Source: Methylobacter sp. S3L5C (GTDB lineage: Bacteria > Pseudomonadota > Gammaproteobacteria > Methylococcales > Methylomonadaceae). From it: a DNA stretch of 64,000 nucleotides. Of the stretch, positions 1-64,000 are shown one piece after another. The notes beneath the pieces were generated by a model, which was not told the DNA's origin, did not search any database, and was given only the letters and a program-made list of their open reading frames with translations. The DNA is taken from positions 930,001 to 994,000 of the forward strand of contig NZ_CP076024.1 of NCBI RefSeq assembly GCF_022788635.1. Direction: 5' to 3'. Position 1 is the first letter of the stretch, and the number at the start of each line of letters is the position of its first letter. The translations under genes were made by a program, and so were the position numbers.

Positions 1-128
1 ATCTCTTGATCGGCACGATAAGCATCCGGAAACCCAATTTTTTCATAGCGAGACATTTCACGATTAAGTGCCATTTCACGAAAATCTTCAAAATTAAGAT
101 TTTCAAACAAGGAATGGTGTTTTTTCAT
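1..128 (-). CDS. Partial SAM-dependent methyltransferase-like protein (N-terminus only)
   Basis: An open frame on the minus strand starts with ATG at 128 and runs off the left edge, leaving about 42 codons. The visible N-terminus contains the segment RYEKIGFPDAYR, which I associate with class I methyltransferases found in O-antigen and other polysaccharide clusters. It lies just downstream of the wzt-like gene in the same orientation, so it is probably the next gene of the polysaccharide locus. The catalytic domain is outside the window, so the function is inferred from the N-terminus and context only. Confidence 0.5.
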   Translation of the reverse strand, partial: MKKHHSLFENLNFEDFREMALNREMSRYEKIGFPDAYRADQE

Positions 129-194
129 ATTCAATTACTCATAGATAGCAAGTACTGTTTGGGATTGTTTATTTGTAATTTGATCTGCATTTGG

Positions 195-1550
195 TCAATT
201 TACATCAATCTTCTGAATACTAATATCAACGTCTTGCCATACTAATGCGGGGAAAATGTCATGAATATCGCTACCAAAACTACTTCGAAACACAATAGCA
301 TTTTCAACCACATCAATATACTCATGTGCGATATTTCTTTCCACGATACTTTCAATCCCAAGGGTGAGTGTATATGCTCCTTGAGCGAGTATGTTCTGGC
401 CACGTATTTCAATAAGATAGTTATGGCCGGCTAGCAGATCAGGGACTGTAATACTCGAGTGATTTGTAGTCATTGAGCCTATCAGCTGATTACCCTTAAG
501 ATCCTTAAACGAAAATCCAAAAACCGGATTTTCTACATCCACTTCAGCCCACACCAGAAAACGGATCAAAAAATCTTCTCGTAAACAGATTGTTTCGACA
601 GGTAGGGAGTTACTGTTCAGAAGAGCTACATTAAGAATACTGGCTCTACCGTCTCCATAGCGCCGCCAACCTTCGGAAAAAGAGCTATAGTTTTCCAGAT
701 CAGCTAAAGGGTCTTTAACTTTAATGGCAATGGAAGATTCCAATTTTATTGAGTCCTCACGGCTTTTTGATAATTCATTATTAATAGATAAATGTGCTTC
801 TGCAACATATTTGCCTATCGTTAACTCGGGATCACCATAGGCTTTCATCTCCCCATTACTCAACCATAGAACTTTTTGGCAAAAATTTCTTACGCTCGAC
901 GTGTCATGACTGACAAATAGCACAGTTGTACCCGTGTCCATTAGTTTTTTAAGCCGTGTCATACATTTTGCCTGGAAGGTAATATCACCTACAGCGAGAG
1001 CTTCATCAATAACCAATATGTCAGGTTGTACATTTATCGCGACAGCAAAAGCGAGCCGTAACATCATTCCACTTGAATAAGTTTTTACCGATTGTTCAAT
1101 AAAGTCACCGATGTCGGCAAAGGCAACGATATCATCAAAACGCGCATCTATTTCTTTGTTGCTTAAGCCTAGCACTGAGGCATTCATATACACGTTTTCG
1201 CGCCCGGTAAATTCTGGATTAAAACCGGAGCCAAGTTCCAGCAAGGCGGCTATGCGACCATAGGTTTCAACGCTGCCAGCGGTGGGGTTGAGGGTGCCAC
1301 AGATCATTTGTAGCAGGGTTGATTTTCCGCTGCCATTGCGTCCGATAATACCGACAGTCTCGCCTTTTTTGACTTCAAAAGAAACGTCTCTAAGCGCCCA
1401 GAACTCGTGAAAATATTGTTTAGGTGTCTGCCAGGTTAATCGTTGCAAACGTGGGGCGACAAATTGCTTAAGCCGATCACGCGGATTGTCATAGATTTGG
1501 TAGCATTTGCTAAGATTTTGAACTTTGATGGCGATGTCGGTTGTGCTCAT
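195..1550 (-). CDS. wzt: Polysaccharide ABC transporter ATP-binding protein (Wzt type)
   Basis: ATPase of an O-antigen/teichoic-acid type ABC exporter, working on the cytoplasmic face of the inner membrane. Visible motifs are Walker A (GRNGSGKST, about residue 70), the signature segment YSSGM (about 165) and Walker B (ILVIDEAL, about 183). The protein has 451 residues instead of about 250. The extra C-terminal part (about 280-445) looks like the beta-rich Wzt-C domain that in characterised systems binds the modified end of the glycan and so couples chain termination to export. It follows the permease gene with a gap of 74 bases. Expected partner: the Wzm protein at 1625-2479. Confidence 0.93.
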   Translation of the reverse strand: MSTTDIAIKVQNLSKCYQIYDNPRDRLKQFVAPRLQRLTWQTPKQYFHEFWALRDVSFEVKKGETVGIIGRNGSGKSTLLQMICGTLNPTAGSVETYGRIAALLELGSGFNPEFTGRENVYMNASVLGLSNKEIDARFDDIVAFADIGDFIEQSVKTYSSGMMLRLAFAVAINVQPDILVIDEALAVGDITFQAKCMTRLKKLMDTGTTVLFVSHDTSSVRNFCQKVLWLSNGEMKAYGDPELTIGKYVAEAHLSINNELSKSREDSIKLESSIAIKVKDPLADLENYSSFSEGWRRYGDGRASILNVALLNSNSLPVETICLREDFLIRFLVWAEVDVENPVFGFSFKDLKGNQLIGSMTTNHSSITVPDLLAGHNYLIEIRGQNILAQGAYTLTLGIESIVERNIAHEYIDVVENAIVFRSSFGSDIHDIFPALVWQDVDISIQKIDVN

Positions 1551-1624
1551 TTAGTTAATCCGTTGTCATCAGCTGGTTTTGGTTTTGTAATCGCCATATC
1601 AGGTTAATTGCGGCGCAGCCATTT

Positions 1625-2479
1625 TTAAAGAACATCAGCAAAGCCTTTTCTGGTTTTTTGGAATAAAGCAAAGCCTGCCCAAGCAATTATGGTGGCTGCC
1701 AGAGTGTATACGCCCAATCCTGCCCAATTTGGCAAATGACCCCAGATGAGCACTTCTCGAGCCTGTTCAATAATAAAGGTGAGTGGATTAGCCATGATAA
1801 CTGCACGAAATCGCTCTGGCACTGCAGTTATCGGGTAAAAAACAGGAGAAAGAAACATTAAAACGGTGGTAATGATGCTGATGGTTTGTCCAACATCACG
1901 CAGAAATACACCGATAGATGCGAGTATCCAGGCAAGTCCTGTGGTTAAGATAACCAGTGGCAGTAATACCAGTGGAGTAAAAACTGCTGTCCATTGTAAG
2001 TAGCCGTTAAAGAGTGCAAAGGCAGCCAGTAGTACGCAAAGACTGACAAGGCTATGGAATAATGCCGCTCCCATGGTGATGATGGGCAGAATTTCCAAGG
2101 GAAAAACCACTTTTTTGACGTAATTAACGTTGGCAAGGATGAGTGACGGTGCGCGATTTACGACCTCGCTAAACAGACTCAGCACAATCATGCCGACAAA
2201 CAGCACGACTGCGAATTGTGTTTTACTGTCATCACCACCGACGCCACCCCAGCGGGATTTGAAAATTTCCGAGAATACAAATGTATATACGATCAGCATA
2301 AACACGGGATTAAAAAATGACCAAGCCAAACCCATGGCAGAGCCTTTATAACGGCCGACTACTTCGCGTTTGGTCATTTGCGCAATAAGCTGGCGGTTAC
2401 GCCAGAGGCTTTTGATCAATGCTACTGGGGATACAAGCTGCGCGGCGTGCGGGTTTATTGCTGTTGAGGCATCGTTCAT
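1625..2479 (-). CDS. wzm: Polysaccharide ABC transporter permease (Wzm type, ABC-2)
   Basis: Inner-membrane subunit of the O-antigen exporter. The 284 residues carry about six hydrophobic segments and the ABC-2 pattern: an N-terminal amphipathic stretch (IAQMTKREVVGRYKGS), the motif SFFNPVFMLIVYTFVFS, and near the C-terminus MANPLTFIIEQAREVL. Length and layout match TagG/Wzm/KpsM-type permeases. The gene order wzm-wzt on one strand indicates co-transcription. Residues 1-25 are polar and start at a clear ATG. The rest of the neighbourhood is glycosyltransferases, so the substrate is most likely an undecaprenyl-linked surface glycan. Confidence 0.92.
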   Translation of the reverse strand: MNDASTAINPHAAQLVSPVALIKSLWRNRQLIAQMTKREVVGRYKGSAMGLAWSFFNPVFMLIVYTFVFSEIFKSRWGGVGGDDSKTQFAVVLFVGMIVLSLFSEVVNRAPSLILANVNYVKKVVFPLEILPIITMGAALFHSLVSLCVLLAAFALFNGYLQWTAVFTPLVLLPLVILTTGLAWILASIGVFLRDVGQTISIITTVLMFLSPVFYPITAVPERFRAVIMANPLTFIIEQAREVLIWGHLPNWAGLGVYTLAATIIAWAGFALFQKTRKGFADVL

Positions 2480-2845
2480 GCTTAATGTTTCACTCTTATT
2501 AATAATTTGGCTTGCTGGAATTTTTCAGACAAAAATTGTTTACTGAGATAAATACTTTCCAAGCCGTCAGGTTAAAAAACGCGCAGAGTCTGTCAAGTAC
2601 ATGCCTGGATGAGCCTAAGCTTCGAAGGTGTTTTTAGCAAGCCTTGGGAAACTGTTAAATACCAACTTTTCAATGGAAGGCTTACAAAGCAGAACAATTA
2701 GGAAGTAAAATAACTTATAGAAAATCAGATTATACCGTATTCCTGAAAACATAATGAAAAGCTGATTATAGTTCGATAAATTTAATGTATAGCTTAACTT
2801 GTATTAACGCTATTTTATCCGATAGCCTTACCTATGTATTTTTCA
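2480..2845. other. Gap without a gene (366 bases)
   Basis: AT-rich stretch between the glycosyltransferase stop and wzm. It has stop codons in all frames and no convincing RNA or terminator. It probably contains the promoter for wzm-wzt, but I see no consensus strong enough to mark. Confidence 0.5.
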
Positions 2846-4789
2846 TCATTGCAACAAATTTTGCCAACACTCGGTAAAAGATTCCTTTGAGAAATCCTCG
2901 GAGCGGATTCGGGTGCGCACCCTCATTTCTGATAGCCCCGGTTCTGGTTGCAGAAAAATCCCTTGGGTTAGCTCAATCAGCCTGTCTTCTGTATCATAGC
3001 AGTACCCGTTCCAGTTATCCTGAATGATAATAGCCGGACCACCGTTGTTAACGACTAAAGGGATTACTCCTGCAGACATCGCCTCGACAACGCTTAGGCC
3101 AAACGGCTCGCATTTTTCAGGCTCTGTTGTTGCGTCGACACCAAAACCGACTCCGTGCCAGTAGACGAAGGAGCTTGCATAAAGTGTTGCCAATTTACTT
3201 GGTGATGCATCTACATGAAAATGTACGGGTAGCCCCTGTGCCAGGCGCTGACATTCAAGAAAGTACTCTCGATGCTGAGGTTCTGGGTGGATCGAGCCAA
3301 CCAGATGAAGTTCTGATCTGATACCGGACTCGTATAGTTTTCTAAATGCACGAATCAAGAAGTCTTGTTGTTTGCAATGTCCACCAGTGAAAAATCGGCC
3401 GACAGAAATAATGCCGCTACGCCGAATGCCTAAGTTAAAGGCTTGCATATCAACTGGCGGATTAATGATATGTATTACCTGGCTGGGTATACTGTATCGA
3501 ACTAGCTGTTTAATTAAATGATTTTTAACAAAGTCCGAATAAACAATGAAAGCCTCGTAGTCATCCATCCAATTCGGTTGCTGATTGATTTCATCCTGTG
3601 TACACGGGAAGGGAAGTTGGCAACAATAGAAATTTCTTTTTCCCAATGCCTTAACTGGCGCAGTAACTTCGTTACCCATGGCGACAAAAATATCGAAACG
3701 CGGCATCGCCTCTGCCATTGTAAGTGTGGTTATAGACAAACCTTGGAGATTGAGTCCTAAAATTGCAGCAATTTTGGTAATGCGGAGATAAGAATATTTC
3801 TCTGGAGTTACCAGCCATACCTGATAACCAGCCTGGATCAAGGCTTCTGTTGCGGCTAATAAATATTTTACTTCTCCACCCGGGATGATGCTGCAGAGCG
3901 TAAAAACAGCGGCTGTTGGTTTTTTACCCGGTTGCCCTTTTTCGATAATAAGTGTTGAATCTAATATTATGTCAGAGTGCTGGTCGGTCTTTAAATAATT
4001 GCCCCAGCGCTGCACAAATTTTTCACGGTTTATTGCGAGAAGGCTATTCAAACGTAAGCCGTTTTTAGGATCGGCGGTAGTAGCATTTTCATGGTGAACG
4101 ACACAGGCCTCTGAAACATAGTAGGTTTTAAGTTCTAGCTGGGCAATCTTGAGGCATAAATCAACATCCTCGAAATAGCCTGGTTCGTATATAAAATCGA
4201 AGCCGAGAACCTTCTCAAAGGTCTTTTTCCGCAGCAGTACCGCAGCTGCTGAAACATAATCGACTTCGCGTCTGTGATTAAACCGGGGGGACTCCGGGTC
4301 TTGGAATTTTCCAATTTGAATCGAGCCGCCTTCTTCATCCAAAAGGGCTCCGGCTTCTTGAAGAAGTCCATTAGGATAGATGAATTTTGGTCCGGCTACG
4401 CCGCAATCCGGGTAATCGTTAAATGCTGCCATCAGAGGAGCCAGCCAGCCAGGCGTCACGATTACATCATTGTTCATAAAAAGAAGAAATTCTCCCTTTG
4501 CCAATTCAGCGCCAATATTATTTCCCTCGCCAAAGTAACGATTCACGTCGAGGCGCAAGAGTTTATAAGCTCCTTTGAATGCCGAAAGAACCTGAAAGTC
4601 ATCTGATTGGCTTCCATTGTCAACCACTATGATCTCGTAATAATACCCGGAAGTGTATTCCCAGATACTTTGCAAGCAGTCAATTGTCAGATGAGCCTTG
4701 TTAAAATTTAAAATAACGATAGAGACTTGTGGGGTATTTTCGCTGTACCAACAAGAAGCAGATGCCATATTTGCAGGATTTATTTGCAT
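2846..4789 (-). CDS. Two-domain glycosyltransferase (GT2 + GT4)
   Basis: A 647-residue protein made of two glycosyltransferase domains. Residues about 18-270 form a GT-A fold of family 2: VSIVILNFNKAHLTIDCL at the start, the sugar-nucleotide metal site in FMNNDVIVTPGWL, and EPGYFEDVDLCL further on. Residues about 290-645 look like a GT-B domain of family 4, with ISVGRFF and the donor-binding stretch EPFGLSVVEAMSAG. Such fusions can add two sugars in succession or alternate linkages during chain growth. There is no signal peptide or membrane segment, so it should act in the cytoplasm on lipid-linked glycan. It is separated by only 17 bases from the upstream methyltransferase. Confidence 0.88.
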   Translation of the reverse strand: MQINPANMASASCWYSENTPQVSIVILNFNKAHLTIDCLQSIWEYTSGYYYEIIVVDNGSQSDDFQVLSAFKGAYKLLRLDVNRYFGEGNNIGAELAKGEFLLFMNNDVIVTPGWLAPLMAAFNDYPDCGVAGPKFIYPNGLLQEAGALLDEEGGSIQIGKFQDPESPRFNHRREVDYVSAAAVLLRKKTFEKVLGFDFIYEPGYFEDVDLCLKIAQLELKTYYVSEACVVHHENATTADPKNGLRLNSLLAINREKFVQRWGNYLKTDQHSDIILDSTLIIEKGQPGKKPTAAVFTLCSIIPGGEVKYLLAATEALIQAGYQVWLVTPEKYSYLRITKIAAILGLNLQGLSITTLTMAEAMPRFDIFVAMGNEVTAPVKALGKRNFYCCQLPFPCTQDEINQQPNWMDDYEAFIVYSDFVKNHLIKQLVRYSIPSQVIHIINPPVDMQAFNLGIRRSGIISVGRFFTGGHCKQQDFLIRAFRKLYESGIRSELHLVGSIHPEPQHREYFLECQRLAQGLPVHFHVDASPSKLATLYASSFVYWHGVGFGVDATTEPEKCEPFGLSVVEAMSAGVIPLVVNNGGPAIIIQDNWNGYCYDTEDRLIELTQGIFLQPEPGLSEMRVRTRIRSEDFSKESFTECWQNLLQ

Positions 4790-4806
4790 ATTGTTATCTC
4801 TATTGT

Positions 4807-5826
4807 TTATCGCAGGCGGCGAACAAGATCGTTTAAGTCTCGCAATGGCTTGGTAATTCGCATTGAAAGCGATTGCATAAGCATTTCATTCCCGCGATGG
4901 ACTTCTTCAATCTCTTGATTTTCTTCACGCAAAGCATTAATTTGTCTTTGGAGCTCTTCGGTTTGCTGTTTCAAAGCAGCGGCAAGCTCCATTTCATACT
5001 TATAGGACTCAATCTCAGTTTTGCGTCGGTCAGCAATCATCTGCCTGTTAGCGGAGTCTATTTCGTTTAATTGTGATCTCAACATCGATTCGGTTGCTTG
5101 TGCCTCAACAAATTTTCCAAAAGTGGAAAAAGCAAGTCGCACATATGTGGTATCTTCATCTTTCAGGTGACACAAACGCTGAAGACTGTCTGGCACTTTA
5201 TCGCCAATTATTAGCACCCCAAGACCATCACTATGGATGAACGAGAAGGTGCATCCCGGATACTGCTGTGATAGCTCGTGAAATAATTTCCAAACACCAA
5301 ATTCTTTTTCCCGAATATTAATATCATGAAAAAGAACGACAGCTTGCGAGCTTAACTTCGGAAGCCAAACTTCAAAATTGTGCTTCACCTCTTCATAATC
5401 GTGTTGTCCGTCAATATGGAGCAAGTCGACGCTGCCATCTGCGAAATAGTTAAGCGCATTATCAAATGTGGAACGAACAAGCCGGGAGAAACTGGCATAT
5501 TGTTCATCGTGATAGTTGGAATACTTTTGATAAATGACCTCGTTGTCTGTGCCTGCTTGGTCATCTTCTTTCCATGCAGCTACTCCGTAGCATGCCGTGT
5601 CAAGAGAAAATAACTGAACTGCTTGACAGAAAGCGCTGTAAGAATCACTTTTATGAATCCCGAGTTCAACGAAAATAGACGGTTCTAGTTTCTTTACCAG
5701 CCAAAATGCAAATGGAATATGTCCGTGCCAGCTATTGGTTTTAGTCAGGCGTTTGGGTGCAATCTGAAGGGCTTGCAATTCACCAAAAACTAGCTCGCTA
5801 GTTGAAGAGTGTGGTTTGGAATTCAT
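4807..5826 (-). CDS. Class I SAM-dependent methyltransferase with C-terminal coiled coil
   Basis: A Methyltransf_24-like domain (about residues 35-235) shows the SAM-binding strand IFVELGIHKSDSYSAF and the acidic/His motif LLHIDGQHDYEEV followed by VVLFHDINI. The last 90 residues are rich in Glu, Gln and Leu heptads and look like a coiled coil, a feature of chain-length or terminator enzymes of ABC-exported O antigens such as the WbdD type. I place the start at 5826 because AAAGAGAA lies just upstream. An in-frame ATG at 5883 would extend the protein by 19 residues but has no ribosome binding site and lies in fossil sequence. Possible role: methyl-capping of the glycan recognised by Wzt-C (inference). 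Confidence 0.8.
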   Translation of the reverse strand: MNSKPHSSTSELVFGELQALQIAPKRLTKTNSWHGHIPFAFWLVKKLEPSIFVELGIHKSDSYSAFCQAVQLFSLDTACYGVAAWKEDDQAGTDNEVIYQKYSNYHDEQYASFSRLVRSTFDNALNYFADGSVDLLHIDGQHDYEEVKHNFEVWLPKLSSQAVVLFHDINIREKEFGVWKLFHELSQQYPGCTFSFIHSDGLGVLIIGDKVPDSLQRLCHLKDEDTTYVRLAFSTFGKFVEAQATESMLRSQLNEIDSANRQMIADRRKTEIESYKYEMELAAALKQQTEELQRQINALREENQEIEEVHRGNEMLMQSLSMRITKPLRDLNDLVRRLR

Positions 5827-5883
5827 ATTTCTCTTTGAATAAAAATAATGTGGGATTGGTGCAAGAAAATGCTTTTTTGGCAT

Positions 5884-6132
5884 GATCGATATTCAATTTT
5901 CGCGGCGCGACTATCTTGTTTGGTATTGAAGTGCTTATCACTCGAAAATAGATAGCTATAACAGAATCGATATCACCATCCATTCGGATTTTTCCGTGCT
6001 CAAGCCAGATGGTACGGCTGCCAATATGCAAAATATCTTCACGTAAATGGCTGGTAATAACGAGTATTTTTGTAGCCTGAACTAACTCCGTCATACAAAG
6101 CCCATCATTATGCTTGAAGCCTTTATCATCTA
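5884..6132 (-). pseudogene. Fossil wzt (C-terminal part of an ABC ATPase)
   Basis: The minus-strand translation gives CMTELVQATKILVITSH and then TIWLEHGKIRMDGD, which is the D-loop/H-loop region and C-terminal part of the Wzt/KpsT ATPases (HLRE after the switch His, then the WLEHG motif). Walker A, the signature and Walker B are missing. The fragment begins directly at the inner end of the MITE at 6133-6292. It is a relic of a second exporter, distinct from the intact wzt at 195-1550. Confidence 0.75.
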
Positions 6133-6292
6133 GGTGCCTGTCCGAGAATAGGAACTGTCGCGAGGGAAGACAATTTTGAGTCAGATTTTTTAACCATTTG
6201 AAGCATATAGTTGTGCTATTAAACGAAAATGAGCGGAAAACAGGGCTAAAATAGCTTTTCCACTTTAGGTTTTCTATTCCCGGACAGTCTCC
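6133..6292. mobile_element. MITE-like element, copy 1 (160 bp)
   Basis: Its ends form imperfect 19-bp terminal inverted repeats (GGTGCCTGTCCGAGAATAG at the left; the reverse complement of the right end is GGAGACTGTCCGGGAATAG; 16 of 19 match). The element is flanked by TA on both sides, the target duplication typical of the IS630/Tc1 group. It contains no gene. A 160-bp relative in the opposite orientation lies at 13726-13885. It sits exactly between the fossil wzm and the fossil wzt. Confidence 0.75.
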
Positions 6293-6756
6293 TAGCGATA
6301 TCTCCCAATTCATTATCGTTGGCAATTATCCAAGTAAGGGTGAATCAAGAATTTCAAGTAGATGATTAAATGGATTTAAATCAAGCAAATATAGGCCAGT
6401 TTGATGCGGTAGAAGGCTCGTTATCGCTATCCACATGTGGCGTTAGGTAAAATACGAATTGCAGAACACTGGACAATTTGCCGAATATTGCAAAATTTCG
6501 CACCAAGACCCCTTAAAATCAAGGCTAGATTAAAAATGGCCAAATAAGCCCAAGGATGCTAATAAATACCAGCCAGCCTACTGGGTTTGCCAATAGCGAT
6601 AAATAAGAGCCGGATTATCACAATATTATGAGCAAGAATCAACAGATTCTGCCAAATCATGCGTAAGATATGCAAACATAACGGGATGGAGAGTTGTTTA
6701 ATAATTCCTTCCGCCGCAATAAAGCTGGTGCATCCTTCAATCATAACTGAAGACAT
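6293..6756 (-). pseudogene. Fossil wzm (ABC-2 permease, frameshifted)
   Basis: Pieces of one Wzm-type permease can be read in successive minus-strand frames: SFIAAEGIIKQLSIPLCLHI and WQNLLILAHNIVI (6600-6756), then in another frame NPVGWLVFISILGLIWPF (about 6535-6590), then IRQIVQCSA (about 6460), and finally GLYLLDLNPFNHLLEILDSP followed by an in-frame TAA and LPTIMNWEIS up to the MITE. The order is collinear with a functional Wzm. At least two frameshifts and several stops make it dead. It represents a former exporter operon wzm-wzt inside the present locus. Confidence 0.75.
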
Positions 6757-6911
6757 AAAACTCTAGCAAATCATACCTGCTGTAAGAAATGGTAGAAACT
6801 CTAGTATTATGAGAGTTGAAAATTTGTCCGAAGTATTATTACTAAGGTTCATAACGTTTTGCGTGCTCATGTAATAATAGAGTATAAATCATACCAGTTC
6901 GTCCAGCTATT

Positions 6912-8057
6912 TCAGCGGTACTGATCATGGTGCTGACTTATAACATCATTATAGAGATCAACATACGACCTTACCATCTGATCAGCAGTAAAGTGCTGCC
7001 AATATCGCTCCTCAGCACGTTTGCCCATGTCAGCGGCTTTCTCAGGATGCTCCCACAAATAACGCATTGCTTGTCGCAGAGCCAACGGGTCACTGGGTGG
7101 CACAACCAGTCCTGTGTCATCCTCAATATTGATAAATGTCGTTCCTGTCCCAATCTCACTGGAGATCATCGGCTTACCGTACATTGCACCCTCCAGCAGC
7201 GAAACACCAAAGGCCTCCGAACGTAAATGTGAAGGAAAAACCACCCCATAACATAGTTTTAGTAGCGCAACTTTATCCCCATCAGACTGGTATCCCAAGA
7301 AGTGAATATTGCGTAAACCAAGCTGAGTTGCCTGCTTTTTTAGTTGTACTTCAATTGGACCTGCTCCGACAATTACTATCGGGTAATCAGTTCCTTGAGC
7401 TGCCTCCAATAAAATATGTAGCCCCTTGTAATAACGGATAAGTCCAACAAACAAGAAAAATTTCTGGCCAACTATCTCTAGCCAAAACCGCATTCGATCT
7501 GGTAACGGCTGAGGATAGGTGGCTTTGTCCAACCCTATCGGAATCACGCAGACCTTGTCTTTGAAAAGTTGAAGTACATTACTGCTGGCCAAATAGTTTG
7601 GTGAGGTCGCTACAATGCGATCCACACTTCCCAGAAATCTTCGTTTCAATGGCCGATAAAGCTTGATTAGATGTTCTTGGCGAATAATATCTGAGTGATA
7701 AGTCACCACTGTCGGCTTTTTTACCCGGGTCGCAAAATGCACCACATCCATAAATGGCCAAGGAAAGTGGTAATGTATGATATCTGCCTTCTTGGCCAAT
7801 TGCGAGAAACGAAAAAAAGCGGAGGCAGAAAAACCTGTAGAAGCAATTTGAAAATCCAATGGGGCGCGATGCGCCAGATAGCCATCAATTTCGACGGTGC
7901 ATGCGTTACGGTCGGGTGTCAGTGATAGCACTTCTGTTTCGATGCCCAATTTATTGGTTCCTCTGGCAATCTGGTTGATAACTTGCTCAATACCGCCCAT
8001 CGTATCCGGAAAGGATGTTCTATAAAAATGTAGAACCCGCAGCGGTTTTTGGCTCAC
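6912..8057 (-). CDS. GT4-family glycosyltransferase
   Basis: A 381-residue GT-B enzyme. The N-terminus has the glycine-rich acceptor loop (FPDTMGGIEQVINQIA), the central linker begins a second Rossmann domain (FFLFVGLIRYYKGLHILLEA), and the donor site motif reads SEAFGVSLLEGAMYGKPMI. The start is GTG at 8057, supported by the strong GGGAGG eight bases upstream. This GTG overlaps the stop of the preceding gene by one base (TAGTG), so the two glycosyltransferases are translationally coupled. It acts in the cytoplasm on a lipid-linked polysaccharide precursor. The sugar specificity cannot be read from the sequence. Confidence 0.9.
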   Translation of the reverse strand: MSQKPLRVLHFYRTSFPDTMGGIEQVINQIARGTNKLGIETEVLSLTPDRNACTVEIDGYLAHRAPLDFQIASTGFSASAFFRFSQLAKKADIIHYHFPWPFMDVVHFATRVKKPTVVTYHSDIIRQEHLIKLYRPLKRRFLGSVDRIVATSPNYLASSNVLQLFKDKVCVIPIGLDKATYPQPLPDRMRFWLEIVGQKFFLFVGLIRYYKGLHILLEAAQGTDYPIVIVGAGPIEVQLKKQATQLGLRNIHFLGYQSDGDKVALLKLCYGVVFPSHLRSEAFGVSLLEGAMYGKPMISSEIGTGTTFINIEDDTGLVVPPSDPLALRQAMRYLWEHPEKAADMGKRAEERYWQHFTADQMVRSYVDLYNDVISQHHDQYR

Positions 8058-9205
8058 TAAATCACCTCCCGATATACCGCTAAAGTCTCTTCAGCACAGC
8101 GTTTCCAGCTAAAACCGGCTGCCTGTAACAAACCCTTTTTTATCGCCTTACCTCGCCAGATTTCATCTTCTAACCCCATTACGATTAAATTACTTAAGGC
8201 TTCCACATCCTGCGGTTCACACATTGCTGCAGCATCTCCGGCTACTTCAGGTAATGTTGAGGCATTGGAACAAACGACCGGAATACCAGAAGCCATTGCT
8301 TCAAGTACTGGTAAACCAAAGCCCTCATATAAAGAAGGAAACACAAAAACACGAGCGCCTGCATAAATCAATGGCAACTCATCAGTATCTACAAAACCTA
8401 AATAATGGACCCAACCCTCTGACACTGCGGCTTTAATGCGGGCATGTAAATGTTCACTACGCCAGCCATGATAACCAATCAACACGAGAGGCCATTGCTG
8501 TCTCACAGATGGAGGCAGCAGGGTATAGGCATCCAATAATACGTCCAAATTTTTTCGCGGCTCAATGGTACCCACATATAAGCTGTAGCCATGTAAATTT
8601 AAACCATGCTTCCTTAGTACAGGTATTAATTCATTAGCTGTTCTTGGTCGAAAATCAGCTGAACACGCAAGGGGAACCGCACGGATTTTCTCCAGCGGCC
8701 AGCCAAAATAAGCCGCGACCTCCTGGCGAGTATATTCTGAATCCGTTATCAACATATCAGTTCTCTTAAGTGTCAGTGTGATTTCTTTACGCATATATTT
8801 TACTCGCTCAGGCGGACTACAATGCGCCCAAGTAAACATAGAAAGATCATGAAAAGTGCATACACTAGGCCCTTCAAACGAAGGTAAATAAAAATTTGGC
8901 CCGTGATAAACATAATCCGAATAGCCGCGTAATGCATAACGCTTGATGGGCGTTGAAATCAATCGATACATTTCTACCGTTAACGAATTCTTGAGAATTG
9001 TCCGACCCAAATTGCTTGGAGAAAAAATATTGGGTTTACTTGATTGCACGGCTTTAGGAAGATCATCAGTAAAACGATAACCAGAGAAAAAACGCAATTG
9101 CTCAATTTGAGCTATTTCTTTAAGATGCCTGGCAAGTTCAAACGTATAACGACCGATACCCGTAAGAGGAAATCGAACCGGATCAATTGATAAAATAATT
9201 TTCAT
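8057..9205 (-). CDS. GT4-family glycosyltransferase
   Basis: A 382-residue GT-B glycosyltransferase that resembles mannosyl/rhamnosyl-type enzymes. It has the N-terminal LTGIGRYTFELARHL loop, the interdomain YVGTIEPRKNLDVLL, and the donor-binding EGFGLPVLEAMASGIPVVCS. The start at 9205 has AGGTATAG before it. It is the first gene of the pair with 6912-8057 and probably the first gene of this transcript, because about 0.9 kb of gene-poor sequence lies upstream. No membrane segments were seen. Confidence 0.9.
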   Translation of the reverse strand: MKIILSIDPVRFPLTGIGRYTFELARHLKEIAQIEQLRFFSGYRFTDDLPKAVQSSKPNIFSPSNLGRTILKNSLTVEMYRLISTPIKRYALRGYSDYVYHGPNFYLPSFEGPSVCTFHDLSMFTWAHCSPPERVKYMRKEITLTLKRTDMLITDSEYTRQEVAAYFGWPLEKIRAVPLACSADFRPRTANELIPVLRKHGLNLHGYSLYVGTIEPRKNLDVLLDAYTLLPPSVRQQWPLVLIGYHGWRSEHLHARIKAAVSEGWVHYLGFVDTDELPLIYAGARVFVFPSLYEGFGLPVLEAMASGIPVVCSNASTLPEVAGDAAAMCEPQDVEALSNLIVMGLEDEIWRGKAIKKGLLQAAGFSWKRCAEETLAVYREVI

Positions 9206-10149
9206 GCTATACCTGCCGACGTTAACCAGCGTGATGTAACTTCCATAGTTTCAGTCGCATCATTCAGGAGTTGTTCCATGTTAAAAGAAAGTACAGTAAT
9301 TGTTATCAATGACACTCCGATGTCGTTAACGTAAAAAAATGCCCACATCAGTTTACCAAAACATCATGCTAAAAGTTCTTTATTATCATGAACATTGGCA
9401 ATTACATAAGGCTCGTTGGTCGATTCCAAATAGTACGGTTAGAAGGTATTCCTTCTTAATGAGTTGCAGGCAATCGTGTTGGCAAATAAAATAGCTCAAT
9501 AATTATTATTGGAGTAAATTCCGGCTATTTCTACAATCGTTCAAATAGTAGCAGGTTTCTCAAAGTAGATCTGCTGTATATCGTTTGCGGGTAATAAGGT
9601 TGGGCTTTTGATTTCGTGTCAGGGCCTATTCTATCATCACTCACGCCCTACCGAAACGTTAAAGGCCTAAGCTATGTTGTCTAACTTGATCAAGTTCATG
9701 GAGCCACCATTTCTTTAATCATATCGTCCAGCGTAATTCTATTTAATATTTAACCAATCCAAGTTATTTTGGTATGTTCAGCAATTAAAAGTTATTTACC
9801 TGAAAAATATATATGTGAAATATTATAGTGGGTAATTACAAAAACTTTAGTTGTCAGAGTATGCAGAAATGGAATCATAAGTTATTGTTTATCGATACTA
9901 ATAAAAAACAGCGGACAATGAAGGATAGAGCTTTAATGGCGGGCTGTCAGTGTTCTCCCGTTACTGCCTGACATTGGAAGAAGGGGGGTAAGTCTTCACT
10001 ACGCGCTAGTGGAAGGCTGGGCGGAAATGGCTGTAGACCATAAGCACCAAGGCTCTCAGAGGATTGTGTTTTACCGGACGACTAATACGCGCTAGCGGAA
10101 GGCTGATACTCATGTCTCGACCATAAAAGTGTGATGGTAGTAAATAAAA
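9206..10149. other. Gene-poor stretch (about 940 bases)
   Basis: No frame in this AT-rich region is long or recognisable. It forms the right border of the polysaccharide locus and leads into transposase debris. A 20-bp direct repeat at 10000-10019 and 10086-10105 is marked separately. I could not assign anything else. Confidence 0.5.
10000..10105. repeat. 20-bp direct repeat pair, 86 bases apart
   Basis: TACGCGCTAGTGGAAGGCTG at 10000 recurs at 10086 with one mismatch (C for T). Each copy is followed about 12-15 bases later by GACCATAA. This looks like a decayed local duplication or the edge of a lost mobile element. Confidence 0.6.
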
Positions 10150-10505
10150 TAGCACGCTGCAATCTCCTGTTCGGCGGCAAAACGTGGGCGTCCTAAAAAA
10201 GCGAAGAACGCATTAAACCGTTGACCCGTATTGAGCGGCAAGCCAGTGTTATGGATATGGCGGACATGCTTAACGATTTGCCAACAGCTTACGACGTAGA
10301 CACCAAGAAAAACAGTAAGGGTTATAAAATCAGTTGGATCGGCTATAAGTTGCACATCGATGTGGCGGATGGCGGCATTCCCATCAGCGTGGTATTGACC
10401 TCCGCCTCTACCCACGATAGCCAGGTTGCTATTCAATTAGCAATAATAAGTAATGAGCGCGTTACTAATCTTTATGATGTCATGGATTCTGCTTATGATG
10501 TGCCC
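10150..10505 (+). pseudogene. Transposase fragment (DDE, IS4/IS5 superfamily)
   Basis: The frame open from about 10203 reads KKNSKGYKISWIGYKLHIDV, then GIPISVVLTSASTHDSQVAI and VTNLYDVMDSAYD. This is the central DDE region of a well-known transposase group, in which the D of MDSAYD is the second catalytic Asp. Upstream, AKRGRPKK is in a different frame, so there is a frameshift near 10196. The N- and C-terminal parts are absent and no terminal repeats are visible. The fragment ends where the antisense oxidoreductase relic begins. Confidence 0.75.
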
Positions 10506-10507
10506 AA

Positions 10508-10766
10508 AATTCACGACTTTACCGGCTTTATCCAAATAATAGGCTGAACTTAAGCCGGATAAGCCGGCACCGACAATTAAAACATCTGTGCTATTATTAT
10601 CGGCATAAACCCAGCCTGATCGGAGATCAAGCATGAGAGTCAAAAAAGAAAGCCATATCAAACGCTGCAGGATATTGAAAAAACCGATTGTAATTTTAGC
10701 CTGAACTTGATTAAGTTTATAACTACTCGCCATTTTATTGGAAAATCCATTATTTTTACGAGGCAA
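10508..10766 (-). pseudogene. 5' fragment of an FAD-dependent oxidoreductase
   Basis: From the ATG at 10766 the minus strand encodes a hydrophobic N-terminus and then TDVLIVGAGLSGLSSAYYLD, the GxGxxG dinucleotide-binding motif of amine-oxidase-like flavoproteins. The frame breaks into transposase debris after about 85 residues, so most of the enzyme is lost. The N-terminal hydrophobic segment (FFNILQRLIWLSFLTLML) suggests an exported or membrane-anchored protein. Confidence 0.65.
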
Positions 10767-10861
10767 TACTATTAACTAAAATTCGGGTTTTACCTGTTTC
10801 GTTTAAATAATCCCTATAAAAATCATTGTAATTTATCCAATTCATTAGGCAGCAATAGCTG

Positions 10862-11329
10862 TCAATAAACTACCTTAACTTTTTTTTCAGTCCATAATTT
10901 AAAGGGCTGCAAGGCATTTGGCAAGTTTATATGATGCATTGCAATACTGCGTTCAGATGGCGAAATTAAAATCTCATCATAAATAAAACTATCATCAAAA
11001 TTTGCGGCAGCGGCATCAAAACGACTACAGGCATAATAAACTTTTGAGAGCCTAGCCCAGTAGATTGCGCCTAAACACATAGGACAGGGTTCGCAACTGG
11101 TGTAAAGAATACAGTCGTGAAGCTGAAAATCATTAAGCGCTATACACGCCATGCGAATTGCCGAAATCTCCGCATGAGCGGTAGGGTCAAGGGAACTGGT
11201 AACTTTATTGCCACTGGCCGCTATCAGGCGTTTATCTTTAACAATAATCGCACCATAAGGACCACCGTCGCCTGAGCTCACATTGTCTGCTGCCAGATCA
11301 ATGGCTTGCTGTAAAAATCCGTCGTGCAT
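10862..11329 (-). CDS. Nucleoside deaminase, guanine deaminase-like
   Basis: A cytidine-deaminase-fold zinc hydrolase of 155 residues. The zinc/proton-shuttle motif is HAEISAIRMA and the Cys pair is CEPCPMCLGAIYWA. The C-terminal segment (FDDSFIYDEI) and the length are close to the small bacterial guanine deaminase (GuaD), which converts guanine to xanthine. I place the start at 11329, one base after the metA stop codon. A longer frame to 11362 would add 11 residues inside metA. It is coupled to metA on the same strand. The alternative is another purine or cytosine deaminase of the same fold. Confidence 0.85.
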   Translation of the reverse strand: MHDGFLQQAIDLAADNVSSGDGGPYGAIIVKDKRLIAASGNKVTSSLDPTAHAEISAIRMACIALNDFQLHDCILYTSCEPCPMCLGAIYWARLSKVYYACSRFDAAAANFDDSFIYDEILISPSERSIAMHHINLPNALQPFKLWTEKKVKVVY

Positions 11330-11330
11330 C

Positions 11331-12395
11331 TTAAAGACCCAAAGGATTATTAGGGTCAACACCCGCCATAAAAGGCAGGCGCCTATCCTGATGTGTAAGT
11401 TGATATATCTTGCCTAACCAGTTATTGAAAACAGCCTTTGCCGTATCGCTCCAGGTATTATCAATATGCTCCAGAACCTCGGCCTCAGGAAATACATCCA
11501 GTGGTTTACCGGAATGTCTGACTGATCTGACATGTATCTCATAATCGAAAAAAATTTGCTGCACAATTTCATTAAAATAATGTTCGGGGAAAGGTGGATA
11601 GTCTGCTATTTCCTTACGATAAAAGCGCATTACTTCGCGTTTATATTCCTTTAACAAACTAATATCATCATATTCGGGATGACCCTGAAAGAAAACAATA
11701 CGAAAACCATCAGGACTCACCGCAAGATGAACTCCGGCTTCTTTGCTGGCAGCCAAAATTTTAAGCCCACACCGTTCCATATCACTTTGAAATATTTCAT
11801 TAAACCGGGAATGGGGTACATCAAAGCGGGTGTTAATTTCTGCAACCAGGGGATGGGTACGGTTGATAAGCTTATGAGCAAAAACCCCCCAACGTTTAGC
11901 CGATAATCGGGTGCGCTCAATACCATAAAGATATTGAATGACGGCATGAGTGGCAAGGCATGAGCAAAGCACAGAGGTGACATTTTCATTGGCCCAGGAA
12001 AAAACTTCCATCAGCGGTTGCCAAAAATCCTCTTCAGGCAGACTGGGATGAGTGACATTGGCACCACTGATAATCAAGGCATCCAGACCATCCAGCTTGA
12101 TTTGCTCAAAGGACTCATAATATTTATCAATATGTGCCTGAGCTTGGGTGCTTCTTGTAAGACCTGCCACGGTAAAAGGATGAACATGAAATTGAACAAT
12201 TTGGTTACAAGCTCCCACCAGTCGAAAGAATTGTCTTTCTGTCGCTTCCAGTGCAGCATCCGGCATTATATTAAGAAACCCGATATGCATTTCCCTAATA
12301 TCCTGTTGGCTGGCTCGATCCGGCGCTAATATTTCTTCACCTTCTTCACGCAGACGTTGAAAAGTGGGCAAATTAATATGAGCGACTAAAGGCAT
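11331..12395 (-). CDS. metA: Homoserine O-acyltransferase (MetA family)
   Basis: First step of methionine synthesis from homoserine: acylation of the homoserine hydroxyl with succinyl- or acetyl-CoA. The 354 residues carry the MetA hallmarks: MHIGFLNIMPDAALEATERQ near the N-terminus, the nucleophile Cys in VLCSCLATHA, and the catalytic His/Glu in FFQGHPEYD. Length is slightly above that of E. coli MetA (309), with a longer C-terminus. It probably forms a transcription unit with the downstream deaminase. Which acyl donor is used cannot be decided from sequence by eye. Confidence 0.92.
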   Translation of the reverse strand: MPLVAHINLPTFQRLREEGEEILAPDRASQQDIREMHIGFLNIMPDAALEATERQFFRLVGACNQIVQFHVHPFTVAGLTRSTQAQAHIDKYYESFEQIKLDGLDALIISGANVTHPSLPEEDFWQPLMEVFSWANENVTSVLCSCLATHAVIQYLYGIERTRLSAKRWGVFAHKLINRTHPLVAEINTRFDVPHSRFNEIFQSDMERCGLKILAASKEAGVHLAVSPDGFRIVFFQGHPEYDDISLLKEYKREVMRFYRKEIADYPPFPEHYFNEIVQQIFFDYEIHVRSVRHSGKPLDVFPEAEVLEHIDNTWSDTAKAVFNNWLGKIYQLTHQDRRLPFMAGVDPNNPLGL

Positions 12396-12414
12396 AATAA
12401 CAACTCTTTGGTTA

Positions 12415-13260
12415 TCATGACTGTTTAGCCAGTGCGTCGGTAATCAACCGGATAAAATCAGCTTCATTCCTGACAGCAGCGGCATCATTAGCATCAACGG
12501 TATAACCGTACTGGTCGGCGATGGCCTGATAACGAGGCAATCTGGATTTGAATAACTCAGGAAAAACCCAAGAAACAAAATCATCCGGAGGCATAACATC
12601 GGTAGAGGCATAGTTTTTAAGACACAGAAATTCAGCAAGCTTTTCATCAAGAAACGCTTCCCTGTAATACAATGGCTTGGGATCAGTTTTGGCACGCTCA
12701 ATAATAGTTTGCTCCAAAGCTGGCGGTATTTTGATATAAATAATTAGCGTATTTTGAGCCAGCGTTTCCAACACATCAGGACTGTCCAGTTCACAAACGC
12801 TGCCTCCAGCATCGTTGATAAAATGATGGTAACCGTAGATATCTTCAGCTTTATGAATAAATTCAGGGACATCATTCATGGCCGCAATTTCAGCCTGATG
12901 ATGCAATAGTTGACGACGCTTAAACTCCCGTAAAGATAATCCGGCATGAGCCGGATCACCAAGCTTTCCCAAAAAAGAAGATACCGGGGCCAGATTATCA
13001 ACGGTTATTTTGTTGGAAATATAAATAGAATCCGATAATAATAAATCACGCAAAAAAGGCACGCTCATTGCCTGACGTTTAATATTATCCAGAATGGGTT
13101 CTCGTAAATATTTAGTACCTATCCGATAATCACCTGAATAGTGAAACCATTTGGCTTTAGGTAATTTATTGGCTAATGTCGTTTTTCCGGCGCCTGACAT
13201 AGCCAGCAAAGTAATTCTTTTTGATGGCCAGTCTAAGAATTCCTGTGGACTCATTTTCAT
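12415..13260 (-). CDS. P-loop ATPase-like protein of unknown function
   Basis: The 281 residues start with MKMSPQEFLDWPSKRI and contain a clear Walker A (LAMSGAGKTTLANKLP, about 18-33), so it binds a nucleotide. A possible Walker-B-like strand is NTLIIYIKI (about 170). I do not recognise a named family; kinase-like or cofactor-insertion ATPases are possible. AAGGA precedes the start. It follows the DUF6763 gene by 12 bases on the same strand and precedes metA, so the two unknown genes are probably expressed together. Confidence 0.75.
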   Translation of the reverse strand: MKMSPQEFLDWPSKRITLLAMSGAGKTTLANKLPKAKWFHYSGDYRIGTKYLREPILDNIKRQAMSVPFLRDLLLSDSIYISNKITVDNLAPVSSFLGKLGDPAHAGLSLREFKRRQLLHHQAEIAAMNDVPEFIHKAEDIYGYHHFINDAGGSVCELDSPDVLETLAQNTLIIYIKIPPALEQTIIERAKTDPKPLYYREAFLDEKLAEFLCLKNYASTDVMPPDDFVSWVFPELFKSRLPRYQAIADQYGYTVDANDAAAVRNEADFIRLITDALAKQS

Positions 13261-13272
13261 GCAAAAGTTTCC

Positions 13273-13575
13273 TTACTCGTCCAGATAATTTTCAATGTCC
13301 ACGTCCTCATCATTAGGCTTGTGGGAATCCGTATCTGAATAGCCCAGATCATCGGTTTCAATATCATCAAAAGGAGCGCTCCAGTCTTCAGGGGCTTCGA
13401 TGTAATCAAAGGTTGAGTTATACCAACTATCATTATCATATTCGCCAATATCACCATTAAGGTATTGAACTTCAATTGAATCGTCATTTTCATCGATAGC
13501 AACAACTTTAAATTTCAGTTTGTTTTCTACGTCTTTGTACCAACTATCGATGATAGGGTCTGTTACTGTTGTCAT
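13273..13575 (-). CDS. DUF6763 family protein
   Basis: A small (100 residues) very acidic protein. The N-terminal half has the pattern DSWYKDVENKLKFKVVAID, then IEVQYLNGDIGEYD, which I recognise as DUF6763. This small beta-rich domain of gammaproteobacteria has no known function. The C-terminal 40 residues are dominated by Asp and Glu. I take ATG at 13575, preceded by AAGG eight bases upstream; a GTG three codons earlier is the alternative. It lies 12 bases before the P-loop gene. Confidence 0.75.
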   Translation of the reverse strand: MTTVTDPIIDSWYKDVENKLKFKVVAIDENDDSIEVQYLNGDIGEYDNDSWYNSTFDYIEAPEDWSAPFDDIETDDLGYSDTDSHKPNDEDVDIENYLDE

Positions 13576-13725
13576 TATGCTCACCTTAAATGTTAGTCAG
13601 AATATTCGATAAGATATAAATTAATCACATGAAATAACTTTAGCGATTTAAAAACACCTATGTCGTTTATCCTAAACCTTTGTACAAAGATGAACTAGCC
13701 AAAATTATAAAATGCACATTACCCG

Positions 13726-13885
13726 GGAGGCTGTCCGAAAATAGAAAACCTACTGCAGAAAAGCTATTTTGGCCATATTTTCCGCTCATTTTGGATTAAT
13801 AGAATAACTATTTACCTCAAATGACCAAACAATCTGACTCAAAATAGCTTTCCATCGCTACGATTCCTATTCTCGGGCAGCCTCT
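13726..13885. mobile_element. MITE-like element, copy 2 (160 bp)
   Basis: Same length as the copy at 6133-6292 and clearly related in reverse orientation along its whole length (for example the shared inner stretch GAAAAGCTATTTT and TTTTCCGCTCATTTT). The left end is GGAGGCTGTCCGAAAATAG; the right end, reverse-complemented, is GAGGCTGCCCGAGAATAG. No TA duplication is visible at this copy. It carries no coding capacity and must have been moved by a transposase encoded elsewhere. Confidence 0.75.
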
Positions 13886-14369
13886 TGGCAGATATTATTA
13901 ACCCACTTTAAGCAAAAAAAAATATTATTTTTCAGGAATTGAAATACTCTTACTATTTTTTATTTTTACCTTAAGATATTGCCAAAAACTATCCTGTTTA
14001 GAGATAGTTTCATCAGTTATAAAGGAAGTCCGGCTTGCTTGCAAGTATGTAGTCTTGTGCTGACGTTTGTCTGGCGTTTTCATCTTCTGTCAAGCAACAA
14101 AAACATTGCCATGAAGACTGCTTACTTGCATTGGATAATCTGAATTTAGCCATTTAAGGAAGCGATAGAGCTGTCGTACGGATTTATAAAAATTATAAAG
14201 CATGCTATTGGGTTGGTTTTTACTGATTGACTCTCTACGTACCGGTTTACCTACGCAATACTGGTAAATTTATGATTATAAAAGACCAGAATTTTTCCGG
14301 ATAAATTTATGAAAATTCATCATTATCCTGTCAAAAAACAAAGACCCACCCGGAAAAATGTTCAGCAAC

Positions 14370-14482
14370 AATATTTAGATTAGTCGGTGCATTGCAAAAT
14401 AAATATTATGATGGTAAAAATATACGCGCCGAACCACCGGTTTTAAATTTTTATAATACGTGGTATCGACAATCTAAATATT
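14370..14482. repeat. 12-bp perfect inverted repeat, arms 89 bases apart
   Basis: AATATTTAGATT at 14370-14381 and AATCTAAATATT at 14471-14482 are exact reverse complements. The match extends inward with one gap (GTCG/CGAC). The right arm lies just before the smbP ribosome binding site. It may be the ends of a tiny element or a leader structure for smbP. Confidence 0.5.
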
Positions 14483-14507
14483 CTAAATAATACCGAGGAG
14501 AAAAATA

Positions 14508-14840
14508 ATGAAAAAAATAGCATCCGTATTTGCAGGTTTATTGTTGTGTTTAAGCACAAACGTTTTCGCAGAAGAACACCTTGACGCTGCGTTGGAACAT
14601 GCTAACGCAGCTGTAGCTGAAGGTAAGGCAGGTAAAGCACCAAGCTTGGTCACACATGCGAAAGCAGCCCTGGATCATTCTCTGGCTGCTTCCCTCGTTA
14701 CCAAGAGCGTACAAAAAAACCATATAGACGCAGCCTCTGATTCTTTACAAGAAGCCATTGATCATGGCAATTTGAATCATGCACAACCCGCTACAAAATC
14801 TGCCGAAGAAGCAGTAACTCACCTTAAAGCGGCTAAATAG
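14508..14840 (+). CDS. smbP: Small metal-binding protein SmbP
   Basis: A 110-residue exported protein that matches the SmbP type first described from Nitrosomonas europaea. It has a signal peptide (about 1-21, ending FAEE) and then a helical body with His/Glu spaced along repeated HAxAA or HAKAALDH units (HLDAALEHANAA, VTHAKAALDHS, ALVTHLKAAK-like). SmbP binds copper and other divalent metals in the periplasm. AGGAG lies seven bases upstream of the ATG and a terminator follows, so it is a single-gene unit. Conserved His density and length support the call. Confidence 0.85.
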   Translation: MKKIASVFAGLLLCLSTNVFAEEHLDAALEHANAAVAEGKAGKAPSLVTHAKAALDHSLAASLVTKSVQKNHIDAASDSLQEAIDHGNLNHAQPATKSAEEAVTHLKAAK

Positions 14841-14868
14841 TAATACCATCAAGACTTGTAACGAGAAG

Positions 14869-14896
14869 GCGGGCAGAATATTTTGCCCGCTTTTTT
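14869..14896 (+). terminator. Rho-independent terminator after smbP
   Basis: A GC-rich stem (GCGGGCA / TGCCCGC) with a loop of about eight bases is followed by a run of six T. It begins 29 bases after the smbP stop codon. Confidence 0.85.
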
Positions 14897-14976
14897 ATCG
14901 TGCCATGATTTCTGTTGGTAAACAGGATTTAAATCATGCCATTCAAAGCCAAATAATTTTTCCAAGGCTGACTCAA

Positions 14977-16902
14977 CTATTCATAGATGACAAATCCACC
15001 GGGCGGAACCGTTAAGCGAACTGCTTTGCCATTTCGTGCTTCAATCCTGACTTCTAAACCTTTCTGTTTGGGATCAGTTGAATAAAGGCATTTTAAAAAC
15101 GTCGAATTATCCCCATGCAAATTGTTATCAATGGTCACCCAAGCAGTTCGGGATTGATCAACATCGGTGTTAATTGCCAGTACCATTTCGTGATTATTGA
15201 AGATGCGCGACCAAGGTACGACAGACAGAATAAGGCCACCAATCATTTGTGGATAACCAAAAGTACCGGCATCACCACTATCAGAAATTTGCCGAAGATA
15301 CTGCCGCCCTCTACGCAGAGCAATAAACTCTTGTCTGATTTTATTAATGTCCGCAATTATTCGGTAGATTTTATGATCCTCATTAAAAAAATGCAGACCA
15401 CTACTTTGAATGGAGCCAAATTTTCCACCAAACATACATTCACGCAAATAACGGTCATTATCTCCAGCACCGTTAAAGGCTTGTTCCGTGCCGTAAAACA
15501 GACAGGGAATGCCCATCGTGGTGAGATTAAGAGCAACAACAGTTGATAAATGTGCGTAACCATTACTTTCAGCGCAAAAGCGTGCCTTGTTATTACCTTT
15601 ACGAACTTGATCATGATCATCAAAAAGCGTGACGATATGCTTGCCAAACCACACATGAGAATCTTTTCTGACCAGTATCGAATTTCTAAACAAATTAAAG
15701 TAGGATTGCGGATCACGATAACCTTTTGCCAGATATTCCATCTTGTCCGGTATATCATCAATACCCAAAGCCGCATTGAGCCCCGTCGTTTCCATCGTAT
15801 CAAAGGCAAATTCACGACCTCCGGTGATTTCACCAATCAGGTAGAAGTTTTCCTTACCCAGACTTTGAGCATATTCTTGAATGACTGCGGTGAAGTAACG
15901 GGTAGCCCCTGGCTCCATATGTTTGACTGTATCAATACGATAGCCGTCAATGTCGGCGAATGCGATCCAGAATTTATAGATATCACAGAGTGCTGCAAGA
16001 GCCGCAGTGGGATGAAAACTATCAATAATCCTGTTGCCATAGACGTCACGATCATGTTCTCCGTGATTAATATCTTTCAGCGTCATAAAATCGCCTTCCC
16101 GATATTCAGGATCATAATCCCAGCTTGAAATACGACCTTTGCGGGTGAAAGTCTCTGGATACTGCAACTCTGTCGGCCAGATAGCTTGATCAGGCCACGC
16201 TTCAGGATGGGCAACTGTATCAATCCGTGCAAATGGAACATCAGGATTTCCATCAGCATTACGGTAGCCTTTAACCCGATAGGGATTATTATCCCAACGC
16301 GGATCCATGAAATGACCTCCATGCCCATCGCCAGTGTAATAGCGGTCAGCATCATAAGCGAATACATCGCCAGAATGATTAAAAATAATATCCAGAATAA
16401 CGTAGATACCTTGCTTATGAGCGATATCTACCAAGTCCTGCAAATCTTGTCGTGTGCCAAAATGGGGATCGACATCCAAAAAATTCTGTATTGCGTAACC
16501 ATGATAGGAGTGCTCGTCTTTAGGTTTTTGTTTAAATACCGGACTAATCCAGATCGCAGTGACCCCAAGACGTTTCAAATAACCTATTTTGCTTGCCAGG
16601 CCTTTCAAAGTCCCCCCCAGCCAACGGTTACCCTGTTCTGACCATTGCTTCCGATCGGTATTATAGGCATCCCGGTCAAATTGAAAAAGCGGCGTTATTC
16701 CGGTAGCTACCGACTTACCGTTATTGTCGACATAACCCTTTTCGTTGCCATCAGAAAATCGATCCAGCAATAAAAAATAAAGAACCTGATCTTCCCATGC
16801 CGCCGGTGAAGGATGAAATTCAGGTTTTTTATAAGCCGCCCAATCTATATCGGCAATTGATGATTCAATTTTATTATGGGTTTTATTATCTGTATTTTTC
16901 AT
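14977..16902 (-). CDS. Alpha-amylase family glycoside hydrolase (GH13)
   Basis: A 641-residue (beta/alpha)8 glycosidase without a signal peptide, so probably cytoplasmic. The four conserved GH13 regions are visible: DIIFNHSGDV (I), DGYRIDTVKHM with the nucleophile Asp (II), YLIGEITGG with the acid/base Glu (III) and LFDDHDQV with the transition-state Asp (IV). The N-terminus contains VLYFLLLDRFSDGNE, typical of the domain. Exact specificity (amylase, trehalose or glycogen related) cannot be assigned; a role in intracellular glucan breakdown is plausible. It stands alone on the minus strand. Confidence 0.88.
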   Translation of the reverse strand: MKNTDNKTHNKIESSIADIDWAAYKKPEFHPSPAAWEDQVLYFLLLDRFSDGNEKGYVDNNGKSVATGITPLFQFDRDAYNTDRKQWSEQGNRWLGGTLKGLASKIGYLKRLGVTAIWISPVFKQKPKDEHSYHGYAIQNFLDVDPHFGTRQDLQDLVDIAHKQGIYVILDIIFNHSGDVFAYDADRYYTGDGHGGHFMDPRWDNNPYRVKGYRNADGNPDVPFARIDTVAHPEAWPDQAIWPTELQYPETFTRKGRISSWDYDPEYREGDFMTLKDINHGEHDRDVYGNRIIDSFHPTAALAALCDIYKFWIAFADIDGYRIDTVKHMEPGATRYFTAVIQEYAQSLGKENFYLIGEITGGREFAFDTMETTGLNAALGIDDIPDKMEYLAKGYRDPQSYFNLFRNSILVRKDSHVWFGKHIVTLFDDHDQVRKGNNKARFCAESNGYAHLSTVVALNLTTMGIPCLFYGTEQAFNGAGDNDRYLRECMFGGKFGSIQSSGLHFFNEDHKIYRIIADINKIRQEFIALRRGRQYLRQISDSGDAGTFGYPQMIGGLILSVVPWSRIFNNHEMVLAINTDVDQSRTAWVTIDNNLHGDNSTFLKCLYSTDPKQKGLEVRIEARNGKAVRLTVPPGGFVIYE

Positions 16903-17074
16903 GATTTTTTAACCTTCATTCTTTAAAAAAGTCATTGCAAAAGGAGCTAAAACGATCTGAAATTACTGCAAGTGATGTTACAATTCCGAAATAGTGAAAA
17001 AAGTTTACGAGGTGTAATTCTTGCCTTGTATCAGCATCTATTTCTCATGGTGACTTTCAAAAATTAAACTTCCG

Positions 17075-17149
17075 GTAAGATCATACAGATAACATCCCTT
17101 GAAGGGATGGTATCTGTTAACATCAAAATTATTTATCTGAGAATCTATA
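17075..17149. repeat. 75-bp palindromic dispersed repeat, copy A
   Basis: The core is an imperfect hairpin (CAGATAACATCC / GGGATGGTATCTG around TTGAA). The same 75 bases recur without gaps at 49411-49485 with 7 differences. Both copies have the same orientation and end within about 7 bases of the stop codon of a minus-strand gene (the C1 protease here), so they may form 3'-end structures of those transcripts. Confidence 0.7.
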
Positions 17150-17155
17150 GAAAAC

Positions 17156-18037
17156 CTAGAGCCCGAATTTCGTTGTTTGGACATATTTTTCACTGATCAG
17201 TGTCCACCAATCCACGGCCAGTCCTTTTAGGACATATTCATACGGTAGCCAACCATAACCCCCATCACCCCAACTGGTTCCCCAGGAATTTCTTATTAAT
17301 AAAGCCCCTGTGGTTGTCGTACTGCTATTGGCGTTCTTGATGGTCAAGGCATCGTCATAACCGACCGCCATAATGGCATGTCCACCTGCTATCTTATCTT
17401 TAGAGGAAGGATAAGGAATTTTGCCTTTGCCTGCACCGTTCGCTTGACTCACAGAATTATAAACCGTAAAGCCAAACATGGAGGGTAAATTAGCCGCCAG
17501 ATTAGTCTTGATTTGACTTAACAGATTTGCAGGAGTGGTGCCTACAGGATCGAGTCGGTAATAATTAACAGCCTGGAAAGATTGGGCAAAGGCATATAAA
17601 AATGCCGAAGGCTCTACATCAAAACTGGCAATTTTATAAGGCCAATACTTTTCCGGTGGAACCCCAAATAATGCCATGGCTCCCATAGTGGTTCGCAAAT
17701 AGGCACCGGTATCACCAGTCCAGCCCAAAAGATTGCGGGTTGCTTTGTAAAGAAACAATCTGGAGCCGTCCAGCCATTCACCATAGGCTTTTTTTTGATA
17801 GAACTCGATCATTCCAACACCGGCATTAGCTGTGCATGACCCCAACTGCCCCTGATCCTCAATAGGAGCACACCACGCACGGAGATCTACTTTAGCGGCT
17901 AAAGTTGCAGGCTTGGTCAATACATTGAGCTGTTTAAGCAGTGGTTTAATGTCTTCATGTTCGGGTGAATAATCTCTAAAATCAGGCAGATCCCGTACCC
18001 ATCCCAAACCATAATTTTCATGTGCTTCGTTCATCAT
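17156..18037 (-). CDS. C1-family (papain-like) cysteine protease
   Basis: A 293-residue cysteine peptidase. The catalytic Cys is in EDQGQLGSCTANAGVGM (about residue 71), the His in GGHAIMAVGYDD (about 223) and the Asn in IRNSWGTSWGDGGYGW (about 253). This is the complete papain triad, and the Gln of the oxyanion hole is present (QGQ). There is no signal peptide, and the N-terminal 50 residues may serve as a short propeptide (LGWVRDLPDFRDYSP). The next gene upstream on the same strand encodes a chagasin-type inhibitor of C1 peptidases, so the cell probably keeps this protease in check with its own inhibitor. Confidence 0.9.
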   Translation of the reverse strand: MMNEAHENYGLGWVRDLPDFRDYSPEHEDIKPLLKQLNVLTKPATLAAKVDLRAWCAPIEDQGQLGSCTANAGVGMIEFYQKKAYGEWLDGSRLFLYKATRNLLGWTGDTGAYLRTTMGAMALFGVPPEKYWPYKIASFDVEPSAFLYAFAQSFQAVNYYRLDPVGTTPANLLSQIKTNLAANLPSMFGFTVYNSVSQANGAGKGKIPYPSSKDKIAGGHAIMAVGYDDALTIKNANSSTTTTGALLIRNSWGTSWGDGGYGWLPYEYVLKGLAVDWWTLISEKYVQTTKFGL

Positions 18038-18148
18038 CTTATCTCCAAAAATTAAGTAATATTCTTGATTATTTTTTTAGAAGTTGTTGAGCCACTTTAG
18101 TACCTCCTTATAGACTATTTGTTGTCTTGAATTAATTTAGCCGAATAA

Positions 18149-18463
18149 TCATTTCTTTATAACAAGATTCAATTCAAAAATTTTTAAAGGCAGTCTATTT
18201 TGCTCAAAGGGTCGATGGAATATCAGCCTCACTATGCTTGTTCCTGCCGCAAGCGCATGCAGTTTTATAATTTCCATCCCAACAGATCCAGGTGCTTTAT
18301 CGTTGGCAAAAAACTCTGCTTGACCAAGCCCCAGTTTGTTCATATCCAGTGAAACAGGCTCCCAGACATACCCTGTAGTTGGATTTCCTGGTAATATAAT
18401 TTCAAGTTCGTCGCCAACGAGTATTTCAACTATTTTACCGGTATCGTTCTCTGTTAATTTCAT
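18149..18463 (-). CDS. Chagasin-type cysteine protease inhibitor (I42 family)
   Basis: A small beta protein of about 104 residues with the three I42 loops: GNPTTGYVW (loop BC, the NPTTGY signature), the central GSVGMEIIK region and the RPFE-containing loop near the end (HRPFEQNRL). Chagasins plug the active site of papain-like proteases. It lies about 110 bases upstream of a C1 protease on the same strand. The start is uncertain: ATG at 18463 has GGGCGA upstream, and two in-frame ATG codons reach 18487. No signal peptide is visible, matching the protease, which also lacks one. Confidence 0.82.
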   Translation of the reverse strand: MKLTENDTGKIVEILVGDELEIILPGNPTTGYVWEPVSLDMNKLGLGQAEFFANDKAPGSVGMEIIKLHALAAGTSIVRLIFHRPFEQNRLPLKIFELNLVIKK

Positions 18464-18530
18464 GGATTCGCCCATAGATATATCCATAGATATATAATAT
18501 TAATCGCATGTTGGAATTCAGAATTTCCCG

Positions 18531-18815
18531 ATGAATAAGGTTATATCAAAAAAATTAATATACCCAAGTGGCCCAGTATCTTTGATTATTTACAAAAACT
18601 GCAAGGATGCAAAAGCAGTTGCCAAGATTGAAAAACATTTACGTAGCGTGCTACATAACCGTTTTGACAACTCGGGAAATCACCCAAGTACGTTTCTACG
18701 ACTCCCCAAGAAATACAATCCATCAAATACAATTCGCATTGATTCGTTAAATCTCCTCTGTAATTTTTTTGCCAGTTTCATAAACCTTGTTAAAAATACA
18801 GTCAAAGACTTTTAA
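18531..18815 (+). CDS. Possible hypothetical protein (94 residues)
   Basis: An open frame transcribed divergently from the inhibitor gene. It is rich in Lys, Asn and Ile and resembles no family I know. No ribosome binding site precedes the ATG. It could be chance in AT-rich DNA, or the remainder of an old gene. Confidence 0.2.
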   Translation: MNKVISKKLIYPSGPVSLIIYKNCKDAKAVAKIEKHLRSVLHNRFDNSGNHPSTFLRLPKKYNPSNTIRIDSLNLLCNFFASFINLVKNTVKDF

Positions 18816-19261
18816 TCCCGCTTTTGTTATTTTCTTTTCTATGAGCTCTTTTATATAGATTAATTAGAATCATGTCGAATAATGTGCTGTCCGTATTTCA
18901 ATACCTGTTTTATCCCATAAAGCCTCAAAATAGTCTGTCTTGAGAAGTTACTGACCCAATCCATCAGCAATAAAATGCTTGATTTTTTAATGCCACCGTA
19001 AGTAATGTACCCAAAAATTAACTTTGCAACTAAATGTGCCTAACGCATAAACTGCGCCTATTCTATCCAAAGCCTCACTAAAAAAAATTGATGCAGGTTA
19101 ATTTTTTTAACAAAAAATTTATTTTCATTTAACAGCCATTGATATATTCCAAAAAAACTAACTGAAAGCTATCCGTATTTATACCTATTAAAAACAGATC
19201 ATTAATCATGTTAGACTTGCGCTTTATAGCTTTTTCATATTGCTATCGGGATATAGGTCAC
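18816..19261. other. Gap of about 450 bases upstream of a Crp/Fnr gene
   Basis: AT-rich, with no long frame in any direction. It should contain the promoter of the regulator at 19262. I see no perfect Fnr/Crp half-site pair and mark nothing specific. Confidence 0.4.
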
Positions 19262-20068
19262 ATGTATTTTCGTTCAAATGGATCAAAAGGGCTTTGCTGT
19301 ACATGCCCTAACCGATATTTCCGCTTTTGCAAAAGCCTGTTAAACAGCTCTTCAACAGAATTTGATCCGCATGCTGTTAAAAATCTGGCAGTTACTGCAA
19401 AACAATATTTATATCACCAAGGCGATTTGAATAACGAGTTATTTGTCTTGCAAGAAGGTTGGGTAATGCTGACGAGGCTTTCCGAAGACGGTAAACGTCA
19501 GGTGTTTCGATCAGTCCTGCCAGGAGAACTACTCGGATTTCAACAACACTTGCACGGCCCCGCTATCTATTCAGCTATCGCGTTATTGGACAGTTTACTC
19601 TGCAAGGTTCCAAACAGTGTTGAGTACTATTCTACACAGCCAGAACTGGCTTTAAGCCTTGCTGTTACAGAAGCTTGTGACAAGATGCTGACCGAGATGT
19701 ATCTTGGATTCATCACTCATCGAAATGCACGTGAAAGGATCGCTTTTATGGTGCTGGAGCTTTATCATCGACTCATGATGCGTGGCCTGAATAAGGAATA
19801 CTCCATTCAATTTCCACTCAAACAGGAAGATATAGGAGACACGCTTGGGCTGACTACCGTACATGTCAACCGAACCTTGCACGCCTTTAGGGACGAAGGC
19901 GTGTTGCTAATACACAAGCATGAATTAACTATTCTGGATTACGATATGCTTCATTCTTTAGCAGGGTCTACTTTTAAAATTTTAGCACCTGAGGGGCTTG
20001 AAAATCCGGTTGAAGCGAGCAAAATTAGCAGTCAGGTCTTTAAATACAAAAGCCCCGAAGACCATTAA
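19262..20068 (+). CDS. Crp/Fnr-family transcriptional regulator
   Basis: A 268-residue regulator with an N-terminal Cys cluster (LCCTCPNRYFRFC), a cyclic-nucleotide-binding-like beta barrel (about 55-170: YLYHQGDLNNELFVLQEGWV, then LPGELLGF), a long dimerisation helix and a winged helix-turn-helix (LKQEDIGDTLGLTTVHVNRTL). The Cys spacing is not that of E. coli FNR, so an iron-sulfur oxygen sensor is possible but not shown. I prefer ATG 19262 (AGGT upstream) over 19208, which would add 18 residues without a binding site. It stands alone, so its targets are unknown. Confidence 0.85.
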   Translation: MYFRSNGSKGLCCTCPNRYFRFCKSLLNSSSTEFDPHAVKNLAVTAKQYLYHQGDLNNELFVLQEGWVMLTRLSEDGKRQVFRSVLPGELLGFQQHLHGPAIYSAIALLDSLLCKVPNSVEYYSTQPELALSLAVTEACDKMLTEMYLGFITHRNARERIAFMVLELYHRLMMRGLNKEYSIQFPLKQEDIGDTLGLTTVHVNRTLHAFRDEGVLLIHKHELTILDYDMLHSLAGSTFKILAPEGLENPVEASKISSQVFKYKSPEDH

Positions 20069-20146
20069 GATCGACGAGGCTTCAAAGCGCTGTCGAATAA
20101 TAATGGTTCAATAGCTATCAAGCTTTACGACATATTGGCAATTCAC

Positions 20147-21382
20147 TTAGTGTGATTGCAATTTATCGAACCATTCTTTTTGACGAGCCACAGAGGTGAG
20201 AAATGTTGCATGGTGATCACCTGATTTAACCGGCTCGGTAACAATTGACTGACTACCCATGCTTTTTTGATAAATAGAAGCTAGCTTACCTATTGGAATA
20301 GCTATAACTTCATCCAACATACCGTAATACATTTTTACCGGTGTTTTAAATACCCTGCGATAAGTTTGCATGTCGGACAAGATTTTGCCATAGTCAGAAT
20401 CAACAAAATAGCCGGGGTCTGAATATTTATCATTAAGCAACTTTTTGAAGTCAGTCGGGAGGCTTTTAACTATTGCCTTAAGTTCATCTATGCCACTGTA
20501 ATCCCGCTCATATATTTTTCGCATGTCGTTATAGTAGGCGGCCTTTATAACGTCTCTGGCAAGACCCTGCTTGGAAAAATAGTTTTCATAAGAGAAAGCA
20601 GTAAGGCCAACCAAGGTATTTAACCACACGGCATCGATTTTTCTTGGGTGATAAATCCACCCGTTCAGCGCAGCAAAGATATCATTGGGGGCTGAGGCAG
20701 TCGATGCGGCTTTAACAGGGATGTTTCGGCTTTCAAGTTTCTCCAGAAAGGCTGTCGTAACAAAGCCTCCTTGTGACCAACCTGCCAGAAAGAGGTCTGT
20801 CTGGCTTAATTTTTTTTCTTGTTTAAGAAATTGAATGGCAGCCTCATACAAATCAATACACGCTTGCTGTTCGCTGGCCTTGACTGAATAGGCTTCAGGT
20901 TCTATAGAATCCCCCATACCGAAGTAATCAGCAGCTATTACCATATAACCTTGGCCGGCAAACTGGGCAACCATAAGCCGTGTTTCATAAGCGGCAGGAT
21001 TAATAGGGTCAGAAAATGAATACGACGGCACATCATGCTTTCCAAATACGGTTCCGTGCTGATAAGAAACGATAGGTAGCGCTGAGGCATCACGAATTTT
21101 AGGAATAGCCAATAAGCCAAAAGCCTTGGTTGACTTATTGGCCTGCTCCGGAATAACCGAATCGTAAGCCACTTTAAAAAGCTCTACATCATACTTGGCA
21201 GGCGAATAATGTGGCAACTTATAGGTCTTCGGTGTTCCGCTCGAAAAAACATCACGCTCTTTAGTCAGTATCTTATTAAGTTGCGAAATAGTTTGTGGTT
21301 CGAGAGGCGTGAATGTAAAGTCCGCATGCACACTCGTGGTAAAAACAAATAACAGTAAGCCAACATATAATTGCATAGTCAT
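20147..21382 (-). CDS. Secreted lipase/alpha-beta hydrolase
   Basis: A 411-residue exported hydrolase. The signal peptide (about 1-20) ends VHADFTF. The nucleophile elbow is LAGWSQGGFV (GxSxG, about residue 205), the acid is in MLDEVIAIP and the His in SGDHHATFL near the C-terminus. The overall layout resembles secretory lipases and prolyl-type alpha-beta hydrolases. Substrate is unknown. It is separated from purK by 32 bases on the same strand but is functionally unrelated, so read-through is possible. Confidence 0.82.
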   Translation of the reverse strand: MTMQLYVGLLLFVFTTSVHADFTFTPLEPQTISQLNKILTKERDVFSSGTPKTYKLPHYSPAKYDVELFKVAYDSVIPEQANKSTKAFGLLAIPKIRDASALPIVSYQHGTVFGKHDVPSYSFSDPINPAAYETRLMVAQFAGQGYMVIAADYFGMGDSIEPEAYSVKASEQQACIDLYEAAIQFLKQEKKLSQTDLFLAGWSQGGFVTTAFLEKLESRNIPVKAASTASAPNDIFAALNGWIYHPRKIDAVWLNTLVGLTAFSYENYFSKQGLARDVIKAAYYNDMRKIYERDYSGIDELKAIVKSLPTDFKKLLNDKYSDPGYFVDSDYGKILSDMQTYRRVFKTPVKMYYGMLDEVIAIPIGKLASIYQKSMGSQSIVTEPVKSGDHHATFLTSVARQKEWFDKLQSH

Positions 21383-21414
21383 TCCAATAAATTATTTTCT
21401 GTGATCTTGCCTTA

Positions 21415-22509
21415 TTACGAATCGTCGACCTTATCGGCAAGCAGGGTCAACTGCTTGATTAAGGCCGATAATTGCTCGGTAGTTTCAGTACGTACCGTAG
21501 CATGCGCAACTTTACGACCTTGGCGGGGTGCTTTATCGTAAAGATGCAAATGCGCATGAGGTACTGCCAATAATTCTTCGATTTTTGGCAGTCCACCAAT
21601 AAAATTAACCATCGCAGCATTACTAACGGCGGTAGTTGCACCTAAAGGCAAGTCCAGAATGGCACGCAAATGATTTTCAAACTGGCTGGTTTCTGCGCCT
21701 TCAATCGTCCAATGGCCAGAGTTATGTACGCGCGGAGCAAACTCATTGGCAATTAATTTTCCGTCCACTTCAAATAATTCCAGTGCCAACACGCCAACAT
21801 AATCCAGCGCTTCCATTAAACGAGAAATATAACTCTCGGCTTGTTGCTGCATAGGATCATTATCACAACTTGTCGAAACACGCAAAATTCCGCCGCGATG
21901 TAAATTCTGGGATAGCGGATAAAAAACGGTAGCACCGGAAACATTTCGTGCGGCGATGATGGATACTTCCCTGTTAAACGGAACAAAAGCTTCAACAACT
22001 CCCTGCATACCGGCCAACTGCTCCCAAGCGGGTTTTAAGTCAGCAACCGATTTGAGCAAGGATTGACCTTTACCGTCATAACCCATTGTGCAGCTCTTTA
22101 AAATGGCTGGCCAGCCAATAATTGCCATTGCCTGTTCCAGGCTCTCAAAACTGTCCACAGCGACATAAGGCGAAACAGGAATGTCAATATCATGAAAAAA
22201 AGCTTTTTCGATTAACCGATCCTGCGCGACTGCGAGAGCTTTGGGGGCAGGATGCACTTGAGTGTGTGAAGCAAGAAATTCAGCCACATCAGCGGGTACA
22301 TTTTCAAACTCGTAAGTGACTACATCAGCACGCTCTGCAAGTTGCGCGAGCAAATGCGGATCGTTATAATCGCCGAGTAAATGTTCACCCAGACTGCTGG
22401 CACAGGAATCTGCCGAGGGATCAAGAAAAATAAAATCCACACCTAAAGGATAACCTGCTAAAGCAATCATTCTGGCAAGCTGTCCTGCACCCAGTACACC
22501 GACTATCAT
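21415..22509 (-). CDS. purK: 5-(carboxyamino)imidazole ribonucleotide synthase PurK
   Basis: ATP-grasp enzyme of purine synthesis that carboxylates AIR to N5-CAIR with ATP and bicarbonate. The 364 residues begin with [19 protein letters not shown], the PurK-type N-terminal domain. The ATP-grasp core includes [12 protein letters not shown] and [20 protein letters not shown], followed by [18 protein letters not shown], which is diagnostic for PurK. It overlaps the purE stop by four bases (ATGA), so synthesis of the two partners is coupled. Confidence 0.96.
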
Positions 22510-23003
22510 AAAATTTCCTCACGTGGATCAGAATGCGCCAGCACGTTTTCAGTCTGCTCATTTCTAAACGCATTCAATGCGGCCCGAAAATGCGTATGTT
22601 TATTGCTGATAATTGCTGCCGCCAATAATGCCGCGTTAATAGCGCCAGCTTTACCAATTGCCAGTGTGCCTACCGGGATTCCTGCCGGCATTTGCACAAT
22701 AGACAGTAATGAATCCATACCATTCAGAGTCTTGGACTGCACCGGGACACCCAAAACAGGAATCGCTGTTTTTGCAGCGGTCATGCCCGGCAAATGTGCC
22801 GCACCACCGGCACCCGCAATAATAACTTCCAGGCCTTTGGACTCTGCAGTTTCTGCGTATTTAAACAGTTTGTCGGGGGTTCTATGTGCAGAAACCACTT
22901 CAACTTCATGAGGGATGCCCAGACGTTCCAGTGTTTCAGCTGCAAAGCGCATAGTTTCCCAATCAGAGGTCGAGCCCATGATGATGCCAACCAGTGCTGT
23001 CAT
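22506..23003 (-). CDS. purE: N5-carboxyaminoimidazole ribonucleotide mutase PurE
   Basis: Class I PurE, 165 residues, converting N5-CAIR to CAIR right after PurK. Diagnostic motifs are [13 protein letters not shown] (phosphate loop), [16 protein letters not shown] and [13 protein letters not shown] with the catalytic residues. Length is normal for the octameric enzyme. It is the first gene of the purE-purK pair, and the third purine gene, purC, lies elsewhere in the window at 45359. Confidence 0.97.
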
Positions 23004-23318
23004 GCATTACTCCTTGATAGTATCAGTACGATTTGGATAATTTAAAAGGCGCGTAGTATCGCATAAATGGCGTCATGATGCTTTCTAAGTTACAGAAGAT
23101 TTTTATCGGCTAAACCGGTGATTATTAATCGGATGTGGAAAAGTATTAAAAGGGTAATAACCAATCAAAAAATCATTGAACCAGTACTAATGAATATCAA
23201 CAATCTAAAGAGAACTAGAACGAGTGCTTATAAAATGATAAAGTCGTTAGATTATTCTGTGACAGATTCAAGGTCCGATTGGTAATCCTTGAGCCTATTA
23301 ACCCTTGTGATGCAATCT

Positions 23319-23813
23319 ATGAAAACACACACTTTTACAAAAAACTTTTTTTTGGCTGCTTTAACCAGCATTATTATTGCGCTATTAATGACTGGTTGCT
23401 CAGATGACAATGATGTCAATAAGGGAAAAAAACCACCGGTTAAAACCGTGTTTAACCCGTTTGATCATTCTCATGATGTCCCTGTGACTGATATTCAAAA
23501 GCATAAATTTGAGCATGATTTTGCTGCACAATGTGTGACAAGGGAATTGAAAAATTCCGTGAATGTAGAAGAAGACAAAGAACGCTTTTCTAAATCATGC
23601 GAATGTGTTGCGTCCGAGATGATGCAAGATTTAACGGCTCAAGAAGCTGAAAAATTTCTTACCGAACATGAAAATCCACGGTCATTACAAATCAAATATA
23701 CTGCGGCTGTTTATCATTGCACCCAACAGAGCTCAGTGAAAGGCTTTAAAACTTTTAATACACCCAAACCTGAACCTAAAAAAGAGGAAGGTTTTTTTAG
23801 CAAGTTTTTTTAG
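23319..23813 (+). CDS. Predicted lipoprotein of unknown function
   Basis: About 164 residues with an N-terminal hydrophobic segment and lipobox LMTGC (Cys about residue 28), so it should be lipid-anchored. The mature part has three further Cys (QCVTREL, SCECVAS) and a C-terminal basic tail (KPEPKKEEGFFSKFF). The region KHKFEHDFAAQCV to LRSLQIKY-like resembles small helical lipoproteins. I do not recognise the family. I chose ATG 23319; ATG 23310 and TTG 23289 are alternatives. It is convergent with the hvf-like operon. Confidence 0.6.
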   Translation: MKTHTFTKNFFLAALTSIIIALLMTGCSDDNDVNKGKKPPVKTVFNPFDHSHDVPVTDIQKHKFEHDFAAQCVTRELKNSVNVEEDKERFSKSCECVASEMMQDLTAQEAEKFLTEHENPRSLQIKYTAAVYHCTQQSSVKGFKTFNTPKPEPKKEEGFFSKFF

Positions 23814-23874
23814 ATCTTTAAGACTTTTACAAGGTAGGGGCAATTCCTTGATTGTCCTAATACTTGCCTCGAAC

Positions 23875-24648
23875 TCAAGCTAAAATAATAATCGTTTTTT
23901 CTGCCAGTTCTTTTAAAATCTGCAAACCGCCAGCAATAATGATTTCCGGGTCAGGGTGATTGGATTCTTTTGCGACCTGCTGCAAACAATCTTCCACCAA
24001 CAGCTTTTCATGTTCCTGAATAATTTCCAGTAATCGGTAAGTCATTGGCGTAATTTCAATAAAATTAACATTATCTTCACTGTTACGGTAAACAATCAAA
24101 AATGTTAGTTGTTCAGGTGCTGCCAAAGGTAAAAAAACAGGGGCTATTTTATGAACAGGATATTGATAAGCCAATGGCCAAGCTAACGGTGACAAAGAAA
24201 CAGACTGTTTAAGGAAATTATTTAAATCCGGGTTACTGCTAACGACCTCCTCTTTGGCAATGGATAAGGCCATTTCTACCCATTCATAATGAGCCAACTC
24301 AAGCATAAAGGGAAAATCATCTGAGCTATTCCGTTCATTTTGCAAGTAATCCAGAAATTCTTCCGGAATTTGTGAAAAATGCGGCGATTGGCACGGATGT
24401 TTTACAAAAAAATCCTGAACCAAAGCCAACCATTGCTGATCGTTAAGTATCTTTCTTAAAACCGGAAAATTGCCCGACAAAAATCCCTCAATATTATTAA
24501 AAAATAACTCCCTGTACATAACCATACGTGACTCTTTAACATCTGCCGGAACAGGGTTTTTTTGAGGATCTCTAATATAAGCAGCAAATTCATCCTGTTT
24601 GCTTTTAAAGTCAACACGACCATCGGCTTTAAGCGGATTGTTTTTCAT
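23875..24648 (-). CDS. hvfC: HvfC/BufC-type RiPP maturation partner (DUF2063)
   Basis: Partner protein of the MNIO enzyme. The 257 residues start with a helical DUF2063 domain (about 20-130: FAAYIRDPQKNPVPADVKES, MVMYRELFFNNIEGFLSGNF, FLDYLQNER) followed by a C-terminal domain (about 150-255) typical of the HvfC subgroup. In known MNIO systems this partner recruits the precursor peptide to the enzyme. It overlaps the end of the enzyme gene by 20 bases, so the two are translated together. It is the last gene of the unit; a convergent lipoprotein gene follows. No DoxX-like hvfD gene is present here. Confidence 0.87.
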   Translation of the reverse strand: MKNNPLKADGRVDFKSKQDEFAAYIRDPQKNPVPADVKESRMVMYRELFFNNIEGFLSGNFPVLRKILNDQQWLALVQDFFVKHPCQSPHFSQIPEEFLDYLQNERNSSDDFPFMLELAHYEWVEMALSIAKEEVVSSNPDLNNFLKQSVSLSPLAWPLAYQYPVHKIAPVFLPLAAPEQLTFLIVYRNSEDNVNFIEITPMTYRLLEIIQEHEKLLVEDCLQQVAKESNHPDPEIIIAGGLQILKELAEKTIIILA

Positions 24649-25480
24649 GCTGTGTTCTCCACGCGTTTTGCATCGTTCTGATCGTATCGACTTCTGTTAA
24701 TAACTCAGGCATAGCGGGAATATTAAAGTCGCGTTCCAACAAAGTTGGAAATATGCCATACAGCTCGTAGGCTTTGCCCAACAATTTCCATACCGGGTCA
24801 ACAATATCGGCACCGTGCGTATCAACCAGAAAATCCTCAGCTTCAACGTAATGTCCGGCAATATGGGCATAAGCAATACGGTGTGCCGGCATAGCCTTTA
24901 AAAAAGCCTCGGCATCGTAATGGTGATTAACACTGTTGACATAAATATTATTGATATCGATCAATACATCGCAGTCTGCTTCTTCAATAACGGCATTGAA
25001 AAATTCTATCTCAGGCATTTCCTGTCCTGGAGCGGCATAATAAGAAACATTTTCAATGGCTATTTTTTGCTCAAGAATATCTTGCACACGCTTAATGCGT
25101 GCGGCGGCATGTGAAACCGCTTCAGAGGTAAACGGAATCGGCATCAGATCATACATGTGCCCGCCTTTACTGCAGTAGCTCAAATGTTCACTATAAAGTT
25201 TCATTTGATGTTCAGCCATGAACTGTTTGACATCATGGACAAATTTTTCATCCAGCGGATCTGTGCTGCCTATCGACAATGACAAACCATGACAAACAAA
25301 ATCAAAACGTTCAGTCATTGCACGAAATTGTTTACCAAATTTACCACCGATAGTGATCCAGTTTTCAGGAGCAACTTCATAAAAATCGATATTTTTTGGC
25401 GTCGTTTCAACAAGCTGACTTAACAAAGGTCGGCGCAGGCCCAAACCTGTACCATGAACGAGATGTTGAGTTGTGTCCAT
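24629..25480 (-). CDS. hvfB: MNIO-family RiPP-modifying oxygenase (DUF692; HvfB/BufB-like)
   Basis: A TIM-barrel multinuclear iron enzyme of 283 residues that modifies Cys in its precursor peptide, in related systems to thiooxazole/oxazolone-type copper ligands. Metal-site stretches visible are VCHGLSLSIGS, LYSEHLSY, IENVSYYA, VLIDINNIYVNS, IAYAHIAGH and VDTHGAD, giving the expected His/Glu/Asp/Asn set. I place the start at ATG 25480 with AGGTG five bases upstream; a longer frame from 25528 would pass through a perfect hairpin and adds unlikely residues. It stands between precursor and partner genes on the same strand. Confidence 0.9.
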   Translation of the reverse strand: MDTTQHLVHGTGLGLRRPLLSQLVETTPKNIDFYEVAPENWITIGGKFGKQFRAMTERFDFVCHGLSLSIGSTDPLDEKFVHDVKQFMAEHQMKLYSEHLSYCSKGGHMYDLMPIPFTSEAVSHAAARIKRVQDILEQKIAIENVSYYAAPGQEMPEIEFFNAVIEEADCDVLIDINNIYVNSVNHHYDAEAFLKAMPAHRIAYAHIAGHYVEAEDFLVDTHGADIVDPVWKLLGKAYELYGIFPTLLERDFNIPAMPELLTEVDTIRTMQNAWRTQHEKQSA

Positions 25481-25512
25481 AAGAACACCTGTGATTGATT
25501 TACTGGAAACTG

Positions 25513-25534
25513 GAAGGCATGATGTCATGCCTTC
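25513..25534 (-). promoter_or_regulatory. Perfect hairpin between precursor and enzyme genes
   Basis: GAAGGCATGA and its exact reverse complement TCATGCCTTC are separated by two bases, in the 104-base spacer between the hvfA-like stop and the hvfB-like start. No T-run follows on the minus strand, so it is more likely an attenuator or RNA-stabilising/processing site than a terminator. A second inverted repeat (AAGTGTTA 25543-25550 / TAACACTT 25575-25582) lies nearer the precursor stop. Confidence 0.6.
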
Positions 25535-25584
25535 ACTATTGCAAGTGTTAGTTGGGGCATAAACTAAACCCTATTAACACTTTT

Positions 25585-26046
25585 TTATTTTGCTGGAGCA
25601 GCTGGAGTTGCAGGCATATTCATTTTATCGCCGCAAGCGCCTTCTTTGCCCTTCATTGACTCGCCTTTGTTCATTTCACCGCAGGCACCTTCTTTGCCTT
25701 TCATCATGGCACCACAAGAAGCTTCCATACCGGGCTTCATTTTACCGTCTTTCATCATGTCACCACATGAGCCTTCGGTAGCTTTTGCTGCTGCTGGTGC
25801 AGCCGCAGCATGATTTTTAGCACCTGCACAGGCGCCTTCCGGAGCTTTAGGTTTAGCCATTCCGCCCATAGCAGCGCCACAAGACATTTCTGCGGCTTTA
25901 TCCGCTTCAGCAACCTGCATATAACCAGCCGACAGCTCGGTCATGCCAAATGGATTAACTTCCGCATTAGCAGCAGTTACAGCAAACGTTGAAATTAAAA
26001 CAGCACCCATAGCAGCAACTAAAGGTGTTTTATTGATTTTTTTCAT
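25585..26046 (-). CDS. hvfA: HvfA/BufA-like Cys-rich RiPP precursor peptide
   Basis: A 153-residue exported peptide. Residues 1-28 are a signal peptide (ends ANA), followed by NPFGMTELSAGYMQVAEA, a stretch I recognise as the conserved N-terminal region of HvfA-type precursors. The Cys-rich core then has six Cys: MSCG (C56), EGACA (C73), EGSCG (C94), EASCG (C111), EGACG (C122) and EGACG (C138). EGxCG repeats are the modification sites in copper-binding HvfA. The linkers are rich in Met and Lys. I chose ATG 26046 with GGGAG upstream; the TTG at 26058 is not needed. It is the first gene of the hvfABC unit. Confidence 0.88.
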   Translation of the reverse strand: MKKINKTPLVAAMGAVLISTFAVTAANAEVNPFGMTELSAGYMQVAEADKAAEMSCGAAMGGMAKPKAPEGACAGAKNHAAAAPAAAKATEGSCGDMMKDGKMKPGMEASCGAMMKGKEGACGEMNKGESMKGKEGACGDKMNMPATPAAPAK

Positions 26047-26073
26047 TTTGACTCCCAAATATTATTATAAAGG

Positions 26074-26096
26074 TTCGATAAGTAAAACTTATCGAA
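26074..26096 (-). promoter_or_regulatory. Perfect palindrome upstream of hvfA-like gene
   Basis: Arms TTCGATAAGT and ACTTATCGAA separated by AAA form an exact 23-base inverted repeat, 27 bases before the precursor start codon. A TATAAT-like box (26064-26069 on the minus strand) lies directly downstream, so the palindrome would overlap the promoter spacer or -35 region. It is a good candidate for an operator. Confidence 0.65.
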
Positions 26097-26267
26097 TAAA
26101 ACCATCATACCAAAGACCGATAAATAAATATCCTTTTACCCGAACATAGTAGCTTCATCCTGACTGTAAAAGTCTTAAAGAGTTCAGCCATCATCACTAA
26201 ACAGCACTCGGACAAGATGCTAAATAGATACAGATACAAGGCCTATCGCTATCTTTAGCTTGAAAAT

Positions 26268-26900
26268 TTAGCTTGTTTTCTCGTTAAAATCACACAGGTC
26301 TTGAATGACACAACTGTAGCACTTTGGTTTTCTTGCAATGCAAGTATATCGGCCATGCAAGATTAGTAAATGGTGAGCGTCTTTTTTATGTTGTTTAGGC
26401 ACCCATTTATTTAGCTTACGCTCCACTTCCAGAACATTTTTACCCGGCGCAATACCGGTGCGGTTAGAAACCCTGAATATATGGGTATCCACAGCAATGG
26501 TAGGATGGCCAAAAGCCGTATTAAGAATGACGTTGGCCGTTTTTCTACCAACGCCTGCCAAGGCTTCCAGTTGCTCCCGGGTTTCAGGAACATGACCACC
26601 ATGTTGTTCCAGTAACTGCCGGCAAAGCTTTATTATATTTTCACCTTTGGTATTGTATAAGCCGATAGTTTTTATATAGTCTTTTAATTTTGCCAAACCC
26701 AATGCCAAAATGCTGTCAGGCGTATTGGCAGCGGCAAATAATAGGGTGGTTGCTTTATTAACGCCCTTATCGGTCGATTGCGCTGATAAGACGACCGCAA
26801 TAAGTAATTCAAAGGAACTGCTATAATTTAGCTCTGTGGTAGGTTCCGGTATTGCTACCGACAGCCTGTCAAAAATAGCCTGGCGTTTTTGTTGATTCAT
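26268..26900 (-). CDS. nth: Endonuclease III (Nth)
   Basis: Base-excision repair DNA glycosylase/AP lyase for oxidised pyrimidines. The 210 residues from ATG 26900 match the usual 211; the frame extends 10 codons further but homologs begin at MNQQKRQAIFDRL. The helix-hairpin-helix with catalytic Lys is LAGVGRKTANVILNTA, the catalytic Asp is in IAVDTHIFRVSNR, and the [4Fe-4S] loop has four Cys with the C-x6-C-x2-C-x5-C pattern (CIARKPKCYSCVIQDLC). It is transcribed away from the RND efflux operon. Confidence 0.96.
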   Translation of the reverse strand: MNQQKRQAIFDRLSVAIPEPTTELNYSSSFELLIAVVLSAQSTDKGVNKATTLLFAAANTPDSILALGLAKLKDYIKTIGLYNTKGENIIKLCRQLLEQHGGHVPETREQLEALAGVGRKTANVILNTAFGHPTIAVDTHIFRVSNRTGIAPGKNVLEVERKLNKWVPKQHKKDAHHLLILHGRYTCIARKPKCYSCVIQDLCDFNEKTS

Positions 26901-26930
26901 AATGAGTTTTAAAATAATCCCGTGCGTCAT

Positions 26931-27320
26931 GAACAGTTATTATGGCAAAGATTCTATTCTACACGATCACTATCTTGGCTTTTAGTGGATCAAAAAACCA
27001 TCAAAAAGAACAGAAAGCATTATAAATAAAATTTTTTCAAGCATTATAAAAAGTACCCCTTGTTCAGATAAATTTCTCTACGGATAGTCGATGGACTCTT
27101 AACCTTATCTCGGAACAACTGGAATTTTTTTTCTTATACTGCATGGGTATGGTATCTTTCTCGTCAAATTAGACGGTTGAATGTTCTCAGTGGACGCCTA
27201 TTTGGTTTTTTTGATCGATAGAGTCTATACCCTCTAAATTTTTTAACAGTCGTTATATTTACCATATGAATTCAAGTGAATTCATAACCATTTAATCACT
27301 TTGAACTGTTACAGGGTTTT
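26931..27320. other. Divergent promoter region nth / RND efflux (390 bases)
   Basis: No gene. AT-rich, and it contains the palindrome marked at 27265-27286 immediately upstream of the efflux operon. The rest has no structure I can name. Confidence 0.5.
27265..27286 (+). promoter_or_regulatory. Operator-like palindrome before RND operon
   Basis: Arms TATGAATTC and GAATTCATA flank AAGT, an exact 22-base inverted repeat ending 34 bases before the MFP start codon. The size and position fit a TetR- or MarR-type repressor site. No intact regulator gene is adjacent. Confidence 0.6.
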
Positions 27321-28523
27321 ATGAAAATCACTCAAAATCTGACTTTATTCAACAGATATCGCTCCAGTCGTTTCCCCAATACGATCTTGTTCTTACCTGC
27401 TATTTTTGGATTATTGATCAGCGGCTGCGAAAAACCCAAACAACCGGTCGCAGCAAGTTTACCCACAGTCAAAGTCACCCAAGTCGTTCAGCAGGATGTA
27501 CCCGTAGAGCAAGTATGGATAGGTACACTGGATGGCATGGTTAACGCCCAAATCAATGCACAAGTTACCGGTTATTTAATTAAGCAAAATTACAAAGAAG
27601 GCGAGTTGGTTAAAAAAAACCAACTCCTCTACCAAATTGACCCTCGCACTTTTGAAGCGACCCTCGCACAATCAAAGGCTAATCTGGCGCAGCAACAAGC
27701 AGTACTGATAACCAATCAACTTGCCATGGACAGAGTCAAACGCCTGTTACCCGAAAAAGCGGTCAGTGTCCTGGACCGTGATAATGCCGTGGGTGCAGTG
27801 GCAAGTTCACAAGCACAAGTCTTGGCGGCACAAGCGGCCGTTGAAAGTGCCCAGTTAAATCTGGGGTTTACTAAAATCACCTCACCTATTAGCGGTATAG
27901 CCGGCATATCAAAAGCGCAACTTGGTGATTTAGTGGGACCTGGCAGTACCAGTAATGCGCTTACCCAAGTATCCCAGGTAGAACCTATTCGCGCTTATAT
28001 CGGCTTGAACGAAAAACAATATTTTCATTTGGCTGAGAGCGAAAAACAACGTGGTACAAACCAACCTGAACCCGTACCTTTACAGTTAACACTAGCCAAT
28101 AACTCTATTTACCCTCATAACGGCACGTTTTACTTTGCCGACCGGCAAGTGGATGTTAATACCGGCACCATTAAAATTGCCGTGCTATTTCCAAATCCCG
28201 ATAACATTCTGCGCCCCGGGATGTATGCGCGCATTCGTGCCACCACATCGGTCAAGCATGATGCTTTAGTCGTGCCGCAACAAGCCTTGATCAAGTTACA
28301 AACAGCGACTCAACTGGCCGTGGTCAATGCCGATAAAAGCATCAGTATTCGTTCGGTAAATCCGGGTGAAACTACTGGTTCTATGGTTATTATTGACGAC
28401 GGCTTGAAACCTGGTGAGCAGGTTGTCGTTGAAGGCCTGCAAAAAATTCGCGATGGTATGAAAGTAAATCCGGAGCTTTATAAAGAACCAATGCCGACGA
28501 CTGGCAACAGCGCGGAGCAATAA
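27321..28523 (+). CDS. RND efflux periplasmic adaptor (MFP lipoprotein)
   Basis: Membrane-fusion protein of a tripartite efflux pump; 400 residues. Lipobox LLISGCEKP (Cys about 37) anchors it to the inner membrane. Lipoyl-like and alpha-hairpin domains: VWIGTLDGMVNAQINAQVTG, YKEGELVKKNQLLYQIDPRTFEA, LAQSKANLAQQQ and SPISGIAGISKAQLGDLVGPG. The latter is the half-motif shared by AcrA/MexA proteins. The beta-barrel carries ILRPGMYARIR. It is followed 4 bases later by the pump gene. Substrate is unknown; exporters of this type handle drugs, solvents or metabolites. Confidence 0.93.
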   Translation: MKITQNLTLFNRYRSSRFPNTILFLPAIFGLLISGCEKPKQPVAASLPTVKVTQVVQQDVPVEQVWIGTLDGMVNAQINAQVTGYLIKQNYKEGELVKKNQLLYQIDPRTFEATLAQSKANLAQQQAVLITNQLAMDRVKRLLPEKAVSVLDRDNAVGAVASSQAQVLAAQAAVESAQLNLGFTKITSPISGIAGISKAQLGDLVGPGSTSNALTQVSQVEPIRAYIGLNEKQYFHLAESEKQRGTNQPEPVPLQLTLANNSIYPHNGTFYFADRQVDVNTGTIKIAVLFPNPDNILRPGMYARIRATTSVKHDALVVPQQALIKLQTATQLAVVNADKSISIRSVNPGETTGSMVIIDDGLKPGEQVVVEGLQKIRDGMKVNPELYKEPMPTTGNSAEQ

Positions 28524-28527
28524 TTCA

Positions 28528-31500
28528 ATGGCCAAATTCTTTATAAATCGACCTATCGTAGCGATGGTAATAGCCATTCTTATGGTTATTCTTGGTCTGG
28601 TGGCAATGGCGGGTTTGCCGATTGCCCAGTTTCCCAATTTAGCGCCGCCTGAAATTCAAGTGAGCACCACTTATAACGGTGCTGACGCCCTGACCATGGA
28701 ACAATCGGTGGCAACCCCTATTGAACAGCAAATGTCAGGGGTCGATAACATGACCTACATGTATTCCATTAACACCAATAGTGGTAATACCAATTTACGG
28801 GTCGATTTTGATGTCAGCACTGACCCAAATACCGACCAAATTCTTGCGCAAATGCGCGAAACTCAAGCAGCTTCCCAGCTTCCTTCTGCGGTTAATAATT
28901 TCGGCGTAACCGTGCAAAAGTCTACCGTCGCCCCACTATTGATGTTTGCCTTGTATTCACCCAAAGGCACATATGACAATGTTTTTCTGGCTAATTATGC
29001 TTACATCAATCTTAATGACAAGCTGACCCGTATTAAAGGGATCTCCACGGTTTCAGTTTTTGGTGCCGGTCAGTATGCCATGCGTATTTGGGTAAAACCC
29101 GACAAGTTGGCATCGCTGGATATTACTATCCCGGAAATTGTTAATGCCATTCAAGCGCAAAACACGGTTAATCCGGCCGGACAAGTCGGCGGCGAACCCA
29201 TACCTAACGGTCAGGAATTTACCTATGCCTTGCGCGCACAAGGACGTTTGCAAACCGAAGAGGATTTTGGCAACGTTATTTTACGTGTAGATAAAACCGG
29301 CTCAACGGTACGTATTAAAGACGTTGGTCGAATTGAATTAGGAGCACAAAATTACGCAGTTTCCAGTCGTTTAAACGGACAGCCCACCGCACTAATTGCG
29401 CTTTATCAATTGCCCGGCTCCAATGCTCTCGATGCCGCTAACGGTGCCAAGGCCTTAATGGCCGAACAAAAAAAGAGCTTCCCGGCTGATTTTGATTATG
29501 CCGTAGCGCTGGATACTACGCTGGCAGTGACTGAGGGGATTGATGATATTGTGCAAACGCTATTTGAAGCCTTGGCGCTGGTTATTATCGTCGTCTATCT
29601 GTTTTTGCAAAGTTGGCGGGCTACGCTGATTCCCTTACTGGCTGTGCCGGTGGCTTTAATCGGTACATTTGCATTTTTTCCAATGTTTGGTTTTTCCATT
29701 AATACGTTATCCCTGTTCGGTCTGGTACTGGCTGTCGGTTTGGTGATTGATGATGCGATAGTCGTAGTGGAAGCAGTAGAGCACCATATCGAGGAAGGTC
29801 TATCGCCTAAAGATGCTTCGTTTAAAGCCATGGAGGAAGTTTCAGGTCCGGTTATTGCCATTGCCATAATTCTGGCTGCGGTATTTGTGCCAACGGCTTT
29901 TATTCCAGGCATTACCGGACGTCTTTATCAGCCGTTTGCATTAACAATAGCCATATCAGTGGCACTGTCGGCATTTAACGCCTTAACCTTAACACCGGCT
30001 CTGTGTGCCTTACTGCTTAAGCCAAAACCAAAGCAAAAAAGCACCAATCTGTTACAACGATTTTTTGATAGCTTTAACCGTATTTTTGGTCGCATTACCG
30101 ACGGTTACGTTGGCGTTTGCGGTACCCTCATTCGTCGCAGTTTTTTTGGATTAATGCTTTTGCTGGCGCTAACGTTGTGTGCCGGTTTCTTAGGCAATAA
30201 AATCCCTGCCAGTTTTTTACCGGATGAAGACCAAGGCTATATCTATGGTGCCTTACAACTGCCAAATGCCTCATCGCTGCAAAGGACTAGTGAAATGGCC
30301 AGCCAAGTTGAAGAAGTGTTAAAAAACACCGCGGGTGTTCAATACTATTCAACCGTACTTGGCTACAACATGCTTAGTCAGGCCAACACGACCTACAACG
30401 CATTTTTCTTTATTACCCTAAAAGATTGGGCAGAGCGTAAAGCGCCAAATGAGCAATACACGGCCATTAAATTAGCCATTAATAAAGAATTAAGCAAACT
30501 GCCCGGAGGTGTCGCTTTAGTATTTCCACCGCCTGCCATTCCGGGTGTAGGAACCTCGGGCGGAGTCAGCTTTGTGCTTGAAGACAGAAGCGGTGATACC
30601 GTTCAGTTTTTAGCCGACAATACTGAAAAATTTATTAAAGCCGCGCAACAACGTCCTGAATTGGCGGGGGTTTTTACGACACTGATAGCCGCAACTCCGC
30701 AATTATATGTCGATGTCGATAAAGATAAGGTTATTAAACAAGGTGTAAATTTGGCTGATGTTTATCAGACCATGCAGTATTACATGGGTAGTGGTTTTAT
30801 TAATTACTTTAACCGCTTTGGTCGGCAATGGCAGGTTTATCTCGAAGCTGAAGGCGAATACAGAAAAACACCAGAGCCCTTGGGTCAGTTTTATGTCCGC
30901 AATAAAAATGGTACAACCGTGCCTTTATCGGCATTGACCACTGTTCGTGAAACCAGTGGCCCGGAATTTACCATGCGTTATAACCTGTATAGAAGCGCCC
31001 TGATTAATGCCTCAGCCAAGCCGGGTTATACCTCGGCACAAGCGATGCAGGCACTGGAGGAAGTCTTTGCCGAAACCATGCCATCAACAATGGGCTACGA
31101 CTACATGGGCATGAGTTATCAGGAAAAAATTGCCCAGCAAGGACTATCACCAATGGTTATTTTTGGTTTTTCATTACTGTGTGTATTTTTGATTTTAGCG
31201 GCGCTTTATGAAAGCTGGAGTTTACCGTTCAGCGTTTTATTGAGCACGCCTGTTGCCATATTTGGTGCCTTTGCAGCCTTGATGCTGGGACAGTACGCCA
31301 ATAATGTTTATGCACAAATCGGCTTGGTCATGCTGATTGGTTTGGCGGCCAAAAACGCCATTTTGATTGTAGAATTTACCAAGATGGGTGTAGACCAGGG
31401 CAAGCCGTTGGTTGAAGCAACCTTGGCAGGAGCGCGTTTACGACTACGACCTATTTTAATGACCAGTTTGGCGTTTATTTTAGGCTGTGTACCTTTGGCT

Positions 31501-31692
31501 TTAGCCGATGGTGCCGGTGCTTTGGGACGACAAGTTATTGGTTACGTGGTCATTGGCGGTATGACAGCAGCCTCGTTTATTGCTATCTTTTTGATTCCCT
31601 TAAGTTTCTATACGGTTGAAAAGCTGTCGAATCGAGGCAAACCGGAAGCTGTAGCCGACAGCCAACAGGAGCACAAAAATGACCAGGAATAA
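28528..31692 (+). CDS. RND efflux permease (HAE1 family)
   Basis: Inner-membrane proton-driven pump, 1054 residues, with the standard 12 membrane segments and two large periplasmic loops. Family motifs are FFINRPIVAMVIAILM at the start, the TM4 proton site GLVIDDAIVVVEAVEHH (Asp-Asp) and TM10 GLAAKNAILIVEF with the essential Lys. Length and sequence are those of AcrB/MexB-like transporters. It ends overlapping the outer-membrane gene by 14 bases. Together the three genes form a complete, self-contained tripartite pump operon. Confidence 0.95.
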   Translation: MAKFFINRPIVAMVIAILMVILGLVAMAGLPIAQFPNLAPPEIQVSTTYNGADALTMEQSVATPIEQQMSGVDNMTYMYSINTNSGNTNLRVDFDVSTDPNTDQILAQMRETQAASQLPSAVNNFGVTVQKSTVAPLLMFALYSPKGTYDNVFLANYAYINLNDKLTRIKGISTVSVFGAGQYAMRIWVKPDKLASLDITIPEIVNAIQAQNTVNPAGQVGGEPIPNGQEFTYALRAQGRLQTEEDFGNVILRVDKTGSTVRIKDVGRIELGAQNYAVSSRLNGQPTALIALYQLPGSNALDAANGAKALMAEQKKSFPADFDYAVALDTTLAVTEGIDDIVQTLFEALALVIIVVYLFLQSWRATLIPLLAVPVALIGTFAFFPMFGFSINTLSLFGLVLAVGLVIDDAIVVVEAVEHHIEEGLSPKDASFKAMEEVSGPVIAIAIILAAVFVPTAFIPGITGRLYQPFALTIAISVALSAFNALTLTPALCALLLKPKPKQKSTNLLQRFFDSFNRIFGRITDGYVGVCGTLIRRSFFGLMLLLALTLCAGFLGNKIPASFLPDEDQGYIYGALQLPNASSLQRTSEMASQVEEVLKNTAGVQYYSTVLGYNMLSQANTTYNAFFFITLKDWAERKAPNEQYTAIKLAINKELSKLPGGVALVFPPPAIPGVGTSGGVSFVLEDRSGDTVQFLADNTEKFIKAAQQRPELAGVFTTLIAATPQLYVDVDKDKVIKQGVNLADVYQTMQYYMGSGFINYFNRFGRQWQVYLEAEGEYRKTPEPLGQFYVRNKNGTTVPLSALTTVRETSGPEFTMRYNLYRSALINASAKPGYTSAQAMQALEEVFAETMPSTMGYDYMGMSYQEKIAQQGLSPMVIFGFSLLCVFLILAALYESWSLPFSVLLSTPVAIFGAFAALMLGQYANNVYAQIGLVMLIGLAAKNAILIVEFTKMGVDQGKPLVEATLAGARLRLRPILMTSLAFILGCVPLALADGAGALGRQVIGYVVIGGMTAASFIAIFLIPLSFYTVEKLSNRGKPEAVADSQQEHKNDQE

Positions 31693-33112
31693 ATTACTGT
31701 TGTTGTTACTTGGCATCTCACTAACCGGTTGTTTTAAAGTAGGGCCTGATTATAAACGTCCCGATATTGATACCCCCAGCCATTGGCGTAACAATGAAAC
31801 CGATGCACTGCTTAATGCAACCAATAATCAATGGTGGCAACAGTTAGGCGACCCGGAACTGAATCGCCTGATAAAACAAGCGATTCAGGGCAATTATGAT
31901 TTAAAAATAGCCATTGCCAATGTTGAACAATATATGGGTTTGTACGGCTCAACACGCGCCAATTTATTTCCACAGATTACCGGCTCGTTTAAAACCCAAC
32001 ATCCACAACCGGCTACCTCGCCACAATTTAGGCCGGACGGTGATTCTTATAATCTGAACGGAGGCATGAACTGGCAAATTGATATTTGGGGGGAATTAAG
32101 ACGTGCCAACGAAGCGGCAATGGCAAACCTTCTCAGTCAGGAAGCAACGCGCCAAGGCGTAATGTTAACCCTGGTCAGTCAAGTTGCCAAAACTTACATT
32201 AATTTACGTGAACTCGACAAACAACTGGAAATAACCAAAGAAATCGTGGCAATTCTTAAAGAAGGCTTGCGCATTAACACCATACGTTTTCAAGAAGGCT
32301 ACACCTCTGAACTGGAAGTTGAACAAACGGATTCTGAATATCAACTACAAAGTGCGCAAATCCCCCTATACGAGCAGCGCATCGCCTTAACTGAAAATGC
32401 CTTAAATGTTTTATTGGGAAAAAATCCAGGCCCCATTGCACGCGGCTTGACCCTGGATAAACTTAAACTTCCGGCGATACCGGAAGGCTTGCCTTCCGAT
32501 CTGTTAATAAGACGACCTGATATTGGCCGGGCAGAGCAACAATTGATTGCTGCAAATGCGCGAATCGGCGTTGCCAGAGCACAATATTTTCCGAATATTT
32601 CCCTGACGGGTAGCGTAGGACAAATCAGCTCACAACTTGGTAGCCTTTTTGCACCCGGTGCCAATTTCTGGACAATAGGCTCGGCGATAGTCACGCCTAT
32701 ATTTACTGCGGGTAAAATTGCAGGACAAGTACAAGCCGCCGAAGCCGTTCAAAAAGCCGCGTTAGCTAATTACAAACTAACCATTATTACCAGCTTTAGC
32801 GAGTTTGAAAATGCACTGGTTAGTCTGATTAAAACGAAAGAACAAGAAGGTAAGCAAGTTGATCGAGTGGGTGCCAATAGTCGCTATTTCAATCTATCAC
32901 GTATTCGTTATCAAGAAGGCTATGTTGATTACTTGAATGAACTGGATGCGATAAGACAATTAGTCAGTGCCCAGATTGATCTTACCACTGCGCGCGCATC
33001 GACTTTTAACTCTGCCATTGCTTTATACCTTGCCATGGGTGGCGGATGGATAGTTGCCGAGGAGAAGTCGGCCAATATACCCAAACCAAAACCGGCCGCC
33101 TATTTTCCCTAG
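31679..33112 (+). CDS. RND efflux outer-membrane factor (TolC/OprM-like lipoprotein)
   Basis: Outer-membrane channel, 477 residues. Lipobox LTGCFKVGPDYKRP, the classical OprM start. Two repeats of the TolC fold follow, with helical barrel segments TYINLREL, LPSDLLIRRPDIGRAEQQL and NARIGVARAQYFPNISLTGS. The last motif is typical of all OprM proteins. It overlaps the permease gene and is followed by a hairpin, so it ends the transcript. Confidence 0.94.
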   Translation: MTRNKLLLLLLGISLTGCFKVGPDYKRPDIDTPSHWRNNETDALLNATNNQWWQQLGDPELNRLIKQAIQGNYDLKIAIANVEQYMGLYGSTRANLFPQITGSFKTQHPQPATSPQFRPDGDSYNLNGGMNWQIDIWGELRRANEAAMANLLSQEATRQGVMLTLVSQVAKTYINLRELDKQLEITKEIVAILKEGLRINTIRFQEGYTSELEVEQTDSEYQLQSAQIPLYEQRIALTENALNVLLGKNPGPIARGLTLDKLKLPAIPEGLPSDLLIRRPDIGRAEQQLIAANARIGVARAQYFPNISLTGSVGQISSQLGSLFAPGANFWTIGSAIVTPIFTAGKIAGQVQAAEAVQKAALANYKLTIITSFSEFENALVSLIKTKEQEGKQVDRVGANSRYFNLSRIRYQEGYVDYLNELDAIRQLVSAQIDLTTARASTFNSAIALYLAMGGGWIVAEEKSANIPKPKPAAYFP

Positions 33113-33126
33113 CTTTTGCAGTTCCT

Positions 33127-33157
33127 CATAGCGCCAGTTATTATCCCTGGCGCTATG
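33127..33157. terminator. Hairpin between convergent genes (OMF / PNPOx)
   Basis: Perfect 11-bp stem (CATAGCGCCAG / CTGGCGCTATG) with a nine-base loop, 14 bases after the OMF stop and 14 before the stop of the convergent gene. T-rich sequence follows loosely. It could act in both directions. Confidence 0.65.
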
Positions 33158-33171
33158 GCACTTTATTTCTG

Positions 33172-33804
33172 CTAATTACGATTTATCGTCGCTGCCGGAT
33201 CTTGTAGATCTCCGGCTAAATGCGCATCGCGGGCTGGCAGGACATCTGCAACCATTTCCAGACGCTTCCAGTCTGGTGCGGGTGTTTGACAATGTTTTTT
33301 GGGAACAAAAGATGACTCTTCAACCAATACCATTTTGTGAATATAGCGGGGGCAATTAGGAAACATTTCCCGCAAGGTTACCCGCAAGACTATTTCTGCC
33401 TCAGGCCAGTGAGCCAATAACGGGTCGTTTTCCTGTATAAAAGCACTGCCGTTTAAGCGCAGGCGTGCCTGTCTTTGAAAATCGATGAACAATAAACCAA
33501 CATGTGGATTGACCAAGACATTGCCAGCGGATAGATACATGCCGTTGCCATCGTAAATTGGAAAGGCCACCGTGTATTCATCGATAACTTTAACGAGGCC
33601 GACACCACCGCCTTTATAGGAACAGTTTGGCCGTCCCTCCTGATCAACCGTCGCCAGAAAAAACATGTTTTGTTCCTCGATGAAAACCTTATCTTCGGGG
33701 CTGATCTGATGAGAAATAATGGTCTCGGCCAGACGATCAGCCATGGGCTGCGTTTCAAACTGATTTTGTAATTTACGACTACCTTCATGAAAAAATTTAC
33801 TCAT
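33172..33804 (-). CDS. Pyridoxamine 5'-phosphate oxidase-like flavoprotein
   Basis: A 210-residue FMN-binding split-barrel protein. The core has FFLATVDQEGRPNCSYKGGGVG, then EYTVAFPIYDGNGMYLSAGN and VNPHVGLLFIDFQRQARLRLNG, the usual strands around the FMN site. The C-terminus (NCPRYIHKMVLVEESSFVPK) belongs to a subgroup with a conserved P-R-Y-I-H. Its substrate is unknown. It is convergent with the efflux operon and lies next to the dead TetR gene on the same strand. Confidence 0.8.
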   Translation of the reverse strand: MSKFFHEGSRKLQNQFETQPMADRLAETIISHQISPEDKVFIEEQNMFFLATVDQEGRPNCSYKGGGVGLVKVIDEYTVAFPIYDGNGMYLSAGNVLVNPHVGLLFIDFQRQARLRLNGSAFIQENDPLLAHWPEAEIVLRVTLREMFPNCPRYIHKMVLVEESSFVPKKHCQTPAPDWKRLEMVADVLPARDAHLAGDLQDPAATINRN

Positions 33805-33855
33805 CGCTCCTCCCGGGAGTTAACTATTGTGGAGATCTGTTAATTTAAAAATGCT

Positions 33856-34391
33856 TACCGCAAGTTGTCCTCAATAAGTATGATAGCCGCCTGCTTGGCT
33901 TGTATAGCCGTACCCGAATGACGCTCTATTTGTTCCCAGACAATAGCGCCTTCAATCAGCAAGCTTAATTACAGAGCCAAATTCTCAGGAAACTTGGAAC
34001 CGCATTGCCTTGCCAAGTCGGCAATATAGTTCCGAAATTTATCATAGAACTCTATGGACACTTGAGGCACAGGATTGCCTTCAAGCGGAAATTCAGCGGC
34101 AGCGTTGATAAAAGCGCAACCTCAAGCCACATCAAAAATCGCCAATAACTTGGCTTTTGGGTTATCCGCTTTGCCGTCAACCTGACCTGTAAACTACGTT
34201 CGAAAATCCTCATCTCGTTTCCGCAGGAAAGCTATCACCAGATCAACCTTGGAAGGAAAGTACTTGTAAATGCTCATTTTTGTGGTGTTTGCAACTTTGA
34301 CAATCGCATCAACTCCTGTGGCTCTAACACCTTGGTTATAAAAAAGTTCTGATGCAGCAACCAAAATTTTTTCTTGAATAGTTATAGGCAT
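33856..34391 (-). pseudogene. TetR-family regulator, inactivated
   Basis: The N-terminal helix-turn-helix is intact: IQEKILVAASELFYNQGVRA and ANTTKMSIYKYFPSKVDLVIA. After DEDFRT comes an in-frame TAG (34194-34196). The reading downstream recovers the ligand-binding domain (FINAAAEFPLEGNPVPQVS, IADLARQCGSKFPENLAL, LIEGAIVWEQIERHSG, KQAAIILIEDNLR) but is broken by further stops (TGA near 34125, TAA near 33970) and possibly a one-base shift. The protein cannot be made in full. The palindrome just upstream (34426-34441) would have been its operator. Confidence 0.75.
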
Positions 34392-34425
34392 AAGCAAAAA
34401 GACGGATGACTGATAATGTTTCGGC

Positions 34426-34441
34426 TATACCGATCGGTATA
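34426..34441. promoter_or_regulatory. Perfect 16-bp palindrome, TetR-type operator
   Basis: TATACCGATCGGTATA is an exact palindrome 35 bases upstream of the dead tetR start, between it and a divergent relic frame. Size and placement are as expected for TetR autoregulation. Confidence 0.6.
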
Positions 34442-34506
34442 CCACAGTCAAACAATTTGACCAGTCAGTCTACATAATTATAACAAACAATTTAAACAAC
34501 AAGAGA

Positions 34507-34710
34507 CGTAATGAAAATATTCTTAATTGGTGCTGGCTGGTTGTCATTGGCGGAATTGCCAATCCTTGTGTCTTTGTTATCGCTGCATTTGATACCGGTT
34601 TTTGGGAGAAAACCCTTTGGAAAGTCTATACAGCGCTTAGTTTTATTATTACAACCATTGGCTTTGCCTGGGTTGGCATAACATTATTAAATTACGCCTT
34701 GTCAATATAG
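34507..34710 (+). pseudogene. Small membrane-protein relic divergent from tetR
   Basis: About 66 codons encode two hydrophobic stretches (WLVVIGGIANPCVFVIAAFD and LSFIITTIGFAWVGITLL) and stop at 34710. No start codon with a ribosome binding site is in frame; an ATG at 34511 lies in another frame. It may be a truncated former target gene of the dead TetR regulator. Family unknown. Confidence 0.35.
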
Positions 34711-34913
34711 CAATTAACTGCTGCACAGACCTTTCATTAAGGTGATTTTGCAGCCTTTTACGACTTGATACCGGATATCGTAGATTTTCTCAATCATCTA
34801 TCAACTGCACTTTCAAGTTTAATCGACAATAATCACCTGAATCTGGCATCATAACGCATCAAGACACCTTGTATCCCACTTGGTTGAGACAACCTATGTT
34901 AAGGTAAAAAGTA

Positions 34914-35255
34914 ATGAGTAACCTCCCCAAATGCCCTGCCTGTGATTCAGAATTCACCTACGAAGATGGTAGCCAATATATCTGTCCTGAATGCGCACAC
35001 GAATGGCCAAAAGACGGGGCAACTGAAGATAACACCGATGCCAAAATTATTAAGGATGCAAATGGCAACGTCCTGCAAGACGGCGATACCATCACCGTCA
35101 TCAAAGACCTTAAAATCAAAGGTACATCACTGGTTGTCAAAGTCGGCACTAAAGTCAAAAATATCCGCCTGGTAGACGGTGATCATGATATTGACTGCAA
35201 AATTGATGGTATTGGTGCCATGAAACTTAAATCAGAGTTTGTTAAAAAAATCTAA
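34914..35255 (+). CDS. yjdM: YjdM/PhnA-like zinc-ribbon protein
   Basis: A 113-residue cytoplasmic protein with an N-terminal zinc ribbon (CPACDSEF and CPECAHEW, two CxxC knuckles) and the C-terminal SH3-like half with [20 protein letters not shown] and DLKIKG, the unmistakable PhnA/YjdM pattern. The family was once named for alkylphosphonate use, but its function is not established. ATG is preceded by AAGGTAAAAAGT. It is monocistronic, with a hairpin downstream. Confidence 0.93.
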
Positions 35256-35285
35256 TATCTGAAACTCTCCTGATTATAAAAACAA

Positions 35286-35308
35286 GCGGTGGGAAACTTC
35301 TCCACCGC
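35286..35308 (+). terminator. Hairpin after yjdM
   Basis: GCGGTGG / CCACCGC stem with a nine-base loop, about 30 bases after the stop codon, followed by CTGCCATTTTT. It is a plausible Rho-independent terminator with a short T-run. Confidence 0.6.
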
Positions 35309-35463
35309 CTGCCATTTTTAATATGGCAGTTCAAATCGTTTGGAAATCAAGCTGTTTTCTGTCAGAGAATTTGTAAGAACAACCTGAAAATATTTAAAGA
35401 CTGATAAGGTTAAAAGGTCAATCATCGGCTATTGATGTGTCCTCTTACCTCAATAGCATCTTA

Positions 35464-36231
35464 TTACTTTATTACCTTCGCTATTCGCTCCAGTTGATAA
35501 GTATAGAGCTGAATCAGCCGCTCGTTGCCGTGAGATGGTGCAATATATTGAAAACCAATACGATATTTGGTAGAGCCGTCTTTAACAGGCATTGGCTGGA
35601 TACGTTGTACTTGCAGGGCGAGACTAGCCATCCCTATCTCTGGACAATCCATTTTGCAACCAGTAAATACAGTGCCTATTGATATTGCAAGATCTAATGG
35701 ATCGGCGGCTATCATGCCAACACCACCCACGCTAATATCAACAAGAGGAAGTTCTAATATCTTACTCATCTCCGCATTAGTTTCATCTAATATAGGTATA
35801 TGGCACAGCACAGGTGTTTCAATCGGAGTGTCAATACGATAAAACTCGCGGCGCTGCAAACGGACCATACTTTTAGGTAAATCTATTTTGATTGCGTTAC
35901 TGCCAGCCAGATTGGTCATGGATAATTTTGTACTGACCCATCTGATTTCGATGCCATCTTCTTTGATGAACCTGACATGTTGACTCGCTATTAACCTGTT
36001 GTTAAAAGCTTCGTCGCAGCCAATATCAAGATGCACGGAAAGGTTTTTCTCATCGAGAGAAATGACTGTAGTTGAACAGACATCATTGACGTTATTGGCG
36101 TTGTTGAATGACACATTAAGCATGGTATTGTCATTCAATAACCCGGTCAATATTTGGATGATGGCTTTCACATTGCGAATAACGTACTGCTGTTCATCCG
36201 GAAACTGGGTACCGTCTTCCATCAATTTCAT
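35464..36231 (-). CDS. YcgR-like c-di-GMP-binding protein (PilZ domain)
   Basis: A 255-residue protein with an N-terminal YcgR-type domain (about 1-125) and a C-terminal PilZ domain. The c-di-GMP-binding motif is LQRREFYRIDTPIET (RxxxR pattern) and the second motif is DISVGGVGM (D/NxSxxG). In other bacteria such proteins bind flagellar motor parts or other effectors when c-di-GMP is high. No flagellar gene is nearby here. ATG is preceded by AGAGAAAAT. Confidence 0.88.
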   Translation of the reverse strand: MKLMEDGTQFPDEQQYVIRNVKAIIQILTGLLNDNTMLNVSFNNANNVNDVCSTTVISLDEKNLSVHLDIGCDEAFNNRLIASQHVRFIKEDGIEIRWVSTKLSMTNLAGSNAIKIDLPKSMVRLQRREFYRIDTPIETPVLCHIPILDETNAEMSKILELPLVDISVGGVGMIAADPLDLAISIGTVFTGCKMDCPEIGMASLALQVQRIQPMPVKDGSTKYRIGFQYIAPSHGNERLIQLYTYQLERIAKVIK

Positions 36232-36427
36232 CTTATATTTTCTCTATTACTGTTAACGGCTACAGTATAAAAGGTTTTATTGACTTAGCCAGCATATTAA
36301 ATTGCATCAGTTGTTTATCATCAAAACCGTTCTGATATTCAAGGCATTTGTTTGAATATCAGGCATCTGGTTTGGTCATCTCATCAGTCGTTAACAAGTA
36401 CCATACCTACACTATATTCTTCAACCA

Positions 36428-37240
36428 TCAATCCAATAAAAAATTGACCTGCTGCTGATCATCCAGTCCCGTGTCCGTTGTTTCGTCTTTTAAATTAACA
36501 CCAGAAAACTGACATTTTTCAGACTTATTGATTAAAAACAGCAATTTCTTTAACGCCTGCTCATAACTTAATCCGTTGTTATGAATATTGGAAATACAAT
36601 TGCGGTCGGCATCGGTGCTTATACCCAATTTGGCCTGATAGGTGTAGTAAATACCCATGCTGTCAGACGAGCTTAAACCGGGGCGTTCACCAATCAAGAT
36701 TATGCTCAATCTGGCGGCATAATATTCTGCGATGGCATCGCCGATGGCTACCCGACCGTGTTTAACGAGACACACGGGTGCTAGTCTGTAGGCGTTTGCA
36801 TGCAGTTGTGGTAGCAATAAACTTAAGAAAGGTTCTGCGTGACGGGCTATGGCTTTTGACGATAAGCCGTCGGCAACCACGACAACCGCATCCACATGGC
36901 TTTTTCCGGTATGCAGTAAACAGCCCATCGCCAAGGTATTTAACAAGCGTCCAAGATCAGGGCGTTGAAGGTACATGGACTGGTTTTCTGCCTGAGATTG
37001 CAAGATCTGCGTTTGATAACCCAGCAAGTTTACCTGTTTTTCCAGGCGCGTAAAATCTAATGGAATATGGACGGCATCGCGGGCCAGAGCATGCGCTAAC
37101 TGAAAGTCCAGACAGGCGCGGGTTGGCAGGCTTATACCTGTGCGTCCCAAGGCAATACGCGCGGAAGTAAATTGGCTTAAGTTGTGCCAAGGATCAAGGG
37201 CAATCCCTGTTTCATTATTTTTACTCATCGCCTTACTCAC
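36428..37240 (-). CDS. eutC: Ethanolamine ammonia-lyase small subunit EutC
   Basis: Light chain (270 residues) of the adenosylcobalamin-dependent lyase that converts ethanolamine to acetaldehyde and ammonia. Motifs: FTSARIALGRTGISLPTRACLDFQLAHALARDAVH (split as SARIALGRTG and FQLAHALARDAV), then VVVADGLSSKAIARHA and ILIGERPGLSSSDSMGIY, all classical EutC. It overlaps eutB by four bases. The final 30 residues are variable. No microcompartment shell genes or EutA reactivase are visible. Confidence 0.94.
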   Translation of the reverse strand: MSKAMSKNNETGIALDPWHNLSQFTSARIALGRTGISLPTRACLDFQLAHALARDAVHIPLDFTRLEKQVNLLGYQTQILQSQAENQSMYLQRPDLGRLLNTLAMGCLLHTGKSHVDAVVVVADGLSSKAIARHAEPFLSLLLPQLHANAYRLAPVCLVKHGRVAIGDAIAEYYAARLSIILIGERPGLSSSDSMGIYYTYQAKLGISTDADRNCISNIHNNGLSYEQALKKLLFLINKSEKCQFSGVNLKDETTDTGLDDQQQVNFLLD

Positions 37241-38622
37241 TTAAGTTTTTGCACGGCCGATTTAAATAATGCGGGAACATCCGCATGTTGAAGTAACTGA
37301 TGATCTGCATTGAAAATTTGATGTTGTTGTAACCATTGCTCAAACTCGGGCGCAGGTCTAAGTCCCAACACTTGGCGCACATACAGTGCATCATGAAATG
37401 AAGTCGATTGATAATTAAGCATAATGTCATCAGCCCCCGGAATACCCATAATAAAAGTACCACCGGCTGCGGCAAAAGCAGTCAGTAACATGTCCATATC
37501 ATCCTGATCGGCTTCGGCATGGTTTGTATAGCAGACATCACAGCCCATCGGCAGACCCATTAATTTGCCACAGAAATGATCTTCCAGACCGGCGCGGATA
37601 ATCTGCTTGCCGTTGTAAAGATATTCCGGTCCGATAAAACCGACCACAGTATTAACCAATAGTGGTTTAAATTTGCGAGCGATGGCATAAGCCCTGACTT
37701 CACAGGTTTGTTGATCCAGTCCTTCATGAGCATTGGCAGACAGCGCACTGCCCTGTCCGGTTTCAAAATACATGCAATTATCGCCCAACGTTCCTCGTGC
37801 CAGTTCCAGTGCAGCACTATGGGCTTCTTGTAATAACGTCAAATTAATGCCAAAGCTGTCATTGGCTTTTTGCGTTCCGGCTATGGATTGAAAAACCAAA
37901 TCAACCGGCGCACCGTGTTCGATGGCTTTTAAGGTGGTGGTCACATGGGCCAGCACACAGGATTGCGTCGGAATTTGATAACGATCAATCACGTCACTCA
38001 GCATGTGCAGCAAACGTAAGGTTGCTTCAAGATTATCAGAAGCAGGATTAATGCCAATGACTGCATCGCCGCAACCATACAACAAACCATCCAGAAGACT
38101 GGCAGCAACACCGGCGGGATTATCGGCAGGATGATTGGGTTGCAAACGCGTAGACAAACGGTTTTCAAGGCCGATAGTGCCTCGGAAGCGGGTAATCACT
38201 CGACATTTTTTGGCAACCAGAATCAAATCCTGGATTCGCATAAGCTTGGATACAGCGGCCACCATTTCCGGTGTCAAGCCTGGGGCGATGGCAGATAAAA
38301 TATGTGTGGTCGCGTGCTCAGATAATAGCCAGTTACGAAAATCGCCGACTGTCAGATGACTGACAAGGGCAAATGCAACACTGTCATGCTCGTCAATGAT
38401 CAGGCGAGTCACTTCATCTTGTTCATAAGGCACCAGCGCCTCATTAAGAAACTGTTTTAACGGGACATCAGCAAGTACCCATTGCGCAGCGACCCGCTCA
38501 AGATTATTGTCAGCCGCTACCCCAGCTAAATAATCGCCCGAACGAGACGGTGATGCCTTTGCCATTAAATTGCGCAACGTTTTAAAATCGTAGGTCAGAT
38601 TTGCTATATGCACTTTATACAT
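37237..38622 (-). CDS. eutB: Ethanolamine ammonia-lyase large subunit EutB
   Basis: Catalytic subunit, 461 residues, carrying the TIM barrel that binds substrate and the cobalamin radical. Stretches typical of EutB are KASPSRSGDYLAGVAA at the N-terminus, GNRLSTRLQPNHP-like (ENRLSTRLQPNHPADN), GDAVIGINPASDN, YFETGQGSALSANAH and LPMGCDVCYTNHAEADQDD. It is translationally coupled to eutC (ATGA overlap). The enzyme needs B12, so the cell must import or make it. Function here is likely nitrogen or carbon supply from ethanolamine. Confidence 0.95.
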   Translation of the reverse strand: MYKVHIANLTYDFKTLRNLMAKASPSRSGDYLAGVAADNNLERVAAQWVLADVPLKQFLNEALVPYEQDEVTRLIIDEHDSVAFALVSHLTVGDFRNWLLSEHATTHILSAIAPGLTPEMVAAVSKLMRIQDLILVAKKCRVITRFRGTIGLENRLSTRLQPNHPADNPAGVAASLLDGLLYGCGDAVIGINPASDNLEATLRLLHMLSDVIDRYQIPTQSCVLAHVTTTLKAIEHGAPVDLVFQSIAGTQKANDSFGINLTLLQEAHSAALELARGTLGDNCMYFETGQGSALSANAHEGLDQQTCEVRAYAIARKFKPLLVNTVVGFIGPEYLYNGKQIIRAGLEDHFCGKLMGLPMGCDVCYTNHAEADQDDMDMLLTAFAAAGGTFIMGIPGADDIMLNYQSTSFHDALYVRQVLGLRPAPEFEQWLQQHQIFNADHQLLQHADVPALFKSAVQKLK

Positions 38623-38887
38623 GATTGACTTATCCTGAGCTATTCGGGATATTCAAGATAGCATGATATTGTAAAAATGTTATTACATAGGGCTATAGGC
38701 GTTAAACTTGTAGCAGAAAAATACACGGCCAGCCAAATCAATCAGATTATTTTTGCTGGCGTTATGTTAATCAAGCAAAACTGGCCACGATAATTGTGTA
38801 TAACGTTGATAGAATGGCTAATGGCCGGCACATAACCACCCAGGCATTCGGGTTGCGCTGGATAGCGGTTGAATTGACAAAAATAAG

Positions 38888-39064
38888 TTAAGCGAAGTAA
38901 TCAGTAGCGCCAAACCAATCTACCGTATTTTGATGAGTAGTCGCCGGATTTTCACTAACTAACTCATCAAGGACATATTCCAGCCCATAAAAATTACCAT
39001 TATCAAAAGCCTGATTTATAAATGCGACAAAATTACTTGGCGCTTCTACGTTTTGATTAATCAT
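38888..39064 (-). CDS. Small acidic protein, 58 residues
   Basis: A short frame with a strong ribosome binding site (AGGAAGG six bases before the ATG at 39064). It is acidic and rich in Asn and Phe, with NQAFDNGNFYGLEYVLDEL in the middle and ending WFGATDYFA. No family is recognised. It lies on the eut strand, 265 bases upstream of eutB and downstream of the MFS gene. The good binding site and clean frame argue that it is real. Confidence 0.55.
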   Translation of the reverse strand: MINQNVEAPSNFVAFINQAFDNGNFYGLEYVLDELVSENPATTHQNTVDWFGATDYFA

Positions 39065-39277
39065 CTTGTACCTTCCTGTTTTACTAACTAATGAGCAGAT
39101 TTAAACGATATACAGATAAATTATCCAGCCATGATCAGCGATAATTTCTGTAATTACGGTCTACAATATGCTTTGTTAACTGAACAGAAACTGAAGGTAG
39201 TTTTATAGAGCGAAACTTAAAATGCTCTATCTTTATCTTAAATAACGGAGATATCGGTGCAATACTGCCAATACCTG

Positions 39278-40549
39278 TTACACCCAATGATTATCACGGG
39301 TTTCACGCATCAGATATACGGCAAAAAGACTGATAATAGCCGCCAGCGAAACATAGCCACCAACCCAGGCTAAACCGCCTACGGTAACCAGGCGTTGCGC
39401 AATATAAGGCGCAAACGAAGCACCCAGTATGCCACCCAGATTATAGGCAGTTCCGGCACCGGTATAGCGTAAAGCAGGCGGGAATAGTTCCGGCAATAAA
39501 GCTCCCATGGGCGCGAAGGTGGCTCCCATTAAAAACAACTCCAATGACAAAAAAGCGGTAATTATCAATGGAGAGCCGCTTTCCAACATGGGTTGTAAAG
39601 CAAAACCGGACAGAAATGCAGCGCTACCGGCGACCAGCAAAACAGGACGGCGTCCGAAACGATCACCAGCCCATGCCGATAAGGGCGTGGCGGCTGCCAT
39701 AAACAATACCGCCACACTTAACATACCCAGAAATTGCTGACGTGGGATATGTAAGGTAGTGGTGCCATAACTTAAAGAAAACACCGTTGAAATATAAAAC
39801 AAGGCATAGCAAACTACCATCGCCAATGCTCCCAACGCCAAGGGGATAAGATGATGCTTGACTATTTCTTTAACCGGTAAAGCTACCCGTTGGTGCTGCT
39901 GCAGTACGTTGGTAAATACCGGCGTTTCCGCCAAAGCCAGCCGGACATAAAAACCGATCATTACCAAAACCGAACTGGCAATAAACGGTAATCGCCAGCC
40001 CCAGTCTTTAAACTCTTGTTCACTCAAGAAATTAGCAAGCAACAAAAAACTGCCGGTTGCGAAAAGAAATCCAACTGGCGGCCCTAATTGGGGAAACATG
40101 CCGTACCAACCACGCTTGCCAGCGGGTGCGTTCTCGGTAGCCAATAGCGCCGCACCACCCCATTCTCCGCCCAAACCAATACCCTGACCAAAACGTAATA
40201 AACACAACAAGACGGGAGCCCATGCGCCAATCACATCATAGCCAGGTAAAAAGCCTATTAATGTTGTAGAGATACCCATTACCAGCAATGATGCGACTAG
40301 CGTTGTTTTGCGGCCGATACGGTCGCCAAAATGCCCGAACAACATCGCACCCAAAGGCCGGGTAAGAAAAGCGATCGCAAAGGTAAGAAAGGCACTTAAT
40401 GCTTGAGTAGTTGGATTACCGCCGGGGAAAAATACCGGCCCAATAACCAATGCCGCTGCCATGCCATAGATATAAAAATCATAGAATTCAATGGCAGTAC
40501 CAATAAAACTGGCAAAAGCAATACGTGTAACGGAGGTGGTTTTGGACAA
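39278..40549 (-). CDS. MFS transporter, metabolite:H+ symporter (MHS) type
   Basis: A 423-residue inner-membrane carrier with 12 hydrophobic segments. The MHS features are visible: IGTAIEFYDFYIYGMAAAL in TM1, FGHFGDRIGRKTTL in loop 2-3, GQGIGLGGEWGGAALLATE in TM4 and AGDRFGRRPVLL in loop 8-9. Relatives transport organic acids, betaines or shikimate. Its position upstream of eutBC suggests an ethanolamine or related-solute role, but this is inference. A group II intron ends about 220 bases upstream of the start. Confidence 0.88.
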   Translation of the reverse strand: MSKTTSVTRIAFASFIGTAIEFYDFYIYGMAAALVIGPVFFPGGNPTTQALSAFLTFAIAFLTRPLGAMLFGHFGDRIGRKTTLVASLLVMGISTTLIGFLPGYDVIGAWAPVLLCLLRFGQGIGLGGEWGGAALLATENAPAGKRGWYGMFPQLGPPVGFLFATGSFLLLANFLSEQEFKDWGWRLPFIASSVLVMIGFYVRLALAETPVFTNVLQQHQRVALPVKEIVKHHLIPLALGALAMVVCYALFYISTVFSLSYGTTTLHIPRQQFLGMLSVAVLFMAAATPLSAWAGDRFGRRPVLLVAGSAAFLSGFALQPMLESGSPLIITAFLSLELFLMGATFAPMGALLPELFPPALRYTGAGTAYNLGGILGASFAPYIAQRLVTVGGLAWVGGYVSLAAIISLFAVYLMRETRDNHWV

Positions 40550-40805
40550 TTGATCGCCTACTGTTTGATATTATGAAGTAAATGAAGGGAGTCGCTATTT
40601 TTGCGAAAGATTTTTCCGGGCTTCCTGCTCGAAAAATCAGCAAAAAATTACGCGACCGCCAATGCCTTCGGCTGCCCCGATTCGTCCTCGTCACCTCGTT
40701 TCTACCCAACAAGGGGGCGAAACATAGGTTCCAAAGACTTGACGCTGTTTCGTAAAGCCTGCATTTTATCGGGTCAGAGGAGGCCGCAGCCTCCGACTGC
40801 CCACA

Positions 40806-40835
40806 GAACCGTGCGTACGGATCCGTACACGGTTC
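40806..40835 (-). ncRNA. Group II intron domain V
   Basis: The minus strand reads GAACCGTG...CACGGTTC, a stem with an inner GTACGGATCCGTAC hairpin. This matches the small catalytic domain V, and it directly follows the stop codon of the reverse-transcriptase frame. Confidence 0.7.
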
Positions 40836-40836
40836 G

Positions 40837-42105
40837 TCACGTAAGGCGTATCCATTGTGAAACTTCAAACCAATGTGCCATTTTCTGGTCGGATCGTACT
40901 TTCTGTCCTTTCAGGTTAATAAACCAACTGTTGGGATAAGCCCGCGTTACCGCTCGCTCGGCTGAGAGCACCCAACGGCTGTTATTTGAAAAGACGGCAT
41001 TAGCTGCCTGTTTTAGTGGTACAGCCTGCTTGACCAGCGAGTGATAAAGAGGCTTTTTACGCTTTTGCTGATAAACCAACCGTTACCTTAATCGTCGCCG
41101 AATGTGGGCTTCAATTTTCATCAATTGGGATGGGTAATTGGTCAATCAGTAATAATTTGACCAACCCACGTACCATTAATTGATTTCTTTCAAAGTGGTA
41201 TCTAGCGTTTTATAGGTGCCTCGCGGCGTTAGCACCTTGACTTTAGCCATGGCAGTTTGCTGGGCTTTATGCTCAATGGCAATCGTCCCATTAACCACGG
41301 TAAAACCCAATAACTTTACCTTATCAGATAAAGCGACTCTGCTTTTATCCTGATTCACCTGAAGTTTAAGCGTCTTTTCAATGAACCGGCTGATCGTTTC
41401 CATCACTCGCTCCGCCGCCTTTTTCGACTTGACCAAGAGGTTACAGTCATCGGCTAACCGACAAAATTCCAGTCCGTGTTTTTCCAGTTCCTGATCAAGT
41501 TCATCCAGAACGATGTTGCTCAGCAAAGGGCTTAAGGGGCTGCCTTGCATCGCTCCTTCCTTGCTGGGATTGACGACACCATTGATCATAACACCACTAC
41601 GCAACAATAGGCCAATTAAGCGTAGTACGCGTTTATCGGCTATCTTCTGCCCCATACGGGCTATAAGCCGATCATGGTGAATACGATCAAAGAATTTCGA
41701 TAGATCAATATCCACCACAAAAGGCTTACCACTGTTGATAATCTGTTGCGCTGCCTGCACCGCTTGATGCGGACTCCGCCCAGGGCGGAAGCCAGAGCTG
41801 TTCGGTGAAAAATTCGGCTAAAAAATCGGTTCCAGCAGCAGTTTTAAAGTTGTCTGTACCACACGATCCCACACCGTCGGAATACCAAGCAAACGTATCC
41901 CTTTGCCATCCGGCTTCGGGATTTCTACTCGGCGTACTGACGAGGGTTGATAAGTCCACGTTGTCAATTCCTGTTGCAACTGGCTTAGCTCTTCGTCCAA
42001 AGTGGCTTCAATGTCCGTTATACCCACGCCATCAATGCTGGGTGCGCCTCGGTTTCTTCTGACCAATTCTCGGCAATTGCTCCTGCATTGCTCTACCTCC
42101 TGCAT
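40837..42105 (-). pseudogene. ltrA: Group II intron reverse transcriptase/maturase, four in-frame stops
   Basis: One reading frame can be followed from 42105 to 40837. N-terminal RT0-RT2 reads LVRRNRGAPSIDGVG and RRVEIPKPDGKGIRLLGIPT; then the RT palm (FVVDIDLSKFFDRIHHDRL, EGAMQGSPLSPLLSNIVLDE), the active-site box CRLADDCNLL, in which the usual Tyr of YADD is Leu, and a maturase domain (SQLMKIEAHIRRRLR, SRWVLSAERAVTRAYPNSWF). It is interrupted by TAG at 41818-41820, TAA at 41176-41178, TGA near 41147 and TAA near 41080 without any frameshift. It cannot yield full protein unless another copy supplies it in trans. Confidence 0.8.
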
Positions 42106-42847
42106 CCATGCAGTCGAAAGCCTACGCCCAAATATAAAGTTGAGCAGAGGGTTTCAAAGAGTCTGGGTTCTTCAATTAATTGGCTCATGGTCGCTTACTT
42201 CACGCTTGTTTACAGAGGGCTTTCATCAATCTCGCACGGCTAATTCGTTCACTGTTTACAACGCGAATAGTTAACCGCTCCTATCAGGCTAATCTCAGTC
42301 CTCCAGTCTCTAATCAACGGCCATAGCCGCTTACGTGTTTCGCCCTTCACCTCCAACATCCTGTCGCTGATTCGATGCTTTACCCTCGTCCATGTCACCA
42401 TAAATTCATCGGCACCGAACTTTACGATTACTACGGCTTCATCTGTAGATCCCCGATTCATAACGTCAACATCACTGCTGCGCTTAGGGCTTAAGGTGTC
42501 GCAGTTACACCGACCCAAACCGACGGCCCTTCACTGGGTAAGATAGTCACCTTTGTTTCGATCCACCTACCTTCAATACGACAACTCGTTACGGTGAGAA
42601 TATCGGGCTTCGGTGGTTGCGGGCACCTTACCCCCTTGTTGCCGCCTTACGAAGATTCACTTTCGTTTAGGTGAACGATTTGGTTTCAGCTTCCTTCAGA
42701 TTCCTCATTGGCTCTCAATAACCGTGCTTCCCTATTGGGTAGCTACGCAGAGTTTCTTTGGACACCCTTGCCTTCGCCTACATTTTCCCTTCTCACAGGG
42801 CAATGGCTGGACTTCCACCAGCTAGCTGACTAACATGCCAGTCGCAC
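42106..42847 (-). ncRNA. Group II intron RNA domains I-III
   Basis: The 740-base part between the intron start and the protein frame has no coding capacity of its own, but many short complementary segments, as expected for the ribozyme scaffold. Apparent frames here are spurious. Confidence 0.6.
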
Positions 42848-42868
42848 CACTGTCGCTCCGTTTCCCAG

Positions 42869-42924
42869 ATTTTCAGATTTTCAGATTTTCAGATTTTCAG
42901 ATTTTCAGATTTTCAGATTTTCAG
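42869..42924. repeat. Seven tandem copies of ATTTTCAG
   Basis: An uninterrupted array of seven identical 8-base units (56 bases), preceded by CCCAG, only 21 bases from the 5' end of the group II intron. A microsatellite of this type may vary in copy number by slippage. Confidence 0.9.
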
Positions 42925-43041
42925 CGAAGGAGTTTAAACGGTACTATTACCGTCAGCATTCCTTAATTATAGCAATGACTGACGGCACAAAGAATATCTT
43001 AGGAACAGCCCCTTTTTTCTAGGTTCTGTTGACGTTTCACC

Positions 43042-43833
43042 TTAGCTATAAAAGCACCGAGGAAAATGACAACATCCCCATGTAGTTAATAGCTTTTTTA
43101 TCATATCGTGTAACAATTCTGCGATAGTGTTTAAATTTACCAAATATACATCAATGGCATGCCGCTCCTTATAATGCCAATAATCGCACTCAATATCTTC
43201 TTTTCGGTTCGATTTAGGTGGGATAACCGCTTTTATTTCACGACTGGCTAACCACTCCCGCAACTCGTTCGTGTCGTAGGCTTTGCCTGCTAAAACAGCT
43301 GAAGCATTAACATTTTCCAATAAAGATATGGCTTGCTTGCATTCAGTCTCCTGCCCACCCGTCAGGAAGAATTTGATGGGCATGCCCAAGGCATCACAAA
43401 GTGCGTGAATCTTACAACCAAACCCACCTTTGGAACGCCCAAGCGCTTCATTCTCAGCAGAACTATATGCCGCTCCAGTTGCGCAGGCATGTGCTCTAAT
43501 AACTGAACCATCCATGGAAACATCCTGTAAATCAGCGTCTTCAGCAAGATGGCAGAGAATTTTACCCCATATACCATTGATGCACCAACGTGAAAAACGC
43601 TTGAAAATGCTATTCCATTTACCATACGTTGACGATAATACACGCCACTGTGATCCCGTACGTAATATCCACAAAATGGCATTAACAAAATGTCTTCAAA
43701 TATCGGGTAATCCGATATGAACTCCAGGCAATTTTTTTAAGCTTGCCAAAATACAAGCCCACTCTTCATGGCTTAATTTTATCCGCTTCATTTCATTCGA
43801 TACTTCGGATAGTTTACGCGGCGATAGCCCCAT
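43042..43833 (-). pseudogene. IS5-family transposase, inactivated
   Basis: From ATG 43833 the frame reads MGLSPRKLSEVSNE, LSHEEWACILASLKKLPG, then TGA in place of an expected Arg codon before RHFVNAILWILRTGSQWRV. The DDE core follows (LQDVSMDGSVIRAHACATGA; FGCKIHALCDALGMPIKF; AVLAGKAYDTNELREWL), with IPPKSNRKE and KERHAID. After that a one-base deletion shifts the frame (the correct continuation is FGKFKHYRRIVTRYDKKAIN). One nonsense mutation and one frameshift therefore kill it. Terminal repeats could not be fixed. Confidence 0.8.
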
Positions 43834-44414
43834 AGTTACAGAGGGCTGCAAAGCCCGGGCTGGATTTTATGACAGTAAAGTCGCCCCCTAAGTGGCAAGA
43901 AAATCTTTCCAATAAATGGGCATTGAATTTACGGGTATTTCAAATGGCGATGGAAATGACGTTACGGCCCACACCTTCCAAAGCTTGCTGCCGGTCTTCC
44001 AGACGCAGCAAATTCAGTGCGGTCAGTGAAGCATTGAATCGGAAGTCGCTTGGCAATAGCATAGTCCAGTGTACTGCTTGGCATCGCGAAACACGAACTC
44101 AATCTGAAATCTTGCTTTGTAATAGCGCAGGATGTCCAGCGCCGCACAGCCAGTGTCAGTGCAGAATAATAATGCCGTGTAGGTTTTGCCTTTTTCTTGT
44201 CGCACGATATAGACAATCCGCAGATTACGTTTGAACGTCGGCGAATTGACGGCAGCGGTATAGACGCGCTGGCCATCGATTTCTCCTGCCAGTTCAAAGC
44301 GTGACAAATCATCAAAACACACTTTGCCTGCAAACTTGCGAGGTCGACCTTTGGCTTTTTGTTCACCGGTATATAACCAGCGCAGATCGGCATCATGCCG
44401 TAACTTACTGGCCA
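43800..44414. repeat. Duplicated IS segment, copy 1 (with 47834-48467)
   Basis: This 0.6-kb piece contains the IS5 left end plus the 3' part of the IS4-type transposase. It is repeated in the same orientation at 47834-48467 with scattered differences and an 18-base insertion in the second copy. The two copies flank purC and the HAD-UbiA gene. Confidence 0.85.
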
Positions 44415-45011
44415 CGTACAGGCCATGTTCCACCACGCTATTAATAAACTTGGTCTTGGCGCAAAAACTGTCAGCAACCAGATAACGGATTTTCCCCAAC
44501 AGTTGCTTGGTATCACGTTTGAGGTGATCAAGGTTAATTTCTATCCGGGTGATCCGACGTTCTTTAGGTGTTTTCATTGGCTTTGGTCTTGGATTTCTTA
44601 TCGGCGTCTTGAGCCACCTTGTCTTCAGTATTGACGGCCGATTCTTTGACTACTTTAGGTACTTTGGGCAAAGCGGGAGCTTGGTAAGCAGATAAGGTAT
44701 AGGCCATTTTGTGTGTTACATCCACCAAGGCCAGCAGTGAAATTTCCAGTCCACGTTCCGCTTGTCCCTGTGAACCGTTGCAAAACCAGTCCAGTCCGTA
44801 ACTGCTGCGACCGCTTTTGGGTAAAAATGGCATCAATTGCTGATATCCATTCATCCTTATCCGTTAAATCTTTCAAGCTCAGCAAACTGAAGGTAACAAA
44901 ATCGAACGAGCGATGAAACCATCTTGAAAAGGTTTTTTCATTCAGAGAACTATAACGGCCAAGGTTTCGGAAATTCATCCGTCCCGGCAGATATGTCAGG
45001 GCTGTTAGCAA
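43940..45011 (-). pseudogene. IS4-type transposase, frameshifted copy
   Basis: Collinear pieces in three frames together form one DDE transposase: MLTALTYLPGRMNFRNLGRY and KDEWISAIDA (44655-45011), then KSGRSSYGLDWFCNGSQGQ and ISLLALVDVTHKMAYTLSAY (44564-44854), then IRYLVADSFCAKTKFINSV, DLRWLYTGEQKAKGRPRKFA, RFQIEFVFRDAKQYTGLC (44023-44577), ending NVISIAI before TGA at 43940. At least two frameshifts are needed, so it is inactive. The Asp of VADS and the Glu of IEFVFRDAK are likely catalytic residues. Confidence 0.8.
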
Positions 45012-45358
45012 GATGAATATAAACTTACGCTGCGGTTTTTTGCTACACTAGACATTTAGTGCAGAATGGGTTCTATTAAGTTCATGGAGGCCTTTAGCGT
45101 GTTGGGCTGTTATCGTCTTTGACTACATCTTCCCACGCTGGAGGCTTCCAGACTATTTTTAATCAAATCAAAACTGTCCGAAGTATTGATACCCAAATGG
45201 CGCAGTATATTTGTTGATTACCAGACGTAAAGTAAGTCTATATTGTGATTTGGGTAATTGTTTTTACCACGTAGGGAATAGATAAAATGACCACCAAGTA
45301 AGGTATATTCTTTGTAGAAAATTACCTTAACCCTTCTTTTAAATTTTAGCGAGGATTT
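45012..45358. other. Gap between IS relic and purC (347 bases)
   Basis: No gene. Probably holds the outer end of the IS4-type relic and the purC promoter. GAGG lies before the purC ATG. Nothing else could be named. Confidence 0.5.
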
Positions 45359-46261
45359 ATGACCGCTCCAGAAGCCCTATATCAATCAGCACTGTCGTCT
45401 CTAAAGCTACGCGCTCGCGGAAAAGTGCGTGATATTTACGATATTGATGATAAGCATATGTTGATCGTGACCACCGACAGACTTTCAGCCTTTGATGTGA
45501 TTTTGCCTGATCCGATTCCGGGTAAAGGTCGAGTATTAACCCGAATTTCAAATTTCTGGTTTGATAAATTACAATCCATTATGCCCAATCATATTGCGGA
45601 TATTCCGTTGGAGCAGGTAGTTCCTGATGCGGTTGAACGTGCTGAGATTGAAGGCCGTGCCATTGTGGTCAAGCTGTTAAAACCACTGCCGGTTGAAGCC
45701 ATTGTGCGTGGTTATCTTATCGGTTCCGGCTGGAAAGATTATCAAAAATCAGGGGAGGTGTGCGGTATCAAATTGCCTGCCGGTCTGCAGCAAGCCCAGC
45801 AATTACCGGAAGCTATTTATACGCCATCGACAAAAGCCGCTGTTGACCAGCACGATGAAAATGTTGCTTTTGAAAAAACCGTTACCTTGATGGGGGAAGA
45901 ACTGGCAGGACAAGTACGCGATGCCAGTTTGAAGTTGTACAAAATCGCCGCAGACTATGCCAAAGAGCGGGGCATTATTATTGCCGATACCAAATTTGAA
46001 TTTGGGGTTGATGATGCCGGTGTTTTATATTTAATTGATGAGGCTTTAACGCCTGATTCATCAAGATTTTGGCCTGCAGATCAGTATCAGGTAGGCATTA
46101 GTCCACCCAGCTTCGATAAACAGTATATTCGTGATTATCTGGAAACGCTAGACTGGGATAAAACAGCTCCCGGCCCTTCACTCCCTACCGAAGTGGCAGC
46201 ATTTTGTGCGGAAAAATATCGCGAAGCGGAAATCAGGTTAACTCAAAATTCATCAAAATGA
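45359..46261 (+). CDS. purC: SAICAR synthase PurC
   Basis: Phosphoribosylaminoimidazole-succinocarboxamide synthase, the ATP-dependent condensation of CAIR with aspartate in purine synthesis. 300 residues, i.e. the longer PurC form. Motifs: [52 protein letters not shown] and [15 protein letters not shown] with [16 protein letters not shown]. The stop overlaps the start of the next gene (ATGA at 46258-46261). GAGG precedes the ATG. It sits between two copies of an IS relic. Confidence 0.96.
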
Positions 46262-47730
46262 GCAAAAAAATATCACAACAACAGCCATTATCCAGTAAAA
46301 GCAACGTGCCTGATGATTCTGTACCGCTTTTTGTCGATCTTGACGGAACACTTATAAAAACGGATTTGTTAATGGAAAGTGCTTTTATCTTATTAAAAAA
46401 GCAGCCGTGGATGTTGTTGGTTATGCTGTACTGGCTGGTATTTGGTATAGCTCGTCTTAAAGAAGAAATAGCGATACGTGCGGTAGTGGATTTTAGTGTT
46501 TTACCGTTACAAAAAGAGTTTATTGCTTTTTTAAAAAATGAGGCCAGGCAAGGGCGGACTTTATATCTGGCGACAGCCTCTGATCGTGGTTTGGCTGAGC
46601 CGGTGGCAAAACAACTGGGTTTTTTTAAGCAGGTATTAGCCAGTGACGGGCATCGTAACCTAAAAGGCTCAAACAAGCTCGAAGCTATCCTGACTTGCTG
46701 TAATGATGCCGCATTTGACTATGCGGGCAATGCGCGTGCTGATCTTGCTATTTGGGCTAAAGCGCGCCGAGCTATTATTGTTAATCCGGATGTTGGCGTA
46801 ACTGCTACCGTCAGGAGGCGTCATTATCGCGTCGAAAGAGTATTCGATGATCGTCCTCCGCGTATAAAAACGTGGCTGCGTGCCTTTCGATTGCATCAGT
46901 GGGGCAAAAATGTGTTGCTTGGTGTACCTGTTTTTACCGCACATGTCTTTGATTTTTCTGCAATCACTCAGGTCGTGGTGGCGTTTATGGCTTTTGGCCT
47001 GATTGCATCCGCTACTTATTTATTAAATGAGTTGTTTGATGTCTCATCAGATAGGCATCATCCGCTTAAATATCAGCGCCCGTTTGCAGCAGGAGATATT
47101 GGACTGGATGCCGGTGTCTTGGGGATGGTCATGCTGTTCGGCGCAGGGCTTGGCTTGGCAGCTCAGATATCCAATAGTTTTCTGTTTATACTGTTGGCCT
47201 ATTTTGGCTTAACGGTTAGTTATTCATTTTACTTCAAGCGGTTTGCGTTGATAGATGTGTTGATGCTCGCGATACTTTACACTTTTCGGATTATCGCGGG
47301 GGCTTATGCCATAGAAGTGCCGGTATCATCCGGGTTACTCGAATGCTCCCTGTTTATTTTTCTTAGTTTGGCACTGGTTAAGCGTTGTTCAGAATTAATA
47401 GCCATTCAAAGTGGCTCGCTGGAAACCGTCAAGGGCCGCGATTATAGGGTTTCCGACTATCCCGTACTTGGTGCAATGGGTATTGCCGCAGGGTACATAT
47501 CAATATTGGTATTGGCTTTATTTATTGGCAGTCCTGAGAGCGCTGCAGAATATACCTACCCAGATTTATTATGGCTGTTATGTCCCTTAATGGCTTATTG
47601 GGTGTCCCGCTTGTGGCTAAAAACAGCGCGTGGCCAAATGCATGACGACCCACTGGTCTTTAGTTTAAAAGACCAGGCAAGTTGGATTGTTTTAATTATG
47701 ATACTGATGGTTACTCTCGTATCGATATGA
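46258..47730 (+). CDS. HAD-phosphatase / UbiA prenyltransferase fusion
   Basis: 490 residues in two parts. Residues about 20-210 form a HAD-type phosphatase ([12 protein letters not shown], the DxDGT motif; [14 protein letters not shown] for motif [12 protein letters not shown] for motif IV). Residues about 225-490 form a UbiA-type membrane prenyltransferase with about eight hydrophobic segments and the Asp-rich site [19 protein letters not shown]. In relatives the UbiA part makes polyprenyl-phosphate phosphoribose from PRPP and the phosphatase removes the terminal phosphate, giving a lipid-linked pentose donor. The start is ATG 46258 overlapping the purC stop. Product remains an inference. 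Confidence 0.85.
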
Positions 47731-47755
47731 AAAGTGATGACCATTTTCTGAGCGA

Positions 47756-47785
47756 TTGTAACGCTGATTTTTATCAGCGTTACAA
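47756..47785 (+). terminator. Hairpin after HAD-UbiA gene
   Basis: Perfect 12-bp stem TTGTAACGCTGA / TCAGCGTTACAA with a six-base T-rich loop, 25 bases after the stop. No T-run follows. Confidence 0.55.
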
Positions 47786-47833
47786 CAATGAAGGTCATAA
47801 CAATACGAATTGTTTTAAGTTATTACAATTACA

Positions 47834-48467
47834 ATACTTCGGATAGTTTACGCGGCGATAGCCCTATAATTACAGAGGGCTGCAAAGCCTTGGCTGGATT
47901 TTATGACAGTAAAGTCGATCCCTAAGTGGCAAGAAAATCTTTCCAATAAATGGGCATTGAATTTACGGGTCTTTCAAATGGCGATGGAAATGACGTTGCG
48001 GCTCGCACCTTCCAAAGCTTGCTGCCGGTCTTCCAAGTGCAGCAAATTCAGTGCGGCCAATAAGGCATTGAAATGGAAGCTCAATTTTGCTTCGGAAGTC
48101 GTTTGGCAATCACATAGTCCAGTGTATTGCTTGGCATCGCGGAACACGAATTCAATCTGAAATCTTGCCTTGTAATAGCGCAGAATGTCCATGGCGGCAC
48201 AGTCAATGTCGGTGCAGAGTAATAATGCCGTATAGGTTTTGCCTTTTTCTTCCCGCACGATATAGACAATCCGCAGATTACGTTTGAACGTCAGCGCATT
48301 GACGACAGCGGTATAGACGCGCTGGCCATCGATTTCTCCTGCCAGTTCAAAGCGTGACAAACCATCGAAACACACTTTGCCTGCAAACATGCGAGATCGA
48401 CCCTTGGCTTTTTGTTCACCGGTATATAACCAGCGCAGATCGGCATCATTCCGTAACTTACTGGCCA
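47834..48467. repeat. Duplicated IS segment, copy 2
   Basis: Second copy of the segment at 43800-44414. It begins inside the former IS5 N-terminal codons and stops abruptly at CTGGCCA inside the IS4-type transposase, where unrelated sequence starts. It is therefore truncated at both sides. Confidence 0.85.
47974..48467 (-). pseudogene. IS4-type transposase, 3' fragment
   Basis: The minus strand encodes KLRNDADLRWLYTGEQKAKG, GKVCFDGLSRFELAGEIDGQ, LDILRYYKARFQIEF-like and FVFRDAKQYTGLCDCQ up to NVISIAI and a stop at 47974. This is the C-terminal third of the same transposase as at 43940-45011. The N-terminal two thirds are missing. Confidence 0.8.
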
Positions 48468-48770
48468 ACGTCAAAATAATATTTTTTATCACCAGTTAGA
48501 AAAATATATATCAACATGAAAAGGTGGCTGTGTTAAGTGCATTTCTTTTTTTATTATTGAATATTTCGAAGAAGACGCGTTTAACCTATTAATAAATATG
48601 CCGTCTTGATTCAGACAAGGCTTTACCGTCAAGTAATGTTTAGGAAAGCCTAAAGGTCGTTTTACCCTATTTCATTACCGAAACGGATTAGCTTTTTAAC
48701 CTGTTCAGCCACACAGAAAACCTGTAAGGCTGAAGCATTCCTTGCAACCGCTTGATTATCAAATTTGGTT
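48468..48770. other. Gap without a gene (about 300 bases)
   Basis: AT-rich, no frame and no strong structure; it separates the truncated IS fragment from the phosphatase gene. Confidence 0.4.
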
Positions 48771-49334
48771 TTAAAACTTGCAATCAAGGGATGTGGTTAT
48801 GCCTTCTTTGTCAGTAGACAACAGCGCTTTACCGTTCTGATAAGTGATAACCCAAATACTGTCAAAATCCTTACCATCCCAAGTCGGCGGATTATTTACT
48901 CCCAGCTCCTCAGCCAGCGGTGCAATGGCGCTATGCTCCCAGACCATAAAAACGGTACCGGTTTTTTCCAATATTTTTTTGGCTATCGTTGAATAATCCT
49001 TTTCATCGTATTTACTGTTGATCGTCAGATTATACTTAATGGCAAACGGGGTGACGGTCTGAAACATTCTGGCGTGCTTTGTCGATTTATCCAGCCCCAG
49101 TGACGGCACGTAAGTATAGTCCGGTACGTTAAATTTCTGGTATAAAACAGCAGGAAGTTGCAGAGCTCGGCTCTCTCCCTGACATGACAGATTATCGCCA
49201 TTTTCCGGCTTTTCTCCATGCCGGATGATAACTATCTTCAAGTTATTATCCGGTGCTGCTTGCACCATACCGGAAAACGCCATGACTGATACGGCGACTC
49301 CAGCCCAAACAAGTCTTAAAACAAATTTTTTCAT
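48771..49334 (-). CDS. Periplasmic histidine phosphatase-superfamily protein
   Basis: A 187-residue exported protein. The signal peptide ends VQAAPDNN. The phosphohistidine motif is IVIIRHGEKPE (RHG), and a second conserved His is in VFMVWEHSAIAPLA. Length and motifs fit a small, divergent branch of the histidine (acid) phosphatase clan. Arg residues after RHG and a His near the end support activity. Substrate unknown. The ATG at 49334 follows AGAGAAAACC. Confidence 0.8.
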   Translation of the reverse strand: MKKFVLRLVWAGVAVSVMAFSGMVQAAPDNNLKIVIIRHGEKPENGDNLSCQGESRALQLPAVLYQKFNVPDYTYVPSLGLDKSTKHARMFQTVTPFAIKYNLTINSKYDEKDYSTIAKKILEKTGTVFMVWEHSAIAPLAEELGVNNPPTWDGKDFDSIWVITYQNGKALLSTDKEGITTSLDCKF

Positions 49335-49410
49335 AACAGGTTTTCTCTTTAATTAATGCGGTATGCGATACATATAGTCTTTTAGAAATTAAATTTCCAT
49401 TCACGTCGTT

Positions 49411-49485
49411 GTAAGCTCATACAGATAACATCCATTGAAAGGATAGTATCTGTTGGCATCGAAATTATTTATCTGAGAATCTATA
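49411..49485. repeat. 75-bp palindromic dispersed repeat, copy B
   Basis: The counterpart of 17075-17149 with 7 differences over 75 bases. It ends two bases before the stop codon region of the Uma2 gene, in the same orientation relative to that minus-strand gene as copy A relative to the C1 protease. Confidence 0.7.
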
Positions 49486-49486
49486 A

Positions 49487-50086
49487 CTACGTTACAGCCT
49501 CGTTATTATTATCCTCATCATCCAGAACTTTATCGTAAACCTCGCGCAGACTGAGAATGCAATCAATGCTTTCCAGTGGCATGGAAGCATCTAACCCTAA
49601 CGCTTCCGTTAATATCCAAACCTCGTCTTGTCGTACATAACGCTCTATACTCGCCTGGTCTTGCGTCACCAACAAATATTCCTGCAAGGACGCTATTTTA
49701 CGATAATGAGCGAACTTACCGCCCCGGTCATAAGCTTCAGTAGACGGCGACAGTACTTCAATCAGCACGGTAGGGTTAAGTAAAGTATCAACAAAGGCAT
49801 CCTCAAATTGCGGTGTGCCGCACACAACAACTATATCTGGGTAATGGTAACTACGTGCCTGGACTGCCTTGACCCGCATATCATTCATATAGGCTTCGCA
49901 AGGACGTTTTTTGAGTTGCACACTTAGTTCTCGTGCAATATTAACCGTTATCAAATTATGCTTCCGGCTTGCACCGGTCATCGCATAAATTTCACCATTA
50001 TGAAATTCACTTTTAGACGATGCACTCCGTTCCAGTACCAAGTATTCTTCTGTGCTGTAATGGCTTGGGTTAAGTACGGCAAACAT
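49487..50086 (-). CDS. Uma2 family protein (PD-(D/E)XK nuclease fold, DUF820)
   Basis: A 199-residue protein with the Uma2 fold. Conserved pieces are STEEYLVLERSASSKSEFHN and GEIYAMTGASRKHNLITVNI, then the nuclease-like core HYPDIVVVC and NPTVLIEVLSPSTEAYDRGG with KFAHYRKIASLQEYLLV. The P-D and E-V-L pairs fit the PD-(D/E)XK active site. Uma2 proteins are abundant in cyanobacteria and some other bacteria, with unproven roles. It stands alone on the minus strand. Confidence 0.9.
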   Translation of the reverse strand: MFAVLNPSHYSTEEYLVLERSASSKSEFHNGEIYAMTGASRKHNLITVNIARELSVQLKKRPCEAYMNDMRVKAVQARSYHYPDIVVVCGTPQFEDAFVDTLLNPTVLIEVLSPSTEAYDRGGKFAHYRKIASLQEYLLVTQDQASIERYVRQDEVWILTEALGLDASMPLESIDCILSLREVYDKVLDDEDNNNEAVT

Positions 50087-50260
50087 AAAACACCTCGATT
50101 AAGAAATTATTTACCAAGCGTTAAGCATATCATGGCGCTTGGTTACGATATGACGACTATTTTCAGCTGTTTTATAACGCTTAACGCGATTGTTATAAAG
50201 GTCTGGTTATAATGGCCTTATTATTTTTGCCTGCTTTTTTTATCGCCATAATCCTAACAC

Positions 50261-51778
50261 ATGCAAATTTCATCGAAAAATTATTGGGATTTGCTCCCGG
50301 CTATTGCGGGTATTTTCTTCACCCTGGCTTTTTCTCCTTTTAATTATGCCTATCTGGCACCCCTAGCACTGGGCTTGCTGTTTACTTCATGGCAAAACGT
50401 CACCCCCAAACGTGCGCTGTTGAGAGGATATCTATTTGGCTTGGGCTCGTTTGGCTTGGGCGTATCCTGGGTCTATATCAGCATTCATGATTTTGGCGGT
50501 GCCGATAGTCTAAGTGCCGGCTTGTTAACTTGCCTGTTCTGTAGTTTTTGGGCTTTGTTTCCGGCGCTGGCAGGTTATCTTTCCGTAAAGATACTGCCGG
50601 TTAACAAAGGGCTTGTCTCGGTGATAGTGATGCCGGTTATTTGGCTGTTAGTTGAATATCTTCGTGGCTGTCTGGTGCTTAATGGTTTTCCCTGGCTACA
50701 AATCGCTTACTCGCAATTGGCAACGCCTTTGGCAGGTTATATCCCTATAGTGGGTGTTTATGGTACCGGGTTTTTAACAGCATTAACGGCAGCTGCCCTG
50801 GTAGCTATGTTACAAAGCAAAAAACACCGGCTGTTATTGACTGCGGTGCTTGCTGCCTTGTGGATTACAGGCAGTGTTTTACAAACAATAAAATGGACTG
50901 ATGCGATAGGCGAGCCCATCCGTGTGTCATTGATTCAGGGCAATATTACCCAGGATAAAAAATGGCGACCGGAAAATAAGCTTGGTACCCTGCAATACTA
51001 TAAAACGATGACTGAAGTACATTGGGATTCTGACGTTATTGTTTGGCCTGAAACCTCCATTCCGGCTTATTTATCGGAAGTTAATGAGTGGTTTTTACTA
51101 CCTTTAAGTAAAGCTGCCCGCCAACATCATACCGATTTAATTGTCAGTCTTCCGGCGCATGGAGACTCAACGGCTGAAAAATATAATGCCGTTATGACAC
51201 TGGGTAAAGAAACCGGCATGTATCGAAAAAAACATTTATTGCCTTTCGGTGAATATTTGCCCTGGCAACCGGTGTCCGGTTTTATTTTAAACAGCTTGGG
51301 CATAAAACTGGGTAATTTTACTCCAGGCAGCATCGACCAACCCTTATTAAAAGCCGGTGGTTATGCGTTTATAACTTCTATTTGTTATGAAGATGCTTTT
51401 GGTGATGCCGGTTTGATAAACTTGGCTGCTGCGGCTTATCTGGTTAACGTGACCAACGATGGCTGGTTTGGCGATTCAATAGAGCCACATCAGCATCTGC
51501 AAATTGCCAGAATGCGAGCTATGGAAACCGGACGCTTTATGTTGCGATCTACCAATACCGGTGTCACAGCTATCATTGCACCGAATGGCAAAATTATCAG
51601 CCAGGCTCCGGTATTTAAAGAGGCGGTATTAACTGATTGGATAACGCCCATGCACGGCATGACTCCTTATGCAAGACTGGGCGATCAACCGGTTATTATT
51701 GCCCTGATAATACTGCTTTTTTGCCTGATTGTTTATCTGCGCTTGTTATCGAACAAGCCGCTATCAACAAACCGGTAA
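50261..51778 (+). CDS. lnt: Apolipoprotein N-acyltransferase Lnt
   Basis: Last enzyme of lipoprotein maturation: moves an acyl chain from phospholipid to the amino group of the lipoprotein's Cys. 505 residues with several N-terminal membrane segments and a periplasmic nitrilase-like domain. The triad is Glu in VWPETSIPAYL, Lys in YRKKHLLPFGEYLPW and Cys in ITSICYEDAFG. C-terminal membrane segment VIIALIILLFCLIVYL. The standard length and motifs leave little doubt. The window contains several lipoproteins that would need it. Confidence 0.95.
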   Translation: MQISSKNYWDLLPAIAGIFFTLAFSPFNYAYLAPLALGLLFTSWQNVTPKRALLRGYLFGLGSFGLGVSWVYISIHDFGGADSLSAGLLTCLFCSFWALFPALAGYLSVKILPVNKGLVSVIVMPVIWLLVEYLRGCLVLNGFPWLQIAYSQLATPLAGYIPIVGVYGTGFLTALTAAALVAMLQSKKHRLLLTAVLAALWITGSVLQTIKWTDAIGEPIRVSLIQGNITQDKKWRPENKLGTLQYYKTMTEVHWDSDVIVWPETSIPAYLSEVNEWFLLPLSKAARQHHTDLIVSLPAHGDSTAEKYNAVMTLGKETGMYRKKHLLPFGEYLPWQPVSGFILNSLGIKLGNFTPGSIDQPLLKAGGYAFITSICYEDAFGDAGLINLAAAAYLVNVTNDGWFGDSIEPHQHLQIARMRAMETGRFMLRSTNTGVTAIIAPNGKIISQAPVFKEAVLTDWITPMHGMTPYARLGDQPVIIALIILLFCLIVYLRLLSNKPLSTNR

Positions 51779-51896
51779 CCGATCAGGCTTTAGTCAAACA
51801 GGGAATTGCGAAAATCCGGTTACATGTTATGGAACAATATTATAAAAATGTTAGAATGGTCGATTGTTTGCAATCTGAAGACCATCGAACTTATCC

Positions 51897-54293
51897 ATGC
51901 CTACTACCTTACAGCTTCCACTTGAGTCACTGAAATTAAACGTCGATTTGACCGGCTATGAATTCCCGGAAGCACCCCGGTTGCAAAGTGGCATTTTAGG
52001 GCAACCAAGAGCGCAGTCAGCATTGGAGTTTGGTGTTGCCATGCCCAATCCCGGTTACAATATTTTTGTGATGGGTGAGCCTGGCTTGGGTCGATTGACT
52101 ATGATTACCGACCATCTTGGCGCACTCGCCCAATCTCTGCCAGCACCGCCATGCTATGCTTATGTGGATAATTTTGAAAACTCCAGAGAGCCTGTTGTCG
52201 TTGAATTACCTGCCGAATACGGTCAGGTGTTCAGTAAGGATATTGAAAAATTAGTTGATGATTTATTGGCAACTTTTCCGGCGGCTTTTGAAAGCCCCGC
52301 TTATCAGCAAAAAAAATCTGCACTTGAGCGGCAGTTTGGCCAGTGTTACAACAACGCCATTGATCTGGTTGATAAAAAAGCCCAGAAAAACAGCATCGCC
52401 CTGTTCAGGGAAAGCGAGTCTATTACCTTTGCTCCAATCCGGGATAATAAATCCCTCAACGAGGAGCAATTCACTCAATTACCGCAAACTGAACGCGAAG
52501 CTTTTCACAGTCACGTTGAAAAACTGGAAGAATATCTGAGTGACGTCTTGCTGGAATTACCCCAGTGGCGCAGAACGATGGTTGAAAAAATTAAGCAACT
52601 TGATAATGACACCATTAATTTGGCAATAGAGCCGCTGTTTTCGGAATTGAATGATAAATATCAGAATGTTGATGATGTCATCACTTATCTATCAGAAATC
52701 AGAAAAAACCTGGACAACACGATTGCCGATTATCTGATGCCGGGGCGGACACTGGAACCCCGCGAGACTATCGCAAAACGCTTGACGCTAACTGAACAAT
52801 ACGTGCCCAATATTCTGGTCGATAATAAACAGGAAAGCGGCGCGCCGGTTGTTTATGAACCACATCCCATTTACCAGAATCTGTTTGGCCGTATTGAATA
52901 TGTCAGCGATCAGGGTACTTTAATTACCAATTACCGAAAAATTTGTGCAGGTTCTCTGCATAAAGCCAATGGCGGTTATTTAATTCTCGATGCCGAAAAA
53001 TTATTGACCTATCCCTTTGTATGGGAAGGGCTTAAACGGGCCTTACAATCAGGTCGCATTGAAATTGAATCGCCATATTCCGAGCTGGGCATCAACACCA
53101 TTACCTTAAAGCCGGAAGTAATTCCGTTAAATGTAAAAGTGATACTGGTCGGTTCGCGGGATATTTATTATCTGTTGGAAGAAATGGATAGTGAATTTAA
53201 CGAGATGTTTAGAATCCTTGCCGACTTTGATAGCCATATTCCACGGACCAATGAATCCATGCAGGGATTTGCCGTATTAATGCTTAAACAGGCAGTCGAT
53301 TCGGGCGCCCATCCATTAACACGAGCAGCGATTGAAGGCTTGATTGAGCACAGTTGTCGACTGTCAGAAAATCAACACCATTTTTCTGCACACATCAAAG
53401 ATTCCTTGGACATTATTGCTGAAGCCAATCTGTTTTGTAAGCAAGCCAAGCACAATGAAATCGACAGATTCCATATTGAACAAGCTCTGGCAGCGAGAGA
53501 ACACCGTAACGGCAGATTATCTCAGGCCATACTCGATGAGATGCTTGATGGTACCATCCTTATTGATACTGAAGGTGCAGCAGTTGGCAAAATAAACGGC
53601 TTAACCGTACTGGAAATAGGCGGTAGCAGCTTCGGCGCACCGGCACGTATCACCACGACCGTTTATCCCGGCTCCAGAGGTATCGTTGATATTGAAAGAG
53701 AAGCAGAACTGGGTCAGGCCATCCACTCAAAAGGCGTATTAATTTTAACGGGTTATCTGGGCCATTCTTACGCGCAGGAATTTCCTTTAGCCATATCCGC
53801 CAGTATCGCCATTGAACAATCTTATGGTTATATTGATGGCGACAGTGCTTCGCTGGCTGAGCTATGTTGTCTTATTTCTGCACTCACACGAATACCCATC
53901 AAGCAAACGTTTGCGGTTACCGGTTCAATTAATCAATACGGTGAAGTGCAAGCGATAGGCGGGGTAAACGAGAAAATAGAAGGTTACTTCAGGCTTTGTA
54001 AGGCAAGGGGACTTAATGGGCAACATGCCGCTATTATTCCTGCCGCCAATAAACGCAATCTGATGTTAAAACAGGAAGTGATTGATGCCGTTGCCAATGG
54101 CTTATTTGCGGTTTATGCAGTAGCGAGTGTTAATGAAACCCTAGAACTATTAACGGGAGAACCTGCTGGCGAGGTAAATGACGAAGGTTTATATCCTGAT
54201 AACAGCATCAATTTTAAGGCGATATCCCGATTAAAAGAGATTTCCGATATGACCTCTGATGATGATAGCAGTGATAAAGAGGAAGGCACGTAA
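51897..54293 (+). CDS. Lon-like ATP-dependent protease (AAA_32 / S16 family)
   Basis: 798 residues. The AAA+ part has the altered Walker A typical of this subgroup (MGEPGLGRLTMI; Arg in place of Lys), and a long helical insertion (about 100-260). The C-terminal S16 protease domain carries the Ser-Lys dyad in YIDGDSASLAELCCLI (Ser) and AIGGVNEKIEGYF (Lys). Relatives such as E. coli YcbZ are poorly studied. The acidic tail (DDDSSDKEEGT) is variable. No close partner gene; it is followed by a hairpin and the convergent SPOR gene. Confidence 0.9.
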   Translation: MPTTLQLPLESLKLNVDLTGYEFPEAPRLQSGILGQPRAQSALEFGVAMPNPGYNIFVMGEPGLGRLTMITDHLGALAQSLPAPPCYAYVDNFENSREPVVVELPAEYGQVFSKDIEKLVDDLLATFPAAFESPAYQQKKSALERQFGQCYNNAIDLVDKKAQKNSIALFRESESITFAPIRDNKSLNEEQFTQLPQTEREAFHSHVEKLEEYLSDVLLELPQWRRTMVEKIKQLDNDTINLAIEPLFSELNDKYQNVDDVITYLSEIRKNLDNTIADYLMPGRTLEPRETIAKRLTLTEQYVPNILVDNKQESGAPVVYEPHPIYQNLFGRIEYVSDQGTLITNYRKICAGSLHKANGGYLILDAEKLLTYPFVWEGLKRALQSGRIEIESPYSELGINTITLKPEVIPLNVKVILVGSRDIYYLLEEMDSEFNEMFRILADFDSHIPRTNESMQGFAVLMLKQAVDSGAHPLTRAAIEGLIEHSCRLSENQHHFSAHIKDSLDIIAEANLFCKQAKHNEIDRFHIEQALAAREHRNGRLSQAILDEMLDGTILIDTEGAAVGKINGLTVLEIGGSSFGAPARITTTVYPGSRGIVDIEREAELGQAIHSKGVLILTGYLGHSYAQEFPLAISASIAIEQSYGYIDGDSASLAELCCLISALTRIPIKQTFAVTGSINQYGEVQAIGGVNEKIEGYFRLCKARGLNGQHAAIIPAANKRNLMLKQEVIDAVANGLFAVYAVASVNETLELLTGEPAGEVNDEGLYPDNSINFKAISRLKEISDMTSDDDSSDKEEGT

Positions 54294-54304
54294 GTAAGGC
54301 AACC

Positions 54305-54334
54305 CGAAGAGACGCAACATTCTGCGTCTCTTCG
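54305..54334. terminator. Hairpin between convergent lon-like and SPOR genes
   Basis: Perfect 12-bp stem CGAAGAGACGCA / TGCGTCTCTTCG with a six-base loop, 12 bases after the lon-like stop. It may work in both directions, though no long T-run follows. Confidence 0.6.
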
Positions 54335-54373
54335 ATAACTCTATTTTGTCCCGGCTTTTTAAGTTACCGCTAC

Positions 54374-54988
54374 TTATTGGCCGGTTTCAGTAACAAGCAC
54401 ATCAATACCATTCTGCCTTAGCCTCGCCCTGATAGCATTGACGCTATCAGTCTGGGCATAAGGCCCCATTTTAACGCGATACCAGTTTACGCTACCGACT
54501 TTTGCTTTCTCGACTTTGGATTCTATCCCCATTAAAGCAAGCTTTGCCCTTAACCGGTCAGCTTCTTTAAATGTCTTAAAAGAACCGGCCTGCATAAGGT
54601 AATGAGCTTCTTTGGCCTTACCCACACGTTCTTCGCGTGTTCGGGTTTTAATTTCGTACTCCGGCACAACCACTTCTTTGTCAGGCAAAATCGTGTAAAA
54701 ATCAAACTGAGGCAGTTTAGGGCCTGGCTTAACTTCAGGTTTTTGTCCTTCTTTAGGTGTTACTCCATTTTCCACACCTGTCTTATTGGCTATCGTTTGT
54801 GAAGCCTGCTGAAGATTGTCTTGTTCCGATCCTGAGCTACGTAAATAAACCAAAAAAACCACAAAGGCAATAATTATTGCGGAAATCAGCATCCATTTCC
54901 ACAAACCAATACCTGATTTCTGGTCGAATTTTTTTCTGCTCTGGCTGGCAGATCTACCTTTCGGTCTTGGTTTATAATCTCTGGACAT
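54374..54988 (-). CDS. SPOR-domain cell division protein (FtsN-like)
   Basis: A 204-residue bitopic protein: basic cytoplasmic N-terminus ([21 protein letters not shown]), one membrane segment (MLISAIIIAFVVFLVYL), a linker and a C-terminal SPOR domain (HYLMQAGSFKTFKEADRLRA, MGIESKVEKAKVGSVNWYRV, GPYAQTDSVNAIRARLRQNG) that binds denuded septal glycan. FtsN is the late divisome activator in gammaproteobacteria and often lies next to argS, as here: the argS stop touches this gene's start at 54988. Confidence 0.88.
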   Translation of the reverse strand: MSRDYKPRPKGRSASQSRKKFDQKSGIGLWKWMLISAIIIAFVVFLVYLRSSGSEQDNLQQASQTIANKTGVENGVTPKEGQKPEVKPGPKLPQFDFYTILPDKEVVVPEYEIKTRTREERVGKAKEAHYLMQAGSFKTFKEADRLRAKLALMGIESKVEKAKVGSVNWYRVKMGPYAQTDSVNAIRARLRQNGIDVLVTETGQ

Positions 54989-56748
54989 TACATGGATTCA
55001 GGTGTGTTGATATTTAACAAGCCCAAGCCGTTTGCGAGAACCTGTCTTACCGCACACACCAAATTTAATCTGGCATCGCGAATACAAACATCTTCAACGA
55101 GAAACTGATGGGCATTGTAGTAAGTATGAAATTCATGAGCCAAATCACGCAGATAAAGAACCAGTTGGTGCGGCTCATACTGCAAAGCCGCACGTTCAAC
55201 AACTTCAGGATACCGCGCCAAAGTACCCAGCAACGAAATTTCGTGTTCTTCAGTTAACTTCGACAGGTTTTCCATGCCCTGTAACTGATTTCTTTCCAGA
55301 CCTTTTTCATCAAGCTGACGTAATACACTACAAACTCTTGCATAAGCGTACTGTACATAAAATACCGGATTTTCATTGGATTTTGAGGTCGCCAATTTCA
55401 AATCAAAATCCATGTGCTGTTCTGACCTTCGCATCACATAAAAGAAACGTGCCGCATCCTTGCCAACTTCACTACGCAATTGACGCAAAGTAACAAATTC
55501 ACCTGAGCGGGTAGACATTTGTACTCTTTCCTCACCTCGATAAAGGACTGCAAATTGTACCAACAATACCTTTAATTTGGACTCGTCAGCACCCAGAGCC
55601 TGAATGGCTGCCCTGACTCTGGGGACATAGCCGTGATGGTCTGCGCCCCAAATATCAATCACTTGATCAAAGCCGCGATCCAGCTTGTTCATATGATAGG
55701 CAATATCTGAAGCAAAATAAGTATATTGGCCGTTCTCTCTAATCACCACACGATCTTTTTCATCGCCTAACTTGCTGGACGCAAACCAGGTCGCGCCATC
55801 TTGCTGATAAAGATGACCGCCAATGCGTAAGCGTTCAAGGGCTTTTTCAACCGAACCGTCATTCATTAAATCGCGTTCTGAAAACCATTGCTGGTAATCA
55901 ACCCCAAATTCCTTCAAATCAACCTTGATGTCATCCAGAATACTGTTGAGCCCGATTTGAAAAAAATCACCATACAGCGGCATACCCAACAAGGTTTTCG
56001 CCCGGTCAATAAGCGCATCAATATGCGTATCTTTATCGCCACCTTGGGGCTCATCAGGTGGTATGTTTTCCAATACCAACTCTATCGGTCTGCGATAATC
56101 ATTGTTGTCGTTTTTATGAATATCCCTGGCAATTTCACGCACATAGTCGCCGCGATACCCATTGCTGGGAAAATGTACCAGTTCGCCGCATTCTTCAAGA
56201 TATCTTAGCCAAACGCTGGTAGCCAATATATCCATTTGCCGGCCGGCATCATTGACATAATACTCACGATGCACGTCAAAACCGACCGCTTTTAATAAAT
56301 CAGCTACCGCAGAACCATAAGCCGCTCCCCGACCATGACCTACATGCAAAGGCCCGGTAGGATTGGCTGAAACAAACTCAACCTGAACTTTTTTGCCAGC
56401 ACCCACAGTGCTCAAACCAAATTCTCGTCCCTGATCATGAATCTGACTGACAATCTGATACTGGGAATTGGGATTAATAAAAAAATTAATGAACCCCGGT
56501 CCCGCCAACTCCACTTTAATGACTGCATCATGCTGAGGTAATGCCGCGATGATTTTTATCGCCAGTTCCCGAGGATTTGCTTTCGCTGGTTTTGCCAGCA
56601 TTAAAGCCAGATTTGAAGCAAAATCACCATGTTGTGCATCACGGGTGCGTTCTATCGATATATTCGGAATAATTTCCATACCAAGAATACCCTCAGTCTT
56701 AAGAGTTTCAACGGCTTGTAAAATCAGTTCCTCTATTTTTTGTTTCAT
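54988..56748 (-). CDS. argS: Arginyl-tRNA synthetase ArgS
   Basis: Class I aminoacyl-tRNA synthetase, 586 residues. The N-terminal Arg-tRNA synthetase N-domain is followed by the HIGH-like motif [17 protein letters not shown] and the catalytic core [16 protein letters not shown] and [20 protein letters not shown] is replaced by [11 protein letters not shown], as in other ArgS. The C-terminal DALR anticodon-binding domain ends the protein. Start and length agree with the family. Confidence 0.97.
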
Positions 56749-56826
56749 TGCTTCACTGCGTAGTTAAATCGGATAAATAGTCGCTTATTATCCATTAAAA
56801 CCCCCCGATTATCCATTCAAACAATA

Positions 56827-59055
56827 TCAGTACAAATCCACCGGATCAACATCCAGCGACCAGCGTACTTTTTTTGCCTGTTTGAGCTTGGCAATTTCCG
56901 GTATTAATAGCGCCAGTAAAACATGCAACTCCTTGCGGCGACTGTTTTGCAGCAATAATTGATAACGGTAAAGCCCGGCACGTCTGGCCATGGGAGCAGG
57001 TACGGGACCCAAAACCTGGGTATGACCCGGATTACATTTCTGTACCAATACGCTGACGGCTTCAAAAAACAACAGCGGCGTCTCCTCATTGCCTGCTTGT
57101 ACGCGCAATAAGGCCTGATAACTAAAGGGCGGCAACAATGCTTCTTTACGCTCTGCCAGCGCTGTTTTGGCAAAACTGCGATAACCTTGTCGAATTAACG
57201 TTGTTAATAAAGGATGTTCAGGCTGACGGGTCTGCATAATGACCTTACCCGGTTTTTCAGCGCGTCCGGCACGGCCTGAAACCTGAACAATCATTTGCGC
57301 CAGTTTTTCGGAAGCATGAAAATCAATACTGAATAAGCCGCTATCCACATCAATAATCGCCACCAGGGTTACATTAGGAAAATGATGACCCTTAGCCAAC
57401 ATTTGCGTCCCTAAAATAATATCGACTTTACCTTGATTTATTTGCTGTAAATAGTTTTCTAGCGAACCTTTACGCTGCGTGGAATCACGATCCAACCTAA
57501 CCGTTACCTTATCTTTAAAAAGCTCCGCCAATACTTTCTCGACCCGTTCGGTACCCAGTCCCAACGGTGTCAACTCACCGACCTTGCAGGCAGGACAATG
57601 CTTAATCAAGCGTTGTTCCTTACCGCAATGATGGCAACGCAGACACTCTTCATCGAAATGAATGACCAAATTGGCATCACAGCGTTGACAACGTGCAACC
57701 CAACCGCAGCCATGACAAATAAGCGTGGGTGCAAAACCGCGTCGATTTAGAAACAGCAAGACCTGTTCATTTTTTGCCAAGGTTCTGCGCATTTCCTCAA
57801 TCAGCCCTTCAGACAAGCCTTCCCGGATTCTTTTATTTCTGATATCCATTAATTGCAGAACCGGCTCTATTGCATTTCCGGCACGCTCCGGTAAATGTAA
57901 TAATTGATAACGCTGTTTATCAACGTTATGCAAGCTTTCCAGGGACGGTGTCGCAGAACCCAACAAAACCGGAAGATGTAACATCTTGCCACGCACAATG
58001 GCAATATCCCTGGCAGAAAAACGAAAACCTTCCTGTTGTTTGAATGAGCCATCATGCTCTTCGTCAAGAATAATCAATCCCGGGGTTTTTAATGGCGTAA
58101 ACAATGCAGAACGAGTACCCAGCAAGATCGAACATTCACCGCTCTGCATCTGCAACCAGGCTGTTTGTCGTTGAAGATCGGTGAGTTTGGAATGCGATAA
58201 GGCAATATTGACGGCAAAGCGCTGCCTAAACCGATCCTCAAGCTGCGGAGTCAGGGTGATTTCCGGTACCAGTACCAAAATCTGTTGTCCTCGCTCCAGC
58301 ACCTTGTGAATAATCTGTAAATAAACTTCTGTTTTACCGCTACCGGTAACGCCCTCCAATAAAAAAACTCCAAATTGCCCGAGACTTTTACAAACCGCGT
58401 CTATCGCCACTTGCTGCGGAGGATTGCAAAGCAAGGCAGTATTTTTTATTAACACCTCCGGTCTACTCACCTTGGCATCGCTCAATTCAACCTGAAGCAA
58501 TTGCCTGAAAATTAACTGTTTCACCGCAGATCGCCAGTTATTATTCCATAGCGAGAGCTCGGCTTCTGATAAACAAACGGGAGAGGATTGAAACTTTTCC
58601 AACACACTTTTCTGTTTGGGTGTCCGAAGCAAGTCGGTACCGGGTGTTATTTTGCCTAAATCCGTCAGTGCATAATGTTTTTCTGTTTTTAAGACTACTG
58701 ACTTTCCCTGCCGGAGTGCCGCCGGAAAAGCCGTACTGATCACTTCGCCCATGGGATGATGATAATAATGACTAGCCCACGTCAACAACCGCAAATCTTT
58801 GCTCGATAATAACGACTTATGATCCAAAATTCGTAAAACCTGTTTTAATTTACCGGTTTCAATCTCGCTGTGACCAACAACTTCAAACAGATAGGCAATC
58901 TTTTTACCTAAGCCAAAAGGGACTTCCACGCGCAGTCCGGGCTTAATGTTATCGAGATCAACATTATCAGGAGCCAGATAATCAAATAAACGATAAACAG
59001 GGATGGGAATAGCCACTCTAAAAATCAGTAAGGCGCCGGAATGCAACTTAGCCAT
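56827..59055 (-). CDS. priA: Primosomal protein N' (PriA helicase)
   Basis: Replication restart helicase, 742 residues. N-terminal 3'-DNA-binding domain (PIPVYRLFDYLAPDN). Helicase core: LEGVTGSGKTEVYLQ (Walker A), LIILDEEHDGSFKQQ (DEEH), GSATPSLESL, and a zinc-binding region with eight Cys (CHGCGWVARCQRC, CLRCHHCGK, CPACK). C-terminal motif VSGRAGRAEKPGKVIMQT. All expected parts are present in normal order. Gene order priA-argS-ftsN is common in gammaproteobacteria. Confidence 0.97.
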   Translation of the reverse strand: MAKLHSGALLIFRVAIPIPVYRLFDYLAPDNVDLDNIKPGLRVEVPFGLGKKIAYLFEVVGHSEIETGKLKQVLRILDHKSLLSSKDLRLLTWASHYYHHPMGEVISTAFPAALRQGKSVVLKTEKHYALTDLGKITPGTDLLRTPKQKSVLEKFQSSPVCLSEAELSLWNNNWRSAVKQLIFRQLLQVELSDAKVSRPEVLIKNTALLCNPPQQVAIDAVCKSLGQFGVFLLEGVTGSGKTEVYLQIIHKVLERGQQILVLVPEITLTPQLEDRFRQRFAVNIALSHSKLTDLQRQTAWLQMQSGECSILLGTRSALFTPLKTPGLIILDEEHDGSFKQQEGFRFSARDIAIVRGKMLHLPVLLGSATPSLESLHNVDKQRYQLLHLPERAGNAIEPVLQLMDIRNKRIREGLSEGLIEEMRRTLAKNEQVLLFLNRRGFAPTLICHGCGWVARCQRCDANLVIHFDEECLRCHHCGKEQRLIKHCPACKVGELTPLGLGTERVEKVLAELFKDKVTVRLDRDSTQRKGSLENYLQQINQGKVDIILGTQMLAKGHHFPNVTLVAIIDVDSGLFSIDFHASEKLAQMIVQVSGRAGRAEKPGKVIMQTRQPEHPLLTTLIRQGYRSFAKTALAERKEALLPPFSYQALLRVQAGNEETPLLFFEAVSVLVQKCNPGHTQVLGPVPAPMARRAGLYRYQLLLQNSRRKELHVLLALLIPEIAKLKQAKKVRWSLDVDPVDLY

Positions 59056-59197
59056 TATTGGTAGAGTCTCGCTTTTGTAATCCTAACTGTCGCATGTATC
59101 CGGGATTCCAATAAATCAATGGGCCGTCATTTAGGCTGGGCTGAACAACAGCCGTAACCCATGAAGACGTTAAATGTTGGGTTATTAAAGCAATTGG

Positions 59198-60097
59198 CTA
59201 ATAATTAACGGGGTACAACCAAATCGCTTCTTGTTCCAATGCCTTGCCGTAACGTTGCGATAGACTACCCAATTTAATAAAATCAGAGTTCAATGCATTC
59301 TGCACAGTCAATTTTGCAAAAGCATTTTTAAATTGTACCCGAGTTTTCAACCAAATTTCGGTGTTGCCAAATTTTTCCAATTTATTTTCCCAATCCGGTA
59401 ACCAGTAAAACTGTAACGCAGATTCAGGGTGAAGTGCACTAACCAAGCGGGCGTAGTTGGTCAAACCAATACCGTCATAATCCGGAAACAATGTCACTTC
59501 ATCAGTGCGTTTTTGTTCAGAAAGCCATTGCAACAATACCTCAGAAAGCTGACCGGCATAATAAGCCAAACACCCCTTAAAATCTTGAGGCAACCAATCA
59601 CACTGGTCAAACAATGCCTGATTTTCAACCAATAACAACGGTCGGTTACATTGCCAACCTAGCCCTGAACTTAATCCCGCATTGATTTGTAAGGCAGCAA
59701 CGCCAAAACGCGCAGTAAGATCAGAAGGCCGCATCCGGTCATTGGCATTCTGCCAAACGACGTCAGAATCCCACGCTTTCATCAATAAATACCAACAATC
59801 GTGACCGATTTGACCGGTCTTGCTATTGCGATCCATGCCAATATTGCGGCTGCGTGTCGGCAAACCGTCAGGCAAGGAAGCCTCATCCAGAGGATGCAAC
59901 TGACGTAGATAGTTAAGAACACTTTGCCGATTAATGACCTGATAAATAGTTGCCCGACCTTGCTTTTTAAGTTCAATGAGACGGGTTTCACGCGCAAACT
60001 GCTCAAGACATTTTCTCTGGCCAGGTGTAAAAGCCGATACCATTAACGGCTGGTCAATGCTTACCAGACGTTTTAATGCATCGCTTAACATGCTCAT
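59198..60097 (-). CDS. jetD: Wadjet JetD / MksG-like nuclease subunit
   Basis: 299 residues. The C-terminal half resembles the TOPRIM-type nuclease domain of JetD/MksG: LLLVENQALFDQC carries the catalytic Glu and TLFPDYDGIGLTNYARL the Asp pair, with a further conserved stretch KALEQEAIWLYP at the end. The N-terminal half is helical and winged-helix-like (FARETRLIELKKQGRATIYQ). JetD cleaves closed circular plasmid DNA after the SMC subunits have compacted it. It is the last of four genes joined by 4-base overlaps. Confidence 0.82.
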   Translation of the reverse strand: MSMLSDALKRLVSIDQPLMVSAFTPGQRKCLEQFARETRLIELKKQGRATIYQVINRQSVLNYLRQLHPLDEASLPDGLPTRSRNIGMDRNSKTGQIGHDCWYLLMKAWDSDVVWQNANDRMRPSDLTARFGVAALQINAGLSSGLGWQCNRPLLLVENQALFDQCDWLPQDFKGCLAYYAGQLSEVLLQWLSEQKRTDEVTLFPDYDGIGLTNYARLVSALHPESALQFYWLPDWENKLEKFGNTEIWLKTRVQFKNAFAKLTVQNALNSDFIKLGSLSQRYGKALEQEAIWLYPVNY

Positions 60098-62901
60098 GAT
60101 AATGGCTTGAGATCAGCATTATTAATAGGTTCCAAAATTTGCCAATTAAACCGACTGATATGATTTTTGCCATTGGTTGTGCCGATGGGTACACAATACC
60201 GTGCGGTAATTTGTGGTTCAGGTGAAGCAAAAATCAATGTAAAACCAAATTCCGCCGCTATTTCTATCAAATTGCGCTGATTGTGTTGATCCAATGACGC
60301 CGCTTCATCGAGATAACATGCGGTTTTTATGGTTTTGCGAGGGTCTTGCATTTGATTGAGCATCGCCAAACCAGTAATCAGCTTTGCCATCAGCACGGTA
60401 CCGTTGGAAGCAGCGCTATCGATGTCTTCAAATTCAGCAGGCGTTTGATTTTCTTTGGCGATAATAAAAACCAGCCGGAATAAATGTTCAACCCGCAGTC
60501 CGCCTCGCGCTTCACCTTCCTTGATTAGCGTATCCTTGGCATTATTGAGTTCTTTATCATCCAGCACCGCATTATGGTCGAACAAATCGAAAGAGTTTCC
60601 CGAGTCAACCTGTTCAGACGTGGAAATTAGGGTCTGTATCGCCTTGACCAAGGCTTCTTCTTCACGGGGTTCGATTTTAAACACCTTAAGATCAGAAAGC
60701 TGGCGGCGATTGATTTTGTTATTAAACTCGCGCATCCGCCGTTTAAGCGTTTCCAGACTGTCCCGCAAATCCCGCAAAATAGCCGCAATCTGTACCACCG
60801 CAGAACGCGCCTTGCGTTCAATAGCTGATTGCTCCTGACTTAAATTTACCGTATAGGCAAACAACGCATCAAGCTCTTGTTCGGAAGAATCCTGCGTTTG
60901 AAACTTACTCAAACCGTCCCGGTGCAAATCCATCAATTGCCGGTTAAGCTCATCGTCAAGCGTATTCAATTTTTGGCAATTGCGGTTATAACTTTCAATA
61001 CGGTCAGCCAAGACGGGCATAGCTAATTCAGCCATTTCCATGCACGGTAAAAAAGGCAACTGCTCCAAAAAATCAAACGGTGCGTATTGATCCAAACGCT
61101 GATGACGGGCATTTTTAATACGTTGATGCTGACTTTGTAGCTCTTTTTGTGCGACTTTATTATTATCCTGATATTGGGCGTTGCTACTTTTCTTATCGGT
61201 TAGCGTTAACTCTTCCCGTTTAAGAGATTCCAGTTTTTGCAGCACATCCGCTATGGTTTGCAGCCGTTCTGACCGATTGGCCTGCATCAACAGTAATTCT
61301 TCGTAGTCTTTTATATCGACATCCAATGCAGCGATTTGCCGCTCCAACTCCTGTTGCTGATGTTTTTGTTGGGCCAACGTTTCAACTGTCAGTAACAGAT
61401 TTTGCCATTCGACCAACTGACGCTCACAATCGTTGATTTCCGTTTCCAGTTCTTGTGCTGTTTTAAGCGTCAGATTGGGCTCCAACGCCGACAAATCCAG
61501 CGACAAACCAGGCAGTTCCAAGCGTTTGGCGGATAATTTGTTTTCCAGTTGTGCAGCAAACGACGTAAAAGCAATGGTGTCGTCCAGTTTAACTGCACTA
61601 TTTTCAGTGACCGGTAAACTTAAAACAGACTTTGCCAGCAAGCGGGTTAACAGCCCAAAACTGTTTATCGACAACAATTTTTGCAGTTGCAGATATAAAT
61701 TATTATCCAGACTGGCTAACTGGCGTTGCAAATCGGCTTTTTCTTTACCAATTTTTACAATATTGCGCTTGATCGAATCAGATGATTGTTGCTGCTCGGC
61801 ATTTTTAATAACCCTAACCCGTTCGTCGCGTTGTTCTTGCAAGTTTTGTCGTTGGTTTTGCAATTGCGGCATATCGCTAACAAACTGAAAACGCAGCGTG
61901 AGTTCCTGGCAGCGCTGTTCTATTTTTTGCTGACCTTTTAAAAGATTATCCGTTTCAGCTTGATCTTTATAAACGGCTTTCTGGCGATTTTCCAGCGCCT
62001 GAATATCTCCAACTAAAGCCTTAAGCTCCTGTATCAGTTGTTCAAACGTACTGTTGTAATAAGCTTCCCATTCATTCAAGCCTTGATCAATTAAAGGTCG
62101 CCACAAAATAACCTTACCACGTAAAGTGCGGCGTGTTTGCTGGCTATCTTCCATACCGGCAATACGCACCTGGTTGCGAAACACCGCGTCATACTGGGAT
62201 TTGTCGTAGTTGACATCGGCAAAGGACTTATCCCATTCATTTTTAAAATCGACACTGCGATCCTGCAAGTCGTTTTTAAAAATTTCCAGCAAATAGTTTT
62301 TCACTTCCTTGCTGTCCAAACGATCCAGGCGCAACGTTCGGGTCAGAATCCGTTGATACGTCACTGCTTGTGACGTAAATTCCAGTGAGAAAATAGTAAA
62401 ATCGGGGTCGTCCGAACGTTGTTTTTGACGATTACCGTACAACAAGGCGCGTAACTCGGCTTGTGGGTATATTTTGGCCGGCTTGCCCCGCTCAAACAGA
62501 CGGCCGATTAACTTGGGCTGGGTAACCAACTTACCATCATCCAACCGGTAATCATCAAGATCAAGATTACCTTGATAGGCAAAGTACTCATAATCATGGC
62601 TTAAGCCCTTGCCGACACAGCCAATCACTGCCATGCCTGACGGCAATAACACTTCCAGTAGAATATAGGCACTGTTGTCCGGAAAATAAAAACGTCGGGT
62701 ATTTTCAAAGCTGTGCGCCCCAAATTCCATGTGCTGTTTATTAAGGATAAGCAGAAACTGCAAGGCATTAATCAAACTGGTTTTGCCGGTATTATTCGGG
62801 GCGATAATCGATACTGAATCGTCCAGCGGCAATTCAGCACGACTGTAACCTGCGCTGTTTAATAATACCAACTTTTGAAAGCCGTACTGTAAAAGGCTCA
62901 A
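60094..62901 (-). CDS. jetC: Wadjet JetC / MksB-like SMC ATPase
   Basis: 935 residues. Head domain halves at the two ends: Walker A SIIAPNNTGKTSLINALQFL (about 30-50) and C-terminal Walker B CYLDEAASLDQHNQRNLIEI with ASPEPQ (about 870-905). Between them is a long coiled coil (about 270-760), rich in Gln, Leu and Glu. This is the MukB/MksB-like motor of a Wadjet complex that extrudes DNA loops and detects small circular DNA. Overlaps with jetB and jetD (ATGA) show an operon. Confidence 0.87.
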   Translation of the reverse strand: MSLLQYGFQKLVLLNSAGYSRAELPLDDSVSIIAPNNTGKTSLINALQFLLILNKQHMEFGAHSFENTRRFYFPDNSAYILLEVLLPSGMAVIGCVGKGLSHDYEYFAYQGNLDLDDYRLDDGKLVTQPKLIGRLFERGKPAKIYPQAELRALLYGNRQKQRSDDPDFTIFSLEFTSQAVTYQRILTRTLRLDRLDSKEVKNYLLEIFKNDLQDRSVDFKNEWDKSFADVNYDKSQYDAVFRNQVRIAGMEDSQQTRRTLRGKVILWRPLIDQGLNEWEAYYNSTFEQLIQELKALVGDIQALENRQKAVYKDQAETDNLLKGQQKIEQRCQELTLRFQFVSDMPQLQNQRQNLQEQRDERVRVIKNAEQQQSSDSIKRNIVKIGKEKADLQRQLASLDNNLYLQLQKLLSINSFGLLTRLLAKSVLSLPVTENSAVKLDDTIAFTSFAAQLENKLSAKRLELPGLSLDLSALEPNLTLKTAQELETEINDCERQLVEWQNLLLTVETLAQQKHQQQELERQIAALDVDIKDYEELLLMQANRSERLQTIADVLQKLESLKREELTLTDKKSSNAQYQDNNKVAQKELQSQHQRIKNARHQRLDQYAPFDFLEQLPFLPCMEMAELAMPVLADRIESYNRNCQKLNTLDDELNRQLMDLHRDGLSKFQTQDSSEQELDALFAYTVNLSQEQSAIERKARSAVVQIAAILRDLRDSLETLKRRMREFNNKINRRQLSDLKVFKIEPREEEALVKAIQTLISTSEQVDSGNSFDLFDHNAVLDDKELNNAKDTLIKEGEARGGLRVEHLFRLVFIIAKENQTPAEFEDIDSAASNGTVLMAKLITGLAMLNQMQDPRKTIKTACYLDEAASLDQHNQRNLIEIAAEFGFTLIFASPEPQITARYCVPIGTTNGKNHISRFNWQILEPINNADLKPLS

Positions 62902-63464
62902 AGTAAATCCTCCTCAACGTATTCCGCCTGAAGCTGATCAGGTCTGTCAGCTTGCGCCAGTTCCTCAAACAAATCCAGGTAACGATGCACGGCGGTCAGC
63001 AGGCGATAGGCTTGGTCTTCAAACACCAAAAAACCGACGCGTGCCGCACTGTCCAAAATGTCTTTTAACATTTGCGGACTATTCATTTCTTCGGCTTCCA
63101 GGATGGCGTGATATTGCTGCCACAGCTTTTCAAGCAACGACGTATCAAGCCGCCACTGCTGAAACTGGAATAAATGCAAACCTTGATCGGCTTGATATTC
63201 AAACAGCAACATCAACAGCAAAGCGAGTCGACGGGTCAGCTTACCGGTATAAGAACTGGCTTGATCGGTTTTAAAATAAGCAAAACCCCGCCCATCCACT
63301 ACCAATACAAAACCTAACGCGGCAAACAAGTCCTGATAGTGGCTTTGCTGATTTTCCAGTTCAACCCAAAGTTCGGTGTCCTGCAAACGGTTTAAATGAG
63401 TCCCTGAACTTAATAGTTTAAAGAGTGGCTTTAGCTGGGTCAGTTGAGTCGAATGAAGTGTCAT
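62898..63464 (-). CDS. jetB: Wadjet JetB / MksE-like kite subunit
   Basis: 188 residues with a helical, winged-helix layout: LKPLFKLLSSGTHLNRLQDT, LWVELENQQSHYQDLFAALG, LALLLMLLFEYQADQGLHLF, and an acidic C-terminus (QLQAEYVEEDLL). Such small kite-type proteins bridge the kleisin and the SMC arms. It lies between JetA- and JetC-like genes with overlaps on both sides. The identity rests on position and general composition more than on an absolute motif. Confidence 0.8.
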   Translation of the reverse strand: MTLHSTQLTQLKPLFKLLSSGTHLNRLQDTELWVELENQQSHYQDLFAALGFVLVVDGRGFAYFKTDQASSYTGKLTRRLALLLMLLFEYQADQGLHLFQFQQWRLDTSLLEKLWQQYHAILEAEEMNSPQMLKDILDSAARVGFLVFEDQAYRLLTAVHRYLDLFEELAQADRPDQLQAEYVEEDLL

Positions 63465-64000
63465 AAAGACGTAATTGTATGGCTGTGTAAGCGAATCGCG
63501 ACCTGCTTGAGAGCAATGCGTGTTTCTTTGGGGTCGGGAATGGCGACAATATCCGCCAAGCGAATAAACGTGTGGTAAAGCCTTAACAAAGTGATGTCCT
63601 GATAATGTCCATAATGGCCGGTTAACCAGTGCATCAAGTCCTTTAACGGCAAGCTATGATAAAGGTGTTCCCGGATGGCGTCCTCATCAACCTGTTCCAA
63701 CTGAATATGGGTGTCCTCAGTGGTCAACTCCGGAAAATCAACGGCTTTAGGCTGATAATGCCGCACTTGTTCCATTAACGTCAATAACTCCGGCCCGATG
63801 GCAACAGATACCGCGCGCTCTTTACGCCAAATTGGCAAATCCTGTTGCGAAAATGTTCTACGCAAACCTTTTTTGCGCACGTCACCCAATAACTGCCCAA
63901 TCGCGGCGCTTAGCCGGTTATGTCGACGCAATTCTTCTCGCAGTGGCATCAAGGTATTGGTGCATTGTTTCAAGGCGAGAAGTCCGCTTTGCCGTAATTC
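63461..64000 (-). CDS. jetA: Wadjet JetA / MksF-like kleisin subunit (partial)
   Basis: The last 179 residues of a longer protein whose start lies beyond the right edge: the frame stays open to base 64000. Visible parts are helical (LREELRRHNRLSAAIGQLLG, FSQQDLPIWRKERAVSVAIG, LPLKDLMHWLTGHYGHYQ and a final RIALKQVAIRLHSHTI). It agrees with the C-terminal region of JetA/MksF, which closes the SMC ring. TTG at 63973 is not the true start. It overlaps jetB by four bases. Confidence 0.75.
   Translation of the reverse strand, partial: ELRQSGLLALKQCTNTLMPLREELRRHNRLSAAIGQLLGDVRKKGLRRTFSQQDLPIWRKERAVSVAIGPELLTLMEQVRHYQPKAVDFPELTTEDTHIQLEQVDEDAIREHLYHSLPLKDLMHWLTGHYGHYQDITLLRLYHTFIRLADIVAIPDPKETRIALKQVAIRLHSHTITSL

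Follow-up and report, generated by a model that had tools for sequence, protein, structure and literature searches.

The 64,000-bp stretch of the genome of Methylobacter sp. S3L5C analyzed here (hereafter, the window) contains what is, judged by its sequence, an operon of the known captophorin/oxazolin type, a three-gene locus at 23,875–26,046 on the minus strand. We consider it probable (roughly 0.78) that this operon of a gammaproteobacterial methanotroph would make a periplasmic copper-buffering protein carrying 5-thiooxazoles. The operon type itself is already known; beyond it, the results concern the missing HvfA hallmark motif of the precursor, the drift of this motif at the family level, and the prevalence of the system in the order Methylococcales. 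In the literature searched, no account was found of a captophorin-type operon in gammaproteobacterial methanotrophs; supplementary tables lay outside the search and may list one.

The preliminary description had placed ORFs for a precursor, an MNIO/DUF692 enzyme, and a DUF2063 partner in this region, and all three were recovered on the minus strand. The identity and order of the genes, their conservation, and their sequence features were observed directly. The precursor gene (hvfA-like; 25,585–26,046), defined by its ORF and motifs, encodes 153 aa from its ATG. It is followed after a gap of 56 bp by hvfB (24,629–25,528; 299-aa ORF), the gene of the MNIO (DUF692) RiPP maturase, whose ORF shares an overlap of 20 bp with that of hvfC (23,875–24,648; 257 aa), which encodes a DUF2063 + RRE-type partner protein (PME type 1, PME1). 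Thus, as in captophorin operons, a Cys-rich precursor (here a six-Cys ORF) is encoded beside an MNIO and a PME1. On the plus strand, convergent with hvfC, a putative small lipoprotein of 163 aa (23,322–23,813) matched no family over cut-off; it was found in 40 of the 71 relatives with enough flanking sequence.

The host genome (4.8 Mb, one contig) contains one match to PF02461 (AMO/pMMO), and the strain was therefore regarded as a methanotroph. The enzyme is the sole MNIO of the genome (one PF05114 match), and the precursor is likewise present in a single copy. The previously noted lack of a DoxX-type gene holds genome-wide, with no match to PF07681 or PF13564, and a DoxX-dependent reading was rejected. 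Since BGCs of this group have been published with core genes “in various combinations” (PMC12452194), the missing DoxX is not unusual. No copper genes were recognized adjoining the operon. The small metal-binding protein SmbP, mentioned in the preliminary description, was indeed found 11 kb away (14,508–14,840, plus strand; PF16785, 106 bits). The only Rfam matches at gathering thresholds were to group II introns (40,768–40,837 and 42,543–42,712, minus strand; RF00029, RF02001).

Both maturation proteins were assigned by profile models. The enzyme scored 350 bits with PF05114 and 438.6 bits with the HvfB model NF003818 (cut-off 360), and the partner matched PF09836 (DUF2063) and PF22106 (NGO1945_C) and scored 316.2 bits with the HvfC model NF050145 (cut-off 142). 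The two captophorin components, an HvfB-type MNIO and a PME1 with DUF2063 and an RRE-type domain, are therefore both present. The profile search suggested in the preliminary description bore out the enzyme and its partner in this way, whereas no HvfA model matched the precursor. Among the solved structures, the best sequence match of HvfB was 3BWW, and 3DEE was a sequence relative of HvfC; PMC13097082 names both as belonging to bona fide RiPP systems. The AlphaFold model of the enzyme (mean pLDDT 82.5; residues 1–20 below 50) showed the strand–helix alternation of a TIM barrel. An Arg-Arg pair was located in the motif GLRRP (from residue 30) and an Asp-Phe pair in RDFN (from residue 266). By motif, rather than by alignment to FonB, these may be equated with Arg15/Arg16 and Asp249/Phe250 of FonB (PMC13097082). 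The true start of hvfB may be an internal ATG at 25,480, because the alignments of many remoter relatives begin only near residue 14; those of the closest relatives begin at residue 1.

The precursor begins with a Sec-type signal peptide, MKKINKTPLVAAMGAVLISTFAVTAANA (judged by eye), and the six Cys counted in it agree with the earlier report of a signal-peptide precursor with six Cys. A conserved leader, EVNPFGMTELSAGYMQVAEA, precedes six isolated E-x-(A/S)-C-(G/A) motifs, in order EMSCG, EGACA, EGSCG, EASCG, EGACG, and EGACG, with the Cys at positions 56, 73, 94, 111, 122, and 138 (spacings 17, 21, 17, 11, and 16). The EG(A/S)CG-like pattern given previously thus fits strictly at three of the six Cys, and the broader pattern fits all six. 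The chain is Met-rich, and Lys precedes none of the six Cys; the tandem KCGxxKCG and the hallmark EGKCG/KCGExKCG are absent. Assuming cleavage before EVNPF, the mature part has 125 aa and an unmodified average mass of 12341.2; its 15 Met and 15 Lys are in line with the Met/Lys-rich linkers described before. The precursor had also been called long, but its length is not special within the published range of the group, 31–506 aa (PMC12452194).

No Pfam or NCBIfam model matched the precursor, and the HvfA models NF050137 and NF050188 gave no match at E ≤ 1. In the same run, the HvfA domain model NF050137 matched three canonical precursors with 59–86 bits, all of which remained under the NF050188 cut-off. 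The precursor of one Methylobacter tundripaludum locus (L012) barely exceeded the NF050137 cut-off (20.4 vs. 19.5 bits). Because this intermediate passes the domain model and the window’s peptide does not, the latter was read not as an unrelated peptide but as a derived HvfA that lacks both the tandem motif and Lys at motif position 3. Of the features of HvfA/oxazolin precursors, it has the Sec signal (by eye) and the PF...GY leader, and lacks the EGKCG repeats and the tandem KCGExKCG.

Eighty loci of the nearest relatives were fetched, the closest HvfB being that of Methylobacter psychrophilus (96%). A recognizable precursor was found upstream of hvfB in 75 of them; among the other five, three had no upstream sequence, one (L020) had a two-Cys precursor, and one (L082) had none. 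With enough flank, hvfC was present in 75/75 loci and nth in 63/69, and the neighborhood is therefore stable; the retention of both precursor and hvfC makes it unlikely that the precursor is there by chance. In L020, the precursor retains the leader and linkers with only two Cys, a natural Cys loss, and hvfB aligns over residues 6–299. Two further loci (L040 and L041) have two tandem precursor genes, with 4 and 9 Cys, before one hvfB. The PF...GY leader occurred in all 78 precursors of the nearest-relative set, which were picked by a script with a near-identical pattern; among the 28 precursors from outside the order, whose selection did not use that pattern, 23 had it.

Comparison of the Cys motifs revealed that Lys gives way by degrees to Ala/Ser within the window’s own family, Methylomonadaceae; in the other sampled families of the order, Lys is retained. 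In the nearest-relative set (the window’s precursor plus 77 from the 75 loci), which is biased to Methylobacter and its kin, 667 CG/CA cysteines were preceded by Lys in 138 cases and by Ala or Ser in 433. The own-family sample (28 loci, 23 with a precursor; of the five without, L162 has no upstream sequence) gave 24 precursors with 192 such cysteines, preceded by Lys in 60, Ala in 70, and Ser in 32 cases; just 3 of the 24 had no Lys whatever before Cys. In the other families of the order, Lys preceded 85/102 CG/CA cysteines (20 loci, 19 of them with one precursor each; none in L142). Outside the order, where 26 of the 30 top-scoring HvfB loci yielded 28 precursors (none in L104, L108, L115, and L119), the figure was 195/211, although these controls, being the highest HvfB scorers, may be unusually canonical. 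A grouping of the order versus all others was discarded as having the wrong scope, since the first loci were the window’s nearest relatives and other families keep Lys.

The tandem arrangement was compared in the same four samples. The string KCGxxKC(G/A) was found in 20/78 precursors of the nearest set, 7/24 of the own family, 6/19 of the other families of the order, and 26/28 from outside it; for any CGxxxCG tandem, the values were 34/78, 16/24, 15/19, and 27/28, respectively. The strict state with neither Lys nor tandem was seen in 22 of the 78 nearest-set precursors, the window’s included. A CGxMM or CGMM string occurred in 75/78 nearest-relative precursors, and CGxMM in 0/28 from outside the order.

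A difference was also observed in the enzyme. Residue 121 of HvfB, in the segment SEHLSYCS-x-GH, was Asp in 30/30 class members outside the order, whereas in the order set (n = 89) it was Lys in 55, His in 18, Asn in 7, and Gln in 6. Precursors accompanying Lys121 enzymes had a mean Lys fraction of 0.14 (n = 51) vs. 0.35 for His121 (n = 15). In a quick tree, 81 rows of the order lay on one side of one branch and 26 others on the opposite side. Enzyme–substrate co-evolution at this residue is not claimed: only three supported independent pairs were available, which gives no power, and on average 0.8 of them pointed in the expected direction, 0.2 in the opposite one, and 1.9 showed no difference. 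In the AlphaFold model, residue 121 is found at the margin of a loop of low confidence (121–125).

Upstream of the precursor gene, a probable extended −10 element of the operon promoter, TGGTATGAT, was located at 26,104–26,112 (minus strand), as similar TGnTATnAT strings precede hvfA by 60–126 bp in many, not all, relatives. Directly after it, at 26,074–26,096 (minus strand), lies a dyad, TTCGATAAG-TTTTA-CTTATCGAA, and in the Methylobacter group a TTCGAT...ATCGA dyad likewise follows the −10-like string. Stem pairs are kept in the relatives: among 40 distinct aligned sequences, obtained from the 47 regions in which a −10-like string was found, the four outer pairs were formed in 37–40 and the two inner ones in 32 and 27, with six pair types at the innermost position. 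The pattern TTCGAT-N6..13-ATCGAA had one site in the genome, and since a reversed control pattern also occurred once, this count alone means little. The dyad could act as an operator or form a 5′ hairpin. The one terminator-like match, upstream of hvfA, is the dyad itself.

Among the systems already characterized, the oxazolin operon hvfABC(X) of nontypeable Haemophilus influenzae encodes an HvfA with three AEGKCGEGKCG motifs (PMC13419390). The window’s locus resembles it in having a Sec precursor, HvfB, and HvfC in one operon, with six candidate Cys and passing HvfB and HvfC models, and differs in the isolated motifs and in the lack of a DoxX (HvfX) match in the genome. Fontiphorin and gonophorin, the captophorins (PMC13097082), share the MNIO, the DUF2063/RRE partner, the Cys-repeat precursor, and the Arg-Arg and Asp-Phe residues; however, their motif is EGKCG with Lys before Cys, and in the window it is Ala or Ser with wide spacing. 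The bulbicupramide operon mmrABC of Microbulbifer (PMC12538549) is similar in its three genes, conserved leader, strain-variable Cys number, and lineage-wide conservation, but has EGKCG motifs. Its authors were hesitant to assign a copper-protective role and note no methanotroph-like copper need there (PMC12538549); the window’s host should have such a need.

Two further readings, a Buf1 bufferin and methanobactin, were considered and rejected on model scores. The bufferins Buf1 and Buf2 are also exported, MNIO-modified, and copper-related, but their precursors are of the DUF2282 or 6/12-Cys kind (PMC12452194). Here, no Pfam match (and hence no DUF2282) was obtained for the precursor, and the BufB model NF050167 gave 266.5 bits on the enzyme, under its cut-off of 310, which speaks against a Buf1 bufferin. 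Methanobactin (MbnA/B/C) is likewise an MNIO-made copper peptide of methanotrophs, but its heterocycle differs, being an oxazolone/thioamide (PMC12452194), and the MbnB model TIGR04159 gave only 51.2 of the required 325 bits on the genome’s sole MNIO.

The prevalence of HvfB was assessed in 151 genomes of the order (≥90% complete) and in 276 genomes of the class, 3 of them from the order. HvfB exceeded the cut-off in 140/151 genomes of the order, and matches at E 0.001 were found in 150/151. In the class sample, it exceeded the cut-off in 89/276 genomes, that is, in 86/273 outside the order (Fisher p 1e-37, ignoring shared descent). PF02461 was present in 131/151 genomes of the order, and MbnB exceeded its cut-off in one of the 151 (G053, 403 bits), which also has HvfB. 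The 11 genomes of the order without an over-cut-off HvfB comprised ten of one family (f6) and one other (G114). PF02461 is still present in 8 of these 11 (7/10 of f6 and G114), and most of the 20 genomes without a PF02461 match have HvfB, which argues against a strict link between HvfB and methanotrophy. Members of f6 match the HvfB model at about 1e-79 to 1e-85 only; they may carry a bufferin-type MNIO instead.

For the product of the locus, leader binding, modification, export, copper binding, and buffering are inferred from characterized relatives, from which the secreted, modified copper-binding role proposed in the preliminary description also follows and gains support. In the cytoplasm, the RRE of HvfC would bind the precursor leader and present the precursor to HvfB. 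The latter, an iron-dependent oxidase, would convert the Cys in E-x-(A/S)-C-(G/A) into 5-thiooxazoles, each Cys losing 4 H; this is the reaction now attributed to enzymes of the class (PMC13097082). The Sec signal would then direct export of the modified protein, and in the periplasm its thiooxazole thiols (up to six), perhaps together with flanking Met, would bind Cu(I) and limit the level of free copper. This buffering reading is favored because HvfB and HvfC exceed equivalog cut-offs, the GLRRP and RDFN motifs are present, the leader is shared, intermediates link the precursor to canonical HvfA, FonBC tolerates Ala in its substrate motif, hvfC is retained in every locus with enough flank, and the host is a methanotroph. 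Weighing against it are the missing tandem repeats, the caution of the bulbicupramide authors about copper protection, and the absence of a recognized copper gene beside the operon, SmbP being 11 kb distant.

The isolated motifs bear directly on the modification step. In vitro, FonBC tolerated Ala both at position 3 and directly following the Cys (PMC13097082); a Ser variant at position 3 is not named in that text. The minimal FonBC substrate consisted of two tandem repeats, and a one-repeat peptide was left unmodified (PMC13097082). Since the window’s precursor has no tandem repeat, partial or no modification would be possible under a FonB-like rule; if all six motifs are modified, the enzyme must have a looser spacing rule than FonBC. 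A partly decayed system, in which the tandem KCGxxKCG has been lost, some Cys are modified while others stay plain thiols, and much of the binding falls to the Met-rich chain, would agree with the strict state shared by the window’s precursor and with the two-Cys relative in L020. We consider it improbable nonetheless, as expanded repeats in relatives hold up to 15 Cys and the Cys surroundings are mostly E...(A/S/K)C(G/A), which looks like selection, and in the window both the hvfB and hvfC ORFs are uninterrupted, with good model scores.

Compared with protection by copper buffering, a modified periplasmic protein that mainly stores copper and hands it to pMMO assembly is a tentative and rather unlikely reading. 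The frequency of HvfB in the order against that in the rest of the class, together with the common PF02461 and the rarity of MbnB, would suit such a reservoir; however, prevalence is no proof of function, and pMMO-type genes persist in most of the genomes without an over-cut-off HvfB. A role with another metal or a redox role (zinc, gold, oxidative stress) instead of copper appears very unlikely: no copper gene was recognized beside the operon, but the host family depends on copper for pMMO. Gold and oxidative stress are among the inducers of the class, yet its products generally bind Cu (PMC13097082). The copper-buffering protein remains the preferred product of the operon.

Copper controls methane oxidation, and methanobactin is the best known copper peptide of methanotrophs. 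Several genomes of methanotrophs, some of them gammaproteobacterial, are reported to lack it (PMC3621798). Given how rarely MbnB and how commonly HvfB occurs in the sampled genomes of the order, a different MNIO-made copper peptide, open to study by gene deletion, is a concrete candidate for copper handling there. As a speculative extension, which we hold with little confidence, a widespread captophorin may serve as a general periplasmic copper reservoir for pMMO in the mostly methanobactin-less gammaproteobacterial methanotrophs; in the Methylobacter line, its precursor would have been remodeled to carry spaced E-x-(A/S)-C-(G/A) motifs along a Met-rich chain, and the maturase would have to modify single motifs rather than tandem pairs. 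The natural lack of the tandem Lys-Cys motif offers a ready test of the substrate needs of HvfB-type enzymes.
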